From: Luteitalea pratensis
GTDB taxonomy: Bacteria > Acidobacteriota > Vicinamibacteria > Vicinamibacterales > Vicinamibacteraceae
DNA: 64,000 nucleotides
Direction of reading: 5' to 3'
Assembly: GCF_001618865.1 (NCBI RefSeq)
Contig: NZ_CP015136.1
Location: 4,747,001-4,811,000, forward strand
Shown: positions 1-64,000 of the stretch, piece after piece
Numbering within the stretch: the first letter of the stretch is position 1
Layout: every line of letters begins with the position of its first letter
The notes under the pieces: generated by a model
The model's input: the letters and a program-made list of their open reading frames with translations, nothing else
Database searches by the model: none
Told to the model about the DNA's origin: nothing
Made by a program: the position numbers and the translations under genes

Positions 1-1779
1 GTGCTGGTCGGCGGTGGCGGCGCGGGGCTCAGAGCCGCGATCGCCATTGCTGAAACCAATCCCCGACTCGATGTCGCGGTCGTCTCCAAGGTATACCCCA
101 TGCGTAGCCATACCGTCTCCGCCGAGGGCGGAGCGGCGGGGGTCATCGCGCCCGATGACAGCCTGGACGCGCATGCGTACGACACGATCTCGGGCGGCGA
201 CTGGCTTTGCGATCAGGATGCCGTCGAAGCGTTTGTGACCGAAGCGCCCCAGGAACTCCTTCGCCTCGACCATTGGGGCTGCCCCTGGAGCCGCGAGGCC
301 GACGGCCGGATTGCCGTCCGCCCCTTCGGGGGCATGACGAAGATGCGCACGTGGTTTGCCGCCGACAAGACCGGCTTCCATATGCTCCACACCCTGTTCC
401 AGACCTCCCTCAAGTTCCGCAGCGTGGTCCGGTACGACGAATGGTTCGTCACCAGGCTCCTCATCGATGACGGCAGCGTGCAGGGCGTCGTCGCGATCGA
501 CCTCAAGTCGGGGCGCATCGAGGCCATCACCGCCCGGGCAGTCATTCTCTGCACCGGCGGTACGGGCAAGGTGTTCCCCTTCACCACCAACGCCGCCATC
601 AAGAACGGCGACGGCATGGCGCTGGCCTACCGCGCCGGCGCGCCGCTCAAGGACATGGAGTTCGTCCAGTACCATCCGACGGGGCTGCCGTTCACGGGCA
701 TCCTGATCACCGAGGCGGCGCGCGCCGAGGGTGGATACCTGATCAACAAGGACGGCTTCCGTTACCTTCAGGACTACAACCTCGGCCAGCCCCAGCCGCA
801 GCCCGTGCTGCGGACCATGGAGCTTGGTCCACGCGATCGGCTGTCCCAGGCGTTCATGAAGGAGCTGGACAAAGGACGCACGATCGAGGCGGAGTACGGC
901 CACGTGGTGCACCTCGATCTGCGCCACCTTGGGGCGAAGAAGATCAACGCCAAGATTCCATTCGTGCGCGAACTGTGCCTGAAGTACCAGAACCTCGATC
1001 CCATCACCGACCTCATTCCGGTACGTCCGGTTGTTCACTACATGATGGGCGGCGTGCACACGGACCTGAACGGCGCGACGCCGCTGCCAGGCCTGTACGC
1101 AGCTGGTGAAGTGGCGTGCGTCAGCATCAACGGCGCGAATCGGCTCGGCTCGAACTCATTGCCAGAGTTGCTGGTTTTTGGCTCGCGTGCCGGCCGCGCC
1201 GCCGCGGAGTACGCGTCGCGCGGACGCGACGTCAATCCGAGCGTGCTGGCCCAGGCGAAGGATGAGGCGCATCGCCTCGAGCACGTTCTCCTCAACACGA
1301 GGGGGCGAGAGCGCATCGCCGACCTGCGCGAAGCCATGCAGAAGACCATGGAGCAGAGCGCGGGCATCTACCGATCGGGTGCCTCGCTCGAGAATGGCGT
1401 AGGGCAATTGCGGGGGCTGCAGGATCGATATGCCGACATCTCCGTCCAGGATCAGAGCCGAACGTTCAACACCGAGCGCGTCGCTGCACTGGAGCTCGCG
1501 TTCATGCTCGATGTCGCCGAAGCGATTCTTGGCTCGGCGCTCCGACGTGAAGAATCGCGGGGTGCCCATCAGCGCACGGATTTCCCGAAGCGCGACGATG
1601 AGCGCTTCCTCGCGCATTCACTGACCTATCGCAGCGCTGACGGTTCGTCTCGCGTGGAGTACCTGCCGGTAACACTCACCCGCTGGCCGCCGGCCGAGCG
1701 GGTCTATGGAGAGGCCGCACCGCATGGCGGACCACATCACGTTGCAGGTCGCAAGGTATCGTCCGGAACAGCAATCTGA
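1..1779 (+). CDS. frdA: Succinate dehydrogenase/fumarate reductase flavoprotein subunit (5' end cut by window edge)
   Basis: FAD-bearing catalytic subunit that interconverts succinate and fumarate at the membrane. The frame begins at base 1 inside the dinucleotide-binding loop ([11 protein letters not shown]), so only a few N-terminal residues should be missing and the GTG at base 1 is probably not the true start. H37 in [10 protein letters not shown] is the expected covalent FAD ligand. HPTG (225-228) and TEAARAEGG (237-245) form the dicarboxylate site, and NRLGSNSL near residue 385 belongs to the C-terminal FAD contact. The length of 592 residues is normal. The stop lies 56 bases inside frdB, so the four frd genes are translationally packed. 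Confidence 0.93.
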
Positions 1780-2464
1780 CATCACCTTCGACGAGTACGA
1801 AGTCCCCTGCCCGAAAGAGTGGGTGGTGTTGGACGGGCTGAATCACATCAAGGACCGCCTTGACGGGACGCTGTCGTACAGATGGTCCTGTCGCATGGGC
1901 ATCTGCGGGAGCTGCGGCATGAACGTCAACGGCGAACCCAAGCTGACGTGCGCCACCTTCCTTGCCGACTACGCCCCCGGCCCGATCCGGGTGGAGCCTC
2001 TCCCGAATTTCCCCGTCATCCGCGATCTCATCGTCGACATCGGCGACTTCATGCAGAAGCTGGTGCGCGTGAAGCCGTGGATCATGCGACAGACCGAGAA
2101 GCCCGTGTCGGAAGGTGAGTACCGGCAGACACCGGAGGAGCTGGACGAGTACAAGCAGTTCAGCATGTGCATCAACTGCATGCTGTGTTACGCCGCGTGC
2201 CCGATTTACGGCCTGGATCCCAAATTCCTCGGGCCCGCGGCCATCGCGCTCGCCCAGCGGTACAACCTCGACAGCCGCGACGAGGGCGCCTCGGATCGCA
2301 TGGCGGTGCTCTCGGAGCATGAGGGGATCTGGGGCTGCACGTTCGTTGGGGAGTGCACGAAGGTATGCCCCAAGCACGTCGATCCGGCAGGCGCCATCCA
2401 GCGCTACAAGCTGACCGCAGCGCTGGAATCGATGAAAGCCATCTTCATGCCACGAGGGGCGTGA
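1724..2464 (+). CDS. frdB: Fumarate reductase/succinate dehydrogenase iron-sulfur subunit
   Basis: Carries electrons between the FrdA flavin and the membrane quinone through three iron-sulfur clusters. The [2Fe-2S] ligands are seen in [11 protein letters not shown] plus a later [16 protein letters not shown] gives a [4Fe-4S] CxxCxxCxxxCP motif. [12 protein letters not shown] (C-x5-C-x3-CP) fits the [3Fe-4S] site and final [4Fe-4S] ligand. I chose the ATG at 1724 because MADHITLQV matches the usual beginning; an in-frame ATG at 1706 would add six residues. It overlaps frdA, and its TGA shares one base with the frdC ATG (TGATG), which suggests translational coupling. Confidence 0.93.
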
Positions 2465-2880
2465 TGAGCGACAGCCACGTCTACACGCCGTACCATCCAC
2501 GCTGGCTTCGACGACGGGTCTCCACCTACTGGTGGCTCCAGAAGTGGTCGTATTTCCGCTTCATCCTGCGAGAAGGCAGCTGTCTGTTCGTGGGGTGGTT
2601 CGTGTTGTACATGCTGCTGCTGGTGAACGCCGTCGGCAAAGGGCCCGATAGTTATGCGCGCATTCTCGAGTGGTCGGCAGAACCGTGGGTGCTGGGCCTG
2701 AACGTCGTCAGCTTCCTGTTCGTTGCCTTTCACGCAGTCACGTTCTTCGAAGCCGTGCCGCAGGCGCTCGTGGTGCACATCGGGCGCACCCGCGTGCCAG
2801 GACGTCTGGTCATGGCGGCCCACTACATGGCGTGGGCTCTGGCATCGGTGCTCATCGCCTGGCTGATTGTGGGTGCGTAG
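2464..2880 (+). CDS. frdC: Fumarate reductase membrane anchor subunit C
   Basis: One of two hydrophobic anchors that hold FrdAB on the inner membrane and form the quinone site. The 138-residue product starts [14 protein letters not shown], has the FrdC-type WWLQKWSYFRFILRE entry into the first helix, and then shows three hydrophobic segments with a mid-membrane His (VAFHAVTFFEAVP). The start is set by the TGATG overlap with frdB. The stop TAG is immediately followed by the frdD ATG. Having two separate anchors (C and D) points to the quinol:fumarate reductase (type D) layout. Confidence 0.88.
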   Translation: MSDSHVYTPYHPRWLRRRVSTYWWLQKWSYFRFILREGSCLFVGWFVLYMLLLVNAVGKGPDSYARILEWSAEPWVLGLNVVSFLFVAFHAVTFFEAVPQALVVHIGRTRVPGRLVMAAHYMAWALASVLIAWLIVGA

Positions 2881-3234
2881 ATGATCAAACAACATCCGGA
2901 ACCATGGCTGTGGCTGCTCTTCAGCGCCGGCGGCGTGCTGTCGGCGATGCTGATGCCCATGCTGCTGCTGTTGTTCGGCGTCGCGTTTCCGTTCGGGTGG
3001 GTGGCCGCTCCCAGCCACGCACAGATGGTGGCGGTGCTGGGCAATCCGCTGACACGCGTGGTGCTGTTCGCGCTGTTCATGCTCTCGCTGTTTCACTGGG
3101 CGCACCGGTTCCGCCACACCCTCTATGACGGGCTCCAGATCAAGCACCTCAACGAGGTGATTGCGGTGCTGACGTACGGTGTTGCCGTGGTCGGGACGGG
3201 CGTGGCCGCGTACATCCTCTGGCAGATTCCGTAG
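2881..3234 (+). CDS. frdD: Fumarate reductase membrane anchor subunit D
   Basis: Second membrane anchor of the FrdABCD complex. The 117-residue product starts MIKQHPEPWLWLLFSAGG, typical of FrdD, and has three predicted membrane helices, including one ending LFHWAHRFRHTLYDGLQ, where the His residues resemble the FrdD quinone/cytoplasmic-face region. The gene begins on the base after the frdC stop and ends 6 bases before the convergent LytTR regulator. There is therefore no room for a dedicated terminator between the two operons. FrdABCD could support fumarate respiration under low oxygen or run as succinate dehydrogenase; the sequence does not decide. Confidence 0.88.
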   Translation: MIKQHPEPWLWLLFSAGGVLSAMLMPMLLLLFGVAFPFGWVAAPSHAQMVAVLGNPLTRVVLFALFMLSLFHWAHRFRHTLYDGLQIKHLNEVIAVLTYGVAVVGTGVAAYILWQIP

Positions 3235-3240
3235 CCAACT

Positions 3241-3990
3241 CTAGGACTCCATCACACGCGTCAGTTCCGTCGCGTACGTGCGACTGCACCGCAATCGCCG
3301 GTCCGACGACAGCACCACCTCGAACTCACCGTGGAACGCCGGCCGCAGCTCCTTCACCTTGTCGATGTTCACGATCGCCGATCGATGGATGCGGACGAAT
3401 CGCTCGCGATCGAGCCGCTGCTCGATCGCGGCCATCGCGTCGCGTACGAGATGTGTGCCGGTCGCGGTACGTAACTCCACGTAGTGCCCGGCCGATTCCA
3501 ACGATTCCACGTCGTCGGCCCGCACGGCGTACACGCGCTTCGGCGTCTTGACCAGGAAGCGCTGAAGAGGTCTGTCGGCGCGGACCGTGTCGACGAGCGC
3601 ATGGAGCCGCGCCGGGGTCCCGCCGCTTCCAGCGAGCGCCGCCGCGCGCGCCAGCGAGCTGCGCAGCCGGCCGCGCTCGAAAGGCTTCAACAGGTAATCG
3701 ACGGCGTGCACGTCGAACGCCCGCAAGGCGTACTGGTCGTAGGCCGTCACGAAGATGACCGCCGGACACTCGGCGTCGGGCAACAGCTCGATCACGTCGA
3801 AACCGTCGAGACCGGGCATCTGGACATCAAGGAACACCAGGTCCGGGCGCAGCCGCCGGATCCCGGCCAGCGCGGACTCTCCATCTTCGCTCTCGCCCAC
3901 GATCTCCACCGACGGTTCAGCCTGGAGCAGCCCTTTCAGCCTGCGCCTCGCGATCGGTTCGTCGTCCACGATCAGGACGCGGACGGTCAT
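3241..3990 (-). CDS. LytTR-family DNA-binding response regulator
   Basis: Cytoplasmic transcription regulator of a LytS/LytR-type two-component system. The receiver domain (about residues 1-120) has acidic pocket residues D9/D10, phospho-acceptor D55 in LVFLDVQMPGLDG, and the conserved T and K (FVTAYDQYA, YLLKPF). A LytTR DNA-binding domain follows (about 140-249; FVRIHRSAIVNIDKV is diagnostic). It overlaps the end of the kinase gene by 4 bases (start 3990, kinase stop at 3987-3989), so the pair is co-translated. The targets are unknown, though such genes commonly regulate a neighbouring membrane protein; here the upstream DoxX-like gene is the nearest candidate. Confidence 0.92.
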   Translation of the reverse strand: MTVRVLIVDDEPIARRRLKGLLQAEPSVEIVGESEDGESALAGIRRLRPDLVFLDVQMPGLDGFDVIELLPDAECPAVIFVTAYDQYALRAFDVHAVDYLLKPFERGRLRSSLARAAALAGSGGTPARLHALVDTVRADRPLQRFLVKTPKRVYAVRADDVESLESAGHYVELRTATGTHLVRDAMAAIEQRLDRERFVRIHRSAIVNIDKVKELRPAFHGEFEVVLSSDRRLRCSRTYATELTRVMES

Positions 3991-5078
3991 GACGAAGCCC
4001 CGCGCAACGGGATGTCGAGGCGCGCGCGGGCGCCTCGCGGGTTCGTGGGGACCACCGACAATGACGCATCGTCGCCATAGAGCGCCTGCAGCCGCGACCG
4101 CGTGTTCCGGAGGCCATAGCCCTCGCGAAGTGGCTGCGGCGGCCCTGGGCCCTCGTCGGTCACATCGACGCGCAGGCGCTCCGACTTGGCCGACACGCAG
4201 ATCGCAATGCAGCCGGGGCCCGGAATCGCGCTGAAGCCGTGGCGGATCGCGTTTTCAACGAGCGGCTGCAGGATGAGCGTCGGAACAACGTGCTGTCGAC
4301 AGCCATCCGGAACGTCGATGGCGACTTGTAGCCGGTTGCCGAACCGAGTCTGCTGGATTGCCAGGTATGCGCGCAGGAGCCGGAGTTCCTCCGACAGCGG
4401 CACCTCTTGCACCCCTTCGGTCTGCAGCGTGCCGCGCAGCAGCTCGCTCAGTTGCGCCAGCATCGTATCCGCCAACTCCACGTCCTCGCGCATCAGGCCG
4501 GCAATCGCGTTCAGCGTGTTGAAGAGGAAGTGCGGATGGATCTGCATTTTCAGCGATTCCACCTGCGCGCGGGCGAGCTCGGTCTGAAGCCGCGCGGCGC
4601 GGAGTTCCCGCTCGCGCGACAGGCGCTGCTGCTCGGCATACTGGACGGCAGCGACGATGGCCCAGTATGTCAGGACGGTGACGTGGATCTTCAACAAGCT
4701 GAAGGGCACACGGCCGGGACCGATGATCGCGCGGACCATCAGCCCTTCGGCGACCAGTTTCGCCACGGCGATGCCGAGGCTGGCGGGCAGGTGGACCGCC
4801 AGCGACCTGGCGAGCCGCCGGCGCGACAACGGCACCCGTGCCGCCAGCAGCAGGACGATCGGCGCGATGAGCGTCCACAGCTCCCAATCGACGAGCGCCA
4901 CCGCGAAGGCGCGCGACCACGGCAGCGACCTGCCAGCATAGGCGTAGTCGACCCAGACCTGCCCCGTGAAGAGGATCGCCGCGAGCGTAAAGGAGCACGC
5001 CGCCACGATCCATCGTCGTCGCACCGGTCGGAGCTTATACCTGGTTGGCGCCGCCTTCGCTGAGGCTACCGGGGCCAT
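3987..5078 (-). CDS. LytS/YehU-type sensor histidine kinase
   Basis: Membrane sensor partner of the LytTR regulator. The N-terminal ~155 residues hold about four hydrophobic helices. A short coiled coil (QRLSRERELRAARLQTE) leads into the His_kinase domain, with the phospho-acceptor in QIHPHFLFN (H181/H183). The HATPase N-box is LQPLVENAIRHGF and the G-box DEGPGP. No extracellular sensing domain is seen, so the signal is probably detected in the membrane. The start at 5078 makes it overlap the DoxX-like gene by 44 bases. A GTG at about 5024, just after that gene's stop, is a credible alternative start and would remove the overlap. Confidence 0.9.
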   Translation of the reverse strand: MAPVASAKAAPTRYKLRPVRRRWIVAACSFTLAAILFTGQVWVDYAYAGRSLPWSRAFAVALVDWELWTLIAPIVLLLAARVPLSRRRLARSLAVHLPASLGIAVAKLVAEGLMVRAIIGPGRVPFSLLKIHVTVLTYWAIVAAVQYAEQQRLSRERELRAARLQTELARAQVESLKMQIHPHFLFNTLNAIAGLMREDVELADTMLAQLSELLRGTLQTEGVQEVPLSEELRLLRAYLAIQQTRFGNRLQVAIDVPDGCRQHVVPTLILQPLVENAIRHGFSAIPGPGCIAICVSAKSERLRVDVTDEGPGPPQPLREGYGLRNTRSRLQALYGDDASLSVVPTNPRGARARLDIPLRGASS

Positions 5079-5466
5079 GTGGCATCGGGGCCGTACGAAT
5101 CGCGGGGCGCCACGCGCGGCGGCGGCGAGCGACGCCGATGAGCGTCATCACCGCAAGCCACATCAGCGGGGCTGCAACGCGGGGGGCTTCGTTGTTGAGG
5201 GCGTGGGTCGCGGCGGCGCCGATCAAGATGGCTCCGAGCAGCGAGGCCGCATACGACGACAGCCTCGGCACCAGCAGCAAGACGCCGCCGGCAATCTCGA
5301 GTGCGCCGATGACCATGTAGAACCCGTCGGGATATCCCCACCGTGCGAAGTTGATCGCCCACTCTGCAAGGCCGAACTTGGCCACGCCGATGGCGACGAA
5401 TGCCGCCGCGGCCAGGATGTTGACTATCCAGAGCGCCACCGCTCCCACAATCCTCAGTACGCGCAT
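5035..5466 (-). CDS. DoxX-like small membrane protein
   Basis: 143-residue integral membrane protein with four hydrophobic helices. It resembles DoxX/DoxD-like proteins (GVAKFGLAEWAINFARWGYP and GALEIAGGVLLLVPRLS are typical). Its biochemical role is not known; family members are linked to redox and sulfur stress. The ATG at 5466 is supported by a GGAGG Shine-Dalgarno six bases upstream; an upstream in-frame extension has no such support. It is the first gene of a DoxX - kinase - LytTR operon on the minus strand, which makes it the obvious candidate partner or target of that regulatory pair. Confidence 0.78.
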   Translation of the reverse strand: MRVLRIVGAVALWIVNILAAAAFVAIGVAKFGLAEWAINFARWGYPDGFYMVIGALEIAGGVLLLVPRLSSYAASLLGAILIGAAATHALNNEAPRVAAPLMWLAVMTLIGVARRRRAWRPAIRTAPMPHGPGSLSEGGANQV

Positions 5467-5507
5467 GTGCGCCTCCTCGGACCGAGAGTAGGGTCGACGA
5501 CAACGTA

Positions 5508-6014
5508 TCAGAAGCGATATGTCCTGAAGCGGCCCGCCGGCGGCGCGGGACGGCCTGGCGGTTCCCTGCGGTCGCCACTCCGCTCGGCGATCGCCATGAG
5601 CGTTCCTAATGCCAGCCCAGCCTGCGAGAAGCCTTCCCTGTTCAAGCGCGGCAACTGCGCCACGTCCGACTTCGGGTCCGACATGTTGCCGTTCCACGCC
5701 ACGCCAGAGGACATCTGGAGCAGGTGCCTGAGCGTGACACCGTCGTACGACGTACCCGCCAGCGAGGGCACGTACTTGCCGACCTCATCATCGAGCGTGG
5801 CGATGCGGCCATCGCGGATCGCGGCACCGAACAGCATCGACGTGACGGACTTGGCGGCCGACCACGACTCCCATCGCGTCTCGGCAGTGTGGCCGCGCGC
5901 GTAGCGTTCGAGGACAATGCGCCCGTCGCTGATGACCAGCACCCCGACCACGTTGAGGCTGGTCATGAAGTGTTCGAGGTCGTGGGTCGTCCCGCGGAAG
6001 GTGTCGGGTTTGCT
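5508..6014 (-). pseudogene. Relic of a class C beta-lactamase-family serine hydrolase
   Basis: About 105 codons resemble the N-terminal catalytic part of the beta-lactamase/esterase family. VLVISDGRIVLERYARG is followed by SAAK (the catalytic SxxK), AAIRDGRIATLDD, and YDGVTLRHLLQMSSGVAWN. Upstream, homologous-looking residues (KPDTFRGTTHDLEHF) continue to a stop at about 6015. Downstream, after SDPKSDVA, the family pattern ends in low-complexity residues, and the rest of the ~400-residue enzyme with its YxN and C-terminal motifs is missing. Both ends are therefore lost. A genuinely expressed short protein is unlikely. The ATG at 5966 opens the fragment. Confidence 0.72.
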
Positions 6015-6459
6015 TCACGCCGTCTTGTCAGACGTCGCCATGGGCCCGGTATGCATGATCAGGCCGCCCATCAGCGTCCGCGACAAGGCGACGCCGGTTT
6101 TTAAGATTCGAGCCGGTTTGTCGAATTACAACCAGGGCCTCATCACGCTACGGCCTCGGCTCGACGTTGTCGTCTCACGCGACGGCGCTGAGCTTCTGAC
6201 TGACATCGGTCGTGTCGGGCGAGGCGTGTCACGGCTCCAGGCCGGCAGTGAATCCTCCGCCTGTAGCCTGCGGCGGGTTGGCTGATTTCGGCCCGCTGAC
6301 GGCGCCCGAGCCGATCGCGCAAGGTCGGTCCGGGGCTCCCGTGCCCCCTGACGCGGTTCTCCTGAGGAGTCGCCGAGGACCCATGTCCGAAAGCAAGAGT
6401 CGTAGATGGACAACCGAGGAACTCGTGCTGCTCCTGTTCCCTTTGAAGAGCGACGCCCG
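6015..6459. other. Non-coding stretch, nothing recognised
   Basis: About 445 bases between the serine-hydrolase relic and the next gene. The open frames on both strands have no recognisable family pattern, no good ribosome-binding sites and arginine-rich shadow composition. No RNA gene, clear hairpin or repeat was found. It may include the upstream remains of the decayed hydrolase and the promoter of the 6460 gene. Confidence 0.4.
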
Positions 6460-6741
6460 ATGAGTGACGGTCCTGCTCCTTGTGCACCTGGCCCCGGAGA
6501 CTACGTCGTCCTCTACCAGCGGCAACGTCCGTCCGGCAATCCGCGTCTCGCCCTGATCCGGCTCTCGGATAAGGCGACCCAGAGTGTGATTCGGACCACG
6601 TTCGAGTCCGTCGTCGAGGCCGGCCCCCGCTTCGAAGACGAGGCCCGACTGATGGCCGCAGCGTCCAGCACACGCGGCTACCGCTGCGTTGACGGGCTGT
6701 ACACCCCGCTGGACGCCACGGTCGACGACCATGACGCCTAA
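6460..6741 (+). CDS. Hypothetical protein, 93 aa
   Basis: Not recognised. The 93-residue product from ATG 6460 has ordinary codon use, a central mixed alpha/beta-like stretch (DYVVLYQRQRPSGNPRLALI) and an acidic tail (DATVDDHDA). It has no signal peptide or membrane segment. Upstream, GAAGAGCGAC is a weak possible ribosome-binding site. The final codons overlap the start of the PilZ gene by 11 bases (ATGACGCCTAA contains both the ATG and the TAA). That coupling is the best argument that both frames are real and work together. Confidence 0.5.
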   Translation: MSDGPAPCAPGPGDYVVLYQRQRPSGNPRLALIRLSDKATQSVIRTTFESVVEAGPRFEDEARLMAAASSTRGYRCVDGLYTPLDATVDDHDA

Positions 6742-7150
6742 GAGAGCCGCCGGCGGGCAGGTGGACGAGGCGCCAGCGCTGTCTGACCCGCCGACGAGCG
6801 ACGAGAACTGTTCGACGCGCCGAATCGCGTCGATGACCGCCGAGCGTCGCGGTAGCTACCGGGTCATTGGCCCATTCGAAGTGACTTGGAGCGGACGCTC
6901 GGGGGACCGCCACGTGCGCGTCGCGGACTTCAGTCTCACTGGATGTTTCGTGGAGGATATTGCCGCGCCGGCCACGGGCGAGCGGGTGACGCTCACGCTG
7001 CGAGTTCCAGGCGGCGCCCCCATCGAAGCGGCCGGGCGCGTGGCCTACGTCAATCGTCCACTCGGGTTCGCAGTGGCCTTTGAGGAGGACGATCACCTTG
7101 CGAGCGAACTGGCGTCGGCTGCGCGTCGGATCACGCAACAGCGCCGTTGA
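6731..7150 (+). CDS. PilZ-domain protein
   Basis: 139-residue soluble protein with a PilZ fold after a disordered N-terminus of about 35 residues. The cyclic-di-GMP signature is present: an arginine-rich ERRGSYR (about residues 38-44) followed by the DxSxxG element DFSLTG (66-71). LGFAVAFEE closes the beta-barrel. It probably binds c-di-GMP and relays the signal to a partner, but no effector domain is fused. An in-frame ATG at 6833 (MTAERRGSYR) is an alternative, shorter start. I prefer 6731 because of the 11-base overlap with the preceding gene. Confidence 0.68.
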   Translation: MTPKRAAGGQVDEAPALSDPPTSDENCSTRRIASMTAERRGSYRVIGPFEVTWSGRSGDRHVRVADFSLTGCFVEDIAAPATGERVTLTLRVPGGAPIEAAGRVAYVNRPLGFAVAFEEDDHLASELASAARRITQQRR

Positions 7151-7560
7151 TGGCCGATCCGCCGCGTCCTGATCTACCTTTCGCCGTGGCCAAATACCCA
7201 ACAGGCGAAGCGCTTCGGCTGGACTCACCCCGGTGGTTCAAGGGCGCATCGCGCGGCTCGCAGCGGCTTTGCCGCATCAAGCGGCGATCCAGCGGTCCAT
7301 CCGCAACTAGCTGGTCCAAGCGCGACACGCCCCACGCTGCTGTCTGTGGAGGCTCGTCTCTCATAGGCCGACTGAGGCGAAAGCCGACGACGTGGAACGC
7401 ACCTCTCGGATGCGCCCGCGTGCTACGCTGAGATCGAACCGCTTGGTACTCGGCCGCAACCTCTCCGGATAGGGCGCTCTCCCGACAACTCTTGATCGTT
7501 CAAGGCGCTCGATGCGGTTGCGCACCCGCGCCGCGAGCATTGCCTTCCAGGAGCTGCTGC
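7151..7560. other. Gap without a recognised gene
   Basis: 410 bases before the radical SAM gene. No frame here resembles a protein family and no RNA gene was found. The last 20 bases contain the ribosome-binding site AGGAG used by the gene at 7561. The promoter presumably lies here but no convincing -35/-10 pair stands out. Confidence 0.4.
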
Positions 7561-9312
7561 ATGACGCTCGAGTTCACCGGCCAGATGTTGTGCTCGGCCG
7601 GCGTGAGTTATTTCCACGTCTATCCCAACGGCGACGTGTATCGCTGCCTGGCCGACTACAACGCCCGCCGGCCGCCGATGTTCAACCTGAAGCGCGACGG
7701 CTGGAAGGGTGCCGTCGATCCGCCCGTGTGCGATCACGAGCGCTGCTACAACGCCTGCGACCTGGATTGGACGACCAAGTGGCAGGTTGATGGCCAGGGC
7801 CGTCTGGAGAAGACCTTCGAAGGCCAGCGGAAGGACATCGAGAAGGAGGTCTCGCTGCTGCTGTGCTCGCAGCGCCTGGAGTCGCCGCAGCGCCGGATGG
7901 CCTACTTCATCTGGTCACCGACGCTGGCGTGCAACTACACGTGTGCCTACTGCGGCTGCGCGGCCGGGGAGAAGCGGGTCAGGCACGACTTTCCCTCGTC
8001 GTACCCCGAGCTCTCCGTTGCCGAGTGGATCGGTATCTGGAGCGACATCCTGGAGCGCTTCGAGTACGGCATCCTCAGCATCACGGGCGGCGAGCCGCTG
8101 CTCAGCGAAGCGACGATCCCCGTGCTCAGCCGGGTCACGAAGAAGTTCGCCTGCTACATCACGTCCAACATCAGCCGCAACATCATGGAGTTCACCCGCA
8201 GCAGCATCCGTCCGCGGGGGCCGAGTGAGATCGAAGGCTTTGGCCAGGTGCCGGTCGGCCTCGCCGGGATCAACTGCAGCCTTCACCCGACCTCCAAGGG
8301 CTTCAACTGGGAGCTCTTCAAAGGTGCGGTCCTCTTGCTGCAACATGCGGGCTTCCATGTCTCGGTCAACTACGTCGGCTATCCGCTCCAGCTCTATCTG
8401 GCGCCCACGTACAAGGCGTGGTGCGAACAGAACGCGATCGAGTTCACGCTGTCGTCCTGGCAGGGTGTGGACAACGAAGGCACCGTCGCGCGCTACTCCC
8501 TCCCCGAGCGGACCTTCTTCGAGGAGATCGCGCCCTCGCATCGCAAGAAGGCGAACGAGCTCGTGTTCATGGAGTGCAGCTACGACGTGATGTTCGACGA
8601 CCCGGTCACGCATGTGCTGATGGCCGACATCCTGACGCTGACGGGTCGCATCCGTAACCTGTCGCCTACCGTGTGGCAGGTCGGCAGCGGGCCCGGCCGG
8701 TGGAGCGTCGCCGGCTATCTCACCCGCGTCGGGCAGCGCAAGAAGTGGCTGCGCGAGTTGCGCACCAGCCCCCTGGACTGCGGGGTGCCGCAGAACGGTG
8801 AACTGGAGTTCGCCCTGCGCATCGACACCGGCGGGCTGCCGGCCGGCACTTACGAGGTGTGGGTCGACATGCTGATGGAGGGCCAGTACTGGATGGCGTT
8901 TCACGGCGCGGTTCCGGGCGCCGCCACCCTCCGGATCGAGACGTTCAGCCACGAGATCGCGGTGGACGCCGACGCCGTGACCCTGTCGCCCGGAGGCACC
9001 GCCGTTTTGACGGGCACCGTGCGGAACACCTGCAGCAAGCCGTGGCCGGAGGGCGCGGGCGCCGAGCCGCTGAAACTTGGCGCCCGCCTCTCCCGGTCGT
9101 CCGTCACGGGCGAGGCGGTGGGCGAATTCCGTACGCCTCTGGAACGGCTGCCGGAGACCCCGGAGGATATGGTCGCCTTCCGCCTTGTCCTCGATCCAGA
9201 AGAGCTGCAACGCGGCGAGTACGCGCTCAGTATCGACATCGTGAAGGAGGGCCAATTCTGGCTGGCCGACAAGGGGGCGACGGCCACGGTCATCCCGGTG
9301 GTAGTCGCGTGA
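7561..9312 (+). CDS. Radical SAM protein with N-terminal Cys-rich region and tandem C-terminal beta-domains
   Basis: 583-residue protein. The radical SAM core begins at C124-x3-C128-x2-C131 (ACNYTCAYCGC), and GGEPL follows near residue 178, so a SAM-cleaving [4Fe-4S] cluster is expected. Ahead of the core is a Cys-rich block (C11, C29, C57, C62, C66; CSAGVSYFHVYPNGDVYRC) that resembles the SPASM-type sequences normally found after the core. After the core, two related beta-sandwich-like repeats (about 360-460 and 470-583) each end in a similar motif, MEGQYWMAFHGA and KEGQFWLADKGA. The substrate is unknown. ATG 7561 is supported by AGGAG eight bases upstream. A monocistronic gene on the plus strand. 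Confidence 0.8.
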   Translation: MTLEFTGQMLCSAGVSYFHVYPNGDVYRCLADYNARRPPMFNLKRDGWKGAVDPPVCDHERCYNACDLDWTTKWQVDGQGRLEKTFEGQRKDIEKEVSLLLCSQRLESPQRRMAYFIWSPTLACNYTCAYCGCAAGEKRVRHDFPSSYPELSVAEWIGIWSDILERFEYGILSITGGEPLLSEATIPVLSRVTKKFACYITSNISRNIMEFTRSSIRPRGPSEIEGFGQVPVGLAGINCSLHPTSKGFNWELFKGAVLLLQHAGFHVSVNYVGYPLQLYLAPTYKAWCEQNAIEFTLSSWQGVDNEGTVARYSLPERTFFEEIAPSHRKKANELVFMECSYDVMFDDPVTHVLMADILTLTGRIRNLSPTVWQVGSGPGRWSVAGYLTRVGQRKKWLRELRTSPLDCGVPQNGELEFALRIDTGGLPAGTYEVWVDMLMEGQYWMAFHGAVPGAATLRIETFSHEIAVDADAVTLSPGGTAVLTGTVRNTCSKPWPEGAGAEPLKLGARLSRSSVTGEAVGEFRTPLERLPETPEDMVAFRLVLDPEELQRGEYALSIDIVKEGQFWLADKGATATVIPVVVA

Positions 9313-9488
9313 CGGGACGCACGTGAGTGCAAAGAGCCCCAGATGGACCGCCGACGATCGGTTGTCGCATCACGCACCTGTGGAGGAGATCGCCGCCGCA
9401 CTGCGGCGAACATGGGCCGGAATGAGGACATCGCGGCCGTAGAGGCCGTAGGCAAACAAAACACGAAACTGCTACCATTGGCGCGGTC

Positions 9489-9785
9489 ATGGCGCCCACG
9501 GTGTGCACCGTCCGCTTCGAAGATGCCGAAGGTACCGTGCACACCGTGACGGTGTCAGCCGCCAGCCTCTACGAAGCCGTCGGACTGGCGGTGCAGGCCT
9601 TCGCGGCACAACCCTGGACGCCACCGATTCCAGCCGCCGCGCCACTCACGGTCGAAGTCCGTCCCACGTCAGTGGAACACCGCGTCACCATGCAGCGCGT
9701 GCGGCAGTGGGCCGCGGCCACGGCGACCTCTCCCGCCGACCGGCTCCACCGCCAACGCGTCGGCGCATTGCTCGCCGGTCGTTGA
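9489..9785 (+). CDS. Small conserved hypothetical protein, 98 aa
   Basis: The 98-residue product contains a ubiquitin/antitoxin-like run FEDAEGTVHTVTVSAASLYEA, a LAVQAF segment, and a C-terminal VEHRVTMQRVRQWAAA helix. I recall closely similar short proteins from Acidobacteriota genomes (pattern: V-x-F-x-D-x-x-G-x-x-H-x-V ... SLYEA ... V-x-V-x-x-P-S-V-x-H), but no function has been given to them. It has no signal peptide and no membrane helix. Start ATG 9489. It is followed within 6 bases by the heptamer repeat array, and the next gene is convergent. Confidence 0.62.
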   Translation: MAPTVCTVRFEDAEGTVHTVTVSAASLYEAVGLAVQAFAAQPWTPPIPAAAPLTVEVRPTSVEHRVTMQRVRQWAAATATSPADRLHRQRVGALLAGR

Positions 9786-9790
9786 TTCGT

Positions 9791-9896
9791 GTCTCACGCC
9801 TCACGTCGCAGGTCTCAAGCCTCAAGCCTCAAGCTTCAAGCTTCAAGCTTCAAGCTTCAAGCTTCAAGCCTCAGGTCTCAGGTCTCAGGCCTTCAG
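9791..9896. repeat. Heptanucleotide tandem repeat array (unit GYYTCAR)
   Basis: Fifteen consecutive seven-base units of the form G-C/T-C/T-T-C-A-A/G can be read in register from 9791. Two or three units at the left edge are degenerate, five central units are identical GCTTCAA (9833-9867), and the last unit (9889-9896) has one extra base. The array lies between convergent genes, and its right end runs over the stop codon and last codons of the lipid kinase (stop at 9871). Being seven bases long, the unit would shift the reading frame when its copy number changes. Confidence 0.93.
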
Positions 9897-10791
9897 GTCT
9901 GGCCGGCAGGGGCGCCACCATGCGAACGGCGCCGGCGCGCAGCCGGTAATGGCAGCGTGACGCGTCGAGCACCTCCCCGTCGGTGTTGATCCGGATCGTT
10001 CGCGCGAAGGTCATCGACACCTCGCGCGTGCGGAAGTAGGACACGTCCTCGTCGTCCACGTGGCCGCCCGACGAGAGCCGCGGCAGCAGCGCCAGGAAGT
10101 CGAGCGTCGACGTCGCCCGCACCAGGCACACCTCCATCACGCCGTCGTCGGGACGAGCCGTCGGCGCGAGCTGGTGGCCGCCACCGATGTAGGGGCCATT
10201 GCAGACGGCGAAGAGTTGCAGGTCGGCCTCGATCACACGGCCGTCGGCTTCGACGCGGACACCCACCGGTTCGTACTCGAGCACGGCCCGTGCGCCGCCG
10301 ATGAGATACGCGAACGACCCGACGGCCTGCTTCAGGTCGCTCGTGACGTTGGCAGACGTCTCGGCCGTGAACCCGCCCGCCGAGGCGTTGAGGAACACAC
10401 GTTCTCCGAGAGAGATTACGTCCACCGCACGCGTCGTTCCGTCTACCAACGCCGCGACTGCCACGTCATGATCGTCGATGCCGAGCGATCGTGCGAAATC
10501 GTTGCCTGTACCGAAAGGCAGCAGGCCGATCGCGCACCGCGACAACGCCTGGGCCACTGATGCGACGCCATTGACGACTTCGTTGAGCGTGCCGTCACCG
10601 CCGGCAGCGACGACGACGTCGGCTCCGAGACCGACCGCCTGTCGCGCCAGCCGTTCGGCATCACCCTGCCCCGTCGTCTCACGCACGTCCACCTGATGCC
10701 CTGCGGCACTCAACTGCTGGCATGCGCCCTCAACCGGCGACCCGTCCCGGGCGGTACCGGCGGCGGGGTTGACGATCACGGTCACGCGCAT
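9871..10791 (-). CDS. Diacylglycerol/lipid kinase (YegS/DgkB type)
   Basis: 306-residue soluble lipid kinase that phosphorylates diacylglycerol or a related lipid with ATP. It has the family's N-terminal VNPAAGTA (8-14), the nucleotide-binding GGDGTLNEVVNG (near 65-76), LPFGTGNDFARSLG and the second-domain YIGGGHQLAP. Length is normal. The C-terminal codons (PEGLRPET and the stop) are made from the heptamer array, so the terminal residues may vary between strains. The next gene upstream on the same strand (DUF697 protein) is 9 bases away, so the two are probably cotranscribed. Confidence 0.9.
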   Translation of the reverse strand: MRVTVIVNPAAGTARDGSPVEGACQQLSAAGHQVDVRETTGQGDAERLARQAVGLGADVVVAAGGDGTLNEVVNGVASVAQALSRCAIGLLPFGTGNDFARSLGIDDHDVAVAALVDGTTRAVDVISLGERVFLNASAGGFTAETSANVTSDLKQAVGSFAYLIGGARAVLEYEPVGVRVEADGRVIEADLQLFAVCNGPYIGGGHQLAPTARPDDGVMEVCLVRATSTLDFLALLPRLSSGGHVDDEDVSYFRTREVSMTFARTIRINTDGEVLDASRCHYRLRAGAVRMVAPLPARPEGLRPET

Positions 10792-10800
10792 GGCCGGGCG

Positions 10801-11850
10801 TCAGGGCTTCGCATTCCGACGCTGACGCGGCCGCGATTGGCGGACCGGCAGCCAACCCCGCAGGCGCTGCCAACTGCGTGCGGGCGACGGCACACCGGCT
10901 CGCACCTGCCCGATGAGTTGTTGTGCGAGAACTCTTCCCTTATCGAGGCCTTCCGCCGTGTAGCGCGACAGACTGTCCGCCGTCACTTCGGTACCGCCGA
11001 TCGCCCACGCGGTCAGGCCTCGACCCATCGCGTAGGTGCCGGCATACGCGATGGCGACCTTCGGTACCAGGCCGGCGATGGGAATGAGGCCGACCAGCTG
11101 GCGCGCGACCTGCCTGAACATGAAGCCACCGCCGATCACGCCGAGAATTTCGGTCAGCATCGAGCGGGGGTCGTCGTCGCGGCCCGCAGCGAGCGAGATC
11201 TTGTAGCCCATGATCAGCTGGTTCTTCGTGAGGATGACCATGTCGCCGAGGTTGAGTGGCGCGGTCAGCACCGGGATCGTCTCGGCCAGCCCTGTCGTCA
11301 CGGCGAACGAGGCGTTGGCCTTGGCGGTCTCGTCGACGACCGTGTCAGCGACAACCTGGCGGAATACGGGTAAAGCCGCGGCCAGCGCCAGGCGGGCGTC
11401 GCCTTCCACCAGCCCGACGATCGCCGACAGCAATGGCCGGGGCGCGTTCATCACGTCGACAACCGCGATACGGGCCTGCTCGGCGACGCGACGTGCACCG
11501 GCCTCTGGAGCGTCGGTACCGAGGATCAGCGTGATGCGAGGGACGCTATCGCGAATGCAGTGCTCGTCGGCGGCCTTCATCCGCACCGAGAGGTCCGGCG
11601 TCGCACTCGCCAGCACGGCGATGAGCGGGGTCGTCGGGCGTTGTCGTGCGTTTTCCGGATCGACAGCGACGACGTAGGGGTGGACGGCGCCACCGGCAAC
11701 GGCGCCCAGGCCGGCTCGGACACGCTGCCCGACCGCGTCGTCCTCGGCGATGACGAGCAACTCGAATGGCATCCGTGCGGACGCCCGGATGCGCTCGAGA
11801 TCGACGTCGCTGATGACACGCCAGAGATTCGCCAGCTTCAACGACGACAT
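10801..11850 (-). CDS. DUF697-domain protein
   Basis: 349 residues. The C-terminal half (about 185-310) resembles DUF697: helices around LNLGDMVILTKNQLIMGYKISLA, a hydrophobic GGGFMFRQVARQLVGLIP and AIAYAGTYAMGRGLTAWA. The N-terminal ~150 residues have a Rossmann-like alternation and resemble the degenerate GTPase-like region often joined to DUF697, although no intact P-loop is present. The C-terminal tail is very basic (RQSRPRQRRNAKP). Function unknown; possible membrane association through the hydrophobic segments. It is immediately upstream of the lipid kinase (9-base gap, same strand). Confidence 0.68.
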   Translation of the reverse strand: MSSLKLANLWRVISDVDLERIRASARMPFELLVIAEDDAVGQRVRAGLGAVAGGAVHPYVVAVDPENARQRPTTPLIAVLASATPDLSVRMKAADEHCIRDSVPRITLILGTDAPEAGARRVAEQARIAVVDVMNAPRPLLSAIVGLVEGDARLALAAALPVFRQVVADTVVDETAKANASFAVTTGLAETIPVLTAPLNLGDMVILTKNQLIMGYKISLAAGRDDDPRSMLTEILGVIGGGFMFRQVARQLVGLIPIAGLVPKVAIAYAGTYAMGRGLTAWAIGGTEVTADSLSRYTAEGLDKGRVLAQQLIGQVRAGVPSPARSWQRLRGWLPVRQSRPRQRRNAKP

Positions 11851-11902
11851 GGGGCTGCAGTGTACCCGCGTCGCCGCAGCGCGTCACGCCCGCGGCGGGG
11901 GA

Positions 11903-12649
11903 TCACGCCTCCTCTTCCATGAAACCATCGCGCAACCGGATGATGCGTCCGCCGAATTTGGCGTTCTCTTCCGAGTGCGTGACCTGCACGATCGTCGTAC
12001 CGCGATCGTTGAGTTGTTTGAACAGCTTCATGATGTCGTGCGCCTGCGATGAATGCAGGTTGCCCGTCGGCTCGTCGGCGAGGACTACCGACGGGCTCGC
12101 CGCGACGGCTCGGGCCACGCCCACCAGTTGCTGCTGGCCGCCCGACAACTGGCTCGGGTAGAGATCCTTCTTGGCGACGATGTGGAACCGGTCCAGGACC
12201 TCGGCGACGATGCTCTGGCGATCGGAGGACTTGACGTCGCGATATGACAGCGGCAGTTCGATGTTCTCGTAGACCGTGAGGTCGTCAAGCAGGTGATAGC
12301 TCTGGAATACGAACCCGATGTGGCGCTTCTGGAGCGCCAATCGCGACTTGTTCGGCAACGCGTGAATGGGATGCCCCATCAGCGAATAGCTGCCGCGCCA
12401 GTCCGAGTCGTGCATGCCGAGGATGTGCAGCAGGGTGGACTTGCCGGCCCCCGACGGACCCATGATCGAGACGAACTCGCCCTCACGGATGTCCAGCGAG
12501 ATGCGGCGCAGCAGGAAGAGCTGGCCCGCGCCCTGCGGAATCGACTTTTCGACGCCCCTGAGCGAGATCAGCGCCCCCGGGTTGGCGGCAGGTGCGTCAG
12601 GCACGTCGGGTACGGGAGCGGGAGACGGGGTTGATCGTTTGAAGAGCAC
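11903..12649 (-). CDS. ABC transporter ATP-binding protein (MacB/LolD type)
   Basis: 248-residue ATPase for a MacB/FtsX-like permease. Walker A GPSGAGKST, Q-loop GFVFQSYHLLDDLTVYENI, a variant signature LSGGQQQLVGVARA (the usual R of LSGGQQQRV is L here), Walker B VVLADEPTGNLHS and the switch His in QVTHSEENA are all seen. The N-terminus has a short Pro/Ala-rich lead. The partner permease lies 12 bases upstream on the same strand. MacB-like systems act as mechanotransmission pumps for lipoproteins, peptides or drugs; the substrate here is unknown. Confidence 0.9.
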   Translation of the reverse strand: MLFKRSTPSPAPVPDVPDAPAANPGALISLRGVEKSIPQGAGQLFLLRRISLDIREGEFVSIMGPSGAGKSTLLHILGMHDSDWRGSYSLMGHPIHALPNKSRLALQKRHIGFVFQSYHLLDDLTVYENIELPLSYRDVKSSDRQSIVAEVLDRFHIVAKKDLYPSQLSGGQQQLVGVARAVAASPSVVLADEPTGNLHSSQAHDIMKLFKQLNDRGTTIVQVTHSEENAKFGGRIIRLRDGFMEEEA

Positions 12650-12661
12650 GCTGCTTCCACC

Positions 12662-15100
12662 CTACCGCATTGCATCGGTCGGCTGCACGCGCGCGGCCCG
12701 TCGGGCCGGCACGATGCACGCCACCAGGGCCGCGGCACCGAGCAGCGCCGCGACCATCGTGAATGTGAGCGGGTCGAGGCCGCCGCCCGCGAAGGCCGAC
12801 AGCTGACTCGCCAGGAGCCTCAGCAGCACGACGCTGCCCAATCCGCCGACGGCCAGGCCGACGGCGACCAGTCCGAGCCCAGTGCGCCCTATGTCCTGCA
12901 CGATTTGTGCGGGATGGGCCCCGAGCGCCATGCGGATCCCGATCTCGCGACGGCGCATCGAGACCAGGTAGGCCAGCACGCTGTACAGCCCCGCCATCGC
13001 CAGCATCAGTCCAAGCATTCCGAATGCGGCAAACAGGGCCATGGTGAAGCGCGGCTGGGCGGCCTCGTTGGCCACGACCTCCGTGAACGTGTACGGACGT
13101 GCCAGCGGCTGCAGCGGATCGAGTTGCTGCACCTGGGCGCGCATCGCGTTGAGCAGTGGCGCCGCGACGCCGCTCGTCCGCACGGCCAGGGTCCGCTGCG
13201 CCGGCGCCACCAATGTGTACGGCACCACGACCGCCGGCTGCACGTCGTTCCCGATGCCGTCGTTACGGGCGTTGGCCATGATGCCGACGACGGTGACCTG
13301 CGGCGAGGCGTTCTCCCTGGTCAGCACGGTGGCATTGCCAGGGCGGGTGACCACATCGACGCGCACCTGGCGGCCAATCGGATCCGTTCCCGGCGGCCAC
13401 AGGGCCGCGGCGGCCTCATTGATGACGGCCGCGCTGTCGCCGGACGTCACTTCTCGATCCGTCAGCGCACGTCCCCGCCGGATCGGCACGCGCAACACCC
13501 GCCAATAGTCCTCGCTGGCCAGGTACACGCGGAGGCGCTGGCCGTCGGCCGCCGGCTGTCCGTCGATCGCGTAGTCCGATTGGGGGCCGCCGAAGGGCAT
13601 GCCGCCATTGCCGATGCTGACCGCGTCCACGCCCGGCAGCGCGCGCACGCGCTCGATCAACTCGTGGGCAAACCGGTTGCGGGACTCGAGCGAATCGTAC
13701 GTGCGCGGTGACAGTGGCAGCCCGACGGCGACCACGCCTTCGGGGTCGAAGCCGAGATCCACGCGCTGCAGGGCGAGAAAGCTGCGCACCGTGACCGCGG
13801 CGCTCGCGAGCAGGATGACCGACACCGCCACCTCGGCGACGACCAGCATGCCGCGGGTGAACTCTCGTCCGCCGCCGCTGGAGCCGCGGGCTTCCTCCTT
13901 GAGCGTCGTCGTGAGGTCCGGCCTGGATGTCTGCAGGGCGGGCATGAGTCCAAACAGGATGCCGCTCGCGAGGGACACCAGCGTGCAGAACAGCAGCGCC
14001 AGGGCGTTCAACTCAATCCGCGCTTCGTTGGGCACGAAGAAGTCGGGCATCAGGCCCACCATGATGCGGATGATCACGTACGCGCACGCAACCCCGGCGA
14101 TGCCACCGAGCAGCGCCAGCGCGACGCTCTCGGTGAGCAACTGTCGGACGATGTGCGCGCGACTGGCGCCGAGCGAGGCGCGCACCGCCATCTCCCGGCC
14201 GCGGGCCGAGGCACGCGCCAACTGCAGGTTCGCCACGTTCGCGCACGCGATGAGCAGCAACAGGACGACGGCGCCGAACAACAGCCGCAGCGCCTGCTGC
14301 ATCGGTCCACTCGCGACAGTGATGTCCATGTAGTTGGTGAGGATGCCGCGGGCCCCGTCACGCGGGAACCCGTCGGAATGCGCGGCCGAGAGCATGGGCA
14401 CCAGGGCCGCCCACTGTTGCGTCGCCGTGGCAGCCGACGCTCCAGCACGGAGCCGGGCAATCGGGAACACCTGCCTGTCGCGACCCGTGCGCCCGAGCGG
14501 CACCCAGACGCCATCGGACGTCCACCATCCGAAGCGTGGCGGCATCACCCCGATGACTTCGTGCTCCACATCGTCGAGGCGCAGCGTCTTGCCGAGGACG
14601 TCGGTTGCCCCCGCGAAACTCTCCTGCCAGCGCCGGAACGTCAGCACGGCGACGGGCCTCGGTGCCCCGTCTGGCAACACGTCAGAAGGCTGAATGACGC
14701 GGCCGAGGATCGGCGCGACACCGAGAAAGCCGAACGCGTTGCCGGACACCTCGATCGCGGGGACGGTCTCGGGCGCAAACGTGCCCGTCAGCAGGCGCGA
14801 GCCCGGTGCCGTCGCCATCACGTCGCCCAGCGCCGGCAGGCGCGCCATCTCTTCGAAGGCGTCGTATCGGAACGGGCGCAGGCGCTGGGGGCCAGCCGGC
14901 GCACTCACGCCGAAGGCCCAGATCTCGTCGGGGTCCGCGTACGGATACGGACTGATCAGCACGCCGTAGACGACGCTGAACAGTGCCGTCGCCGCACCGA
15001 TGCCCAGTGCAAGCGTGCCAGCAGCCACGCAGGTGAACGCCGGTCGCTTGACCAGGTGTCTGAAGGCGAGCCGAACGTCGGACATCCAGCCTGTGGGCAT
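12662..15100 (-). CDS. ADOP-type ABC permease (MacB_PCD-FtsX duplicated)
   Basis: About 813 residues. It starts with the ADOP hallmark LAFRHLVKRPAFTCVAA and a first helix (GTLALGIGAATALFSVVYG), then a periplasmic MacB_PCD domain, an FtsX core of three helices (LLLIACANVANLQLARASA), a second periplasmic domain and a final FtsX core ending MRRREIGIRMALGAHP and PARRAARVQPTDAMR. I chose ATG 15100 (MPTGWMSDVRL) because GGAG sits ten bases upstream; a frame opening at 15154 and an ATG at 15085 are alternatives. These long orphan permeases are expanded in Acidobacteriota. It pairs with the downstream ATPase. Confidence 0.88.
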   Translation of the reverse strand: MPTGWMSDVRLAFRHLVKRPAFTCVAAGTLALGIGAATALFSVVYGVLISPYPYADPDEIWAFGVSAPAGPQRLRPFRYDAFEEMARLPALGDVMATAPGSRLLTGTFAPETVPAIEVSGNAFGFLGVAPILGRVIQPSDVLPDGAPRPVAVLTFRRWQESFAGATDVLGKTLRLDDVEHEVIGVMPPRFGWWTSDGVWVPLGRTGRDRQVFPIARLRAGASAATATQQWAALVPMLSAAHSDGFPRDGARGILTNYMDITVASGPMQQALRLLFGAVVLLLLIACANVANLQLARASARGREMAVRASLGASRAHIVRQLLTESVALALLGGIAGVACAYVIIRIMVGLMPDFFVPNEARIELNALALLFCTLVSLASGILFGLMPALQTSRPDLTTTLKEEARGSSGGGREFTRGMLVVAEVAVSVILLASAAVTVRSFLALQRVDLGFDPEGVVAVGLPLSPRTYDSLESRNRFAHELIERVRALPGVDAVSIGNGGMPFGGPQSDYAIDGQPAADGQRLRVYLASEDYWRVLRVPIRRGRALTDREVTSGDSAAVINEAAAALWPPGTDPIGRQVRVDVVTRPGNATVLTRENASPQVTVVGIMANARNDGIGNDVQPAVVVPYTLVAPAQRTLAVRTSGVAAPLLNAMRAQVQQLDPLQPLARPYTFTEVVANEAAQPRFTMALFAAFGMLGLMLAMAGLYSVLAYLVSMRRREIGIRMALGAHPAQIVQDIGRTGLGLVAVGLAVGGLGSVVLLRLLASQLSAFAGGGLDPLTFTMVAALLGAAALVACIVPARRAARVQPTDAMR

Positions 15101-15280
15101 GTGTGCGGGTCTCCAGTGCCACGACGGCAGCGATGATGAGTCTATCGCGAGCAACGTCGCGGCGAGTCACCGCGGCACTTTGGCTGGGACCATCTGCGGC
15201 GGCCGATCGTCACGGCGATCGCAGGGGCGCGTGGCAGGTTCACGACGAACGCGAGTTCTTGGCGAGCGGACCAGAAATGG

Positions 15281-15565
15281 CTACCCGGCAGGCTCGCGGT
15301 GCAGCACGACCACGGAACGCGCACGAACCGTGTACCTCTCCGTCGCCACGTTCGGCTCGGTTCCCGGTTCAACGATGTCTTCCGGGCTCGGTCGCGCCGT
15401 GTCGACGACGCGCCGCCATGGACAGGCCCGCCTATCCTGCACCATGAAGGAGTGGTCTTCCCAATGCGCGTTGATCATGACGTACAGATCGCCGTCGCCA
15501 ACCGATGCGCCGCGCAAGCGTGTAGGCGAGGCACCGTGATTCATACCCGAAATCGACTGGCCCGT
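15281..15565 (-). pseudogene. glgX: C-terminal fragment of a GlgX-type glycogen debranching enzyme
   Basis: About 85 residues match only the C-terminal beta-domain of GlgX/isoamylase-type debranching enzymes: GDGDLYVMINAHWEDHSF, WRRVVDTARPSPEDI, EPGTEP and the terminal YTVRARSVVVLHRE. The whole catalytic barrel (around 600 residues) is missing. Immediately upstream, in a different frame, lies the truncated glgP. The simplest explanation is one deletion that removed the end of glgP and most of glgX and joined the stumps. An ATG at 15544 opens the frame but a functional protein is not expected. Confidence 0.78.
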
Positions 15566-17101
15566 CTGATCTCGGCGATCCAGCCATCGCCAATGGCGTC
15601 CGTGATCACCCTGGCGAGCGGCGGATTCGCGACCAGCAGGAAACGCCGCTGGGTGACGCCATTGGTCTTGTTGTTGAACCGGTCGGGGAACAGGGCGGCG
15701 AAGTCGGGCACGACGGTCTGCGTGAGCAACTCCGAGTGGATCGCCGCCACGCCATTGGTACTATGCGCGCCGACGATGGCCAGGTGCGCCATGCGGACCT
15801 GCTTCGGCTGCCCCTCCTCGATGAGGCTGACGCGCGCGACCCGTCCGTCGTCGCCAGGGAAACGGCCGCGAACGTCGTCGAGGAAGCGGCTGTTGATTTC
15901 GTAGATGATCTCGAGCTGTCGCGGCAACATGATTTCGAACCACGGCAGCGGCCATTTCTCCAGCGCCTCGGGCAGCAGCGTGTGGTTCGTGTAGGCGAGC
16001 GTGCGCTGCGTGAGATCCCAGGCCTGGTCCCATCCGAGCGCCGCGTCGTCGAGGAGGATCCGCATCAACTCGGGGACCGCGAGCGTCGGATGCGTGTCGT
16101 TGAGCTGCATCGCGACCTTGTCGGGCAGCGCGGACCACTCATTGCCGGCGGCGCGGAACCGGCGAATCGCGTCGGCCAGTGTGCAGGCCACGAGGAAGTA
16201 CTGCTGGAGAAAGCACAGGCCCTTCCCTTCCGTGGTCGAGTCGTCAGGATAAAGCACGCGCGTCAGCGTCTCGGCCGTGAGCGTCTCGGCCAGTGCGCCG
16301 ACGAAGTCGCCGCCGCTGAACTGCTGGAAGTCGAAGTAGTCCGGCGTCGCGGCCGACCAGAGGCGGAGCGTATTGATGGTGCGTCCGCCGTACCCTACGA
16401 CCGGGCGGTCGTACGGAATCCCGATGAGCGTCGACGGTCGGTGCCGGACGGTCCTCAGCGCGCCTGCGTGAATGTCGAATGAGCAGGCAAGTCGCACTTC
16501 CACAGCTTCGTCCGGCCGCGCGACTTCCCACGGGTCCGGCCGCGCAAGCCAGTGATCCGGCTGCTCGTGCTGCCAGCCGTCGCGCATCGTCTGCTTGAAG
16601 ATGCCGTACTCGTAGCGCAGGCCTGAAACCATGCCTGGAATGCCGAGCGTCGCCATGGAGTCGAGCAAGCACGCCGCCAGTCGGCCGAGGCCACCGTTGC
16701 CAAGACCGGCGTCCGGCTCCTGCTCGATGATTTCCCGCGGATCGAGCTCGTGCTTCCTGCAGAACTGGGTCAGACCGGATCCAGCAACAGGTTGGTGATG
16801 TTGTTGGTAAGCGATCGGCCGAGCAGGAATTCGAGCGACAGGTAATAGACACGTTTGACATTTCGCAGCTGGTACGCCTGCTCGGTCTCGATCCAGCGTT
16901 GCGACAGCAGATCCCGGACCGCGCGACGGCCTCGAACTTGACGCGAGGCGTGGCGGCAGCGACCGGAACGACCTGATCGAAAGTCAGATGTCGTTCGTAT
17001 AGCGCGTCGCGGCCGCCGAAGAGTGTGACCGGCCCGCTCGTGAAGCCGTCGGCAGCAGTGGCGTCCGGCGACGATCGTCTTCTCTTCATCGGGTCAGCCA
17101 T
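15541..17101 (-). pseudogene. glgP: Glycogen phosphorylase, frameshifted and C-terminally truncated
   Basis: Three reading frames are needed to read the family sequence. The first (from 17101, MADPMKRRR to VKFEAVAR) is left near 16925. The second gives [17 protein letters not shown] and [13 protein letters not shown] and ends in a TGA near 16775. The third gives GLGNGGLGRLAACLLDSM, YRFD-region residues, LNDTHPTLAVPELMRIL and NKTNGVTQRRFLL. The match ends at GDGWIAEI near 15565, about 515 residues into an enzyme of about 830, so the C-terminal domain with the PLP-binding lysine is gone. Two indels plus a truncation make this a pseudogene unless the assembly is faulty. Confidence 0.85.
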
Positions 17102-17151
17102 CTCATCACACCTTCAACGTCGCGCTGGACCGCAGCCGCCCGTACCACGGA

Positions 17152-18300
17152 TCACACTGGACCCGCGGCCTTGATCTCCGCTCCGACGCCGGACTCGTAC
17201 TTCTTGAAGTTCTCCCGGAACCGATGGGCGAGCTTCCTTGCCGCCGCGTCGTAGGCCGCGGCGTCAGGCCATACGCCGCGCGGCCAGAGAATGTCCCGAG
17301 GCACACCGGGACACTCGGTCGGCACGTCAAAGCCGAAGATTGGATCCCGCTCGGTCCTGGCTGTCGCGAGAGCGCCATCGTGAATCGCGTCGATGATGGC
17401 GCGGGTGTGCTTGAGACTGATGCGCCTTCCGGTGCCGTACGCGCCCCCACCCCAGCCCGTGTTCACCAGCCAGACGCGGGCGCCGTGCTGCTTCATCCGG
17501 GCGGCCAGGAGCTCGGCGTACTTGCTCGGATGCCACACCAGGAACGGCCCACCGAAGCAGGGCGAGAACGTGGCCTGTGGCTCGGTGAGCAATGCTCGTC
17601 ATCCCCGACCAGGTGTCGTTTCGGATCGGCCGACAGCGTCGTCTTGCCTGTGCCGCTGAGCCCGAAGAGGAGCGACGACTGGCCGGTCTGCCGATCCGCC
17701 GTGGCCGAGCAGTGCATGGAGAGAATTCCCCGCTTCGGTGCGAAGTAGTTCGCCACCGTGAAGACGCCCTTCTTCATCTCGCCGGCGTACTCGGTGCCGA
17801 GGATCACCAGCTCGCGGTCCTCGAGGCTGAGTGCGATGCTCGTTGTCGAACCGATCCCGATGGTGAGGCGATCGGCTGGAAACGCCCCTGCGTTGTAGAT
17901 CGTGAAATCGGGCCTGCCGAAGTTCGCCAACTCGTCAGGGGTCGACCGGATCAACATGGTGTGCATAGAGAGCGCGTGGTAGGGGCGCGAACAGATCACC
18001 CGGACCTTGATGCGATACTTCGGATCCCACCCGGCGAACCCATCGAAGCAGTAGAGGCGCTCACGGGTGTTCAGGTAGTCGAGCGCGCGCTGGCGATTGG
18101 CCGCTAAGGTCTCCGCGTCGCACGACGTGTTGACGGGGCCCCACCAGACGTCCCGTTCCGAATCCGGGTGTCTGACCACCCGCTTGTCCCTCGGCGAACG
18201 ACCGGTCTTCACGCCCGAATAGGCAACCAGTGCGCCGTTCTCAGCAATGCTGGAGTCCTTTCGTAACGAATGGCGTGCTCGTACAGCGCACTGGACTGCG
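17152..18300 (-). pseudogene. pckA: ATP-dependent PEP carboxykinase with internal deletion and frameshifts
   Basis: The gene encoded gluconeogenic oxaloacetate-to-PEP conversion. Reading from 18300, ALYEHAIRYE is in one frame. A frameshift near 18262 is followed by IAENGALVAYSGVKTGRSPRDK, RPYHALSMHTMLIRS, the P-loop GLSGTGKTTLSADP and LVGDDEH. At about 17590 the frame changes again and the sequence jumps to LTEPQATFSPCFGGPF and WLVNTGWGGGAYGTGRR, then runs to the normal C-terminus. Roughly 95 residues usually found between GDDEH and TEPQATFS (metal and substrate site) are absent. The product cannot be active. Confidence 0.87.
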
Positions 18301-18391
18301 CCTGACGATTGGCGTGGTGCCGGCGGACGGAGAGTCGGCAGCAGAGGGCGTACGATCTCCGATGATGCGGCTGAGCGGGAAGTGAGGATAC

Positions 18392-19849
18392 ATGCGCGAC
18401 AGCGATCTCGATTTCACCGTAGCGAGGCTCGGCGAGTGCCGCCACCGCTCGCCGGTGTCAGGCGTCCGGTTCACCGACGATGCCGAGCGGGTCATTTATC
18501 ACTCCACGCTCGAGCAGATGAAACCCTGGCTCGACGCCGGCGCAGCGCCTCCGGCCATGGAAGCCGCCGGGCCACGCCAGATGCTGTACTTCGATCCGGC
18601 CGGGCTCACGTGCGGCATCGTGACGTGCGGCGGGCTCTGTCCCGGGCTGAACGACGTGGTCCGATCGATTGTCAGGAGTCTGCGCCTCAACTACGGTGTC
18701 AGGACGATCTACGGCTTCCGTTTCGGCTACGAAGGGCTCGTCGGCCGGCTCGGGCACGAGCCGCTCGAGTTGACACCCGAATTCGTCCATCGGATCCACG
18801 AGGGCGGCGGGTCGATCCTGGGGTCATCCCGAGGGCACCAGGACGCGGCGGAAATGGTCGACTACCTGAAAGACCTGGGGGTCGGGGTCCTGTTCGCCAT
18901 CGGCGGGGACGGGACGCTCCGCGGGGCACAGACGATCGGCGAGGAAGCGGCGCGGCGGGGACTCGAGATCGGCATCATCGGCGTCCCGAAGACGATCGAC
19001 AACGACGTCTCCTTCGTGCAGCGCACGTTCGGATTCGAGACGGCCGTAACCGAGGCGCGGCGCGCCACGCTGGCAGCAAACGCCGAGGCCGAAGCCGCAC
19101 GTAACGGCATCGGGCTCGTGAAACTCATGGGCCGCGATTCGGGGTTCATCGCCGCGTACTCGACACTTGTCAACAACCACGTGAACTTCTGCCTGGTGCC
19201 GGAGGTGCCGTTCACGCTCGAGAAGTTCCTCTCGGCCCTGCAACAGCGGCTCGAGCGTCGAAGCCATGCGGTCGTCGTGGTCGCGGAGGGCGCCGGCCAG
19301 GATCTGATGGCAAAGAGCGGCGAGCGAGATGCGTCCGGCAACGTCCGGTATGGCGATATCGGTGCCTTTCTGCGCAATGCGATCACCGATCACTTCACGC
19401 GGCATGGCGTCGCGATCACGCTCAAGTACATCGATCCCAGCTACACCATCAGAAGCGTGCCGGCGACCGCCCACGACTCTGCCTTCTGCCTGCTCCTCGG
19501 GCAGAGCGCGGTTCACGCCGGTCTCAGCGGCCGCACCAACATGGTCGTCAGCTTCTGGAATCACCATTTCACGCACGTGCCGATATCGCTCGCGGTGTCC
19601 GAGCGCAAGAAGATTGACCCGGAAGACACACTCTGGAACAGCGTGATCACGTCGACCGGTCAGCCTCGCGACATGCGGTCACGACGCGAAGCCAGATCGG
19701 CGAGACTGCCGCCGACGAGGAGTCCGATCGCCATGACCCCGACCACGAACACCGCCTTGAAGGAGAGTGCCAGGGTTGTAGCGGCGAGCGATGGATCGGC
19801 GGCCGTGCCGGCCGCTGACAGGCGCATCGCGCCCGCCATGCTCTGGTAG
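18392..19849 (+). CDS. 6-phosphofructokinase, with an abnormal ~60-residue C-terminal read-through
   Basis: Phosphorylates fructose 6-phosphate. The 485-residue frame has GIVTCGGLCPGLNDVV, GGDGTLRGA (171-179) and PKTIDND (199-205). GGDG with Gly instead of Asp favours ATP over pyrophosphate as donor, and the PKTIDND context is that of the plant/PPi-like clade that also contains ATP enzymes. Family similarity ends at LWNSVITSTGQP (about residue 425). The last 60 residues (from RDMRSRREA) are basic, unlike the family, and lie over the 3' end of the convergent transporter gene (190-base overlap). The original stop appears to have been lost. The catalytic domain is intact. Confidence 0.85.
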   Translation: MRDSDLDFTVARLGECRHRSPVSGVRFTDDAERVIYHSTLEQMKPWLDAGAAPPAMEAAGPRQMLYFDPAGLTCGIVTCGGLCPGLNDVVRSIVRSLRLNYGVRTIYGFRFGYEGLVGRLGHEPLELTPEFVHRIHEGGGSILGSSRGHQDAAEMVDYLKDLGVGVLFAIGGDGTLRGAQTIGEEAARRGLEIGIIGVPKTIDNDVSFVQRTFGFETAVTEARRATLAANAEAEAARNGIGLVKLMGRDSGFIAAYSTLVNNHVNFCLVPEVPFTLEKFLSALQQRLERRSHAVVVVAEGAGQDLMAKSGERDASGNVRYGDIGAFLRNAITDHFTRHGVAITLKYIDPSYTIRSVPATAHDSAFCLLLGQSAVHAGLSGRTNMVVSFWNHHFTHVPISLAVSERKKIDPEDTLWNSVITSTGQPRDMRSRREARSARLPPTRSPIAMTPTTNTALKESARVVAASDGSAAVPAADRRIAPAMLW

Positions 19850-20952
19850 ATGAAGACCCCTGGCATCATCGGTACAGCACCAGCGAACGCGAGCGCTGAA
19901 AACGGCAGGTGCATGCCAATGGCGGCGGTGTTGGCGACGAGGCCGATCGCCAGGCATCCGAACAACGTCGACATCGACATCCCCAGGGGTTCGAGCCCGA
20001 CGTAGCGGAGACCATGCCCGACCATGCCGCAGACTATGGACACCCAGAGGACCCGCCACGGCGCGTTGTAGAACGCGCCGAAGCCGCACGCGGCCACGCC
20101 GGCCAGCGCCATATCCAGCGGCAACCCGATCGACACCGCCTCTGACGGCAACGTCAACATGGTGGCAGGACCGAGCGTGGGCCAGCCACCGAGGACGACG
20201 CCGAGCGCGGTGGCGATGAGGATGCCCATCGCGAGCACCAGCCGGTAGATGCCCGTCGGTATGTGGTTGTCCAGCATGTCGTACACGCTGTTTATGAGGT
20301 ACGGGCCGGGCACGAGCATCAATGCCGGCACGATCAGGCAGAAGCCCGGTGTAGCCGTCCAGGCCAGACGGATCGCCAGCCCGCCAATCGCCGCGCCAAT
20401 CAGCCCCGCCGCGAAGGGTTGTGCGAAGAGAATGACAGGCCGCCTCGCAAGCACCTGCCGCGCGAGCAGCCCGACGGAGGACGAGACTCCGCTCGCGACG
20501 ACCGCGCCAGAGTCCGCGCCCAGTAGCCAGGCGATTGCTGATGCCGCCAGGCCGAAGAGAGCGACCACCACCCAGCGGTCGTGCCGCGGAGGCAGGCGTT
20601 CCAGGGTCTCCAGACGCCGCGTGGCTTCGTCGAGCCCGATGTGATCAAGGCACAGCTCGTCGCTGACACTCAGTACGCCCGCACTGACGGCGACGTTGAT
20701 TCGAAGCTCCGGCGCCCGCGCGTGGAAACCACGTCCATCGGCCAACGCAAGCGTGACCTCTCGGTAGCCGACGACCGTCTGCACGCTGACGCCCACGTGC
20801 CGTGCCACCTGACCGATAGCGCGCTCGAGATGTTTCGAGCGGACGTTGTATTCGACCAGGAGGCGCGCATTCAATTGAAGAAAGCGCAGCGCTGCCTCAC
20901 TTGGTCTGGCAACGTCGTGTGGCGGCTCGATGGAGCCCGATTCGGAGGTCAT
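19660..20952 (-). CDS. ThrE-family threonine/serine exporter-like protein
   Basis: 430-residue membrane protein with both ThrE halves in one chain. The N-terminal soluble portion (RFLQLNARLLVEYNVRSKHLERA; HVGVSVQTVVGYREV) leads into about ten helices, among them LVPGPYLINSVYDMLDNH and FAGAVPMMPGVFIYQSMAG, which are characteristic. A role in amino-acid export is inferred from the family only. I set the start at ATG 20952 (MTSESGSIEPP); the open frame continues upstream to 21207 but that part is basic and lacks family similarity. Its 3' end overlaps the phosphofructokinase frame on the other strand. Confidence 0.82.
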   Translation of the reverse strand: MTSESGSIEPPHDVARPSEAALRFLQLNARLLVEYNVRSKHLERAIGQVARHVGVSVQTVVGYREVTLALADGRGFHARAPELRINVAVSAGVLSVSDELCLDHIGLDEATRRLETLERLPPRHDRWVVVALFGLAASAIAWLLGADSGAVVASGVSSSVGLLARQVLARRPVILFAQPFAAGLIGAAIGGLAIRLAWTATPGFCLIVPALMLVPGPYLINSVYDMLDNHIPTGIYRLVLAMGILIATALGVVLGGWPTLGPATMLTLPSEAVSIGLPLDMALAGVAACGFGAFYNAPWRVLWVSIVCGMVGHGLRYVGLEPLGMSMSTLFGCLAIGLVANTAAIGMHLPFSALAFAGAVPMMPGVFIYQSMAGAMRLSAAGTAADPSLAATTLALSFKAVFVVGVMAIGLLVGGSLADLASRRDRMSRG

Positions 20953-21450
20953 CGTCGCGGGCGCAGCCTGCGCAGCGTCCTCAGACGCATGGGCCGCCGG
21001 CCACTCTTCGACCGTGCTCTGCGAGCAGCGTACCACTGTCCGATACGTTGCCACCCTTCCCGCACCGCGGCTGTTCGACCTGCATCGGAAGACCCGGCCG
21101 CCAGGTCGGATCGCCGCGTCCGCGTGGCGATCAGGCCGGCCTGGACCACTTCTTGAGTAAGTCAGCATCGTGGTTCGGCGATCAGGATGGCTGGCTCGAT
21201 TGGCCACGGCTTCCGCGCAGGCGAACCATTTTCACGTGGGCGGTATTTCCCAGATGACGAAGAAATTCCCCGCGCTCCGGGTCCTGGTGGTCGAGGACGA
21301 GCGGCTGCCCTTCAGGACTGGCTGCGTCAGGCGCATGTCTCAGGACTCGGGTAACCAACCGATCGTCCCGTGGACGAGGGGAGGACGTGGCCGAACGGTC
21401 GGCAACCGACGACGATCAGCGGATTGTCCGCGGCCTCACCCCTGACGACG
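20953..21450. other. Gap between divergent genes, with a response-regulator relic
   Basis: About 500 bases between the ThrE-like gene and the phosphotransferase. Apart from the short receiver-domain remnant at 21254 (listed separately), nothing was recognised. The promoters of both divergent genes should lie here. Confidence 0.4.
21254..21354 (+). pseudogene. Remnant of a response regulator (start of receiver domain)
   Basis: ATG 21254 begins MTKKFPALRVLVVEDE, the first beta-strand and acidic pair of a receiver domain, then similarity stops. Shifted by one frame, the next bases read ALQDWLRQAHVSGLG and a TAA at about 21352. That could be the last codons of the same or another regulator joined after an internal deletion. 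Only the 16-residue start is convincing. Confidence 0.45.
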
Positions 21451-23010
21451 ATGATCACCGAAGACCAGACACCCGTTATCGAATTTCTGACAAGGCCATC
21501 CACGCACGGCGGAGCGACGGTCGAGCGCATCGACACGCACGCCTCCATCGTGTTTCTCGCGGGTGCGCGAGCGTACAAGCTGAAGCGGGCCGTGCGCTTC
21601 GACTATCTCGACTTCTCCACGCCCGAGCGCCGCCACGCGCTGTGCCAGGCGGAAGTTCGCCTCAATCGACGGACGGCGCCGACGCTCTATCGTGGCGTCG
21701 TCGCCGTCACTCGCCAGCAAGACGGGCGCTATGAGCTGGGTGGTGCAGGCACGCCAGTTGACTGGCTCGTGGAAATGCATCGGTTTCCGCAAGAGGCCCT
21801 GTTCGATCGACTGGCAGCGGCCGGTACCCTTGGCGTGACGCTCATGTCGCCCTTGGGGGCGGCCATCGCTGACTTTCACAAATCCGCCGAGCATCGCCCG
21901 GATCACGGCGGCAAGGCGGGCATGTCCTGGGTCGTTGATGGCAATGCCGCAGGGTTTGCCGAATTCGGGGCCGCGTGTCTGGAGCGGTCAGCAGCACATC
22001 GGGTGACCGCCCACGCGTCCAGCGAACTCGACCGTCTCGGGCCCCTGCTGGATCAGCGCCGGGAGTCAGGTTTCGTTCGGCAGTGTCACGGCGATCTCCA
22101 TTTGCGCAACATCGTGCTGTTGGACGCAACACCAACCCTGTTTGACGGCGTCGAGTTCAACGAGGAGATCTCCTGCACCGACGTCTTGTACGATCTCGCG
22201 TTTCTGCTGATGGATCTCTGGCGGCGACGACTGCCGCGTCATGCCAACATCGTGTGGAACCGCTACCTGGCCGAAGCCGCAGACATCGATGGCGTGGCTC
22301 TCATGCCGCTGTTCTTGTCCTGCCGGGCGGCCGTTCGCGCCAAGACCAGCGCGACGGCGGCACAGCTTCAAGACGACGCGCAGCGCCGCGGTGAGCTCGA
22401 GGCACTCGCGCGCGAATATCTCGCCATGGCCGACCTGGTGCTGCATCCACCCACGCCCTGTCTCGTCGCCGTTGGAGGTTTCTCGGGCTCGGGCAAGTCG
22501 ACACTCGCGCTGGGCCTCGCTCCGTCGATCGGCGCCGTCCCCGGCGCGATCGTGTTGCGCAGCGACGAGACGCGGAAGCGTCTCTGCGGTGTTCCCCTCC
22601 TCCAGCACCTCGGACCGGAAGGATACTCGGCGAGCGTGTCCGAGCGTGTGTACGCCACGGTGACCGAACATGCCGCACAGATCCTCCGCGCGGGCCACAG
22701 CGTCATCGTCGACGCGGTCTCTTTCCGCCCGGCCGATCGGGACGCGATCGAGCACGTGGCGGCGGCCGCCTCGGTGCCGTTCATGGGGTTCTGGCTGGAG
22801 GCGCCAGAGCCGATGCTGATGCACAGGACGGCGCAGCGCCATGGCGATGCATCCGATGCCGATGGCAGCGTCGTTCGCACCCAGCGCGCTCATGACACCG
22901 GTGACCTGCGTTGGTGTCGTATTGATGCTTCCGTGCCGGCGGCATCCGTGTTGTCCGTTGTGATGAACCGCGTCCGGGAGCGACGGCACGATGCCTTGAA
23001 CCTCGATTGA
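21451..23010 (+). CDS. Bifunctional aminoglycoside phosphotransferase-like / P-loop kinase protein
   Basis: 519 residues in two domains. The N-terminal ~330 residues resemble the AAA/APH fusion family: YKLKRAVRFDYLDFST near the start, the Brenner-type CHGDLHLRNIVLLD (about residue 212) and metal-site FDGVEFNEEI. The C-terminal ~170 residues are a gluconate-kinase/zeta-toxin-like P-loop domain with Walker A GGFSGSGKST and RSDETRKRL. Substrates are unknown. Genes like this recur in clusters with universal stress proteins. Start ATG 21451 follows the family start; no strong ribosome-binding site is visible. Confidence 0.82.
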   Translation: MITEDQTPVIEFLTRPSTHGGATVERIDTHASIVFLAGARAYKLKRAVRFDYLDFSTPERRHALCQAEVRLNRRTAPTLYRGVVAVTRQQDGRYELGGAGTPVDWLVEMHRFPQEALFDRLAAAGTLGVTLMSPLGAAIADFHKSAEHRPDHGGKAGMSWVVDGNAAGFAEFGAACLERSAAHRVTAHASSELDRLGPLLDQRRESGFVRQCHGDLHLRNIVLLDATPTLFDGVEFNEEISCTDVLYDLAFLLMDLWRRRLPRHANIVWNRYLAEAADIDGVALMPLFLSCRAAVRAKTSATAAQLQDDAQRRGELEALAREYLAMADLVLHPPTPCLVAVGGFSGSGKSTLALGLAPSIGAVPGAIVLRSDETRKRLCGVPLLQHLGPEGYSASVSERVYATVTEHAAQILRAGHSVIVDAVSFRPADRDAIEHVAAAASVPFMGFWLEAPEPMLMHRTAQRHGDASDADGSVVRTQRAHDTGDLRWCRIDASVPAASVLSVVMNRVRERRHDALNLD

Positions 23011-23154
23011 TCAGGCTCTGCGATTCAGCACCCCTGCGAGCGCGTGTTCGGTGCACGTGTCTTTGCGGGAGTGCTGGACGGACGTGCTCACGGACTCCCG
23101 GCGGCGACCGCGAGCGGAGTACAGCAGTTCCTCGTTCGCGCAACTGGATCACAC

Positions 23155-25887
23155 ATGCTGATTCACCAACTCCCACTGGACGCCGCGTTTGCAACCCTGC
23201 GCAGTGTCCCGGCCGGCCTGACACACGCAGAGGCCGCTGCACGATGGCACGAATTCGGTCCCAACCGCATCGAACCCCTGGCGCCAACGCCGCTCGCCGT
23301 TCGCTTCCTCCGACAGTTCACCCATCTCTTCGCGATCTTGCTGTGGGTCGCCGCGCTCCTGGCACTGATCGCGAACCGATGGATGCCGGGTCAGGGAATG
23401 GCCACGCTTGCCGCCGCCATCGTCGCCGTGATCGTGATCAACGGCGCCTTCTCGTTCTGGCAGGAGTACCGTGCCGAAGAGACGATGTCCGCGCTGCAGC
23501 GTCTGCTCCCTCACCAGGTGAGGACGCTGCGCAACGGGGCAACGGTGGTGCTCGCATCCGAGGACGTCGTCCCCGGCGATGTCATCTTTCTGACTGCCGG
23601 AGACGACGTGCCCGCCGACTGTCGGCTCGTCGAAGGATTCGGCGTTCGTGTCAGCAACGCCACGGTCACCGGCGAAGCGCGACCCGTGTCGCGAGACGCG
23701 CACCCCTCGGCCGATCCGGACCTGCTGCGGAGTCGAAACGTACTGCTGGCTGGCACCTCCGTGACGAGCGGTGAGGCAAAGGCGCTGGTATTCGCGACGG
23801 GGATGCATACCGCGTTCGGGAGAATCGCCCATCTGACCCAGACGACGATTGATCCACCGTCGCCGCTTCAGAAGGAGATTGCGGCGCTGAGCCGCGTGCT
23901 GGCTGCCCTGGCGATCACAATCGGCCTGGTCGTCTTCGTGATTGGTCGATTCATCGGCCTGTCCACATCCGTCAGCGTCGTCTTCGCCATCGGCATCATC
24001 GTCGCGAACGTGCCGGAAGGTCTGCTGCCCACGGTGACACTGGCGATGGCCCTGGCCGCCCGCCGCATGGCCAGGCGAAACACATTGGTGCGTCACCTGC
24101 CCAGCGTCGAGACGCTTGGCTGCGCCTCGGTCATCTGCACCGACAAGACCGGCACGCTGACACAGAACCGCATGGAGATTCAATCACTCTACGCGGACGG
24201 TGTGTTCGTGGATCCACATGCCGCCGAAACCGCGGCGTTCGCCGCCAGCCATCGCCATCTCCTCGAGTGCGCCGCATGCTGCCACGACCTGAAGTACGCG
24301 GGCGAGGGCGGACATTCCCAGTGGATCGGCGATCCCATGGAGCTGGCGCTGGCACGGATGGCACGGACGGCACTTGGCGACACGGCGGGCTTCGTCCGCA
24401 TCGACGAGATCCCCTTCGAATCAGAGCGCAAGCGGCTGGTGACACTGCATCGCGTTGCTGGTGAGCCTGTGGCGTTCGTGAAGGGAGCTCCGGAAGCGGT
24501 GCTCTCGCGTGCGAACCGGATCGACGTCGATGGCGGCGCGGTGGCGTTGCGCCTCGAGCAGCGCGAGGCGTTCGGTGAGGCGGCGACGGTCATGGCTGAT
24601 CGTGGGCTTCGGGTTCTCGCGCTTGCATATCGAGCCCTCCCGGCCAACTACGTGCTGGCCGACGCCGAGCAGGACCTGGTCGTGACGGGGCTCGTCGGCT
24701 TCGAGGATCCGCCGCGACCAGAAGTGCCGGCTGCCGTGCATCGATGCCGTGAGGCGGGCATCAAGATCGTGATGGCGACCGGCGACCATCCGCACACCGC
24801 CGTAGCCGTGGCGCGCGAGATCGGACTCGTGCAGGGTACGGCGCCCACCCTGTTGACAGGAGACGACATCAGTCGGATGTCAGACACCCAGCTCCAGCTG
24901 GCATTGGATGCCCCGGAGATCGTCTGTGCCCGGGTCACGGCCGAACAGAAGCTGAGAATCGTGAAGGCGTTCCAGCGCAAGCGCCACATCGTGGCGGTCA
25001 CGGGTGACGGGGTGAACGATGCGCCGGCGCTGCGGGCCGCCGACATCGGCATCGCCATGGGCATTTCGGGCACGGACGTCGCCCGCGAGGCATCGGATCT
25101 GGTCCTTCTTGATGACAACTTCGCCAGCATTGTCAACGCCGTCGAAGAGGGGCGCACGGTCTTCGAGAACATCCGCAAGTTCCTGACGTACATCCTGACG
25201 TCGAACGTTCCTGAGCTGGTCCCGTACCTGGCATTCGCATTTGCCCGGGTGCCGCTCGCGCTCACGGTGATTCAGATTCTCGCGGTCGATCTCGGTACCG
25301 ACATGGTGCCAGCCCTGGGCCTCGGTGCCGAAGCGCCGGATACCCGGGTGATGCAACGCCCACCTCGGACCCGGCACGATCGCCTGTTGACGGCCGGGCT
25401 CCTCGTGCGTGCGTACCTGTTTCTTGGCGCATTCCAGGCCGTGGCGGCTATGGCGGCCTTCTTCTTCGTCCTCGCTGGAAGCGGATGGCACCGGGGTCAG
25501 GAGGTCTCGGTGACCGACGTGCTGTATCGGCAAGCCACCACCGCGTGCCTCACGGCGATCGTGTTGATGCAGGTCGTCAACGTGCATCTCTGCCGCAGTC
25601 GCCGGACGTCGATTGTCTCAAGGCCGTTCTTCGGCAACTCGCTGATCACCGCCGGCATCGTCGCTGAGGTCGGATTGATTCTCGCCATCAACTACACCGC
25701 TGTCGGCAATGCCGTGTTCGGCACGGCCGCTATCGGATACGAGGCGTGGCTGGTGGTCGTGCCTTTTGCAGTGGCGATGCTGGTGCTCGACGAGGCGCGA
25801 AAGGCGTTCGTCCGCAGGCGTGAACGGAAGACGCTCGAGGGTCGCGGCCCAGCGAGCGTCGAAGAGATCGCCGCAACACGGCCCTGA
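23155..25887 (+). CDS. Cation-transporting P-type ATPase, P2 (Na+/K+-ATPase-like) group
   Basis: 910-residue ion pump in the membrane. The actuator TGEARPVSRD (TGES equivalent has Ala), the M4 motif IVANVPEGLLPTVTLAMAL, the phosphorylation loop CTDKTGTLTQNRM (Asp near residue 330), the ATP-site KGAPEAVL, and the hinge GDGVNDAPALRAADIGIAMG are present. The order fits P2 pumps, and PEGLLPTVT plus RRMARRNTLVRHLPSVETLG is closer to the P2C (Na,K/H,K) pattern than to P-type heavy-metal pumps. About ten helices. Transported ion unknown. ATG 23155 (MLIHQLPLDAAFATL) matches the N-terminal domain start. Confidence 0.88.
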   Translation: MLIHQLPLDAAFATLRSVPAGLTHAEAAARWHEFGPNRIEPLAPTPLAVRFLRQFTHLFAILLWVAALLALIANRWMPGQGMATLAAAIVAVIVINGAFSFWQEYRAEETMSALQRLLPHQVRTLRNGATVVLASEDVVPGDVIFLTAGDDVPADCRLVEGFGVRVSNATVTGEARPVSRDAHPSADPDLLRSRNVLLAGTSVTSGEAKALVFATGMHTAFGRIAHLTQTTIDPPSPLQKEIAALSRVLAALAITIGLVVFVIGRFIGLSTSVSVVFAIGIIVANVPEGLLPTVTLAMALAARRMARRNTLVRHLPSVETLGCASVICTDKTGTLTQNRMEIQSLYADGVFVDPHAAETAAFAASHRHLLECAACCHDLKYAGEGGHSQWIGDPMELALARMARTALGDTAGFVRIDEIPFESERKRLVTLHRVAGEPVAFVKGAPEAVLSRANRIDVDGGAVALRLEQREAFGEAATVMADRGLRVLALAYRALPANYVLADAEQDLVVTGLVGFEDPPRPEVPAAVHRCREAGIKIVMATGDHPHTAVAVAREIGLVQGTAPTLLTGDDISRMSDTQLQLALDAPEIVCARVTAEQKLRIVKAFQRKRHIVAVTGDGVNDAPALRAADIGIAMGISGTDVAREASDLVLLDDNFASIVNAVEEGRTVFENIRKFLTYILTSNVPELVPYLAFAFARVPLALTVIQILAVDLGTDMVPALGLGAEAPDTRVMQRPPRTRHDRLLTAGLLVRAYLFLGAFQAVAAMAAFFFVLAGSGWHRGQEVSVTDVLYRQATTACLTAIVLMQVVNVHLCRSRRTSIVSRPFFGNSLITAGIVAEVGLILAINYTAVGNAVFGTAAIGYEAWLVVVPFAVAMLVLDEARKAFVRRRERKTLEGRGPASVEEIAATRP

Positions 25888-26142
25888 ACAGGACCGTACG
25901 CGCGCCGGCGACGATCCCTTGGCCCGACCAAGGTGGCTCGGCGCTCGCGTCCGAACACCGCTGTCTGAAGTGAGGAAATTTCCGTGCCTGGCGCGGACTA
26001 ACGCATCGAATGGACGTCTCCATGCGCTGACCGCTCCGGCAACCACGATTCCCGACGCCACCGGAGGTGCCGGTAGTCTGGAGTCCCGTTTGCAGGTGTT
26101 CTTGCCGGGCGTCGGAACGCTCGCCGTCAGCAGGAGGACTAC

Positions 26143-26748
26143 ATGTGCACGATCCCCGTGTTCTACGCCACGACCCACGGCCAGACGAGACGCATTGCCG
26201 AGCGGATCGCCGAGGCACTGCGGCGCGAAGGTCACGCAAGCTTTCCGCTCGACCTGACCTCCGAGACCGCTCGTCACTTCGACTGGAGGCGCGCGAGCGC
26301 CGCGGTGCTCAGCGCGTCCCTCCATACCGGCCGCCATCAGTCCAGCGCGGTGCACTTTGCCCGGACGCACGTCGATCGCCTGAACGCCATTCCGACCTGG
26401 TTCGTGTCGGTGAGCCTGAGCGCTGCCTCGGCACACGCAGAGGAACGTTCGGCCGCCGAACGTCTTGCCCGCGAATTCGTCGAGAGTGTCGGTTGGGCGC
26501 CAGGCCGGGTGTCGTGCGTCGCCGGGATGCTTGCCTACACTCGGTATTCATTCGTCACGCGGTGGTTCATGCGGCGGATCGCGCGCAAGGAGGGGGCGTC
26601 CACCGACACATCCAGGGACCACGAATTCACCGATTGGAGTGCGGTCGCACTGCTCTCGAGGCAGTTCGGCCGCGAGGTCTGGAACCGTGTCCAGGCCCGA
26701 GGTGTGAGGAGCAGGGAGGAGAGATGGGCGAACGATTCCAGACGATAG
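26143..26748 (+). CDS. hemG: HemG-like flavodoxin-domain protein
   Basis: 201 residues with a flavodoxin fold. FYATTHGQTRRIAERIAEAL (8-27) is the FMN phosphate loop. SASLHTGRHQ, WFVSVSLSAAS and GMLAYTRYSFVTRWFMRRIARKEG match menaquinone-dependent protoporphyrinogen oxidase HemG, which oxidises protoporphyrinogen IX and passes electrons to quinone. In this setting (next to UspA) a general flavodoxin role is also possible. The C-terminal ~20 residues are unusually basic. The end overlaps the UspA start by 25 bases, so the genes are cotranslated. Confidence 0.78.
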   Translation: MCTIPVFYATTHGQTRRIAERIAEALRREGHASFPLDLTSETARHFDWRRASAAVLSASLHTGRHQSSAVHFARTHVDRLNAIPTWFVSVSLSAASAHAEERSAAERLAREFVESVGWAPGRVSCVAGMLAYTRYSFVTRWFMRRIARKEGASTDTSRDHEFTDWSAVALLSRQFGREVWNRVQARGVRSREERWANDSRR

Positions 26749-27224
26749 TCGTGGCTGTCGATTTCAGCGAGACCTCAGAGGAGGCGTGGACCGCGGCGTG
26801 TCGTCTGGCGATGGACACGCAGAGCGATGTGCACTTGCTGCACGTGAGCCCAGACCCGTTGCGGCAGGCGTGGACCGTCGAGACGATCGGTGTGGACTTC
26901 GCCGGCCTGGCTGAGGACTGGCGTCGGTTTGCAGTGGAGCGACTGGCCGCCATTCGTCCGGTCGAGGGCCTCCCCGAGGCGCGCATCACCCGCGAGGTGG
27001 TTACCGGCGTGCCGCACGAGACCATCGTCGACTATGCCACCGCGCAGCATGCGGACCTGATCGTCGTCGGCACGCATGGGTATGGCCCCATCAAGCACCT
27101 GCTGCTCGGGAGCGTTGCCGAACGCGTCGTTCGGCAGGCACCGTGTCCCGTGATGACCGTGCCACACCGCTCAGTCCGGGCCGAAGCACGCCAGAAGGCA
27201 GACGCGTCGCAGATTCCGCGGTAA
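26724..27224 (+). CDS. Universal stress protein (UspA family)
   Basis: 166-residue cytoplasmic stress protein. VVAVDFSETSEEAWTAACRLA is the first strand and helix. The ATP-binding motif G-x2-G-x9-G-S/T is seen in GTHGYGPIKHLLLGSVAERV, followed by APCPVMTV. ATP binding is therefore likely. ATG 26724 is preceded by a purine-rich GGGAGGAGAG ribosome-binding site and lies inside the end of hemG. A long open frame in the same phase upstream of 26724 is only hemG read in a shadow frame. Confidence 0.9.
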   Translation: MGERFQTIVVAVDFSETSEEAWTAACRLAMDTQSDVHLLHVSPDPLRQAWTVETIGVDFAGLAEDWRRFAVERLAAIRPVEGLPEARITREVVTGVPHETIVDYATAQHADLIVVGTHGYGPIKHLLLGSVAERVVRQAPCPVMTVPHRSVRAEARQKADASQIPR

Positions 27225-27251
27225 GGGGGCCTTGTCGCCTGTGCTTGACGT

Positions 27252-28124
27252 ATGCCTACTTCACTTCACCCACGTGCCCCCGCTCCTGAGCCTGCGATCG
27301 CCTTCGAACACGTATCACTGGCATTCGACGGCACGACCGTCCTGCGCGATGTGACATTCGCACTCCCCGAAGGGGACACCGCGATCCTCATCGGACCAAG
27401 TGGGAGCGGCAAGTCGCTGCTCCTCAAGCTCACACTCGGATTGTTGCAGCCCGATGCCGGCGCCATTTTCGTGCACGGTCGTCGGATCGACCGCCTTTCC
27501 GAGCGGGAGTTGGTCGCGGTCCGGGACGAGATCGGCATGCTGTTCCAGGAAGGCGCCCTCTTCGACTCGTTGACCGTTGGCGAAAACGTCGGCTTCAAGC
27601 TGGCGGATCAGGCCCGGCTCGCGCCAGACCGCATCCGGGCCCGGGTCGAGGAAGTGCTCGGCTTCATCGGGCTCGAACCCTACATCGACCGGCTGCCGTC
27701 AGAACTGTCGGGAGGGCAGCGCCGCCGCGTCGCCATCGCGCGTGCAGTGGCGGCACGACCCCGCGTACTGCTTTTCGATGACCCAACCGCCGGTCTCGAC
27801 CCGATCACCGCCAAGAGCGTCGACGCCGAGATCATCAAGCTCCGCGACCTGCAGCACGTGAGCGCGCTGGTCGTCACGCATCAGCTGCAGGATGCGTTCT
27901 ACATCGCGACGCACGAGGCCGCCGTCACCAACGGAAGGTTCGTGATCCGTCCGCGTGCCGATCAGGCGGCCAGCAGGGCCCATGTCCTCTTGCTGCGGGA
28001 CGGAGCGATCGGGTTCGATGGACCAGTCGCGGCCCTTCTCGACAGTCGCGATCCATACGTGCGGACGTACCTGACAGGCTGGGTACCGCCACTCAGCCTG
28101 CACGCATCCGCCGGGGTAGCCTGA
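27252..28124 (+). CDS. ABC ATP-binding protein, MlaF/Ttg2A-like
   Basis: 290-residue ATPase. Walker A IGPSGSGKS, Q-loop LFQEGALFDSLTV (the 'FQEGALF' form is typical of MlaF-type phospholipid-transport ATPases), signature LSGGQRRRVAIARA, Walker B LLFDDPTAGLD and the switch VVTHQLQDAF are complete. No MlaE permease or MlaD substrate-binding gene is next to it, so the partner must be elsewhere. It follows UspA by 27 bases on the same strand. The C-terminal ~60 residues extend past the core, as is common for MlaF-like proteins. Confidence 0.83.
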   Translation: MPTSLHPRAPAPEPAIAFEHVSLAFDGTTVLRDVTFALPEGDTAILIGPSGSGKSLLLKLTLGLLQPDAGAIFVHGRRIDRLSERELVAVRDEIGMLFQEGALFDSLTVGENVGFKLADQARLAPDRIRARVEEVLGFIGLEPYIDRLPSELSGGQRRRVAIARAVAARPRVLLFDDPTAGLDPITAKSVDAEIIKLRDLQHVSALVVTHQLQDAFYIATHEAAVTNGRFVIRPRADQAASRAHVLLLRDGAIGFDGPVAALLDSRDPYVRTYLTGWVPPLSLHASAGVA

Positions 28125-28159
28125 GGATCATTGGGTGGCCGGTGGGCTGCTGGCCGTGG

Positions 28160-28178
28160 GCCGGCGAGCAATGCCGGC
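28160..28178. terminator. Possible bidirectional terminator hairpin
   Basis: GCCGGC (28160-28165), a seven-base loop and GCCGGC (28173-28178) form a short GC-rich hairpin in the 58-base space between two convergent genes. No U-run follows on either strand, so it is at best a weak or factor-assisted terminator. Confidence 0.3.
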
Positions 28179-28182
28179 TCAC

Positions 28183-28911
28183 CTACCCTGGCGGTCGGCG
28201 GTCAGGTCCCCACGTGCCGACACCGTGCTCTTGATGACAGCCCGCGCAAGTACTCAGCACGCGACCATACACACGGGCGCGATCAGGCGGACGCGCCGCC
28301 TCTGCCGCTGCCGCCGCAAAGGCCGCGAAGCGTGCATCGCCAATCAACGCCCGCGCGCGCAGTTGGCGCGAGGGCATGTCGCCTCGAGGCAACCGGATGC
28401 GACTGAATGTCTGGACGCCTTCGTCCCACGACGACGTCGACGGCTCCACCAGCGCGATCAACAGCAGGTCTGCAGCGGCCTGATGGTCGCGCATCGACGT
28501 GGTTGCCGGTGCCGCGTCCTCCAGGTGGCGGGCAGCGCCGGGAACGACATGCTGGGCCTGATGGCACTCGCCGCAGCGTGTCAGCAGCACGGCGGTCGCC
28601 CTGGCCGCCACTTCCAGCGTCGGCGCGGTTTCAATCTCGCGCGCCGCATCTCCCATGAGCGTGGAGAACGCGACCCAGCCAGCCGGAAATGGCACGTCCG
28701 GGCGGTGGGCCGCAAGCCGTTGCGCGTGCGCTCGTGCGGCGTCGAGATCCCCTCGGACCACCGCGTCGTGGGCCCGGATGACATCGGAGAAGTGCGCACG
28801 CATGTAGGCGGCGCGCCGGTCATGCAGGTCTGGCTGGCGTCCGGTCGCCGAAGCCAATGATAAGAGGGCTGCGCCTGCTGCCAACACGCCCAATACGAGT
28901 TGTCTCGCCAT
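28183..28911 (-). CDS. Secreted dihaem cytochrome c-like protein
   Basis: 242 residues. An N-terminal hydrophobic signal segment (MARQLVLGVLAAGAALLSLA) directs export. Two haem-binding CxxCH motifs, CGECH and CAGCH, sit about 110 residues apart. The rest is Ala-rich and helical, similar in style to cytochrome c'/cytochrome-c-prime-like four-helix proteins, though the second motif is near the C-terminus. I chose ATG 28911 because it gives a clean signal peptide; an upstream GTG at 28977 would hide it. Last gene of the MacB-like efflux operon (22-base gap to the permease). Confidence 0.75.
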   Translation of the reverse strand: MARQLVLGVLAAGAALLSLASATGRQPDLHDRRAAYMRAHFSDVIRAHDAVVRGDLDAARAHAQRLAAHRPDVPFPAGWVAFSTLMGDAAREIETAPTLEVAARATAVLLTRCGECHQAQHVVPGAARHLEDAAPATTSMRDHQAAADLLLIALVEPSTSSWDEGVQTFSRIRLPRGDMPSRQLRARALIGDARFAAFAAAAAEAARPPDRARVYGRVLSTCAGCHQEHGVGTWGPDRRPPG

Positions 28912-28933
28912 CACGACTCCCCGCTGCCCTCTC

Positions 28934-30136
28934 TCACTCTGCTCGCAACGCCGCCACAGGCTCGAGCCGCGCGGCACGCCGTGCCGGCAGGACGCCTGCG
29001 AGGAGCCCGGTGGCGATACTCACCGTGAGGGCAAGCACACCGACTTCTGGCAGCACCGCCAGGGGGAGCGCCGGCCACAGCAGCGCGAGACTCATGACCA
29101 GCGCGCCCGCGACAGCCAGGCCGGCAAGGCCACCGAGCCCCGACAGCGTTGCAGCTTCCAGGAGGAACATGGCGGTCACCTGGCTGTTGCTCGCCCCTAT
29201 CGCCTTGAGCAGGCCGATCTCACCAGTCCGCTCGGCGACGGTAATCCACATGATGGTCAGGATGCCGAGACTGCCGACGATCAGCGAGATCGCCGCAATG
29301 GCGATGACCGCCGCCTGCACCACGCGCAGCACGCGCCCGAGGGACTCGAGCATCTCGGCTTGCGTCGTGACGGTAAAATCCACCTCGCCGTCGTGCCGGC
29401 GCGCGAGTACGCGCGTGATGCCGGCCACGAGCGCATCCGGATCCATGTGGGGCGCAAACTGCACGTCCAGGTGCGTCACGCCAGCATGCCCGAACAGGTC
29501 CTGGGCGCTCGCCACTGGCAGGTACACGGCATCGTCCAGGTCGACACCGACAAACTGTCCGCGTGGCGCGAGGGTGCCGATCACGACGAAGCGGCGGCCG
29601 CCGGCGTGGACATGCTGTCCGAGTGCATTGCGGTCGCCAAACAACTCCTGCTTCAGTGTCGCTCCGAGCACCGCCGCGGCTGCGGACGCCGAAGTGCCGC
29701 TCGGCAGGAACTGCCCCGACGCGATGCGGAGTTTCCAGACCAGCAGGGCCTCGCCCGAGACCCCATACACGAACACGCTTCGCCCACGAGTTGACGTGCT
29801 GACCCGCACCTGGCCGATCTCCACCGGCACCACACGTTCAATGCCCGGCACGCGCCGCACGGCGTCGGCGTCGGCCAGCGTGAGCTTCCGAACGGTGGCG
29901 CCGATGCCACCCGGCACGCCGCCGGTGGTCACCCGGCCCGGACTCACCGACAGCAGATTCGTCCCGAACTGCGCGAATTCACCGACGATGTAGCGGCGGA
30001 CCCCCTCCCCCATGGCTGTGAGGACGCAGACGGAGGCGACCGCAATCGCGATGCCGAGCATGCTCAGCGCCGAACGCAGGCGATGGCCCCACACGGCGCC
30101 GACAGCGAGACCATACACGTCGGGCAGGTAAGGCAT
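28934..30136 (-). CDS. MacB-type ABC permease (second copy)
   Basis: 400 residues: an N-terminal helix (SALSMLGIAIAVASVCVLTAMGEG), a periplasmic MacB_PCD domain, then the FtsX core with three helices, containing ERTGEIGLLKAIGASNSQV and ending LPARRAARLEPVAALRAE. Topology is that of MacB permeases. It follows a paralogous permease by 3 bases, so the operon has two consecutive, similar but non-identical permeases, which could form a heterodimer with one shared ATPase. Substrate unknown. Confidence 0.87.
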   Translation of the reverse strand: MPYLPDVYGLAVGAVWGHRLRSALSMLGIAIAVASVCVLTAMGEGVRRYIVGEFAQFGTNLLSVSPGRVTTGGVPGGIGATVRKLTLADADAVRRVPGIERVVPVEIGQVRVSTSTRGRSVFVYGVSGEALLVWKLRIASGQFLPSGTSASAAAAVLGATLKQELFGDRNALGQHVHAGGRRFVVIGTLAPRGQFVGVDLDDAVYLPVASAQDLFGHAGVTHLDVQFAPHMDPDALVAGITRVLARRHDGEVDFTVTTQAEMLESLGRVLRVVQAAVIAIAAISLIVGSLGILTIMWITVAERTGEIGLLKAIGASNSQVTAMFLLEAATLSGLGGLAGLAVAGALVMSLALLWPALPLAVLPEVGVLALTVSIATGLLAGVLPARRAARLEPVAALRAE

Positions 30137-30139
30137 CGG

Positions 30140-31342
30140 CTACCTCCGATTGAGTGCGACCACCGGGTCGAGCGACGCGGCACGACGGGCTGGCCAGCCG
30201 CCGAACGCCAGTCCGATCGCCATCGAGAGGGCGAGCGCCGCACCGGCCGCCCAGATCGGCGGCGTGAACGGAAACGCCGGAAACAGCAGGGCGAAGATCG
30301 ATGTCACGGCATACGCCACGGCAAGGCCGAGCAGGCCACCGAGGCCGGTCAACAACGCCGCTTCCATCAGGAACAGCCACAACACCTGGCCATGACTGGC
30401 GCCAAGCGCCTTGATCAGGCCAATCTCGCGGGTGCGCTCCGACACCGTGACCAGCATCACGTTCATGACGCCGATGCCGGCGACGCCGAGGGAGATGCCG
30501 CCAAGCCCCGCAAGCAGCAACGTGAGTACGGCGACGATGTTGCCGAACGACTCCAGCAACGCATCCTGCGTGATCACGGTCACGTCGTTCTCGCCGCGAT
30601 GGCGGCGTGTGATTTCGCGCACGACACGATCGCTCAGCGACGGCAGATCGGCTGCGTCGGATGCCTCGACGACGACACGGAACACCGAGCGCAGGTCGAA
30701 CATCTGCATGTGCCACCGGATGGGGATCGTCACCAGATCATCCATGTCCATGCCGAGCGACGTGCCACGCGCGAGCGTGACTCCGACCACCCGACAACGC
30801 TCCTCGCCGACCCGAAGGAGTTGCCCGAGCGGATTGCGGGCGCCGAACAACTCCCCAGCCACCGTCGAGCCGATCACGCACACCCGCGGTTCTCCCGCCG
30901 CACTCCAGGGCAGGTACGTACCTGCGGCCATGTCGATGTTGCGGATCTGGCGATATGCGGCCGTGGTCCCCACCACGAGCACGTCGCGACTACGCCCGCC
31001 GAATCGCACGGTGGCGCGGCCGACGGTGAGCGGCGCCGCCCGGCGCACGCGGCCCAGCCGCTCGAGCGCCGCGACATCCTGGAGGGTCAGGTCGTGCGTG
31101 GCCACGGAGATGCCGGCTCCGCCCAGGCCTGATGTCTCGGTTCGCCCCGGCAACACGATTATCAGGTTCGCGCCGAGCGACAGGAATTCGCGGCGCACGT
31201 AGACACGCGCTCCCTCGCCAAGGCTCGTGAGAAGCACCACGGACACGACGCCGATCGCCACGGCGCCCACCGACAGGCCGGTGCGCACCATGTGCCCCCG
31301 CAGCGCCTGGGCGACGTACCCGACGCGATCACGCCATGACAT
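30140..31342 (-). CDS. MacB-type ABC permease (first copy)
   Basis: 400 residues, same layout as its downstream neighbour: first helix TGLSVGAVAIGVVSVVLLTSLGEG, periplasmic domain, and an FtsX core containing ERTREIGLIKALGASHGQV and ending PARRAASLDPVVALNRR. I chose ATG 31342 (MSWRDRVGYVAQALRGH), which matches the family start; the frame is open upstream to 31390. It overlaps the ATPase gene end by 14 bases, so ATPase and permease are translationally coupled. Confidence 0.87.
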   Translation of the reverse strand: MSWRDRVGYVAQALRGHMVRTGLSVGAVAIGVVSVVLLTSLGEGARVYVRREFLSLGANLIIVLPGRTETSGLGGAGISVATHDLTLQDVAALERLGRVRRAAPLTVGRATVRFGGRSRDVLVVGTTAAYRQIRNIDMAAGTYLPWSAAGEPRVCVIGSTVAGELFGARNPLGQLLRVGEERCRVVGVTLARGTSLGMDMDDLVTIPIRWHMQMFDLRSVFRVVVEASDAADLPSLSDRVVREITRRHRGENDVTVITQDALLESFGNIVAVLTLLLAGLGGISLGVAGIGVMNVMLVTVSERTREIGLIKALGASHGQVLWLFLMEAALLTGLGGLLGLAVAYAVTSIFALLFPAFPFTPPIWAAGAALALSMAIGLAFGGWPARRAASLDPVVALNRR

Positions 31343-32045
31343 GGTGCGGCTCCGATGATGCGATCGGGCACGGAGGTCGTTCGTCGGCAACGATGGTGCC
31401 GTCGACGAGTCGCAGGATCCGGCTGGCCCGTCGTCCGAGGTCAGGATCGTGGGTGACGATGATCAGCGTGAGCCCTTCGGCGTTCATCGCCTCCAGGAGG
31501 CTCACGATGTCGCGTCCCGCGGCACGGTCGAGATTGCCCGTCGGCTCGTCCGCGAGAAGGAGGGATGGTCCCATGACGATTGCCCTGGCGATCGCCACAC
31601 GCTGTCGCTCACCGCCAGACAGTTCTGCGGGGCGGTGATGCATGCGCGACGAGAGGCCGACGCTTTCGAGCGCGGCCCGGGTCCGCTCGGCCCGCAACGC
31701 GCGTGGCACGCCTGCAAACAGCATCGGCAGCGCGACGTTGTCGACGGCGGTCAAGCGAGACACGAGCTGGAAGCTCTGGAAGACAAAGCCGATACGATGC
31801 GCCCGGACGCGGGAGAGACTCGCGTCATCGAGCGCCATGACGTCGGTCCCATCGAGGCGATAGGTACCGGCGGTGGGACGATCCAGGCACCCGAGCACGT
31901 TCAGCAGCGTGCTCTTGCCAGATCCGGATGGCCCCATCACCGCGACGTACTCGCCGTCGCCGATGCTCAGCGACACGCCGCGGAGGGCCTGCACAGTCGC
32001 GGCGCCCACCTGGTAGGTCCGACGCACGTCGTGCAACTCGATCAT
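31329..32045 (-). CDS. MacB/LolD-type ABC ATP-binding protein
   Basis: 238 residues with Walker A MGPSGSGKST, Q-loop GFVFQSFQLVSRLTAVDNV, signature LSGGERQRVAIARA, Walker B LLLADEPTGNLD and switch IIVTHDPDLG, all canonical. It energises the two MacB-type permeases downstream. It overlaps the adaptor gene by 4 bases and the first permease by 14. Order in the operon is adaptor - ATPase - permease - permease - cytochrome, a MacAB-like arrangement. Confidence 0.92.
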   Translation of the reverse strand: MIELHDVRRTYQVGAATVQALRGVSLSIGDGEYVAVMGPSGSGKSTLLNVLGCLDRPTAGTYRLDGTDVMALDDASLSRVRAHRIGFVFQSFQLVSRLTAVDNVALPMLFAGVPRALRAERTRAALESVGLSSRMHHRPAELSGGERQRVAIARAIVMGPSLLLADEPTGNLDRAAGRDIVSLLEAMNAEGLTLIIVTHDPDLGRRASRILRLVDGTIVADERPPCPIASSEPHHVMA

Positions 32046-33307
32046 CGGACGCGCTCCGGCTCCATGCGCACGCGCGCGCCCGCCCGCACACGCGGCCGAT
32101 CCAGGCTCACGACGATCAGTGCGCCCGGCGCCAAGCCACCGGTGACCTCCGCGAACGCCCAGTTGCGCAAGCCGAAGCGCAGGTCCCGCTCGATCAGGCG
32201 GTCACCCTCGACGACGAGTACGGCCCGATCGTCGACGATCGCATTGGTCGGGACCCGCAGTACGCCGTCGCGGCTGCGCACGATCACCTCGACGTCGGCC
32301 GACGTGCCCGCCAGCACGCCGACGTCGGCGAGCGGCGCGTCCAGCGTGACGTCCACATCCACGGTGCGGCCCTCTTCCTGCTGCTCGAGCACATAGGGCG
32401 CCACCCGGGTCACCTTGCCCCTCAGCGTCCGTCCCGGCAGGGCGTCGAACACGACGCGCACCGGGAGCCCGACCTGCACGCGCGCGACGTCGACTTCGTC
32501 GAGTGGCGCACGCACCGACAGTGCGCCTGGTCCGATGATCTCGACTGCGGGTGGCAGGTGGATGCCGGGTGGCGCCGGTGTGATCCATTCGCCGACCTCC
32601 GTATGTACTGCCGCGACAATGCCCTCGAATGGTGCGCGCAAGACGGTGCGACGCACCACGACGTCGGCGGCAGTCACCGCAGCGGCCGCGTGCGCCACGT
32701 GGGCGCGAGCTGCCTCGCACGCCGCGGCGAAGGCCGCCCGGTCGGTGGCCGCCTGGTCCACGGCCGCGACGGACACGAGTTCTGCGGCCGCGAGCTGGCT
32801 GATGCGGGCGTACTCCCGGCCCGCGCGGTCGGCCATGGCGCACGCCTGCCGCGCATCGGCCTCTGCAGCCTCCCGCGCGCGTCGCTGCAACCGTACGTTG
32901 GCGACCGCCTCCTCGTCGGAGAGCCGCAGGAGCACGTCACCCCTGCCGACGCGCTGCCCTTCGACGACGGGAATCTTCACGACCCGACCGGCAAGCTCCG
33001 GACTCAGCGCGGCCCGATGCTCTGCGCGCACCGTGCCGGCCTTGCTGTTCGTGAGGGTCTCCTCGACCAGGCCGAGGGCCACCTGGTGGACGACCACCGT
33101 CACGGTGGGCGCACCAATGAGACCAGCACGCCGCGCCCCCAGGACGCTGATCCCGACGACACCAAGGGCAAGCACGATCCACCAGCGCAGGCGTCGGCGA
33201 CTGGGCCGAAGCACCTCGGATGCGTCGGAAGGTGTAAGGGTCTTGACCGGCCGGAGCAGGTGCACGTTTACCGACACAGCAGCCTCCAGCCGATGCACGA
33301 GCAACAC
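32042..33307 (-). CDS. Periplasmic adaptor (MacA/HlyD-type membrane fusion protein)
   Basis: 421 residues. A single N-terminal membrane helix (WWIVLALGVVGISVLGA) anchors it. Then come a beta-barrel/lipoyl half-motif (ALSPELAGRVVKIPVVEGQRVGRG), a long Ala/Arg-rich alpha-hairpin (about residues 130-235), the second lipoyl half (TVLRAPFEGIVAAVHTEVG) and beta-barrel domains. It would connect the ABC permeases to an outer-membrane channel; no TolC-like gene is in the window. The start is uncertain: 33307 opens the frame, but a GTG at 33265 (VHLLRPVKTL) is equally plausible. Confidence 0.85.
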   Translation of the reverse strand: MLLVHRLEAAVSVNVHLLRPVKTLTPSDASEVLRPSRRRLRWWIVLALGVVGISVLGARRAGLIGAPTVTVVVHQVALGLVEETLTNSKAGTVRAEHRAALSPELAGRVVKIPVVEGQRVGRGDVLLRLSDEEAVANVRLQRRAREAAEADARQACAMADRAGREYARISQLAAAELVSVAAVDQAATDRAAFAAACEAARAHVAHAAAAVTAADVVVRRTVLRAPFEGIVAAVHTEVGEWITPAPPGIHLPPAVEIIGPGALSVRAPLDEVDVARVQVGLPVRVVFDALPGRTLRGKVTRVAPYVLEQQEEGRTVDVDVTLDAPLADVGVLAGTSADVEVIVRSRDGVLRVPTNAIVDDRAVLVVEGDRLIERDLRFGLRNWAFAEVTGGLAPGALIVVSLDRPRVRAGARVRMEPERVR

Positions 33308-33514
33308 ACGTGCCGCGAAGCCCGAGCCATGATCGACCCGCTCGGAAGACCCCGTTGGCGGTCAGTCGCTTGCCGGATTCTTCCCCACCGTGGCCGGAAG
33401 ATTCCCGCGCGCCGCGGTAGTGGCCCATGCCGATATCGGGCGGTGTGGGCATACAGCACGCACCACCACCGGGCACAACCATTGCTGATGTGCCGCACAA
33501 GGGGAACCGCATCG

Positions 33515-34447
33515 ATGCAGCAACCGCCCGAGTATCCGAGGACGGCCGGAGACCACACCAGCACGGGAATCCACGTGGATGCACTGCCCGGTGCTTCCGA
33601 TGCGGTCTCGAGGGCCACGACGGATCGGATTCTTCTCGAGGGGCCTCATTCCCGCGGCCGGGAACTCTGGCTCGTGGTCCGCGCCCTGCGTGACTTCATC
33701 GAAGGGTTCAGAACGCTGCATTTTGTCGGGCCGTGTGTGACGGTGTTCGGTTCGGCCCGCTATGACGAATCGCACCCGTACTACGCGCTGGCGCGCGAGG
33801 TCGGGCGCGCTGTGGCACGCCTGGGGTTCACCGTCATGACCGGCGGCGGCCCTGGTCTCATGGAGGCGGCCAATCGGGGCGCGCGCGACGTCGGCGGTCG
33901 CTCGGTCGGTTGCAACATCGAGCTCCCCAGGGAGGAGGGGCCGAACCGCTATCTCGACCGCTGCGTCATTTCTCGCTACTTCTTCGTGCGCAAGATCCTG
34001 CTCTTCAAGTACTCATACGCCTTCATCGGACTCCCTGGCGGCCTCGGCACCCTCGACGAGCTGTTCGAGGCCTTGACCTTGATCCAGGCGAGAAAGATCG
34101 CGAACTTTCCGATTGTCCTGCTTGGCACGGAGTACTGGCGTCCGGTCCAACACCTGCTCGAGCACCTCGCCGACGAGGGCACCATCGATCGCCCCGACCT
34201 CGCGCTGTTCCTGCTGACTGATTCGGTGAGCGAGGCGGTGGAGCACATTCAGCGGCACGCCATCGAGCGGTTCGGCCTCAGGCGGCGCCCAATCCGTCCG
34301 TCGGCCTGGCTGCAGGAGCGCGACGGCGCTCCTGCCCCGGGGGCTGTGCACGGGCCGAGTCTTCCCGCGCACCCGCGGCCCCTCCAGCGTGATACGCGGA
34401 TCAGCGGACAAGGCTCGTCGGCACCGACTCCGGACGCACCGCCGTAG
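33515..34447 (+). CDS. LOG-family protein (nucleotide 5'-monophosphate phosphoribohydrolase)
   Basis: 310 residues. The LOG motifs are complete: TVFGSARYDE, GGGPGLMEAANRGA and the catalytic PGGLGTLDELFEALT. Such enzymes release the base from (cytokinin) nucleoside monophosphates; in bacteria they may serve nucleotide salvage or stress. There are N-terminal (~60) and C-terminal (~60, Pro/Arg-rich) extensions without family similarity. ATG 33515 follows AAGGGGAA at 12 bases, a loose but usable ribosome-binding site. It is transcribed away from the efflux operon. Confidence 0.86.
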   Translation: MQQPPEYPRTAGDHTSTGIHVDALPGASDAVSRATTDRILLEGPHSRGRELWLVVRALRDFIEGFRTLHFVGPCVTVFGSARYDESHPYYALAREVGRAVARLGFTVMTGGGPGLMEAANRGARDVGGRSVGCNIELPREEGPNRYLDRCVISRYFFVRKILLFKYSYAFIGLPGGLGTLDELFEALTLIQARKIANFPIVLLGTEYWRPVQHLLEHLADEGTIDRPDLALFLLTDSVSEAVEHIQRHAIERFGLRRRPIRPSAWLQERDGAPAPGAVHGPSLPAHPRPLQRDTRISGQGSSAPTPDAPP

Positions 34448-34603
34448 TCTCGCGCGTGTTCGCATGTGGACAGAACCTTGCAGCACGTCCTGGTGGAGCC
34501 GGCATGAGCGTCGCATGTGTGGCGGCATCATCCACTCCGCCGGCTTCTCTGGCCGCATCGCGTGCAGAACTCGGTTCGAGTTCACCTACCAGGAGGAGAC
34601 GTC

Positions 34604-35047
34604 GTGCGCGTCGAAGACATCATGGAACGTGCCGTCGAGGCCGCCGACGCGAGCATGCCAGCCGGCGTGGCGTGGGACCGCATGCGCCGTCGAGGCCTGC
34701 GAATGTTTGCCATCGTCGACAGGACGGGCATCGTCGGCATCGTGACCCGCGACCAACTCGGCGGACACGGCGCGCCGACTCGGCGTGATCGGACACTGGG
34801 AGACTTCGTCCGGACCGACGTCCTCACCACCACTCCGGATTGTCCGGTGACGCACGCCGCGGCAGTACTCAGTGGGCGTACGCAGGGCTGCCTCCCGGTC
34901 CTTCGAGGCACGCAACTGGTTGGTGTACTGACGATCGCGCAACTGCTCGAGAAGCTTGCGCATGCGCCGCACATGGGCCGCGCCGCCCACGTCTGTGGCG
35001 CGTGCCGCGAGTCCGAACCTGATCAGAAGGGACACCGCGTGTCTTGA
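34604..35047 (+). CDS. CBS-domain pair protein
   Basis: 147 residues containing two CBS motifs: VEDIMERAVEAADASMPAG to FAIVDRTGIVGIVTRDQLGG, and FVRTDVLTTTPDCPVTHAA to LPVLRGTQLVGVLTIAQLLE. CBS pairs usually bind adenine nucleotides and act as energy sensors. The C-terminal tail has CGAC, a possible single CxxC. The GTG at 34604 is the start because AGGAGGAG lies five to thirteen bases before it; the first ATG (34622) would cut into the first CBS strand. Follows the LOG gene by 156 bases on the same strand. Confidence 0.82.
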   Translation: MRVEDIMERAVEAADASMPAGVAWDRMRRRGLRMFAIVDRTGIVGIVTRDQLGGHGAPTRRDRTLGDFVRTDVLTTTPDCPVTHAAAVLSGRTQGCLPVLRGTQLVGVLTIAQLLEKLAHAPHMGRAAHVCGACRESEPDQKGHRVS

Positions 35048-35098
35048 GTGCCTGCGCTCATCGCAGGGAGGGCGCGAAAGGCCGCTGGTTGCGGCAAC

Positions 35099-35560
35099 TT
35101 ACCCGGGCACGCACATCTCCGCGGGTTCGGCAATCTCGACACTGGTCTCCAAAGTGACCTGGGCGTTCAGCGACCTGGAGATCAGGCAGTTGCTTTCCGC
35201 CTTCTCGAGCGCGTGTCGCGCCGCGGCGGCATCCACTCCGGCAGGCACCACCAGATGCGCGCTCATGTCGACGCGCGTGAACTGCGTCACTCGGTCTACC
35301 CGATCGAGTGTGCCGGTGGCTTCGCAATCGAGCGATATCCAGGACACTCTCGACGCATTGGAGATTGCGCGAAACGTCAGGATGAAGCAATCGACCACGG
35401 CGCCGACCAACAGCGTTTCCGGCGACCATCGGTCACCCGGGCCATCGAACTCGGCTGGGGAAGCAGACTGGAGCACCGTCAGCCGGGCCGCCGACAATGC
35501 GACATCGCCTGTGATTCCCCCAGTTCCCCTGACGCGGTATCGATGTGGAAGCGCCTGCAT
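35099..35560 (-). CDS. OsmC-family peroxide/osmotic stress protein
   Basis: 153 residues with the OsmC/YhfA fold: SPETLLVGAVVDCFILTFRA carries the first conserved Cys and KAESNCLISRSLNAQV the second. The pair normally acts as a thiol peroxidase on organic hydroperoxides. ATG 35560 is preceded by GGGAGTGAG. Codons upstream in the same phase are open to 36052 but have no family similarity. It is divergent from the Hsp20 gene, with about 460 bases between them, and convergent with the CBS gene. Confidence 0.84.
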   Translation of the reverse strand: MQALPHRYRVRGTGGITGDVALSAARLTVLQSASPAEFDGPGDRWSPETLLVGAVVDCFILTFRAISNASRVSWISLDCEATGTLDRVDRVTQFTRVDMSAHLVVPAGVDAAAARHALEKAESNCLISRSLNAQVTLETSVEIAEPAEMCVPG

Positions 35561-36018
35561 GGTCTCACTCCCGAGTGAATCTCTGCGATGGATACGGTCC
35601 GGTCGATCTGCTCGTCTCACGCGCCACGCCCCGTGCCTCGCCACCTGCGCGTCCGCGTGGCCGCCTCCGCTTCGCGGCCCTTCATGCGTATACGCAGCAG
35701 ATTTCGATCCATTGAGTCCACCTTCGAGTTCGTGGGAGGACTGCAGGAGGATCCGCTGTTTACGTGGCTGCGCCCGGGCGGCTGGGCGCCGAAGTCGGCG
35801 ACCGAGAACATCGATGTCGTCGGCGCTGCGCGAAAATCTCCACATCCGTGGGTGTTCTTTCGCGGGCTTCTGTCCACCGCCTGTGGAGTGCGATGGCTGG
35901 AACTCCGTGCCTCGGCCACATCGGCCCGAGAGCCCCCGATGCCTTTCAGGCACGCTTGTTGCCTTCGAAGCTTGTGCAGCCACCAGCCCGTTGCGGCTGG
36001 TGCCAGAGAGGAGGATCC
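35561..36018. other. Divergent promoter/leader region between OsmC and Hsp20 genes
   Basis: 458 bases with no convincing gene. The right end is the Hsp20 leader with two hairpins (listed separately). The promoters for both stress genes must lie here, but I see no confident -35/-10 pair and no CIRCE-type inverted repeat. Confidence 0.45.
35940..36002 (+). promoter_or_regulatory. Two hairpins in the 5' leader of the Hsp20 gene
   Basis: TGCCT-TTC-AGGCA (35940-35952) is followed by an 8-bp perfect stem CACCAGCC (35981-35988), loop CGTTGC, GGCTGGTG (35995-36002). The second stem ends about ten bases before the GAGGAGG ribosome-binding site and 16 bases before the ATG. The position suits a leader that modulates translation of a heat-shock gene, but pairing with the Shine-Dalgarno itself is not evident, so an RNA-thermometer role is only a suggestion. 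Confidence 0.35.
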
Positions 36019-36537
36019 ATGTTCGAGAAGAAGCCAGGGCCCCTCGTCCCAATCCGCGGCACGCGCGACCCCTTTGCGCGGTTGCGGCAGATCACCTCAG
36101 AGCTCGATCGGGCGTTCCAGGACTGGCCGTCGTTTCACTGGCCGTCGTTTGGCCAGTTCGCGACGTCGGAGTCCGTCGCCTGGTCGCCGAAGATCGATGT
36201 CTTCGAGCGAGACCACCGGCTGGTCACGCGAGTCGACCTGCCGGGCATGAAGAAGGAAGACGTCTCGGTCGAAGTGACCGATGGCCACCTCGCGCTGTCC
36301 GGGGAACGCAAGTGTGACAAGGCCGAAAAGAACGACAACGTCTATCGAATCGAGCGCGAGTACGGCAGTTTCTTCCGCGCCGTGCCGCTGCCGGACGGCG
36401 TCAAGGTCGAAGACGTCAAGGCCACCTTCGCCGACGGCGTGCTCGAGGTCAGCGTCCCGTTGCCCGCGAAGGCCGCGGCGACCGTGAAAACAGTCCAGAT
36501 CGAGGAACCGAAGGCAGCCACCAAGGGCGCGGCGTAA
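36019..36537 (+). CDS. Small heat-shock protein (Hsp20/alpha-crystallin family)
   Basis: 172-residue ATP-independent chaperone. The alpha-crystallin domain runs from about 58 to 150: WSPKIDVFERDHRLVTRVDL, LPGMKKEDVSVEV, LALSGERK and FADGVLEVSVPLP. The C-terminal I-x-I/V anchor (VQIEEP) may be present in weak form. ATG 36019 has a strong AGAGGAGGA ribosome-binding site. The N-terminal ~55 residues include a Trp/Phe-rich DWPSFHWPSFGQF repeat expected to bind unfolded clients. It is single-gene and followed by a strong hairpin. Confidence 0.93.
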   Translation: MFEKKPGPLVPIRGTRDPFARLRQITSELDRAFQDWPSFHWPSFGQFATSESVAWSPKIDVFERDHRLVTRVDLPGMKKEDVSVEVTDGHLALSGERKCDKAEKNDNVYRIEREYGSFFRAVPLPDGVKVEDVKATFADGVLEVSVPLPAKAAATVKTVQIEEPKAATKGAA

Positions 36538-36572
36538 GAGGTCAGCCTTGCTCCTCCAGCCCCGCGTCCCAT

Positions 36573-36605
36573 GGTCACCGATCCGGTATGGCCGGACCGG
36601 TGACC
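36573..36605 (+). terminator. Strong hairpin after the Hsp20 gene
   Basis: GGTCACCG (36573-36580) pairs with CGGTGACC (36598-36605), and inside it, after one A/C mismatch, TCCGG (36582-36586) pairs with CCGGA (36592-36596) around a TATGG loop. Thirteen base pairs in all, 36 bases after the hsp20 stop. No U-run follows, so it may be a factor-dependent or RNA-stabilising terminator, or an operator for the gene at 36700. Confidence 0.5.
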
Positions 36606-36699
36606 GCATGTGATCCGGGCACCCACTCTTGTGGGCCCATGCGGTCCCGGAGGCGAATACCGCGGCAGGTCACTTGCTGAAGTGCAGGCGGAGCTACCT

Positions 36700-38463
36700 G
36701 TGAAGCTGTCTGCCATCGCGTTGGATTACGACGGCACTATCGCCAGCGGGGATGTGTTGGACCCATCCGCGCAAGACGCCATCGCCGCGACTCGCGCACG
36801 CGGGATCGTCGTCGTGTTGGTCACGGGGCGAATTCTCGACCAATTGCGGCGGGTGGCTGGTGACCTGCATTTCGTCGATGGCGTCATCGCCGAGAACGGC
36901 GCGGTGATGCATTTTCCTGACAGTGGACGGACCTCCGCACTCGCACCTCCGGTGCCTGAGGAATTCGTCGCCGAACTGAGTCGTCGTGGGATTCCGTTCG
37001 CAGCTGGACGGTGCCTGGTCGACGCGGACGCCAACGACGCGCCGCGGCTGCTCGACATCATTCGGACGCTGGAGTTGCCACTCGTGCTCATCTTCAACCA
37101 CGGGCGCGTAATGGTGGCATCGCAGGGCGTGAGCAAGGCGACCGGCCTGAACGTCGTCCTCGAGACGCTGCGTCTCTCGGCCCGCAACACGGTCGCGATC
37201 GGGGACGCGGAGAACGACCACGAACTCCTGCGACTGGCCGAAGTTGGTGTCGCCGTCGCCTGGGGGCGGAAGGCTTTGCAGGCGAGCGCCGATATCGTTC
37301 TCGATGGCACCGGCCCGGCGGCGGTGGGCGACTATCTGCGAACGCTCGCCGCGGCCGGAACGCTCCCGATCCCGCCGCGCGCCCGTCGTCGCCTGTTACT
37401 CGGGACTCTGGCGGATGGTCGTGAGTTCTCACTCGCGGTTCGCGGGCGCAACGTCCTGGTGACCGGCGACGCCACGTCCGGAAAGTCCTGGGTCGCGGGC
37501 CTCCTGTGCGAACAACTGATTCTCCACGGCTACTCCGTGTGCGTCGTCGATCCAGAAGGGGACTACAGCTCGCTGGAAGGGCTGCCCGGCGTGACCGTGC
37601 TCGGACGCGACGATGCTCCGCCGACGTCGCGCGAGCTGCTGCGCGCGCTGCGGTATCCGGATCGGAGCGTGGTCCTTGACCTGTCTCGCCTCCCGTACGA
37701 TGACAAGTTCCATTACGTGCGCGCCATATTGCCGGCGCTGAACGTCTTCAGGCGCCGCACAGGCCTTCCGCATCGCATTCTGCTGGACGAAGCACACTAC
37801 TACCTGCATGACACGGACGCACCGCAACTGCTCGACTTCGAGCACAACGGTTACACAGTCGTCACGTATTGCGCGTCTCGCTTGCCACCAGCGGTGCTCA
37901 CCAGCACCGAGGTGATGATCGTGACGCGCGAATCGAACCCCGCCGAGATGGACGCGCTCCGCGCCCGTTGCCGGGGATGTGCCGCGATTGACGCGTCGCG
38001 CTGGGCTGTGCTTGGCCACCTGAAGGTCGGCCAGGCCGTGGCACTTCCTATCACCGAAGAAGCCGCTGGCGAGTTGCGACTGTTCACGATCGCCCCCAGG
38101 CTCACCACTCATGTGCGGCATCGCGAGAAGTACGTCGACGTTCCCGTGAGTTCCGATCGCGCGTTCGTGTTCCGCACGGACGGGCACGCTGGGCAGAGAA
38201 TTCGTACGCTCCGTCAGTTCGTGTCCGCCCTGGAGACGACGTCGAAACCATTGCTGGCCGGCTACATCGGCCGCGGCGACTTTTCGCGCTGGATTGGCGA
38301 TGTGTTCGGCGATCGTGCACTTGCCGCAGAGCTGCAGGCGCTCGAACGGCGCCATGGTGCCGGACCGCGGGAGGAGACGCTTCGGGAGATGGTGAGCGCC
38401 GTGCGTCATCGGTACGACCTCGCTGACGACGACGTCGAGACGGCGGAGTCGAGTGCACACTGA
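36700..38463 (+). CDS. HAD-IIB phosphatase fused to a HerA-like P-loop ATPase domain
   Basis: 587 residues. Residues 1 to ~215 are a Cof/HAD-IIB hydrolase: motif I DYDGTIA (9-15), VTGRILDQL and motif IV GDAENDHELL (about 168). Residues ~235-520 are a P-loop ATPase: Walker A GDATSGKSW, then CVVDPEGDYSSLEG (typical of HerA/DUF87 after the P-loop), Walker B RILLDEAHYYL, and TYCASRLPPAVL. The helical tail is Arg/Glu-rich. Joining a small-molecule phosphatase to a HerA-like motor is unusual. GTG 36700 (VKLSAIALDYDG) is preceded by GGAG at eight bases; an upstream GTG at 36610 lacks domain support. Confidence 0.8.
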   Translation: MKLSAIALDYDGTIASGDVLDPSAQDAIAATRARGIVVVLVTGRILDQLRRVAGDLHFVDGVIAENGAVMHFPDSGRTSALAPPVPEEFVAELSRRGIPFAAGRCLVDADANDAPRLLDIIRTLELPLVLIFNHGRVMVASQGVSKATGLNVVLETLRLSARNTVAIGDAENDHELLRLAEVGVAVAWGRKALQASADIVLDGTGPAAVGDYLRTLAAAGTLPIPPRARRRLLLGTLADGREFSLAVRGRNVLVTGDATSGKSWVAGLLCEQLILHGYSVCVVDPEGDYSSLEGLPGVTVLGRDDAPPTSRELLRALRYPDRSVVLDLSRLPYDDKFHYVRAILPALNVFRRRTGLPHRILLDEAHYYLHDTDAPQLLDFEHNGYTVVTYCASRLPPAVLTSTEVMIVTRESNPAEMDALRARCRGCAAIDASRWAVLGHLKVGQAVALPITEEAAGELRLFTIAPRLTTHVRHREKYVDVPVSSDRAFVFRTDGHAGQRIRTLRQFVSALETTSKPLLAGYIGRGDFSRWIGDVFGDRALAAELQALERRHGAGPREETLREMVSAVRHRYDLADDDVETAESSAH

Positions 38464-38577
38464 TGCCATACCCTTCTCTACCGTCAACCTCCGGCATCGC
38501 CCTTGGCGCACGCCCTGGGCAACGTCACATTGCCTGGAATCTCGCACACTGGGGCAACGCGGGACATTTTGCGGAAC

Positions 38578-38595
38578 CTGGGTGAATTTACCCAG
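38578..38595. promoter_or_regulatory. Operator-like inverted repeat upstream of the TonB-like gene
   Basis: CTGGGT (38578-38583) and ACCCAG (38590-38595) are perfect inverted arms around an AT-rich GAATTT centre, 125 bases before the GTG at 38720. It is an 18-base near-palindrome that could be bound by a dimeric regulator. No matching regulator is known in the window. Confidence 0.25.
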
Positions 38596-38719
38596 TTGGC
38601 CCGCGGCGAGGCCCGCGCGATGGCCGCGAGAATTGCGGCCGGCGACTGTCGATCTTCAAAGAGTTGGCTCAAGCCGCTGGCCAGGTTCGTACGGTATCCG
38701 CTTTGCGTGATCTCTCGTT

Positions 38720-39610
38720 GTGCTTCATCTCGACGCGCTCGCGCCTCGCACGCCGCGGCTGCCGCACCTGCCGTGGGGCGCCTTGGCGCGACTCGCGGTG
38801 TCGACTGCGCTGCACGTACCGCTTGTCGTCACCATCGCGAGTGTGATCCAACCCCGGTCAGCACCTCGTATCGACGTTCGCCAAGCCGCAGGCGTCACCG
38901 AGCAGCAAGAAGTGGGCGTCCGCCATATCGTGTTTCTCCTGCCGGACGGGCCACAGACAGGAAGGGGCGGGGGTGGCGGAGGTAATCAGCAATTGCAGCC
39001 TATCCGTCGCGCGCAGGGGGTCGGCGAGGACACGATCACCCTGCGGGTGCTGAAGATGCCGTCCCCGCCAACCCCAGTGATACCGGCTTCCGCACTTGCC
39101 GTCGAGGACGTTCGCACGCTCCCCGCGATCGTGCTCGATGCCAAGCCGCTGGCCTCCGGCCTGTTCGATCAGATCGGACTGCCAACCGGCGGCGTGTCAT
39201 CGGGCACGTCCACAGGTCCAGGTTCGGGGGGCGGCGTGGGCACTGGAATCGGAACCGGAATCGGCTCGGGGCGTGGCCCCGGATTGGGTCCCGGCTCCGG
39301 CGGTGGAACCGGCGGTGGCGTGTACCGTCCTGGCGGTGCAGTATCGGCACCTCGCCTCATCAAGCAAGTCAAGCCCGTGTACACGAGCGACGCGCTCGCG
39401 AACGGACTGCACGGCACGGTCGTGCTGGAGGTCGTCGTCACCGCTAACGGGTGCGCGTCGCAAGTCCGTATCGTCGGTTCGCTGGACGCAAGGGGCCTCG
39501 ATGAAGCAGCCGTAGCGGCCGTTGCTCAATGGCGATTCGAGCCGGGACGTCTTGCGGGCACGCCCGTCGATGTGCTTGTCACGATCGCGCTCGACTTCGC
39601 CATTCATTGA
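38720..39610 (+). CDS. TonB-like energy-transducer protein with Gly-rich linker
   Basis: 296 residues. A membrane anchor near residues 24-43 (LARLAVSTALHVPLVVTIAS) is followed by a periplasmic linker and, at about 205-296, a TonB C-terminal domain: APRLIKQVKPVYTSDALANG, GTVVLEVVVTANG, AVAAVAQWRFEPGRLAGTPV. The linker has a strongly biased Gly/Ser/Thr stretch (GTGIGTGIGSGRGPGLGPG) instead of the usual Pro-rich spacer. It could pass proton-motive energy to an outer-membrane receptor, but no ExbBD genes are near. The GTG at 38720 is the only start that keeps the anchor. Confidence 0.75.
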   Translation: MLHLDALAPRTPRLPHLPWGALARLAVSTALHVPLVVTIASVIQPRSAPRIDVRQAAGVTEQQEVGVRHIVFLLPDGPQTGRGGGGGGNQQLQPIRRAQGVGEDTITLRVLKMPSPPTPVIPASALAVEDVRTLPAIVLDAKPLASGLFDQIGLPTGGVSSGTSTGPGSGGGVGTGIGTGIGSGRGPGLGPGSGGGTGGGVYRPGGAVSAPRLIKQVKPVYTSDALANGLHGTVVLEVVVTANGCASQVRIVGSLDARGLDEAAVAAVAQWRFEPGRLAGTPVDVLVTIALDFAIH

Positions 39611-39683
39611 AAGCCGTGAAGCCTCTGGGCGCCGTCCATGGGCTTGATTGCGTCGCCGCGCCCGGCAGCGATAATCTCCGCGC

Positions 39684-40070
39684 ATGGCCAACAACCTCGC
39701 CAGCTTTGCCATCCACGCTGACGACGTCCATCGCTGCCGACGATTCTACGAGGCGGTATTCCAGTGGCGATTCGAGCCCTGGGGTCCCCCGGATTTCTAC
39801 CTGGTGCGCACTGGCGACGAGGACAGGCCAGGCGTGCAGGGGCTGATGCACAAGCGCCAGCAACCGCGCGGGGCCGGTGGTCCCAACTGCTTCGAGTGCA
39901 CCATCGCGGTCGATGATCTCGACGCGGTCACCGGCGCCATCGCGGCCAACGGCGGCCGCATCCTGATGGCCAACGCGCAGGTACCCACTGTCGGCGTGCT
40001 CACGAAGTTCGAGGACACCGAAGGCAACATGCTCAGCGCGATGGTGTACGAGCACGAACCGCATACCTAG
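39684..40070 (+). CDS. VOC-family (glyoxalase/bleomycin-resistance-like) protein
   Basis: 128-residue single-chain VOC metalloprotein with two beta-alpha-beta-beta-beta modules: ASFAIHADDVHRCRRFYEAVFQWRF (first His) and CTIAVDDLDAVTGAIAANGGR to FEDTEGNMLSAMVYE (Glu near the end). Members isomerise, open or bind small substrates; the substrate is unknown. The gene ends 2 bases before the ABC ATPase start, so it belongs to the same transcript. It may detoxify the compound that the exporter removes, which is inference only. Confidence 0.85.
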   Translation: MANNLASFAIHADDVHRCRRFYEAVFQWRFEPWGPPDFYLVRTGDEDRPGVQGLMHKRQQPRGAGGPNCFECTIAVDDLDAVTGAIAANGGRILMANAQVPTVGVLTKFEDTEGNMLSAMVYEHEPHT

Positions 40071-40072
40071 TC

Positions 40073-41005
40073 ATGACGGCCATCATCGAGGTGTCTGGGC
40101 TGACCAAGCACTATGGGGGCAAGCGTGGCGTCATCGACGTGTCGTTCCAGGTGAAGGAGGGCGAGACCTTCGGTTTCCTGGGACCGAATGGCGCCGGCAA
40201 GACGACGACCATTCGCCTGCTCATGGGGTTGCTTTTTGCGAGTGCTGGCTGCGCCCGCATCGCCGGACTGGACTGCTGGCGACGGTCAGTCGAAGTCAAG
40301 CGGCTGGTGGGCTATTTGCCTGGCGAGCTCGCCCTCGATCCCAACCTGACGGGCGGGCAGATCCTCGCCTATTTCGCCAACCTCCGCGGCGGCGTGGATC
40401 AGATACATCTCGAACGGCTCGTCGCCCGGCTGGACCTCGATACCAGTCGCCAGTTCCGGCACTACTCACACGGCAACAAGCAGAAGGTGGGGTTGATCCA
40501 GGCGTTCATGCACCGCCCACGCGTGCTGATCCTCGACGAGCCGACGAGCGGTCTCGACCCGCTCAACCAGCAGGAGTTCCAACGGATGGTCGCAGAAGCC
40601 CGTGCCGAAGGGCGGACAGTCTTCCTGTCGTCGCACATCCTCACGGAAGTGGAGTCGATGTGCGACCAAGTGGCGATCATCCGCGAGGGTCGGCTGGTGC
40701 GGGTCGGGGGCGTGTCTGAACTGAAGGACATCAAGCGCCACGAACTGGAACTCACGTTCGCCGGCGCCCCGCCGATCGATGCCTTCCAGGGGCTGGCGGG
40801 GCTGGAGCGCGTGGAGGCGCTGCCCGACGGACACACGCTGCGCCTCACCGTCCAGGGCGACGTGGATGCAGCGGTCAAGGCGGCAGCGTCGTATCGGCTG
40901 GTCAATCTCGTCAGCCGCGAGCCGAGTCTGGAAGACATTTTCCTGCGCTACTACCAGGGCGAGCACGTGGCCGCCGGACCGGAAACGGGCCGTGTGGTTT
41001 CGTAG
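40073..41005 (+). CDS. ABC exporter ATP-binding protein
   Basis: 310 residues of the CcmA/drug-exporter type: Walker A GPNGAGKTT, Q-loop YLPGELALDPNLTGGQIL, degenerate signature YSHGNKQKVGLIQA (the usual LSGG is YSHG, common in this subfamily), Walker B VLILDEPTSGLDPLNQQ and switch FLSSHILTEVE. The C-terminal ~80 residues form the dimer-regulating domain. It is followed by its permease with a 14-base overlap. Confidence 0.92.
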   Translation: MTAIIEVSGLTKHYGGKRGVIDVSFQVKEGETFGFLGPNGAGKTTTIRLLMGLLFASAGCARIAGLDCWRRSVEVKRLVGYLPGELALDPNLTGGQILAYFANLRGGVDQIHLERLVARLDLDTSRQFRHYSHGNKQKVGLIQAFMHRPRVLILDEPTSGLDPLNQQEFQRMVAEARAEGRTVFLSSHILTEVESMCDQVAIIREGRLVRVGGVSELKDIKRHELELTFAGAPPIDAFQGLAGLERVEALPDGHTLRLTVQGDVDAAVKAAASYRLVNLVSREPSLEDIFLRYYQGEHVAAGPETGRVVS

Positions 41006-42659
41006 CATCTTCCTCAAGACGCTGCGCGACTTCCGCGTCGCCATCGTCAGTTGGGGACTCGGGATCGGCGTGCTGACGCCCCTCGTCTTCGTCGTCGTCC
41101 CGACGCTGCTGGCTGACCTGGGATCCCGAGCTGAAGTGCTCGCGCTGGTGCGGCATCCGGCGCTGCGCCTGTTTGCCGAGCCCGTGGACGTGCTCAGCCC
41201 TGGCGGCTATGCAACGTGGCGTCTGTCGCTCGTGCTGCCGCTGGTGGGCATCTGGGCCTTGCTCGCGGTCAGCCGAACGCTCCGCGGCGAGGAGGAGTCC
41301 GGTGCTCTCGATGTCCTGCTCTCAGCGCCTCGGTCGCGGCTTCGGGTCGCCACGGAGAAGCTGGCCGCCGTTGCGACGGCGCTCCTGTTGATGGGCGGGT
41401 TGATCGGAATCATGGCATTCGCAGGCGGGCAGGTCGCGAAGACCGGCCTGCGACTGAGTGCGGCACTCCTGTTCGGTCTCAACGCGACGCTGTTGGCGGG
41501 GGTCTTCGGCGCGATGGCGCTGCTGGCGTCCCAGTTCACGCGCGCGCGCCAGACCGCGGCCGGAATCACGGGGGCGCTCCTCGGGCTCTCGGTGGTGATG
41601 ACGAGCGCCGGCCGCACCGTCCCAGGCGGCGCCTGGATCGGCCAGCTCTCTCCTTTGCATTACTTCGAGCTGAGCAAGCCGCTCGTCCCGAGCTACGGCG
41701 CGAGCCCTCGTGCCATGCTCGTGCTCACGGCACTCTCGGCGGTTCTGGGCGCTCTTGGCCTCGCGCTGTTCGTGCGCCGCGATCTGGGGGCACACGTCGC
41801 GCTGCCCACAGGTCTGCGCCGTACGGATCGCCAGATGAACGTGCGGGCCGTGCCACTGCGCGCGTGGTCACTGCGATCGGTCTTCGCTCGCAGTCTCGCG
41901 TCGCTGGGTGCGGCAACGTCGTGGTGGGGTCTCGCCATCGCCATCTACGCCGCTGTCATCACGGCAATCCTCCGGCAGACGCAAGAAAACCTCCTCGGAC
42001 TGCTCCAGACTGCCGCCAGGCGCGGTCCGGTGTACGCAGAACTCATCGCGAGGTTCACGGGCGGCGACGATAGCGCCATGAACGCGCGCTTCCTCAGCGC
42101 GATCTTCACTCTCCTCGCGGTGGTGGTCGCTGCCTTCGCCGTGACCCTCGCCAACCGCTGGGCGGCCGAGGAGGAGGAAGGACGGCTCGAGCTCCTGCTC
42201 GGTACGCCTCAGGCAAGGCAGCTCGTGATCCTGGCGCGGTTCGCAGCTGTCGCCGTCGCACTACTGATGGTCAGCGGGCTGATCTTTGCGAGCGTGACCC
42301 TGACCGGCTTCCTGGTCGACTTCGCGCTGGACAGGAGCCGGCTCGCGCAGGCGGCGTTCGGGATGGTGCCGATCGGACTGGTCGTGGCGGCGATCGGCTA
42401 TCTGCTATCCGGCTGGCTGCGCGCAACGGCCGTCACCGGCATCCTCATCGCGCTGCTGCTCGCCTCGTTCGTGATCACGTTGCTGGGATCGGTCTTGAGG
42501 TGGCCACCGTTGCTACTGCAGCTCTCGATCTTCGAGCAGTACGGCACACCGCTCGTAGACGGGTTGCGCCCAGGCAACACGGCGGGGTTGTTCATCGTTG
42601 CCGCCGCCGCGTTGACAGCGGCCACGATCCGATTTGCGCGGAAGGATCTCGCCCGTTGA
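40992..42659 (+). CDS. ABC-2 permease with internally duplicated halves
   Basis: 555 residues, about twelve membrane helices, in two halves of roughly equal size. Each half has the same cytoplasmic sequence style: GEEESGALDVLLSAPRSR near residue 97 and AEEEEGRLELLLGTPQARQ near 393. The whole is like the fused permeases that export polyketides and other hydrophobic drugs. I chose the GTG at 40992 (VWFRSIFLKTLRDF); no ATG exists before the first helix, and it overlaps the ATPase by 14 bases. With the preceding ATPase it should form a complete exporter. Confidence 0.85.
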   Translation: MWFRSIFLKTLRDFRVAIVSWGLGIGVLTPLVFVVVPTLLADLGSRAEVLALVRHPALRLFAEPVDVLSPGGYATWRLSLVLPLVGIWALLAVSRTLRGEEESGALDVLLSAPRSRLRVATEKLAAVATALLLMGGLIGIMAFAGGQVAKTGLRLSAALLFGLNATLLAGVFGAMALLASQFTRARQTAAGITGALLGLSVVMTSAGRTVPGGAWIGQLSPLHYFELSKPLVPSYGASPRAMLVLTALSAVLGALGLALFVRRDLGAHVALPTGLRRTDRQMNVRAVPLRAWSLRSVFARSLASLGAATSWWGLAIAIYAAVITAILRQTQENLLGLLQTAARRGPVYAELIARFTGGDDSAMNARFLSAIFTLLAVVVAAFAVTLANRWAAEEEEGRLELLLGTPQARQLVILARFAAVAVALLMVSGLIFASVTLTGFLVDFALDRSRLAQAAFGMVPIGLVVAAIGYLLSGWLRATAVTGILIALLLASFVITLLGSVLRWPPLLLQLSIFEQYGTPLVDGLRPGNTAGLFIVAAAALTAATIRFARKDLAR

Positions 42660-42671
42660 CTGGTGTAGCAG

Positions 42672-43175
42672 TCAACAGACAAGAATTCGTGCACGTCTCC
42701 ATGTCGCCCAGCCGGCCACCTTCTCGCTGTCGCTGGCTGAATCGATTACTGCAACGGCTCCAGGACGAAGAACCCCCGTCGTGAACATCGGCTGCGGAAC
42801 TGTCGGGGCGATGTCTGCACTCGTCTGCACGATGGAGCCCCGGACGACAAGCGGGTTGTCCTTGCCCGCCTCTTGTCCGAGCTCGGCAGGGACAAAGTGC
42901 CCATGCAGCTCGTTCGTGAATTGCTTTCCCCCTGGAAGCTTCATGACTGCCGAGGCGGACAGTCCTGCAGGAGTGCCATCCATGACGACGAACTTGAGAT
43001 CGAGCTTGATGGGCGTTCCCGTGAACTCCAGCGTGCCTGTCGTTCCGCCCTGGTCGACGGTTACCACGCCGGGGGGCGACCAGGGAACGAATGTCGGGGG
43101 ATTCGGATCGGTGGCAACCGAGCCGGGATCGGGACGGTAACTCTGATACTTCCACCTGCCCTCGAATTTCACCAT
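42672..43175 (-). CDS. Hypothetical protein, 167 aa
   Basis: Not recognised. The product begins MVKFEGRWKYQSYRPDPG, then alternates short beta-like segments (VVTVDQGGTTGTLEFTGTP, LDLKFVVMDG), suggesting a small beta-barrel that binds a ligand. It has no signal peptide and no membrane helix. The C-terminal ~40 residues (SDSEKVAGWATWRRARILVC) look less ordered. ATG 43175 is supported by AAGGAG eleven bases upstream; TTG 43181 is the alternative. It ends 12 bases from the convergent permease gene. Confidence 0.55.
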   Translation of the reverse strand: MVKFEGRWKYQSYRPDPGSVATDPNPPTFVPWSPPGVVTVDQGGTTGTLEFTGTPIKLDLKFVVMDGTPAGLSASAVMKLPGGKQFTNELHGHFVPAELGQEAGKDNPLVVRGSIVQTSADIAPTVPQPMFTTGVLRPGAVAVIDSASDSEKVAGWATWRRARILVC

Positions 43176-43774
43176 GACCAATTTCTCCTTTTGGTTATGA
43201 CTGCTTTGCTTATTAACTCAGGAGCCGCCCAACGGACAGGACTGACCCGCGGCGTGCTCTCCAATGCCGCCGGTGAATGCGTGTTCGCATCTGTCAGCAT
43301 CGACACGATGGCCCAGACACGCGCACGGCGCGTTCGATCGTCAATGACTCGCGTCTCGAGGCGCAGACGGGCGCCAGAGACGCAATGCCTTCCGACCTGA
43401 CGCGCAATCCGGCTCCACCTGCGTATGCAACGATTCGTTGTTCCACCGGATTCGGTGCGTAGCAACCTGTCGCTGCAGGCCCCGCATGCAGAGGCGAGTT
43501 GACGCGTCGTCTCGCGCTTACTCGGCCACGCCTTAGAACGCTCGACGCCGTCGGGCCGTACATCACGAGCTTCGACGGCGAGCAGCGCCTCAGCGCGCGC
43601 TCTCTATGGTGAAGGCGCCGACAGTGCCCACGGGCATCCTGCAGGCTTGGTCGCCGGGTTGCTGTCCGGCCCGCGGACGGCCCGGACGGAGCAACGGACA
43701 CTGAGGACACGCGCGACATCGTTGCGATGGGCTCCTCCTGGTTTTCGGCAGGACGAGTGCTGAAACACGCCGCG
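43176..43774. other. Gap without a recognised gene
   Basis: About 600 bases between the hypothetical gene and the end of the pca operon. No family similarity, RNA gene or repeat was found in either strand. The promoter of the 43175 gene should lie at its left edge, and the pca operon terminator abuts its right edge. Confidence 0.45.
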
Positions 43775-43811
43775 AAACGCCCGCTCAGGCTGAGCCTGAT
43801 GTCGGGCGTTT
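43775..43811 (-). terminator. Hairpin at the end of the pca operon, spanning the pcaL stop codon
   Basis: AAACGCCCG (43775-43783) pairs with CGGGCGTTT (43803-43811), and within it TCAGGC pairs with GCCTGA around TGA. On the minus strand the stem has nine plus six pairs and the descending arm ends in TTT. It includes the TGA of pcaL (43785-43787). It most likely terminates the catabolic transcript. Confidence 0.55.
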
Positions 43812-44966
43812 CTCTTGCTGGCGCCCACGCACCTCCGACGCGATCGTGAACGCCGTGTTCGCGGCCGGCACGCCGGCGTACACGCCGGTCTGCAACAGCA
43901 CCTCTTCGACGTCCGCCCACTCGACGTCGGCGGCGAGGCCGGCCTCCAGGTGCAGGCGGAACTCTTCCCAGCGGCCGAGCGCAGCGGCGATCGCGAGCAC
44001 GATCAGGCGCCGCGTATGGAGATCGAGGCCCGGGCGCGTCCAGATCCCGCCCCAGGCGAATTGCGTGATCCAGCGCTGGTAGTCGTGGGTCAGGTCGGTT
44101 GTGGTCGCAATCCGGGCGGCGACATAGTCGTCGCCGAGCACGGCGCGTCGGATGTCGAGGCCGGCCTCGAACGCGTCGCGCGGGTCGGACGACAGGAACT
44201 CCAGCAACGTTCGCGTGAACGTTCGCGGCAGGACCAGGTTCGAGGCGTGGGCGGTCGCGAGTCGCACCACCGTCGCATTCGGCATCGCGGCCGCGAGGAC
44301 GGCGCCGTGCGCCTCCCACGGCATCGAGACGTCGGCGTCGCCGCTCACGACGAGCGTGCGCGCAGTGATCAGCGATAGCAGCTCAGTGCCATCGAAGTCG
44401 CGCAACGCCGCACAGCAACCGGCGTAGCCGACGGGATCGGTAGCCAGGAAGGTCTCGCGAGCCGACGCGATCCGCGGCGGGTTGGCACCGACAAGCGCAT
44501 CCCCGAAGAAACGAGGCATCGCGGTGTCCACGATCGCGCGGGTCCCGCCGTCGAGTACGGCCCGGCGCCGCGCCTCCATGCCCGGCGGATCTGCAATGCG
44601 CGGGGATGTGTTTGCCAGGATCAAGTCCGACAGCCGATCGCCCGCGTGTGCGGCCAGCCACTGGCCGACCATCCCACCGAGCGACCCGCCGCACCATGAC
44701 ACGCGATCGAGCCGCAGCCGATCCAGCAGGGCGAGCGCATCGCGGCCAAGCCGTTCCACCGTGTAGTCGCCCGGCGTCGCGTCGCTGCCGCCATGACCGC
44801 GCAGGTCATAGCGCAGCACGCGCAACTGCGCGGTGAGGGCCGGGATCTGTGGATCCCACATCGTGTGATCGAGTCCCAGCGCGTGGGACAGTGCGACCAC
44901 CGGCCGTCCGGCCGCGCCTTCGAGCCGGTAGTAGACGCGAACACCGTCGAGGTACGCGATGGCCAT
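43785..44966 (-). CDS. pcaL: Fused 3-oxoadipate enol-lactonase / 4-carboxymuconolactone decarboxylase
   Basis: Catalyses two steps of the protocatechuate branch: decarboxylation of 4-carboxymuconolactone and hydrolysis of 3-oxoadipate enol-lactone to 3-oxoadipate. Residues 1 to ~260 are an alpha/beta hydrolase (LSHALGLDHTMWDPQIPAL, RYDLRGHGGSD, nucleophile Ser in GGSLGG near 94, DADVSMPWEA, His in ATAHASN). Residues ~270-385 are a carboxymuconolactone decarboxylase domain (WGGIWTRPGLDLHTRRLIVL; RWEEFRLHLEAGLAADV). Separate genes in many bacteria are fused here, as in actinobacteria and others. Last gene of the operon; 2-base gap to pcaB. Confidence 0.92.
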   Translation of the reverse strand: MAIAYLDGVRVYYRLEGAAGRPVVALSHALGLDHTMWDPQIPALTAQLRVLRYDLRGHGGSDATPGDYTVERLGRDALALLDRLRLDRVSWCGGSLGGMVGQWLAAHAGDRLSDLILANTSPRIADPPGMEARRRAVLDGGTRAIVDTAMPRFFGDALVGANPPRIASARETFLATDPVGYAGCCAALRDFDGTELLSLITARTLVVSGDADVSMPWEAHGAVLAAAMPNATVVRLATAHASNLVLPRTFTRTLLEFLSSDPRDAFEAGLDIRRAVLGDDYVAARIATTTDLTHDYQRWITQFAWGGIWTRPGLDLHTRRLIVLAIAAALGRWEEFRLHLEAGLAADVEWADVEEVLLQTGVYAGVPAANTAFTIASEVRGRQQEKRPTSGSA

Positions 44967-44968
44967 GG

Positions 44969-46336
44969 TCAGCGTCGGGCGATGGGCGGGTCGGCGGCGT
45001 CGGGTTCGTCGACCGAGGCCAGGAGGCGGCGCCGGAGGGTCTCGGCGGCGCCCAGGTAGGCGCGCGGATCGTCGAGCGTCCGCAGGGCCTCGGCGTCCAC
45101 GACGCGCGACAGTTCCGGGATGGCGCGGACGATGTCGGCGAGCGACTGCCCGCTCGCCTGCGCGCGGGCCAGTGCCTCCTTCAGGAGCTGGTGCGCGACC
45201 GATCGGCCGAGGACGGGGGCGGCGATCATCACGACGCGTTCGGCGAAGATCGCGCCGCGGGTCGCGTCGAGGTTGGCGCGCATGCGCGCGGGATCGACCG
45301 CGAGGCCGTCGATGACGTCACGCATCGCCTCGAGCGCGGCGCCAGTGGCCTGCAACGCCTCGGCGATCACGGGCCACTCGGCCTGCAAGGCGCCAACGGC
45401 CCGCTCGTGCTCCTGGACGAGGCCGGCCAGCATCGTCGCTGCGAGGCCTGGCAGGCGGGCCGCGGCCGCAAGGGTCCGTGCGCATCCCGACGGATTCTGC
45501 TTGTGCGGCATCGCTGACGATCCGCCCCCCACCTCGCGCGCTTCGCCCACCTCGAACTGCATCAGGAGGCTGACGTCGCGGGCGATCTTGCCGAGCATTC
45601 CGGCGACGATCGCGCAGGCCGCAATCAGCGCCGCCAGCCGATCGCGCGACGTGTGCCACGGCGCATCGTCACCCGGTGCCAGCCCGAGTTCGCGCGCCAG
45701 CGCTGCCGCCACGTCCGGGCCGCGATCGCCGAGCGCAGCCAGCGTACCCGAGGCGCCGCCCAGCTGGACCCGCACCGCCTCGCCCCGCGCCTGCTCGACG
45801 CGGGACCAGCTTCGACGCACGCCGGCCAGCCACCCAGCGGCCTTGAGCCCGAAAGTGATCGGCGGCGCCGGCTGGAGCAGCGTCCGCCCGACCATGACGG
45901 TGTCGGCGTGACGATCGGAGAGATCGCGCAGCGACGCAGCGAGCGCCGCGGCGTCGCGGGCCATGGCAGCGCAGGCGCGATCGATCAGGAGCGACATCGC
46001 TGTGTCGGCGATGTCCTGGCTGGTCGCGCCCCAGTGGACGACGCCGGCCGCCTCCGGATCGACGACCTCGACGCGCGCCGTCAAGGCCGCAACGAGCGGC
46101 ACTACGATCGTCGCCGACGACCGGGCGTCGCGGGCGATGGCGTGCACGTCGATCGCGTCCGCGACCGCGGCGCGGGTGATCGCCGCACCAGCGCCGGGCG
46201 GAATCACCCCGAGCGCCGACTGCGCACGGGCCAACGCCGCCTCGACGTCGAGCAGCGCCTGTACGACCGAGCCGTCACTGAAGATCCCGCTCAAGGCCTC
46301 GGTCGTGGCCAGCGCATTGATGATCGACGACGTCAC
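44969..46336 (-). CDS. pcaB: 3-carboxy-cis,cis-muconate cycloisomerase
   Basis: Lactonises 3-carboxymuconate to 4-carboxymuconolactone. The 455-residue protein belongs to the fumarase/adenylosuccinate-lyase superfamily, with the fingerprint GSSAMPHKQNPSGC at about residue 265-278 and VHWGATSQDIADTAM at about 106. The start MTSSIINALATTEAL follows the pcaG stop by 6 bases. Length is typical of bacterial PcaB. The C-terminal part has the family's helical bundle and ends with LRRRLLASVDEPDAADP. Confidence 0.92.
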   Translation of the reverse strand: MTSSIINALATTEALSGIFSDGSVVQALLDVEAALARAQSALGVIPPGAGAAITRAAVADAIDVHAIARDARSSATIVVPLVAALTARVEVVDPEAAGVVHWGATSQDIADTAMSLLIDRACAAMARDAAALAASLRDLSDRHADTVMVGRTLLQPAPPITFGLKAAGWLAGVRRSWSRVEQARGEAVRVQLGGASGTLAALGDRGPDVAAALARELGLAPGDDAPWHTSRDRLAALIAACAIVAGMLGKIARDVSLLMQFEVGEAREVGGGSSAMPHKQNPSGCARTLAAAARLPGLAATMLAGLVQEHERAVGALQAEWPVIAEALQATGAALEAMRDVIDGLAVDPARMRANLDATRGAIFAERVVMIAAPVLGRSVAHQLLKEALARAQASGQSLADIVRAIPELSRVVDAEALRTLDDPRAYLGAAETLRRRLLASVDEPDAADPPIARR

Positions 46337-46342
46337 GGGTCC

Positions 46343-46915
46343 TCACAGATCGAAGAAAACGGTCTCGTCGGGACCCTGGAGCCGCACGACGAAATCCCAG
46401 GTGGCGCCGTCGCCCGCGCGGTGTGCCAGTAGCGTTGACCGGCGCTCGGCCGGTACCAACAGCAGGATCGGGTCGCGATCGAGCGCCAGATCGTCTTCGA
46501 AGTACACGCGCGTGTAGAGGTGCCGCAGCAGGCCACGCATGAACAGACACACGGTGACGTGCGCAGCGCCGTCCGCATGCGCGGGCGCACCCGGGCGAAT
46601 CGTCTCAAAGCAGCAGTCGCCGTCCTTCGACGTGCTCAACCGGCCGAAGCCTGCGAACTGGGGCGGCGGATCCTCGAGACTCGTCGGCGGGAGCGCATAG
46701 GCGCCATCTGCGTCGGCCTGGCGGATCTCCACCATCGCGTCGTCCACCGGCGCGCCGTCGCCGTCGAGGACGCGAATGCACAGACGGATTCGTTCGCCAG
46801 GAACCCCGGGCCCCGCGAGCACGCCGCAACGATCGCTCGCGCCCGGCCCGACATGGAAGAACGGGCCGACCGTCTGCGACGCACTCGCGACCAGCGGTTC
46901 CTGTGGCTCGCTCAT
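46343..46915 (-). CDS. pcaG: Protocatechuate 3,4-dioxygenase alpha subunit
   Basis: Non-iron subunit of the intradiol ring-cleavage enzyme. 190 residues: ASQTVGPFFHVGP is the N-terminal start signature, RLCIRVLDGDGAPVDDAMVEIRQ the beta-core, CLFMRGLLRHLYTRVYFEDD and RSTLLAHRAGD match PcaG. The catalytic iron ligands are contributed by PcaH, and PcaG shapes the active-site cavity. The gene overlaps pcaH by 4 bases, as usual for the pair. Confidence 0.93.
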   Translation of the reverse strand: MSEPQEPLVASASQTVGPFFHVGPGASDRCGVLAGPGVPGERIRLCIRVLDGDGAPVDDAMVEIRQADADGAYALPPTSLEDPPPQFAGFGRLSTSKDGDCCFETIRPGAPAHADGAAHVTVCLFMRGLLRHLYTRVYFEDDLALDRDPILLLVPAERRSTLLAHRAGDGATWDFVVRLQGPDETVFFDL

Positions 46916-47628
46916 ACCCGCGCCTCGAATGGCGTGGAGTCGCGCCCGCGCAGGACGATGTCGAAGCGGTAGCCGAGCGCCCAGTTGGGCTCAGTGAGCG
47001 ACAGGTCGAACTGCGACACCAGCCGCTGTTGCGCCCGCGGATCCCGGACCGACTGGAACATGGGATCCCACGCGCACAGCGGATCGTTCGGAAAATACAT
47101 CTGGGTCACGAGCCGCGTCGCGATCGAGTGCCCGAACAGCGAAAAGTGCAGGTGTGCGGGCCGCCAGGCGTTGTCGTGGTTGCCCCACGGATAGGCGCCA
47201 GGCTTGATCGTCACGAAGCGGTAGCGGCCCTCGGCGTCGGTGATCGAACGGCCGGCGCCGCTGAAGTTCGGATCGATCGGCGCGGGGTGTTTGTCCTTCG
47301 CGTGGCGGTAGCGCCCCGCCGCGTTGCACTGCCACAGCTCGACGAGCGTGTGCGGCACGGCGCGGCCGTCCTCATCGAGGACGCGGCCGGCAACGATGAT
47401 CCGCTCACCCTGCGGCTCGCCTGCGTGCTGACGGGTGAGGTCGTTGTCCGCTTCACCAATCGGCAGGTAGCCGTAGACAGGCGTGGCGAGTGACGCAAAC
47501 CGCTCGGGGATCACGATCAGCGGCTGCGTCGGCGCCCGCTTCACCGTGGACTTGTACGGCGGGTAGAGCAACGGCGGCTGGCTGCCGGCTTCGAGGGCAT
47601 GGCGATCGCTCATAGGACGGTTACTCAT
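46912..47628 (-). CDS. pcaH: Protocatechuate 3,4-dioxygenase beta subunit
   Basis: Iron-containing subunit that opens protocatechuate to 3-carboxy-cis,cis-muconate. 238 residues. The Fe(III) ligands expected are Tyr in GRYRHAKDKH, Tyr in PGAYPWGN and the two His of PAHLHFSLFG. VELWQCNAAGRYRHA and VTQMYFPNDPL are typical. The start at 47628 (MSNRPMSDRHALEAG) has no ribosome-binding site; an internal ATG at 47613 is an alternative. Translated just after pcaJ (12-base gap). Confidence 0.94.
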   Translation of the reverse strand: MSNRPMSDRHALEAGSQPPLLYPPYKSTVKRAPTQPLIVIPERFASLATPVYGYLPIGEADNDLTRQHAGEPQGERIIVAGRVLDEDGRAVPHTLVELWQCNAAGRYRHAKDKHPAPIDPNFSGAGRSITDAEGRYRFVTIKPGAYPWGNHDNAWRPAHLHFSLFGHSIATRLVTQMYFPNDPLCAWDPMFQSVRDPRAQQRLVSQFDLSLTEPNWALGYRFDIVLRGRDSTPFEARV

Positions 47629-47640
47629 GTCGCACGCCGA

Positions 47641-48414
47641 TCATTCCGCTGGCACGCCGTGCGCCGCGGCGGTCCGGGCGTGGAGGTCACGGAGCACCTC
47701 GAGCTCGCGCGCCGTCGGCGCCGGGGTCTCGACCACCACGCCGGAAAAGGCCACCGGCCAGCCGGTCTCCTCGACGACCCGGTCACGGGTCACGCCTGGA
47801 TGCAGGCTTGTCACCTGTAGCTCCTTCGTCTCCGGGTGCGGGCGCATGATGCAGAGATCGCTCACCAGCAGCGCTGGCCCCTCCGTGGTGAGGCCGAGGG
47901 CCCGCCGCTCCTGGCCAGTCGGCCCGTGCCCGAGCGTCGTCAAGAACGCCAGCCGGTCCACGAAGGCCCGGCGGGAGTGTCGCATGACGATGAAAATACG
48001 TCGACAGCAGGCCGCGATCTCGGGCGCCCCGCCGCCGCCGGGCAGGCGCACCTGCGGCCGCGCGTAGTCGCCGATCACCGTGCTGTTCAAGTTGCCGAAG
48101 CGATCGACCTGCGCGCCGCCGAGGAACCCGATCGTGATGCGGCCGCCCTGGAGCCAGTACTGGAACATCTCGGGCACCGACACCGTCGTCAGCGCCGTCT
48201 CGCACAGCTCGCCGTCGCCGATCGAGAGCGGCAGCACGTCCGGCCGCGTCTCGATCGTGCCCGACTCGTAGACCAGTCGGAGGCGCGGGGCGTGGGTCAG
48301 CCGCGCGAGGTTGCAGGCCGCGGATGGTAAGCCGATCCCGACGAAACAGACGTCGTCGTCGGTGAGCGCGCGCGCCGCCGTGACCGTCATCATCTCGACC
48401 GACGTCCAGGTCAC
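47641..48414 (-). CDS. pcaJ: 3-oxoadipate CoA-transferase, subunit B
   Basis: With PcaI it moves CoA from succinyl-CoA to 3-oxoadipate. 257 residues. YESGTIETRPDVLPLSIGDGE contains the Glu of YESG expected to form the glutamyl-CoA thioester. GFLGGAQVDRFGNLNSTVIGDY and FIVMRHSRRAFVDR are typical of CoA-transferase subunit B in this subgroup (closer to the glutaconate CoA-transferase-like branch than to the short proteobacterial PcaJ). The pathway role is inferred from position between pcaI and pcaH. Overlaps pcaI by 4 bases. Confidence 0.85.
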   Translation of the reverse strand: MTWTSVEMMTVTAARALTDDDVCFVGIGLPSAACNLARLTHAPRLRLVYESGTIETRPDVLPLSIGDGELCETALTTVSVPEMFQYWLQGGRITIGFLGGAQVDRFGNLNSTVIGDYARPQVRLPGGGGAPEIAACCRRIFIVMRHSRRAFVDRLAFLTTLGHGPTGQERRALGLTTEGPALLVSDLCIMRPHPETKELQVTSLHPGVTRDRVVEETGWPVAFSGVVVETPAPTARELEVLRDLHARTAAAHGVPAE

Positions 48415-49238
48415 GACGCGACCTCAGCCGATCGCGACAGGACGTGCTCGCCGATCCAGGCCTGGAACGTGCCGCGATCGCGCGAGATGGCGTCCCACGC
48501 GACGTAGAACGCGTTGTCGCGCGCGTAGTAGCCGTGCGCGTAGGACGGCTTCGCGCCGCCTGGGGCAACCGCGATGGCCGTCACCGTCCAGGACGGCAGG
48601 ACAACGGCGTTGGGACTGGTGCGCGGCAGCGCGTTCACGACCTCTTCGACCGTGACCAACGACCGCCTGGCCGCGAGCACCGCTTCCTTCTGCACGCCGA
48701 CGATGCCTTCGAGCAGCACGTTCCCCTCACGATCGGCCTTCTGCGCGTGCACGATCGCAACGTCGGGCCGAAGCGCCGGGACGGCGGCAAGCTGCTCGCC
48801 GGTAAACGGGCAGTCGATGAACCGCACGTTCGGGTTCACCGCGGCGAGATCCGATCCCAGATATCCCCGGAAGAACGCCGCTGGCATGTTCGCCGCTCCG
48901 GCGGCGTACGCGTGTGCCATCGCCGCGTGGCTGTGCTCCTCGAGTTCAATCGGGCGCGGCCAGCCGCGCTCGACCGCATCGCGCAGCCGATGGAGCGACC
49001 CGACGCCGGGGTTGCCGCCCCACGAGAACACCAGGCGCTTCGCCAGGCCGCACCCGATCATCTGGTCGTAGAGCAGATCGGGCGTCATCCGGATGAGCGT
49101 GAGCTCGCCGATGCCCTGGCGGATCACCTCGTGGCCTGCAGCGAAGGGGATGAGGTGCGTGAATCCCTCGAGCGCGACGGTGTCGCCCGGGCGCACCAGT
49201 CCGGCCACGGCGGCGTGCAGGCTGAGGAATTCGCTCAT
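48411..49238 (-). CDS. pcaI: 3-oxoadipate CoA-transferase, subunit A
   Basis: 275 residues and the first gene of the minus operon. LVRPGDTVALEGFTHLIPFAAGHEVIRQG is the CoA-transferase N-terminal signature, and IGCGLAKRLVFSWGGNPGVG the second motif. ALRPDVAIVHAQKADREGNVLLEG closes the core. Partner of PcaJ. ATG 49238 lies just past the operator-containing gap; its upstream sequence (CCGCCCAAA) has no clear Shine-Dalgarno. Expression should start from the divergent promoter region controlled by the IclR regulator. Confidence 0.86.
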   Translation of the reverse strand: MSEFLSLHAAVAGLVRPGDTVALEGFTHLIPFAAGHEVIRQGIGELTLIRMTPDLLYDQMIGCGLAKRLVFSWGGNPGVGSLHRLRDAVERGWPRPIELEEHSHAAMAHAYAAGAANMPAAFFRGYLGSDLAAVNPNVRFIDCPFTGEQLAAVPALRPDVAIVHAQKADREGNVLLEGIVGVQKEAVLAARRSLVTVEEVVNALPRTSPNAVVLPSWTVTAIAVAPGGAKPSYAHGYYARDNAFYVAWDAISRDRGTFQAWIGEHVLSRSAEVAS

Positions 49239-49250
49239 TTTGGGCGGCGC

Positions 49251-49279
49251 CGATTATCGCACAACATGTTCGATTATCG
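49251..49279. promoter_or_regulatory. Likely IclR/PcaR-type operator: two CGATTATCG boxes
   Basis: CGATTATCG occurs at 49251-49259 and again at 49271-49279, exactly 20 bases (two helical turns) apart. Each box is a near-palindrome around its central T. They lie in the 80-base gap between pcaI and the IclR gene. On the minus strand the left box contains GATAAT placed as a -10 for pcaI, and the right box ends one base before the TTGACT of the regulator's own promoter. IclR regulators of aromatic pathways commonly bind repeated short boxes of this kind in divergent gaps. Confidence 0.65.
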
Positions 49280-49280
49280 A

Positions 49281-49310
49281 TTGACTTAGCGGGCGTCACC
49301 CCCGTAATCT
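49281..49310 (+). promoter_or_regulatory. Candidate sigma70-type promoter of the regulator operon
   Basis: TTGACT (49281-49286), an 18-base spacer and TAATCT (49305-49310) form a fair -35/-10 pair. A start about seven bases downstream would fall at 49317-49319, right at the GTG of the regulator gene, so the mRNA may have no leader. The -35 begins two bases after the second operator box, which would let a bound regulator contact polymerase. Confidence 0.5.
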
Positions 49311-49318
49311 GGCGGCCC

Positions 49319-50176
49319 GTGAACCCTTCACGTCTTTCCCGGCCGGTCCGGCTCGAGCGGAGCGACGCCGTCCGGCCGCCGATCGGCGATCCGGATTTCA
49401 TGCTGTCGCTGGCGCGCGGTCTGGCGGCGATCCGCGCCTTCGGAGACGCCGGCTCGCAGCTCTCGGTCGCAGACGTCGCGCGCCTCGCCGGGCTGTCTCG
49501 CGCGTCGGCGCGCCGCTGCCTGCACACGCTGTCGGTGCTCGGCTACGCCGCTGCCAGCGGAGGCCGCTACGAGTTGACGCCGTCGATCCTCACGCTCGGC
49601 CAGGCTTACCTGTCGTCGACGACCATCGCCCGCGTGGCCCAGCCGGTCCTCGAGCGCGTGTCCGACCAGCTGCACGAGTCCTCCTCGGTCGCGGTCCTCG
49701 ACGGCGAGGAGATCGTCTACGTGGCACGCGCGTCCGCCCGTCGCATCCTCACGATCAGCCTCGACGTGGGTAGCCGGCTGCCGGCGGCGTGCACGTCGAT
49801 GGGCCGGGTCCTGCTCGCCGCGGCCGATGCCGACGGTCGGGCACATGTCCTCAAGCGAATGAAGCTGCCGCGGTACACCGCCCGCACGATCACCGACAAG
49901 CCGGCGCTGGCCGCCGAGCTCGAGGCGGTGCGGGCGCAGGGCTACGCGATCGTCGATCAGGAGCTGGAACTGGGCCTGCGTTCGTGCGCGGTGCCGATCG
50001 CCCGGCACGACGGCACCGTGGTCGCCGCGCTCAACGTCGGCGCGCACGCTGCTCGCGCCGACGTGGCAACGCTGCGCCGCGAGGTCGTCCCGCTGCTGCG
50101 ACAGGCGGCCGACGAGATCAGCGCCGCGCTCGGGACGCCGCGTGAGCCGGGCGAGCCCGCCGGCCGGATCGTCTGA
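49319..50176 (+). CDS. pcaR: IclR-family regulator of aromatic-acid catabolism (PcaR/PobR-like)
   Basis: 285-residue DNA-binding regulator. The winged helix-turn-helix is at about 45-75 ([24 protein letters not shown]) after the family phrase [15 protein letters not shown]. The IclR effector domain follows ([52 protein letters not shown]). PcaR/PobR-type members respond to 3-oxoadipate, protocatechuate or 4-hydroxybenzoate; which one applies is unknown. The GTG at 49319 is taken as start, possibly leaderless; an ATG at 49400 is the fallback. Its TGA overlaps the pcaF ATG by one base. Confidence 0.86.
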
Positions 50177-51399
50177 TGGCGACGTCCAACGGCCTGCAGC
50201 CGGTCTACTTCTGCGACGCCGTGCGCACCCCGTTCGGGCGCTACGGCGGCGCACTGGCGGGTGTCCGGACCGACGATCTCGCCGCCGAGCCGCTGCGTGC
50301 CCTGCAGGCACGCAACCCTTCCGTGGACTGGGGCGCGCTCGACGACGTGATTCTCGGCTGCGCCAACCAGGCGGGCGAAGACAACCGCAATGTCGCGCGG
50401 ATGGCGCTGCTACTCGCCGGACTGCCCGATCGCGTACCCGGCGCGACGGTGAACCGCTTGTGCGCGTCCAGCCTCGACGCTTGCATCAGCGGTGCGCGTG
50501 CGATCGCGTCCGGGGAGATGTCGCTCGTGATTGCCGGCGGAGTGGAGAGCATGTCGCGGGCGCCGTTCGTGATGGGCAAGCCGGCCGCGGCTTACGCCCG
50601 CGACCTGGCCTGGGCCGACACCACGCTCGGCTGGCGCTTCGTCAACCCGCGGATGCAGACGCAATACGGCATCGACTCGATGCCGGAGACCGCTGAGCAC
50701 GTGGCCGCCGAACACGGCATCGCTCGCGTCGATCAGGATCGGTTCGCGCTGCGCAGTCAGCAGCGCGCTGCCGCGGCGGCGGCCACTGGACTATTCGCCG
50801 GCGAGATCGTCCCGATCGTCATCCCTCGACCGAAGGGCGCGGCTCTCGAGGTCGCGACCGACGAGCACCCGCGGCCGGAGACCACGCTGGAATCGCTGGC
50901 GAAGCTCCAGCCAATCGTCCACCCAGGCGGCACGGTCACGGCCGGGAACGCCTCGGGCATCAACGACGGTAGTTGCGCGCTGCTGCTCGCGTCGGAGGCG
51001 GCGGTGCGGGCGCACGGCCTGACGCCCCGCGCGCGCTACGTAGGCGCGGCGGTCGCGGGCGTCCCGCCGCGCGTGATGGGCATCGGTCCGGTGCCCGCGG
51101 TCGAGAAACTGCTCGCCCGCACCGGCATCGCCCTCGATCGCGTCGACGTGATCGAGCTGAATGAGGCATTCGCGGCCCAGGCGCTGGCCGTGTTGCGCGC
51201 GCTCGGCGTGCCCGACGACGCGCCCCATGTGAACCCCAATGGCGGGGCCATCGCGATTGGACATCCGCTCGGCGCGAGCGGTGCGCGGCTCGTGACGGCT
51301 GCGATCGCGCAGCTCGGCCGGATGCGCGGCCGCTATGCCCTCTGCACCATGTGCGTCGGGGTCGGCCAAGGTGTGGCGCTCCTCATCGAGCGCGTCTGA
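50176..51399 (+). CDS. pcaF: 3-oxoadipyl-CoA thiolase / acetyl-CoA acyltransferase
   Basis: 407-residue thiolase that splits 3-oxoadipyl-CoA into acetyl-CoA and succinyl-CoA, the last step of the beta-ketoadipate pathway. [21 protein letters not shown] is the usual PcaF start. The acyl-accepting Cys is in [17 protein letters not shown] (near residue 95), the His in [12 protein letters not shown], and the second Cys in [10 protein letters not shown]. It may also act on 3-oxo-hydroxycinnamoyl-CoA made by the neighbouring beta-oxidation enzyme (inference). Starts on the last base of the regulator stop. Confidence 0.92.
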
Positions 51400-51408
51400 G
51401 CCGTCGCC

Positions 51409-52593
51409 ATGGCCATCCACCGCATCCCCGTCGGGATCGTCGGCGCCGGACCGGCCGGACTCCTCCTCGGCCACCTGCTCCAGCGCGCCGGCATCGAGTC
51501 GATCACCGTGGATATCCGCAGCGAGCACCACGTGATCGAACGAGTGCGGGCCGGCGTCCTCGAGCAGACGACGGTCGACCTGCTGCGCGATGTCGGGCTG
51601 GGCGGCCGTCTCACCAACGAGGGGCTCCGGCACGAGGGTCTCTATCTCGCGTTCGGCGGCGTGCGGCACCGGCTCGATCTCGCGGACCTCACCGGCGGCC
51701 GGGCAATCACGGTCTACGGCCAGAACGAGATCGTCCGGGACCTGATCGAGGCGCGGCGTGCCGCAGGCGATTGGATCCTCTTTGACGCCGAGCACGTGGC
51801 GCTCACCCATCTCGACACCGAACAGCCGCGGCTCCAGGTTCGGACGGCTGATGGCGAGGAGACGTTCGTGTGCGACTACATCGCCGGTTGCGATGGGTTC
51901 CACGGGATTTCGCGCGCGTCGATCCCGTCGTCGGCGCTACGGGTGTACGAGCAGGTCCATGCTTACACATGGCTGGGAGTCCTCGCCCAGGCCGCGCCTG
52001 CCTCGCAGGAGCTGGTGTACTGTCTGCACGACGACGGCTTCGCGCTGCTCAGCATGCGATCGACCAGCATCACGCGCCTCTACCTGCAGTGCCCGCCCGA
52101 CGAGCGGCTAGATGCCTGGCCCGACGAGCGGATTTGGCGCGAACTGCGGATCCGCCTGCAGATGCGCGACGGCTGGGTGCCGAACGAAGGTCCTATCCTG
52201 CAGAAGGGCCTTACCGGCATGCGCAGTTTCGTGATCGAGCCGATGTGTTTCGGCCGGTTGTTCCTCGCCGGCGACGCCGCGCACATCGTGCCGCCGACCG
52301 GCGCCAAGGGCCTGAACCTGGCCGTCGCCGACGTGTGGCGCCTCGCTCGCGCGCTCGACGAGCACTATCGAACCGGCAGCGACGCCGCGCTCGACGCGTA
52401 CTCCGATGCCGGGCTGCGCCGGACCTGGCGCGCACAACGGTTTTCGTGCTGGATGACCTCGCTACTGCACCGCCCAGAGGGGGCCACCGACTTCGATCGC
52501 CGCCGTCAACGCGCCGATCTCGAGTATCTCGTTCACTCCCGCGCGGCGATGACCAGCCTCGCGGAAAACTACGTCGGCTTTCCGTTGGATTGA
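51409..52593 (+). CDS. pobA: 4-hydroxybenzoate 3-monooxygenase
   Basis: FAD- and NAD(P)H-dependent hydroxylase turning 4-hydroxybenzoate into protocatechuate, the substrate of PcaGH. 394 residues, normal length. FAD-binding GIVGAGPAGLLLGHLLQRAG (7-26), RAGVLEQTTVDLLRDVGLG, the DG motif region YIAGCDGFHGISR and GDAAHIVPPTGAKGLNLA are the PobA fingerprints. Start ATG 51409, 9 bases after the pcaF stop. The presence of pobA shows that 4-hydroxybenzoate or p-coumarate is an intended input. Confidence 0.94.
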   Translation: MAIHRIPVGIVGAGPAGLLLGHLLQRAGIESITVDIRSEHHVIERVRAGVLEQTTVDLLRDVGLGGRLTNEGLRHEGLYLAFGGVRHRLDLADLTGGRAITVYGQNEIVRDLIEARRAAGDWILFDAEHVALTHLDTEQPRLQVRTADGEETFVCDYIAGCDGFHGISRASIPSSALRVYEQVHAYTWLGVLAQAAPASQELVYCLHDDGFALLSMRSTSITRLYLQCPPDERLDAWPDERIWRELRIRLQMRDGWVPNEGPILQKGLTGMRSFVIEPMCFGRLFLAGDAAHIVPPTGAKGLNLAVADVWRLARALDEHYRTGSDAALDAYSDAGLRRTWRAQRFSCWMTSLLHRPEGATDFDRRRQRADLEYLVHSRAAMTSLAENYVGFPLD

Positions 52594-52628
52594 CCAGGGC
52601 CGCTTCGCGAACGCGGTCTCCGCTGCCC

Positions 52629-54776
52629 ATGTCCGAGCTCGTACGCACCCATCGTGACGGCGACGTGCTCGTCGTCGAGATCGACAACCCGCCCGTCAAC
52701 GCGCTCGGGCCCGGGGTGCCCGAGGCCCTGGCCGCCGTGCTCGACGCGGCGGATCGCGACGACGGTGTCGCCGCGATCGTGGTTCGCGGTGCGGGCCGGA
52801 CGTTCGTCGCCGGCGCCGATATCGCGACGCTCGAGGACGCTGCCTGGGGCGACGAGGCAGCCGCGGCCGACTTGCACGATCTGCTCCGGCGCGTCGAGCA
52901 GTGCCGCACGCCGGTCGTGATGGCGATTCACGGCACCGCGCTCGGCGGCGGCCTGGAGCTGGCGATGGCCGGCCACTACCGTGTGGCGGACGCCGCGGCC
53001 CAGGTCGGACAGCCGGAGGTGAACCTCGGGATCGTGCCTGGCGCCGAAGGCACGCAGCGGCTGCCGCGCCTCGCGGGAGTCGCCAAGGCGCTCGACATGT
53101 GCGTCTCGGGTCGCCCCGTCACGGCGCAGGATGCGCTGGCCGCCGGCATCGTCGATGAGATCGCGGGCGAGGATCTCACCGCGTCGGCGGTGGCGTTCGC
53201 GCGCCGCGTGGCGGCGCGGAGCTCGCACCCGTTGACGAGCGAGCGCGCCGAGCGCCTCGGCGACCCCGAAACGAACGCGCCGCTGCTTGCCGCTGCCCGC
53301 GCACAGGCGGAGAAGATCCGGCGCCACCAGGTCGCGCCGCTGAAGGCCGTGGACGCGATCGAGGCCGCCACGCGGCTGCCGTTCGAGGCCGGCTGCCGGC
53401 GCGAGCGCGAGCTCTTCTTCGAGTGCGTGCGCGGTGAGCAGGCCAAGGCCCTGATCCACGTCTTCTTCGCCGAGCGCGCGGCCTCGAAGCTGCCCGAGGA
53501 CATGGCCCACCTGACCCCGGCCGAGATCCGCACGATCGCGATCGTCGGGGGCGGCACGATGGGGTCGGGGATCGCGATGGCTTGCGCGAACGCGGGCCTC
53601 GACGTGATCCTGACCGACGCGACCGGCGATGCGGTGGCCGCCGGCGAAGCCGCGATCCGCACGAACTACGACGCCACGGTCGCCCGCGGCCGCCTCACGC
53701 CCGATGCCGTCGCCGATCGGCTGGCCCGCATCCATCTCACGCCGCCCGCGGCCTTTCCCGCGCGCGCCGTCGAGGCGGATCTGGTGATCGAAGCGGTATT
53801 CGAGGATCTCGCGCTCAAGCAGCGCGTGTTCCGCGAGATCGACGCGGCGGCCAGGCCAGGGTGCATCCTCGCCACCAACACGTCCACGCTCGACATCGAC
53901 GCGATCGCCAGCGCCACGTCGAGGCCGGAGGCGGTGATCGGCCTGCATTTCTTCAGCCCTGCGGCGGTGATGCGGCTGCTGGAGATCGTGCGCGGATCGC
54001 GCACCGATCTCGACGTGCTGGTGGCGGCCCTGGCCTTCGCGAAGCGCGTGCGCAAGCTCGGCGTCGTGGTCGGCAACGGGCCTGGCTTCGTCGGCAACCG
54101 GCTGATGTTCCCCTACATGTACGAGACGCAATTCCTCGTCGAGGACGGCGCCACGCCGGCGCAGGTGGACCGCGCGCTGGCGGGGTTCGGGATGGCGATG
54201 GGGGTGTTCGCGGTGGACGACATGGCAGGGCTCGACGTGGGCGCGCGAGTGCGCAAGGCGCTCGGCCACTTCAGCGACCCGCGCGAGCGCCGACCGCTGG
54301 TCCACGAGCGGCTGGTGGCGATGGGCCGGCTCGGCCAGAAGCGCGGCGCCGGCTGGTATCGCTACGACGAGCCGCGCAAGCCGACGCCGGATCCCGAGGT
54401 CGAGGCGCTCATCCGGTCGCTGGCGACCGACGCCGGGATCGCGGCCCGGACCATCTCCGACGAGGAGATCGTCGATCGCGCGATCCTCGCGCTCGTCAAC
54501 GAGGGCGCGCGGGCGCTCGAGGCCGGCGTCGCGGCCCGCGCCTCGGACATCGACGTGATCTACGTGAACGGCTACGGGTTCCCGGGCTGGCGCGGCGGTC
54601 CGCTGTTCTACGCCGATCGCCGCGGCCTCGGCGAGGTGCTGGCCCGCATCCGGGCGTTCCACCGCGAGCACGGCGAGCGCTGGCGGCCGGCGCCGCTTCT
54701 CGTGGAGCTCGCCGAGCGCGGCGGCACGTTCCGCGGCGGCGCGTTGCATGGCAGGGCCGGGGCAAGGAGCCGCTGA
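52629..54776 (+). CDS. Fused enoyl-CoA hydratase / 3-hydroxyacyl-CoA dehydrogenase (FadB/FadJ-like)
   Basis: 715-residue bifunctional beta-oxidation enzyme. The N-terminal crotonase domain (1 to ~190) retains both acid-base Glu regions (GTALGGGLELAMAG and QPEVNLGIVPGAEGTQRLPRL). The NAD-binding dehydrogenase begins at IVGGGTMGSGIAMACANAG (about 302) and is followed by GLHFFSPAAVMRLLEIV and GNGPGFVGNRLMFPY. Located between pobA and feruloyl-CoA synthase, it is a candidate for hydrating and oxidising hydroxycinnamoyl-CoA. A long minus-strand frame over the same bases is a shadow. Start ATG 52629 (MSELVRTHRDGDV). The stop is 1 base before the next GTG. Confidence 0.9.
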   Translation: MSELVRTHRDGDVLVVEIDNPPVNALGPGVPEALAAVLDAADRDDGVAAIVVRGAGRTFVAGADIATLEDAAWGDEAAAADLHDLLRRVEQCRTPVVMAIHGTALGGGLELAMAGHYRVADAAAQVGQPEVNLGIVPGAEGTQRLPRLAGVAKALDMCVSGRPVTAQDALAAGIVDEIAGEDLTASAVAFARRVAARSSHPLTSERAERLGDPETNAPLLAAARAQAEKIRRHQVAPLKAVDAIEAATRLPFEAGCRRERELFFECVRGEQAKALIHVFFAERAASKLPEDMAHLTPAEIRTIAIVGGGTMGSGIAMACANAGLDVILTDATGDAVAAGEAAIRTNYDATVARGRLTPDAVADRLARIHLTPPAAFPARAVEADLVIEAVFEDLALKQRVFREIDAAARPGCILATNTSTLDIDAIASATSRPEAVIGLHFFSPAAVMRLLEIVRGSRTDLDVLVAALAFAKRVRKLGVVVGNGPGFVGNRLMFPYMYETQFLVEDGATPAQVDRALAGFGMAMGVFAVDDMAGLDVGARVRKALGHFSDPRERRPLVHERLVAMGRLGQKRGAGWYRYDEPRKPTPDPEVEALIRSLATDAGIAARTISDEEIVDRAILALVNEGARALEAGVAARASDIDVIYVNGYGFPGWRGGPLFYADRRGLGEVLARIRAFHREHGERWRPAPLLVELAERGGTFRGGALHGRAGARSR

Positions 54777-54777
54777 C

Positions 54778-56655
54778 GTGTCGCCCGCCTTCGAGGGACG
54801 CCTGCGCACGCCGCGGATGCTGCCGCCGGACGCGATCGTCAGCCGGGACGATCGCGGCCGGCTGCGCGTCCGCTCGCCGCACGTCCTGGGGCCGTATCCG
54901 GCGACCCTGACGCACTGCCTGGCGAAGTGGGCCGATCGCGCGCCCGACCGCACCTTCGTCGCCGCGCGTCGCCCCGACGGCTTCTGGGAACGCCTGACCT
55001 ACCGGGTCGCGTTCGAGCGCACGCGCTCGGTCGCGCAGGCCCTGCTCGATCGCGGCCTGTCGGCCGACCGGCCGATCGTGATCCTGTCAGGCAACGGCCT
55101 CGAGCACGCCGTGCTCGGCCTCGCCGCGATGCACGCTGGGGTGCCGTACGCGCCGATCGCGCCGTCCTACTCGCTGATCTCGCAGGACCACCGCACCCTC
55201 GCCGCCGTCTGCGCGGCGATGCGCCCGGGGCTCATCTTTGCGGCCGAGGGCGAGCGCTTCGATCGCGCCCTGGCCAGCCTGGCGCTGCCCGACGACGTCG
55301 AGGTCGTCACCGGCAGCCCGGCCACGGGCTTGAGCCGGCAGACCAGCTTCGCCGCGCTCCTCGCCACCACGGCGACCGCGGCGGTGGAGGACGCGCACGC
55401 CCGTGTCGGGCCCGACACCGTCGCCAAGGTGCTCTTCACGTCCGGGTCGACGGGCGCGCCGAAGGGCGTGATCAACACCCAGCGCATGCTGACCGCCAAT
55501 CAGGAACAGATACGGAGCGTGCTCGCGTTCCTGGCCGACGAGCCGCCTGTGCTCTGCGACTGGCTGCCCTGGAACCACACGTTCGGCGGCAACCACAACG
55601 TCGGCCTGACGCTCTACAACGGCGGCACGCTCTACATCGACGCCGGGACGCCGACGCCGGCCGGCTTCGCCACGACCGCCGCCAACCTGCGCGAGATCGC
55701 GACCACCGCCTACTTCAACGTGCCGAGGGGCTACGACCTGCTGCTGCAGGCACTGCGCGGCGACGCCGACTTCTGCCACCGCTTCTTCGGCCGGTTGCAG
55801 ATCCTGTTCTACGCCGCCGCCGGACTGCGGCAGGAGGTCTCGGACGGCATCGATCAACTGGCGGTCGAGGCCTGCGGGGAGCGCGTGCCCTGGGTGTCCG
55901 GCCTCGGCGCAACCGAGACCGCGCCGTTCGCGCTGTGCACCGGGGCGATGGCCGTGCCGGTCAGCGGACGCGTCGGCGTGGCCGCGCCAGGCGTCGAGCT
56001 GAAGCTGGAGCCGGTCGGTGCGCTGCTCGAGGCTCGCGTCCGCGGGCCGAACGTCACCCCCGGCTACTGGCGCGATCCGGCGCTCACCCGGGCCGCGTTC
56101 GACGACGACGGCTTCTATGCGATGGGCGACGCGCTCGGCTGCGTCGATCCGGCCGATCCCGCGCGCGGGTTCACCTTCCAGGGGCGCATCGCCGAGGACT
56201 TCAAGCTGTCGACCGGCACGTGGGTGCGGGTGGGGCCGCTGCGCGCGGCGCTGCTTTCGGCGCTCGGCGAGCTGGCGCAGGACGTCGTCATCGCCGCGCC
56301 GGAGCGCGACGACGTGCGGGTGCTGGTGTTCCCGAACCTGGCCGCGTGCCGCCGCCTCGCCGGCCTCCCGGCGGGGGCGCCGGTCGGCGACGTGCTCGAC
56401 GGCGAGGCCGTCTGCGCCGGGTTTGCGACCGCCCTGTCGGCGTTCAGTGCGGCGCAGGCCGGCAGCTCCACGCGCGTCTTGCGCGCGCTGCTGCTGGCCG
56501 AGCCGCCGTCGATCGACGCCGGCGAGATCACCGACAAGGGATCGATCAACCAGAAGGCGGTGCTGCGGCGCCGCGTCGCGTTGGTCGACGCGCTCTACGG
56601 CGCCCGTCCACCGATGCGTTTCATCGACGTCGAGGAAAGGACGATCGACGCGTGA
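54778..56655 (+). CDS. fcs: Feruloyl-CoA synthase
   Basis: 625-residue adenylate-forming ligase that activates ferulate and related hydroxycinnamates to CoA thioesters. AMP-binding core: FTSGSTGAPKGVINTQ (near 222-237), WNHTFGGNHNVGLTLYNGG, and GLGATETAPFA, with C-terminal GRIAEDFKLSTGTWV. The N-terminal LRTPRMLPPDAIVSRDDRG followed by SPHVLGPYP is characteristic of Fcs. GTG 54778 has AAGGAG eight bases upstream and is one base after the previous stop; an ATG at 54748 is inside the preceding gene. No ech-type hydratase-lyase or vanillin dehydrogenase is seen nearby. Confidence 0.9.
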   Translation: MSPAFEGRLRTPRMLPPDAIVSRDDRGRLRVRSPHVLGPYPATLTHCLAKWADRAPDRTFVAARRPDGFWERLTYRVAFERTRSVAQALLDRGLSADRPIVILSGNGLEHAVLGLAAMHAGVPYAPIAPSYSLISQDHRTLAAVCAAMRPGLIFAAEGERFDRALASLALPDDVEVVTGSPATGLSRQTSFAALLATTATAAVEDAHARVGPDTVAKVLFTSGSTGAPKGVINTQRMLTANQEQIRSVLAFLADEPPVLCDWLPWNHTFGGNHNVGLTLYNGGTLYIDAGTPTPAGFATTAANLREIATTAYFNVPRGYDLLLQALRGDADFCHRFFGRLQILFYAAAGLRQEVSDGIDQLAVEACGERVPWVSGLGATETAPFALCTGAMAVPVSGRVGVAAPGVELKLEPVGALLEARVRGPNVTPGYWRDPALTRAAFDDDGFYAMGDALGCVDPADPARGFTFQGRIAEDFKLSTGTWVRVGPLRAALLSALGELAQDVVIAAPERDDVRVLVFPNLAACRRLAGLPAGAPVGDVLDGEAVCAGFATALSAFSAAQAGSSTRVLRALLLAEPPSIDAGEITDKGSINQKAVLRRRVALVDALYGARPPMRFIDVEERTIDA

Positions 56656-57533
56656 CCACCAGACCCTCGACCATCCAGGCGGGCGACAAGATCGCCATCG
56701 ACGTGCACGTGCACCTCGAGCCACCCGCCGACGGCTCGGCCGCCGACCTCGCCGCGCGCCAGTACTTCGGCGACAGCGGCGCGGCGCGCGACGCGCACGG
56801 CCTGGCCGAGTACTACCGATCGCGCCGCATGGCGTGCGTGGTGTTCTCGGTGGACGAGCGGCTGTCGGGGCGCCCGCAGCTCTCGAACGACGAGGTCGCG
56901 GCCTTCGCCGAGGCGAACGCCGACGTCGCGATGGCCTTCGCGAGCATCGATCCGCACCGCGGCGCCGACGGTGTCGCCGAAGCCCGGCGCCTCGTCTCGG
57001 CCGGCCGCGTCCGCGGGCTCAAGCTGCATCCGCCGCTCCAGGAGTTCGTGCCGAACGATCGCCTGGCGTACCCGCTCTACGAGGTGTTCGCCGAGGCGCG
57101 CCTTCCGGTGCTCTTCCACACCGGGCACAGCGGCATCGGCACCGGCATGCCCGGCGGCGGCGGCGTCCGCCTGAAGTACGGCCATCCGATGCCGATCGAC
57201 GACGTCGCCGTGGACTTCCCGGAGATGCCGATCATCATGGCCCACCCGTCCTTCCCCTGGCAGGACGAAGCCATCTCGATCTGCCTGCACAAGCCGTCGG
57301 TCTACATCGACCTGTCGGGTTGGTCGCCGAAGTACTTCCCGCCGACGCTCGTGCAGTACGCAAACACCCTGCTCAAGCACAAGGTGATGTTCGGATCCGA
57401 CTATCCGCTGATCACGCCGGATCGCTGGCTCGCGGACTTCGAGCAGACGGCGATCCGCGCCGAGGTGCGGCCGCTGATCCTGCGCGAGAACGCGATCAAG
57501 CTGTTGGGCCTCGAACCCCAGAGCGACAAATGA
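56652..57533 (+). CDS. Amidohydrolase-family protein (ACMSD-like)
   Basis: 293-residue TIM-barrel metal enzyme. AIDVHVHLEPP supplies the HxH metal ligands (about 16-18), LKLHPPLQEF and VLFHTGHSGIG further His, MAHPSFPW the next, and FGSDYPLITPDR the catalytic Asp. The order fits the amidohydrolase_2/ACMSD group, which includes decarboxylases and hydratases of aromatic acids such as carboxyvanillate decarboxylases. Reaction unassigned. GTG 56652 overlaps the fcs TGA (GTGA). Operon position suggests a step on a ferulate-derived compound. Confidence 0.8.
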   Translation: MTTRPSTIQAGDKIAIDVHVHLEPPADGSAADLAARQYFGDSGAARDAHGLAEYYRSRRMACVVFSVDERLSGRPQLSNDEVAAFAEANADVAMAFASIDPHRGADGVAEARRLVSAGRVRGLKLHPPLQEFVPNDRLAYPLYEVFAEARLPVLFHTGHSGIGTGMPGGGGVRLKYGHPMPIDDVAVDFPEMPIIMAHPSFPWQDEAISICLHKPSVYIDLSGWSPKYFPPTLVQYANTLLKHKVMFGSDYPLITPDRWLADFEQTAIRAEVRPLILRENAIKLLGLEPQSDK

Positions 57534-57547
57534 CTGTGTCAATTTGC

Positions 57548-57568
57548 AACTCTCGATTCCCAACTCCC
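57548..57568. repeat. Short run of heptamers in an operon gap
   Basis: AACTCTC, GATTCCC and AACTCCC are consecutive seven-base units in the 91-base gap between the amidohydrolase and the MetE-like gene. The gap is visibly lower in GC than its neighbours. The seven-base periodicity recalls the larger array at 9791, though the unit sequence is different. Confidence 0.4.
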
Positions 57569-57624
57569 AAAAGGTGCTTGGCCCGCGGTGTCCTGGTCTA
57601 GCGCCCGTGGTAGAGAGGAAACCC

Positions 57625-58728
57625 ATGCACGTGTGGAGAAGCGATGTCGTCGGCAGCCTGCTGCGGCCGGCCTGGCTGCAGGAGGCCCGCGGGCAGGTGG
57701 AGCGCGGCACGCTCGCGGCCGCCGCGTTCAAGCGCATCGAGGACCGCGCCGTCGACGAGGCCGTCGCCCTGCAGGAGGCGGCGGGCCTCGAGGTGATCAC
57801 CGACGGCGAGATGCGGCGCTACGCGTTCTTCGGGCACCTCATCGAGGCGGTCGAGGGGTTCGATCGCGAAGGGGGATGGTCGGTGACCTTCCGCGACGCC
57901 GAGGGCCACGCGGCGCCGCTGCGGCGGCCGGTCGTCGTCGGCAAGCTGGCCTGGCGCCGGCAGATGAGCGTCGAGGAGTTCACCTACCTGCGGGGCCGCA
58001 CGACGCGGCAGGTCAAGGTGACGCTGCTCAGCGCGCAGCAGGCCGCGGCCTACTACGATCCGGAGTTCTCGAAGGCCGCGTATGCCACTCGCGACGCCTA
58101 CCTCGCCGATCTCGTGGACTTCACCCGCCGCGAGATCGCGGAGCTGGTACGGCTCGGTTGCGAGTACATCCAGATCGACGCGCCGCAGTACGCGGCGCTC
58201 CTCGACGAGACCATCCGCGAGGGCTACCGCCAGCGCGGTAGCGACCCCGACCGGTTGCTCGACACCTGCATCGAGCTGGACAACGCGATCATCGATGGCC
58301 ATCCCGGCGTGACGTTCGGGATCCACATCTGCCGCGGCAACCACAAGAGCATGTTCTACGCCTCCGGCGGCTACGACCGGATCGCGGAGCACATCTTCCG
58401 GCGGGCCCGCTTCCAGCGCTTCCTGCTCGAGTACGACGACGAGCGATCGGGGACGTTCGAGCCGCTTCGCCACGTGCCCGACGACCGGGTCGTCGTCCTC
58501 GGCCTGGTGAGCTCGAAGAAGCCGGAGCTCGAGGCCGCGGCCGAGCTCGAGCGGCGCATCGCCGAGGCGTCCCGCTACGTCCCGCTGGAGCGGCTCGCGA
58601 TCAGCCCGCAGTGCGGCTTCGCGTCGACCCACGAAGGCAATCGCCTGACGCCCGATGACCAGCGCGCGAAGCTGGAGCTCGTCGGGCGTACGGCCCGCGC
58701 CGTATGGACGCCGGCGTCCACGCGCTGA
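57625..58728 (+). CDS. MetE C-terminal-like (cobalamin-independent methionine synthase family) protein
   Basis: 367 residues, only the C-terminal catalytic half of MetE-type enzymes, as in archaeal-style single-domain methionine synthases. SDVVGSLLRPAWLQEAR is the standard start. YIQIDAPQYAALLDE, GIHICRGNHKSMFYASGGYD (zinc His and Cys), LEYDDERSGTFEPLRHV (Glu) and SPQCGFAST (second Cys) complete the zinc site. The methyl donor and acceptor are unknown. In this operon it could use methyl groups taken from methoxylated aromatics, which is speculation. ATG 57625 follows GAGAGGAA. Confidence 0.82.
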   Translation: MHVWRSDVVGSLLRPAWLQEARGQVERGTLAAAAFKRIEDRAVDEAVALQEAAGLEVITDGEMRRYAFFGHLIEAVEGFDREGGWSVTFRDAEGHAAPLRRPVVVGKLAWRRQMSVEEFTYLRGRTTRQVKVTLLSAQQAAAYYDPEFSKAAYATRDAYLADLVDFTRREIAELVRLGCEYIQIDAPQYAALLDETIREGYRQRGSDPDRLLDTCIELDNAIIDGHPGVTFGIHICRGNHKSMFYASGGYDRIAEHIFRRARFQRFLLEYDDERSGTFEPLRHVPDDRVVVLGLVSSKKPELEAAAELERRIAEASRYVPLERLAISPQCGFASTHEGNRLTPDDQRAKLELVGRTARAVWTPASTR

Positions 58729-58740
58729 CCTGGAGACGTC

Positions 58741-60312
58741 ATGCCGAGACCCTTCGCCATTACCTGCGCCCTGCTCTGTCTGGGGGCCACCCGTGCGGCC
58801 GCTCAAGCGCCGCCCCCGTCCGCCGAGGCGTGCGCCGCGCTCTCGACACTGCAGTTGCCGGGTCTCACGCTGAGCGAGGTCAAGGGCCAGCGAGTGGCGG
58901 CGGGCCCGGCGCCAGCGCCCTTTCCGGGCGCACCGGCCGCAGGGACGCTGCCCGCGCACTGCCGTGTCGACGGGGTGATCGATCGGCGGACCGGTCTTGA
59001 CGTGAAGCGCTACGGGATCGGCTTCGCGGTCGCGTTGCCCGACGACTGGAACGGCCGGCTGCTGATGCAGGGCGGTGGCGGCCTCAACGGCCGCGTCGCG
59101 CCGCCCGTCGGCGGCGTCGCCGCGGGCGACACGCCGGCGCTCGCCCGCGGATTCGCCGTGGTGACGACCGACACCGGGCACGAGGGCGAAGTATTCGACG
59201 CCAGCTTCATGCGCGATCAGCAGGCCGGGCTCGATTTCGCGTACGTGGCGGTCGGGCGCGTGGCGTCGGCGGCAAAGGACGTCGTCGCGCGCTACTACGG
59301 CCGCCCCGCCACGAAGGCCTACTTCGCCGGCTGCTCGACCGGCGGTCGCGAAGGCATGCTCATGGCGCAGCGGTATCCCGGCTACTTCGACGGCATCATC
59401 GCCGGCGCGCCGGCGATGCGCACCGGGCACTCGAACCTCGCGGTGCGCGCGATGCGCGTGGCGTTCAACCGGCTCGCGCCGCCGGACGCCGCCGGCAAGC
59501 CGCAGCCCGCGCTGGCGTTCTCCGACGCCGATCGCAAGGCGGTGATCGAGGGCCTGCTCGACGCGTGCGACGCCAACGACGGCGCGAAGGACGGCCTGAT
59601 CTTCGACACCCGCGCGTGCCGCTTCTCGCCGGCGTCGCTGGCGTGCAAGGGCCTGAAGGCGGACGGCTGCCTGTCGGCGCCGCAGGTGGCGGCGATCGAA
59701 ACAGCCTTCGCCGGGCCGCGCGATTCGAAGGGCCGCCAGGTCTATCCGAAGTTCCTCTACGACACCGGCATCGTCACCGCGGGCCCCGGCATCCCGGGCA
59801 TCCTGATGCCGAACGCGGGCTCGCCCGTCCCCCCCGTGCCCGGCTTCGAGCAGGACGTCGACGCCGAGGCGCGGGTGGCCGAGGAGGACGCGCAGCAGGC
59901 GCTGACCGACACGGCGACCTGGACGAACCTGAGCACGTTCTCGGGGCGCGGCGGGAAGCTGCTCTTCTACCACGGCGTCAGCGACCCGTGGTTCTCGGCG
60001 ATGGACACCGTCGAGTACTACGAGCGGATCGGCGGGACCAACGGCGGCGCGGACGCGGTCCGCGGCTGGAGCCGCCTGTTCCTCTCGCCTGGCATGGGCC
60101 ACTGCGGCGGCGGGGCCGGCGCGCTCGATCGCTTCGATCTGCTGACGCCGCTGGTGGCGTGGGTGGAGCAGGGTACGGCGCCAGACGCGGTGCCCGCGAC
60201 GGGGCGCAGCGCCCCAGGACGCAGCCGGCCGCTGTGCGCCTACCCGCAGCATGCGCACTACAAGGGCACCGGCGATCCCGAGGTCCTGGCGAGCTACGAG
60301 TGCCGGCCGTGA
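58741..60312 (+). CDS. Secreted tannase/feruloyl-esterase family protein
   Basis: 523 residues with a signal peptide (MPRPFAITCALLCLGATRAAA). The family CS-D-HC triad is visible: Ser with adjacent Cys in FAGCSTGGREGMLMAQRYPGY, Asp in GVSDPWFSAMDT and His with adjacent Cys in GMGHCGGG; the flanking Cys normally form a disulfide. GLDFAYVAVGRVASAAKDV and FDGIIAGAPAM are typical. It should cleave ester-linked gallate or hydroxycinnamate outside the cytoplasm, feeding the CoA ligase. 12 bases after the MetE-like gene. Confidence 0.9.
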   Translation: MPRPFAITCALLCLGATRAAAQAPPPSAEACAALSTLQLPGLTLSEVKGQRVAAGPAPAPFPGAPAAGTLPAHCRVDGVIDRRTGLDVKRYGIGFAVALPDDWNGRLLMQGGGGLNGRVAPPVGGVAAGDTPALARGFAVVTTDTGHEGEVFDASFMRDQQAGLDFAYVAVGRVASAAKDVVARYYGRPATKAYFAGCSTGGREGMLMAQRYPGYFDGIIAGAPAMRTGHSNLAVRAMRVAFNRLAPPDAAGKPQPALAFSDADRKAVIEGLLDACDANDGAKDGLIFDTRACRFSPASLACKGLKADGCLSAPQVAAIETAFAGPRDSKGRQVYPKFLYDTGIVTAGPGIPGILMPNAGSPVPPVPGFEQDVDAEARVAEEDAQQALTDTATWTNLSTFSGRGGKLLFYHGVSDPWFSAMDTVEYYERIGGTNGGADAVRGWSRLFLSPGMGHCGGGAGALDRFDLLTPLVAWVEQGTAPDAVPATGRSAPGRSRPLCAYPQHAHYKGTGDPEVLASYECRP

Positions 60313-60342
60313 TGCACGCGCCCGCCGTCCGGGGAGCCGCCG

Positions 60343-61674
60343 ATGGCCACGCCACGCGTCGTTGACGTCGGCCGGCTGCTCGACGATGGCCGCGGCAGCG
60401 GTTATCAGCGCTGGCTCGTGGCGCTGACCGCGCTCACCATCATCTTCGACGGCATCGACAACCAGTTGATGGGGGTGGCCATTCCCACCCTCATGCGCGA
60501 GTGGTCGGTGCCCCGCGGGGCGTTCGCGCCGGTCGTGTCGCTCGGCTACCTCGGAATGATGGCCGGCGGCGCGATGGCGGGCCTCGCAGGCGATCGCTAC
60601 GGGCGCCGCACGGCGCTCCTCGGCTGCCTGTTCGTCTTCGGCGTGATGACCATGGCGGTGGTGGCGGCGGACGGCGTCGCAGCGCTCGGCGTCCTCCGCT
60701 TCCTCGCGGGGCTGGGGCTGGGCGGCGCCATTCCCAACGCGGCGGCGCTCTCCGGCGAGTACGTCCCGCTCCGGCACCGCCCGCTCGCGGTGACCGTGAC
60801 GATCGTGTGCGTGCCGCTCGGCGCGACGCTGGCCGGACTCGCGGCGATCCCGGCGCTGCCGGCGATCGGCTGGCGCGGGCTCTTCTTCATCGGCGGCGCG
60901 CTGCCGTTCGCCGCCGCGCTCGTCCTGCCGTGGCTCCTGCCCGAATCGCCGCGTTTCCTCGCGCGCCTTCCGCATCGCCGGCCGCAGTTGATCGCCACCT
61001 TGCGTCGCATGCGCTTCGCCGTGGCGGACGACACGACGTTCGCCGATCCAGCGCCGGTCGCGGCATCGCGCGCGCCGGTCGTCGCGCTGTTCACGCCCGA
61101 GCGGCGGGGCGACACGATCGCGCTGTGGGTGTCGTTCTTCTCGTGCCTCCTCGCGGTCTACCTCGGCTTCAGCTGGATTCCGTCGCTGCTGAGCGCCGCC
61201 GGCTTCCCGTCGTCGATGGCAAGCACCGGCATCGCCGCCTTCAACCTGGGCGGGGTCGCCGGCGCGCTGGCGGGCGGCGTGTGCATCACCCGGTGGGGCT
61301 CGCGCGTGTCGATGGTCGCGCTCGCCGGCCTGGCGGTGGCGAGCGCCGCGGCGATGAGCCTGATGCCGATCGCCGCAACCGCACCGATCGGCCCACTCAT
61401 CGCGATGCTCGCGATCACCGGCGCGCTCATCAACGGCGTGCAGACCACGATGTACGCGCTCGCCGTGCACGTCTATCCAGCGGCGATCCGCGCCACGGGC
61501 ACCGGCAGCGCCGCCTCCTTCGGGCGCATCGGCGCGGTGATCAGCGGCTACGTCGGCGCCTGGGCCCTCGAGTACCGCGGTGCTCAGTCCTTCTTTGCGA
61601 CGATCGCGATCGCGATGCTCGTGTGCAGTGCCGCGCTGGCCTCGGTCCGTCGTCACGTGCCGGGACGCGGTTAA
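60343..61674 (+). CDS. MFS transporter, aromatic acid:H+ symporter type
   Basis: 443 residues with twelve predicted helices. DGIDNQLMGVAIPTLMREW is the AAHS-type first-helix motif (a DGxD variant), and GDRYGRRTALLGCL the MFS loop 2-3 motif. FLAGLGLGGAIPNAAALSGEY and LPESPRFLARLPHRR are family signatures. It probably imports hydroxybenzoate, protocatechuate or hydroxycinnamate using the proton gradient. 30 bases separate it from the tannase gene. A very long minus-strand frame over this gene and its neighbours is only a shadow. Confidence 0.9.
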   Translation: MATPRVVDVGRLLDDGRGSGYQRWLVALTALTIIFDGIDNQLMGVAIPTLMREWSVPRGAFAPVVSLGYLGMMAGGAMAGLAGDRYGRRTALLGCLFVFGVMTMAVVAADGVAALGVLRFLAGLGLGGAIPNAAALSGEYVPLRHRPLAVTVTIVCVPLGATLAGLAAIPALPAIGWRGLFFIGGALPFAAALVLPWLLPESPRFLARLPHRRPQLIATLRRMRFAVADDTTFADPAPVAASRAPVVALFTPERRGDTIALWVSFFSCLLAVYLGFSWIPSLLSAAGFPSSMASTGIAAFNLGGVAGALAGGVCITRWGSRVSMVALAGLAVASAAAMSLMPIAATAPIGPLIAMLAITGALINGVQTTMYALAVHVYPAAIRATGTGSAASFGRIGAVISGYVGAWALEYRGAQSFFATIAIAMLVCSAALASVRRHVPGRG

Positions 61675-61698
61675 TCCGCCTACTCTCCAGGAGGACAG

Positions 61699-63294
61699 AT
61701 GCGCTCGAATCGTGCGCTGGCGTTGGCGATGATTGTGGTATCGGGTGTGGCTGGGGGCATCCACGGCCAGACTCTCGGGTCAACAGCATCACCCGTCTTC
61801 GAGGTCACCGAAGCCACGATCGACGACGTTCAGGCCGCGCTGCGCGACGGCCGCGTTACGTGCCGTAGGCTCGTGGAAGCCTACCTCGCTCGCATCCATG
61901 CGTACGACAAGGCCGGCCCCGCCCTGAATGCCGTGCAGACGATCAACACGCGTGCACTGGAGCAGGCTGATCGACTGGACGCAGTGTTCAAGGCAAGCGG
62001 CCCAGTCGGACGACTGCACTGCGTGCCCACCCTGGTAAAAGATCAAATCGACACGATGGAGCTGCCGACAACGCACGGGTTCGTTGGCTTCAAGGACTTC
62101 CTGCCACAGAGTGACGCGACGGTGGTTGCGCGACTCAAGGCGGCGGGCGCGCTGATCATCGGCAAGGCGACCATGGGGGAATTCGCGTCCGGATACATCA
62201 GCTCGGCGTCCGGACCCATTCGCAATGCCTATGACCCTCGGCGGAGTGCGAGTGGTTCGTCGGGAGGCACTGGATCCGGAGTCGCCGCAAGTTTTGCGAC
62301 CATCGGGATCGGCGAGGATACCGGAGGTTCCGTCCGTGGGCCGGCAGCGGTACATGCGCTCGTCGGACTGCGACCGACACTTCCCCTTGTAAGCCGGCAT
62401 GGAATGAGTCCCTCGAGGCCGAGCACTGACACCATCGGTCCCATGACCCGAACCGTCAGAGACGCCGCGATTCTCTTCGATGTGATGGTTGGATACGACC
62501 GAAACGATCCGGTCACTGCTCTCGGTGTACGGCAAATACCAGACACCTACACCTCGTCGCTTCGCACCGATGGTCTCCGCAAGGCGAGGGTCGGGGTCAT
62601 TCGGGAGCCAATGAATGGCAACACCAACGCGAATGCTGATGACTATCGACTGGTTCGAGGCGTCGTCGATCGCGCAATTGCACGCATGCTTGAGCTCGGA
62701 GCAGAAGTCGTAGACAACGTGACGATTCCCGACGTGATTGAGCGCCTCAAACGCACCTACGACGGCAACGTATTCGAGACCGAGCGCGCGATGGATGCAT
62801 ATCTCCGGTCGCATTCGAATGCGCCGTACAAGTCACTGCGAGACATCCTGCTCTCGGGACTCGTGGCGCCGGCTCGGGCACGTACTCTGATGGAAACCAT
62901 CGGGAAATCTCCCGACGATCTCGGATACGCCCAGGTGCTGCGCAACCAAGACGACCTGCGCCAATTGGTGTTCACGCTGATGGCTGATTTGCGCGTCGAC
63001 GTCTTGATGTATGCGACCTTCGATCACCTTCCCGGAATCATCGCCGACGACGCCATGACCCGAACCGTCCTTCCTGACACCGCGGGCCTTGGGAACAATC
63101 GGCGGCTGAGCCCCGTTCTTGGCTTCCCCGCGATTGCAGTCCCAGCCGGATTGATTGGTGATCTCCCGGTCGGCATCGAATTCATGGCGCGGCCGTTTGG
63201 GGAGTCGGACCTTTTCCGGATTGCGTATGCCTTCGAACAGGGAACACACCACCGCCGCAAGCCGCCGCTCACGCCGGCCCTCACGGGTCGATGA
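61699..63294 (+). CDS. Secreted amidase (amidase-signature family)
   Basis: 531 residues with an N-terminal signal peptide (MRSNRALALAMIVVSGVAGG). The Ser-cisSer-Lys triad is seen: Lys in TLVKDQIDT, cis-Ser in SASGSSGGTGSG and nucleophile Ser in GEDTGGSVRGPAA. The substrate is unknown; secretion suggests release of an amine or acid from an extracellular amide, for example hydroxycinnamoyl amides. ATG 61699 has AGGAGGA a few bases upstream, 24 bases after the transporter stop. Base composition is less GC-rich than the pca genes, so it may be a later addition to the operon. Confidence 0.86.
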   Translation: MRSNRALALAMIVVSGVAGGIHGQTLGSTASPVFEVTEATIDDVQAALRDGRVTCRRLVEAYLARIHAYDKAGPALNAVQTINTRALEQADRLDAVFKASGPVGRLHCVPTLVKDQIDTMELPTTHGFVGFKDFLPQSDATVVARLKAAGALIIGKATMGEFASGYISSASGPIRNAYDPRRSASGSSGGTGSGVAASFATIGIGEDTGGSVRGPAAVHALVGLRPTLPLVSRHGMSPSRPSTDTIGPMTRTVRDAAILFDVMVGYDRNDPVTALGVRQIPDTYTSSLRTDGLRKARVGVIREPMNGNTNANADDYRLVRGVVDRAIARMLELGAEVVDNVTIPDVIERLKRTYDGNVFETERAMDAYLRSHSNAPYKSLRDILLSGLVAPARARTLMETIGKSPDDLGYAQVLRNQDDLRQLVFTLMADLRVDVLMYATFDHLPGIIADDAMTRTVLPDTAGLGNNRRLSPVLGFPAIAVPAGLIGDLPVGIEFMARPFGESDLFRIAYAFEQGTHHRRKPPLTPALTGR

Positions 63295-63368
63295 CTCGGA
63301 AATGCACCAACGCCACGCCGAGATGGGACCGCCAATATGCGACGCGACGGACCGGCCAACCGCTCTCA

Positions 63369-63708
63369 TCAACCATTGCCGATATCCGCCGCTTCCAGTG
63401 GCATGGCTTCCACCACGCTTGGACCGACGGCGGTCGGGACCACGGAACACGTCGTGGAGCCTGCCCTGACCAGAAGGGACTGGTATTCATCAGCCGTCCT
63501 TTCGCGCGCTCCTGGTGCCATCACGAGCATGTGCAGATCGACCCATTTCCCGAGAAAGGGCTCGTTGCCGGGCGGCAACACGAATTCCACGAGCAGGAGT
63601 CGGGAAGTCGACGGCATGACGCGGCGACAGTTCTTCAGGATCGCCACACATCGCTCGTCGTCCCAATCGTGCAGGACCTGCTTCAGCAGGGGCGGCGCGC
63701 CTCATGGA
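63369..63708 (-). pseudogene. C-terminal relic of a SAM-dependent O-methyltransferase
   Basis: On the minus strand, APPLLKQVLHDWDDERCVAI and LKNCRRVMPSTSRLLLVEFV read as the end of an acetylserotonin/hydroxyindole-type O-methyltransferase, followed by GNEPFLGKWVDLHMLVMAPG and AREREADEYQ-like residues (RTADEYQSLLVRAG). A stop lies just upstream near 63710, and the SAM-binding half is absent. Only about 110 residues remain. The rest could lie in frameshifted form, but no trace was recognised before the LuxR gene. Confidence 0.7.
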
Positions 63709-63727
63709 AAACTTGTAGGGGCTCTGT

Positions 63728-64000
63728 TCACCCGCCGGGAGAGTCGAGGCCGTGCCGGAGCGCGTACGCCGTCGCGTCGGCTCGCCCGCGCGCACCGATC
63801 TTGGCATAGAGATTGGAGAGGTGGCGCTCGATCGTGGGAACCGCGACCCCGAGCGTCGCCGCGATTTCCTTGTTTCGGAGCCCGGCCGAGAGTTGCTGGC
63901 GGACCTGCACCTCGCGATGCGTGAGTCCGTCCGGGACAGCACGCGCGTCGGGCGTCGGTCCGGCGTCGACCGACACGTACCCGTCAACGCGGCCAGCACG
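63728..64000 (-). CDS. LuxR-type HTH regulator (5' end outside window)
   Basis: C-terminal DNA-binding domain of a LuxR/FixJ-type regulator. GLTHREVQVRQQLSAGLRNKEIAATLG and VAVPTIERHLSNLYAKIGARGRADATAYALRHGL form the helix-turn-helix. The frame is open through base 64000, so the N-terminal part (receiver, ATPase or other sensor) is cut off and the apparent GTG at 63976 need not be the start. In this family the upstream domain decides the signal, so the role cannot be called. Confidence 0.8.
   Translation of the reverse strand, partial: RAGRVDGYVSVDAGPTPDARAVPDGLTHREVQVRQQLSAGLRNKEIAATLGVAVPTIERHLSNLYAKIGARGRADATAYALRHGLDSPGG

Follow-up and report, generated by a model that had tools for sequence, protein, structure and literature searches.

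The window analysed here, a stretch of 64,000 nucleotides of the Luteitalea pratensis genome (7,480,314 bases in one contig), contains a complete gene for a three-domain protein in which a HAD-IIB phosphatase is joined to a HerA-like ATPase domain and a DUF5752/OrfY-like domain, the last of which was overlooked in the initial annotation. The gene occupies positions 36700-38463 on the forward strand and has 587 codons and a GTG start. Both the fusion and the intactness of its HAD and Walker motifs are firm. The best explanation, to which we give a probability of about 45 %, is that the protein is a stress-linked HAD-IIB phosphatase, probably with a sugar-phosphate or glycoside substrate, that is regulated by its HerA-derived ATP-binding domain and its OrfY/DUF5752-like domain. 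Under this explanation, we infer that the phosphatase would act on a phosphorylated sugar or glycoside in a manner linked to stress, that ATP binding, slow hydrolysis or a ring of the HerA-derived domain would gate phosphatase activity or assembly, and that the C-terminal domain would probably dock partner proteins. The literature treats HerA-family ATPases as pumps for DNA or as components of defence complexes; if the explanation is true, a conserved family spanning multiple phyla, with fold and nucleotide-binding motifs retained, the motor residues dropped and a metabolic phosphatase attached, would show the HerA fold used for metabolic control.

A three-domain fusion present in several phyla

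The gene is a single ORF with zero internal stops. A second in-frame GTG lies upstream at 36610, and the alignable portion of the relatives starts at the residue encoded at 36700. With the whole protein as query, Pfam returns Hydrolase_3 (PF08282; 92.5 bits against a cut-off of 20.9) and the DUF87/HerA central domain (PF01935; 30.9 bits against a cut-off of 23.2). The motifs that the initial annotation had read in one protein are located at residues 9-13 (DYDGT), 168-173 (GDAEND), 256-263 (GDATSGKS) and 361-366 (LLDEAH), and the further element that it had quoted, VVDPEGDYSSLEG, is present at residues 282-294. That annotation had also considered that the two domains might be separated by a missed frameshift. 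An artefact of this kind, or one arising from two genes, is ruled out by the intact single ORFs of the relatives; the Luteitalea protein can be aligned with 44 intact relatives belonging to several phyla, the domains are unseparated, and Hydrolase_3 is matched in 45 and DUF87 in 44 of the 45 members (E <= 0.01).

These counts refer to an alignment drawn from a scan of genome contigs that gave 72 loci, of which 53 (L009-L061) are assigned to the family; the other 19 (L062-L080) match over a short or incomplete stretch. The alignment, A1, comprises the window sequence and 44 of the 53 family loci; left out are two intact loci close to others (L023 and L051), two cut by contig ends (L025 and L039) and five in which the frame is broken or short (L036, L037, L043, L045 and L059). 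Its 45 sequences share 39 invariant columns. The records that hold family members are titled Acidobacteria, Planctomycetota, Proteobacteria classes, Gemmatimonadetes, Rokubacteria, Eremiobacterota and others, and include plasmids of Sinorhizobium, Aminobacter, Agrobacterium, Paraburkholderia, Caballeronia, Synechococcus and Nonomuraea, whose members, where named, are called HAD or HAD-IIB hydrolase; a Nostoc plasmid carries a HAD-only copy. Of 297 genomes in the same phylum as Luteitalea, 13 carry a near-full-length copy, taken as a match spanning almost the whole profile. The figure is 21 of 297 in the order to which genome G300 belongs (source of a Mesorhizobium locus) and 11 of 294 in the phylum that includes genome G297 (source of a Rhodopirellula locus); one of these 11 has a stop inside the match. 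At one site (G254:C49:44695-46412), adjacent matches to profile positions 1-315 and 305-576 lie in different frames, and the fusion is apparently broken there, the break belonging either to the genome itself or to its assembly. Among the titles and abstract beginnings searched in the literature, none describes a HAD/HerA-like fusion architecture; the 2004 FtsK-HerA survey (PMC521647) might.

The phosphatase and ATPase domains

The HAD-IIB domain covers residues 1-222 (36700-37365, forward strand) and, in addition to its Pfam match, exceeds the cut-off of the HAD-SF-IIB model TIGR01484 (65.1 bits against 41.8). Motif I (DYDGT, 36724-36738) has D9, D11 and T13 in 45/45 sequences, all six columns of motif IV (GDAEND, 37201-37218) are invariant, and the catalytic residues D9, D11, T42, K146, D169 and D173 are kept throughout, so that motifs I (DxD), II (T/S), III (K) and IV (GDxxxD) are all represented; N172 is invariant as well. 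In an AlphaFold2 model of the whole protein (mean pLDDT 91.9, pTM 0.81), the HAD half matches PH1421 (1wr8) with a Z of 26.7 over 219 aligned residues (rmsd 2.6). The domain thus has in common with the HAD-IIB phosphatases PH1421, TA0175, YidA and BT4131, and with their sucrose- and trehalose-phosphate phosphatase relatives, all four HAD motifs and the IIB fold including its cap, and we assign it, by sequence and predicted structure, as a phosphatase of HAD-IIB type. Unlike those enzymes, it is fused to an ATPase, and it reaches the cut-off of none of the equivalog models among the best 25 of 41 matches. The closest of the NCBIfam models is the archaeal phosphoglycolate phosphatase (TIGR01487, E 8.9e-25), and the molecule in 1wr8, the best fold match, is itself named phosphoglycolate phosphatase; both would suit a phosphatase for phosphoglycolate, or another metabolite-repair enzyme, with a regulatory tail. 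However, the TIGR01487 score of 87.8 bits is below the cut-off of 122.75 and the neighbourhoods seen contain no pointer to phosphoglycolate, and we hold such a function to be improbable.

The HerA-like P-loop domain follows at residues 226-486 (37375-38157, forward strand). Its Walker A motif (GDATSGKS, 37465-37488) has G256, G261, K262 and S263 invariant in 45/45 sequences, and its Walker B motif (LLDEAH, 37780-37797) has D363, E364 and H366 in 45/45; between them lies DPEGDY (residues 284-289, 37549-37566; D284, E286, G287 and Y289 invariant), the equivalent of DPHGDY in Thermococcus HerA. R351, P357 and H358 are also invariant, and a family-specific RHxxKY motif at residues 473-478 (38116-38133) has R473 and H474 in 45/45 and K477 and Y478 in 44/45. 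The initial annotation had left room for a P-loop unrelated to HerA. The relationship is borne out by the above-cut-off PF01935 match and by the model, whose ATPase half aligns with Sulfolobus HerA (4d2i) at a Z of 26.5 (234 aligned residues, rmsd 2.4, 18% identity), VirB4 and DndH giving Z values of 22.9 and 22.7. Among the HerA-like structures listed, the match begins at chain residues 110-157 (VirB4 and DndH being numbered differently) and at model residues 226-232, with the HAD domain preceding it. An hmmsearch with the ATPase profile also brings up many ABC transporters, which are read as sharing P-loop features.

In a profile alignment with Thermococcus HerA (9x1l), Walker A, DPHGDY and Walker B pair closely with the Luteitalea domain, and these elements, together with the RecA-like fold and the DE of Walker B, are what the family has in common with the HerA/FtsK-HerA clade. 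The differences concern the parts of a motor. With positions placed by sequence alignment and not by superposed coordinates, the family has a 7-residue gap opposite the REGRKFG of Thermococcus HerA and a 4-residue gap against the EGRKF of Nezha HerA, whose EGR is aligned with non-Arg columns; GRK occurs between residues 360 and 400 in none of the 45 sequences, and no column from 366 to 395 has Arg in half of them. At position 390, opposite the Gln of SQRPS by the same alignment, the sensor-1 Gln is found in 0/45 sequences (Tyr in 29, Val in 11, Ala in 3, Trp in 1 and Leu in 1). Furthermore, the N-terminal HAS barrel is without counterpart in the model, and an insertion of roughly 100 residues present in HerA is also missing; where HerA has its own flanks, the family has the HAD and DUF5752-like domains.

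According to a passage of PMC10853773, the HerA/FtsK clade is marked by a sensor-1 Gln at the end of strand 4 and by an arginine finger shortly before that strand; the REGRKFG segment would, judging from the alignment and that passage, be the same element as this finger. In a passage of PMC11291478, mutation of the basic residues of Walker A and of the R-finger is reported to lower the ATPase activity of a HerA complex strongly. An arginine finger could be supplied here by R351, R473 or another residue, and those of RHxxKY are possible substitute basic residues. Since the finger segment, the sensor Gln and the HAS barrel are missing, we call the domain HerA-derived and regard translocation, on the alignments and the model, as unlikely; the reading of it as a HerA-type motor is not supported.

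The same observations bear on a role in DNA- or RNA-end processing, in which a HerA-like ring motor would work with a HAD domain that removes terminal phosphates, as in PNKP. Examples of HAD phosphatases that act on the ends of nucleic acids are known, and the HerA fold and both Walker motifs are intact. The absence of the finger segment and the sensor Gln in 45/45 sequences and the lack of a HAS barrel speak against this role, as do the IIB type of the HAD domain, the best matches of which are among metabolite phosphatases, and the position of one HAD-only relative with sugar enzymes; we consider end processing to be quite unlikely.

The C-terminal domain and links to sugar metabolism

The third domain (residues 487-575; 38158-38424, forward strand) is a single repeat whose kinship was recognized through OrfY (4cso), which matches the C-terminal 107 residues at 3e-6 with phmmer and at an E of 2e-15 with a profile, and through hhalign against an alignment of 13 free-standing DUF5752 proteins (probability 97.3, E 1.8e-11). 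The Pfam DUF5752 model matches 6/45 whole proteins at 0.01; the Luteitalea copy alone scores 21.3 bits, below the cut-off of 23, and has an E of 0.99 in a search of its own genome. For the domain modelled alone (pLDDT 84.3, pTM 0.69), Foldseek returned zero matches at E <= 0.001, and 4cso was absent among the best 50 of 87 matches. It is by sequence profile, then, that the domain is related to DUF5752/OrfY, and it differs from 4cso in having one repeat where OrfY has two, in being fused, and in occurring in a genome with no detected TreT. The literature search found no papers on OrfY or DUF5752.

Free-standing DUF5752 proteins are encoded in 66/95 genomes of the phylum of G307, and in all 30 loci listed from that phylum (L221-L250) the gene adjoins that of the trehalose synthase TreT on the same strand, as it also does in L219 and in a Thioalkalivibrio locus (L102); this suggests that DUF5752 is a partner of TreT. 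Other links to sugar metabolism involve the phosphatase. In Aminobacter, the fusion gene (L148) stands divergently beside genes for GT4, amylo-alpha-1,6-glucosidase (GDE) and trehalose-6-phosphate synthase (OtsA); OtsA is also near the fusion in L055, and in L046 the fusion comes after genes for a member of the alpha-amylase family and for a debranching enzyme. In L215, a HAD-only gene heads a same-strand row that continues with GT4, a debranching-type enzyme (GDE) and GT20 (OtsA), and the gene order is the same in L217, where the HAD gene was the only one scanned with Pfam and GT20 was found at the expected place. The genomes of these two loci (G575 and G558) have GT20 and no Trehalose_PPase match. 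The HAD-only genes in these rows (L215:6001-12019 and L217:5998-12004) are candidates for the missing trehalose-6-phosphate phosphatase, and the DUF5752/OrfY proteins and the HAD-only gene in OtsA rows, in two genomes without a recognised OtsB, both of them unstudied, are hereby made testable.

Taken family-wide, such links would make the protein an alternative trehalose-6-phosphate phosphatase, an analogue of OtsB whose C-terminal domain docks on trehalose synthase. The HAD-only rows, the two genomes with GT20 and without PF02358, the fusions near OtsA, the 30 loci of DUF5752 beside TreT and the match of the model to the trehalose-phosphate phosphatase structure 6upb (Z 21.0, 208 aligned residues, rmsd 2.8) all count in its favour. 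However, the Luteitalea genome has no match to PF00982 (OtsA/GT20), PF02358 (Trehalose_PPase; E <= 0.001) or PF21269 (TreT), and both GT20 and TreT are absent from six of 19 genomes examined, three of them carrying fusions (G000, G297 and G308) and three HAD-only copies (G409, G397 and G602). Moreover, 10 of the 12 genomes with GT20 also have a canonical Trehalose_PPase, and trehalose/glycogen genes lie near just 3/82 fusion loci. Trehalose-6-phosphate as a general substrate is weakened by these loci and by the enzyme-lacking genomes, and we view a family-wide OtsB analogue as unlikely, though it stands ahead of phosphoglycolate; the compound could still be the substrate of the fusion in some lineages.

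To return to a regulated, stress-linked phosphatase, a more specific form is that a HerA-clade ATPase, withdrawn from DNA translocation by the loss of its arginine finger and sensor Gln, would act as an ATP-sensing assembly switch by which a sugar-phosphate phosphatase is activated or silenced in stress, with the OrfY-like domain linking it to partners in sugar synthesis. This form is tentative, and we would sooner doubt than believe it. The initial annotation had spoken of a nucleotide- or sugar-phosphate-sensing ATPase, possibly a switch in defence or stress; a stress switch related to sugar phosphates remains plausible from indirect evidence, and the defence part is unsupported.

Genomic surroundings and HAD-only relatives

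The setting among stress genes noted earlier is confirmed. Ahead of the fusion gene, positions 33593-36537 hold a small stress cluster consisting of a LOG/lysine-decarboxylase-like family gene (33593-34447, forward strand, the end of a longer open frame; PF03641), a CBS-domain gene (34517-35047, forward strand, ORF as listed; PF00571), an OsmC-like gene (35099-35560, reverse strand; PF02566) and a gene for an Hsp20 small heat-shock protein (36019-36537, forward strand, ATG and stop checked; PF00011). Neighbours were counted in 82 non-redundant loci, each 8 kb or longer and the window among them, and in 39 controls, of which 20 are other regions of genomes that bear a target and 19 are the loci L062-L080. 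With controls that are only partly matched and neighbour queries that come mostly from target loci, which inflates enrichment on the target side, any stress gene is found at 25/82 fusion loci versus 2/39 controls (p 0.0009) and USP at 15/82 versus 0/39 (p 0.0019). The remaining groups are P-type ATPase (7/82 versus 0/39), CBS (8/82 versus 1/39), Hsp20 (5/82 versus 0/39), LOG (3/82 versus 0/39), Dps (3/82 versus 1/39), GT4 (5/82 versus 0/39) and trehalose/glycogen genes (3/82 versus 0/39); taken singly, CBS, Hsp20, LOG, P-type ATPase, GT4 and the trehalose genes are non-significant (p 0.06 to 0.31). There were 27 neighbour queries, and the one that was mis-framed (part of acetate kinase) is in none of the groups counted.

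For defence genes, PADLOC models were applied at 1e-20 to 191 neighbours of the relatives (80 of the 102 genes listed for clade B and 111 of the 182 for clade A), as delimited by a simple gene caller that chose the wrong strand in some GC-rich loci (e.g. L218 and L219). Few of the 191 match, and no recurrent system was found among them; three members match generic RtcR-type sigma-54 activator models, each set has one match to mad3, DrmD is matched a single time, and three IetA models have one member each. A defence function is not supported by these neighbourhoods, in which stress genes recur instead. Within the family itself, 43/45 members match mad8 and 10/45 the HerA model of PADLOC, the mad8 match of the Luteitalea protein being confined to residues 248-302. 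Nine phage records match the protein, solely in its HAD half, and none covers 80% of it; a phage origin is unsupported.

These results also weigh on the idea of an anti-phage effector resembling HerA-SIR2 or HerA-DUF4297, whose phosphatase would deplete a metabolite on infection. Complexes of HerA with effectors are among the closest folds, the PADLOC matches of the family point the same way, and HerA-SIR2 (Nezha) and HerA-DUF4297 resemble the Luteitalea protein in pairing a HerA-fold ATPase with an enzymatic partner. Yet here the enzymatic partner, a phosphatase, belongs to the same polypeptide, the R-finger segment is missing, and the defence context is not a recurrent one; with the neighbour scan, the recurring stress genes and the partial phage matches also against it, an anti-phage effector is very unlikely.

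HAD-only relatives were placed in a tree built from 59 HAD domains together with an outgroup. Those with sugar enzymes (L215 and L217) group with the Aminobacter fusion (100/96), the Nostoc plasmid copy (L145) with Synechococcus L146 (96/91), and L220 with the fusions L056 and L060 (96/80); L213 and L214 form a pair (97/96) inside a poorly resolved group, and L216 is on a long branch, where its placement is unsure. An ATPase/C-terminal tail was detected near none of the seven HAD-only loci, and it was detected in the positive control, L148. Loss of the tail on several occasions is the probable history, being more likely than repeated gain of a two-domain tail that can still be aligned. Since the HAD-only relatives nest among fusions, it seems to be the phosphatase that is kept. 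Two genomes carry both forms, G558 having the three-domain fusion (L157) and the HAD-only relative (L217) on separate contigs, and G073 likewise having the pair L186 and L220. On the Nostoc plasmid, an annotated IscB RNA-guided nuclease (L145:11487-12663) lies about 5 kb from the HAD-only gene, with a gene for glucose-6-phosphate dehydrogenase in between.
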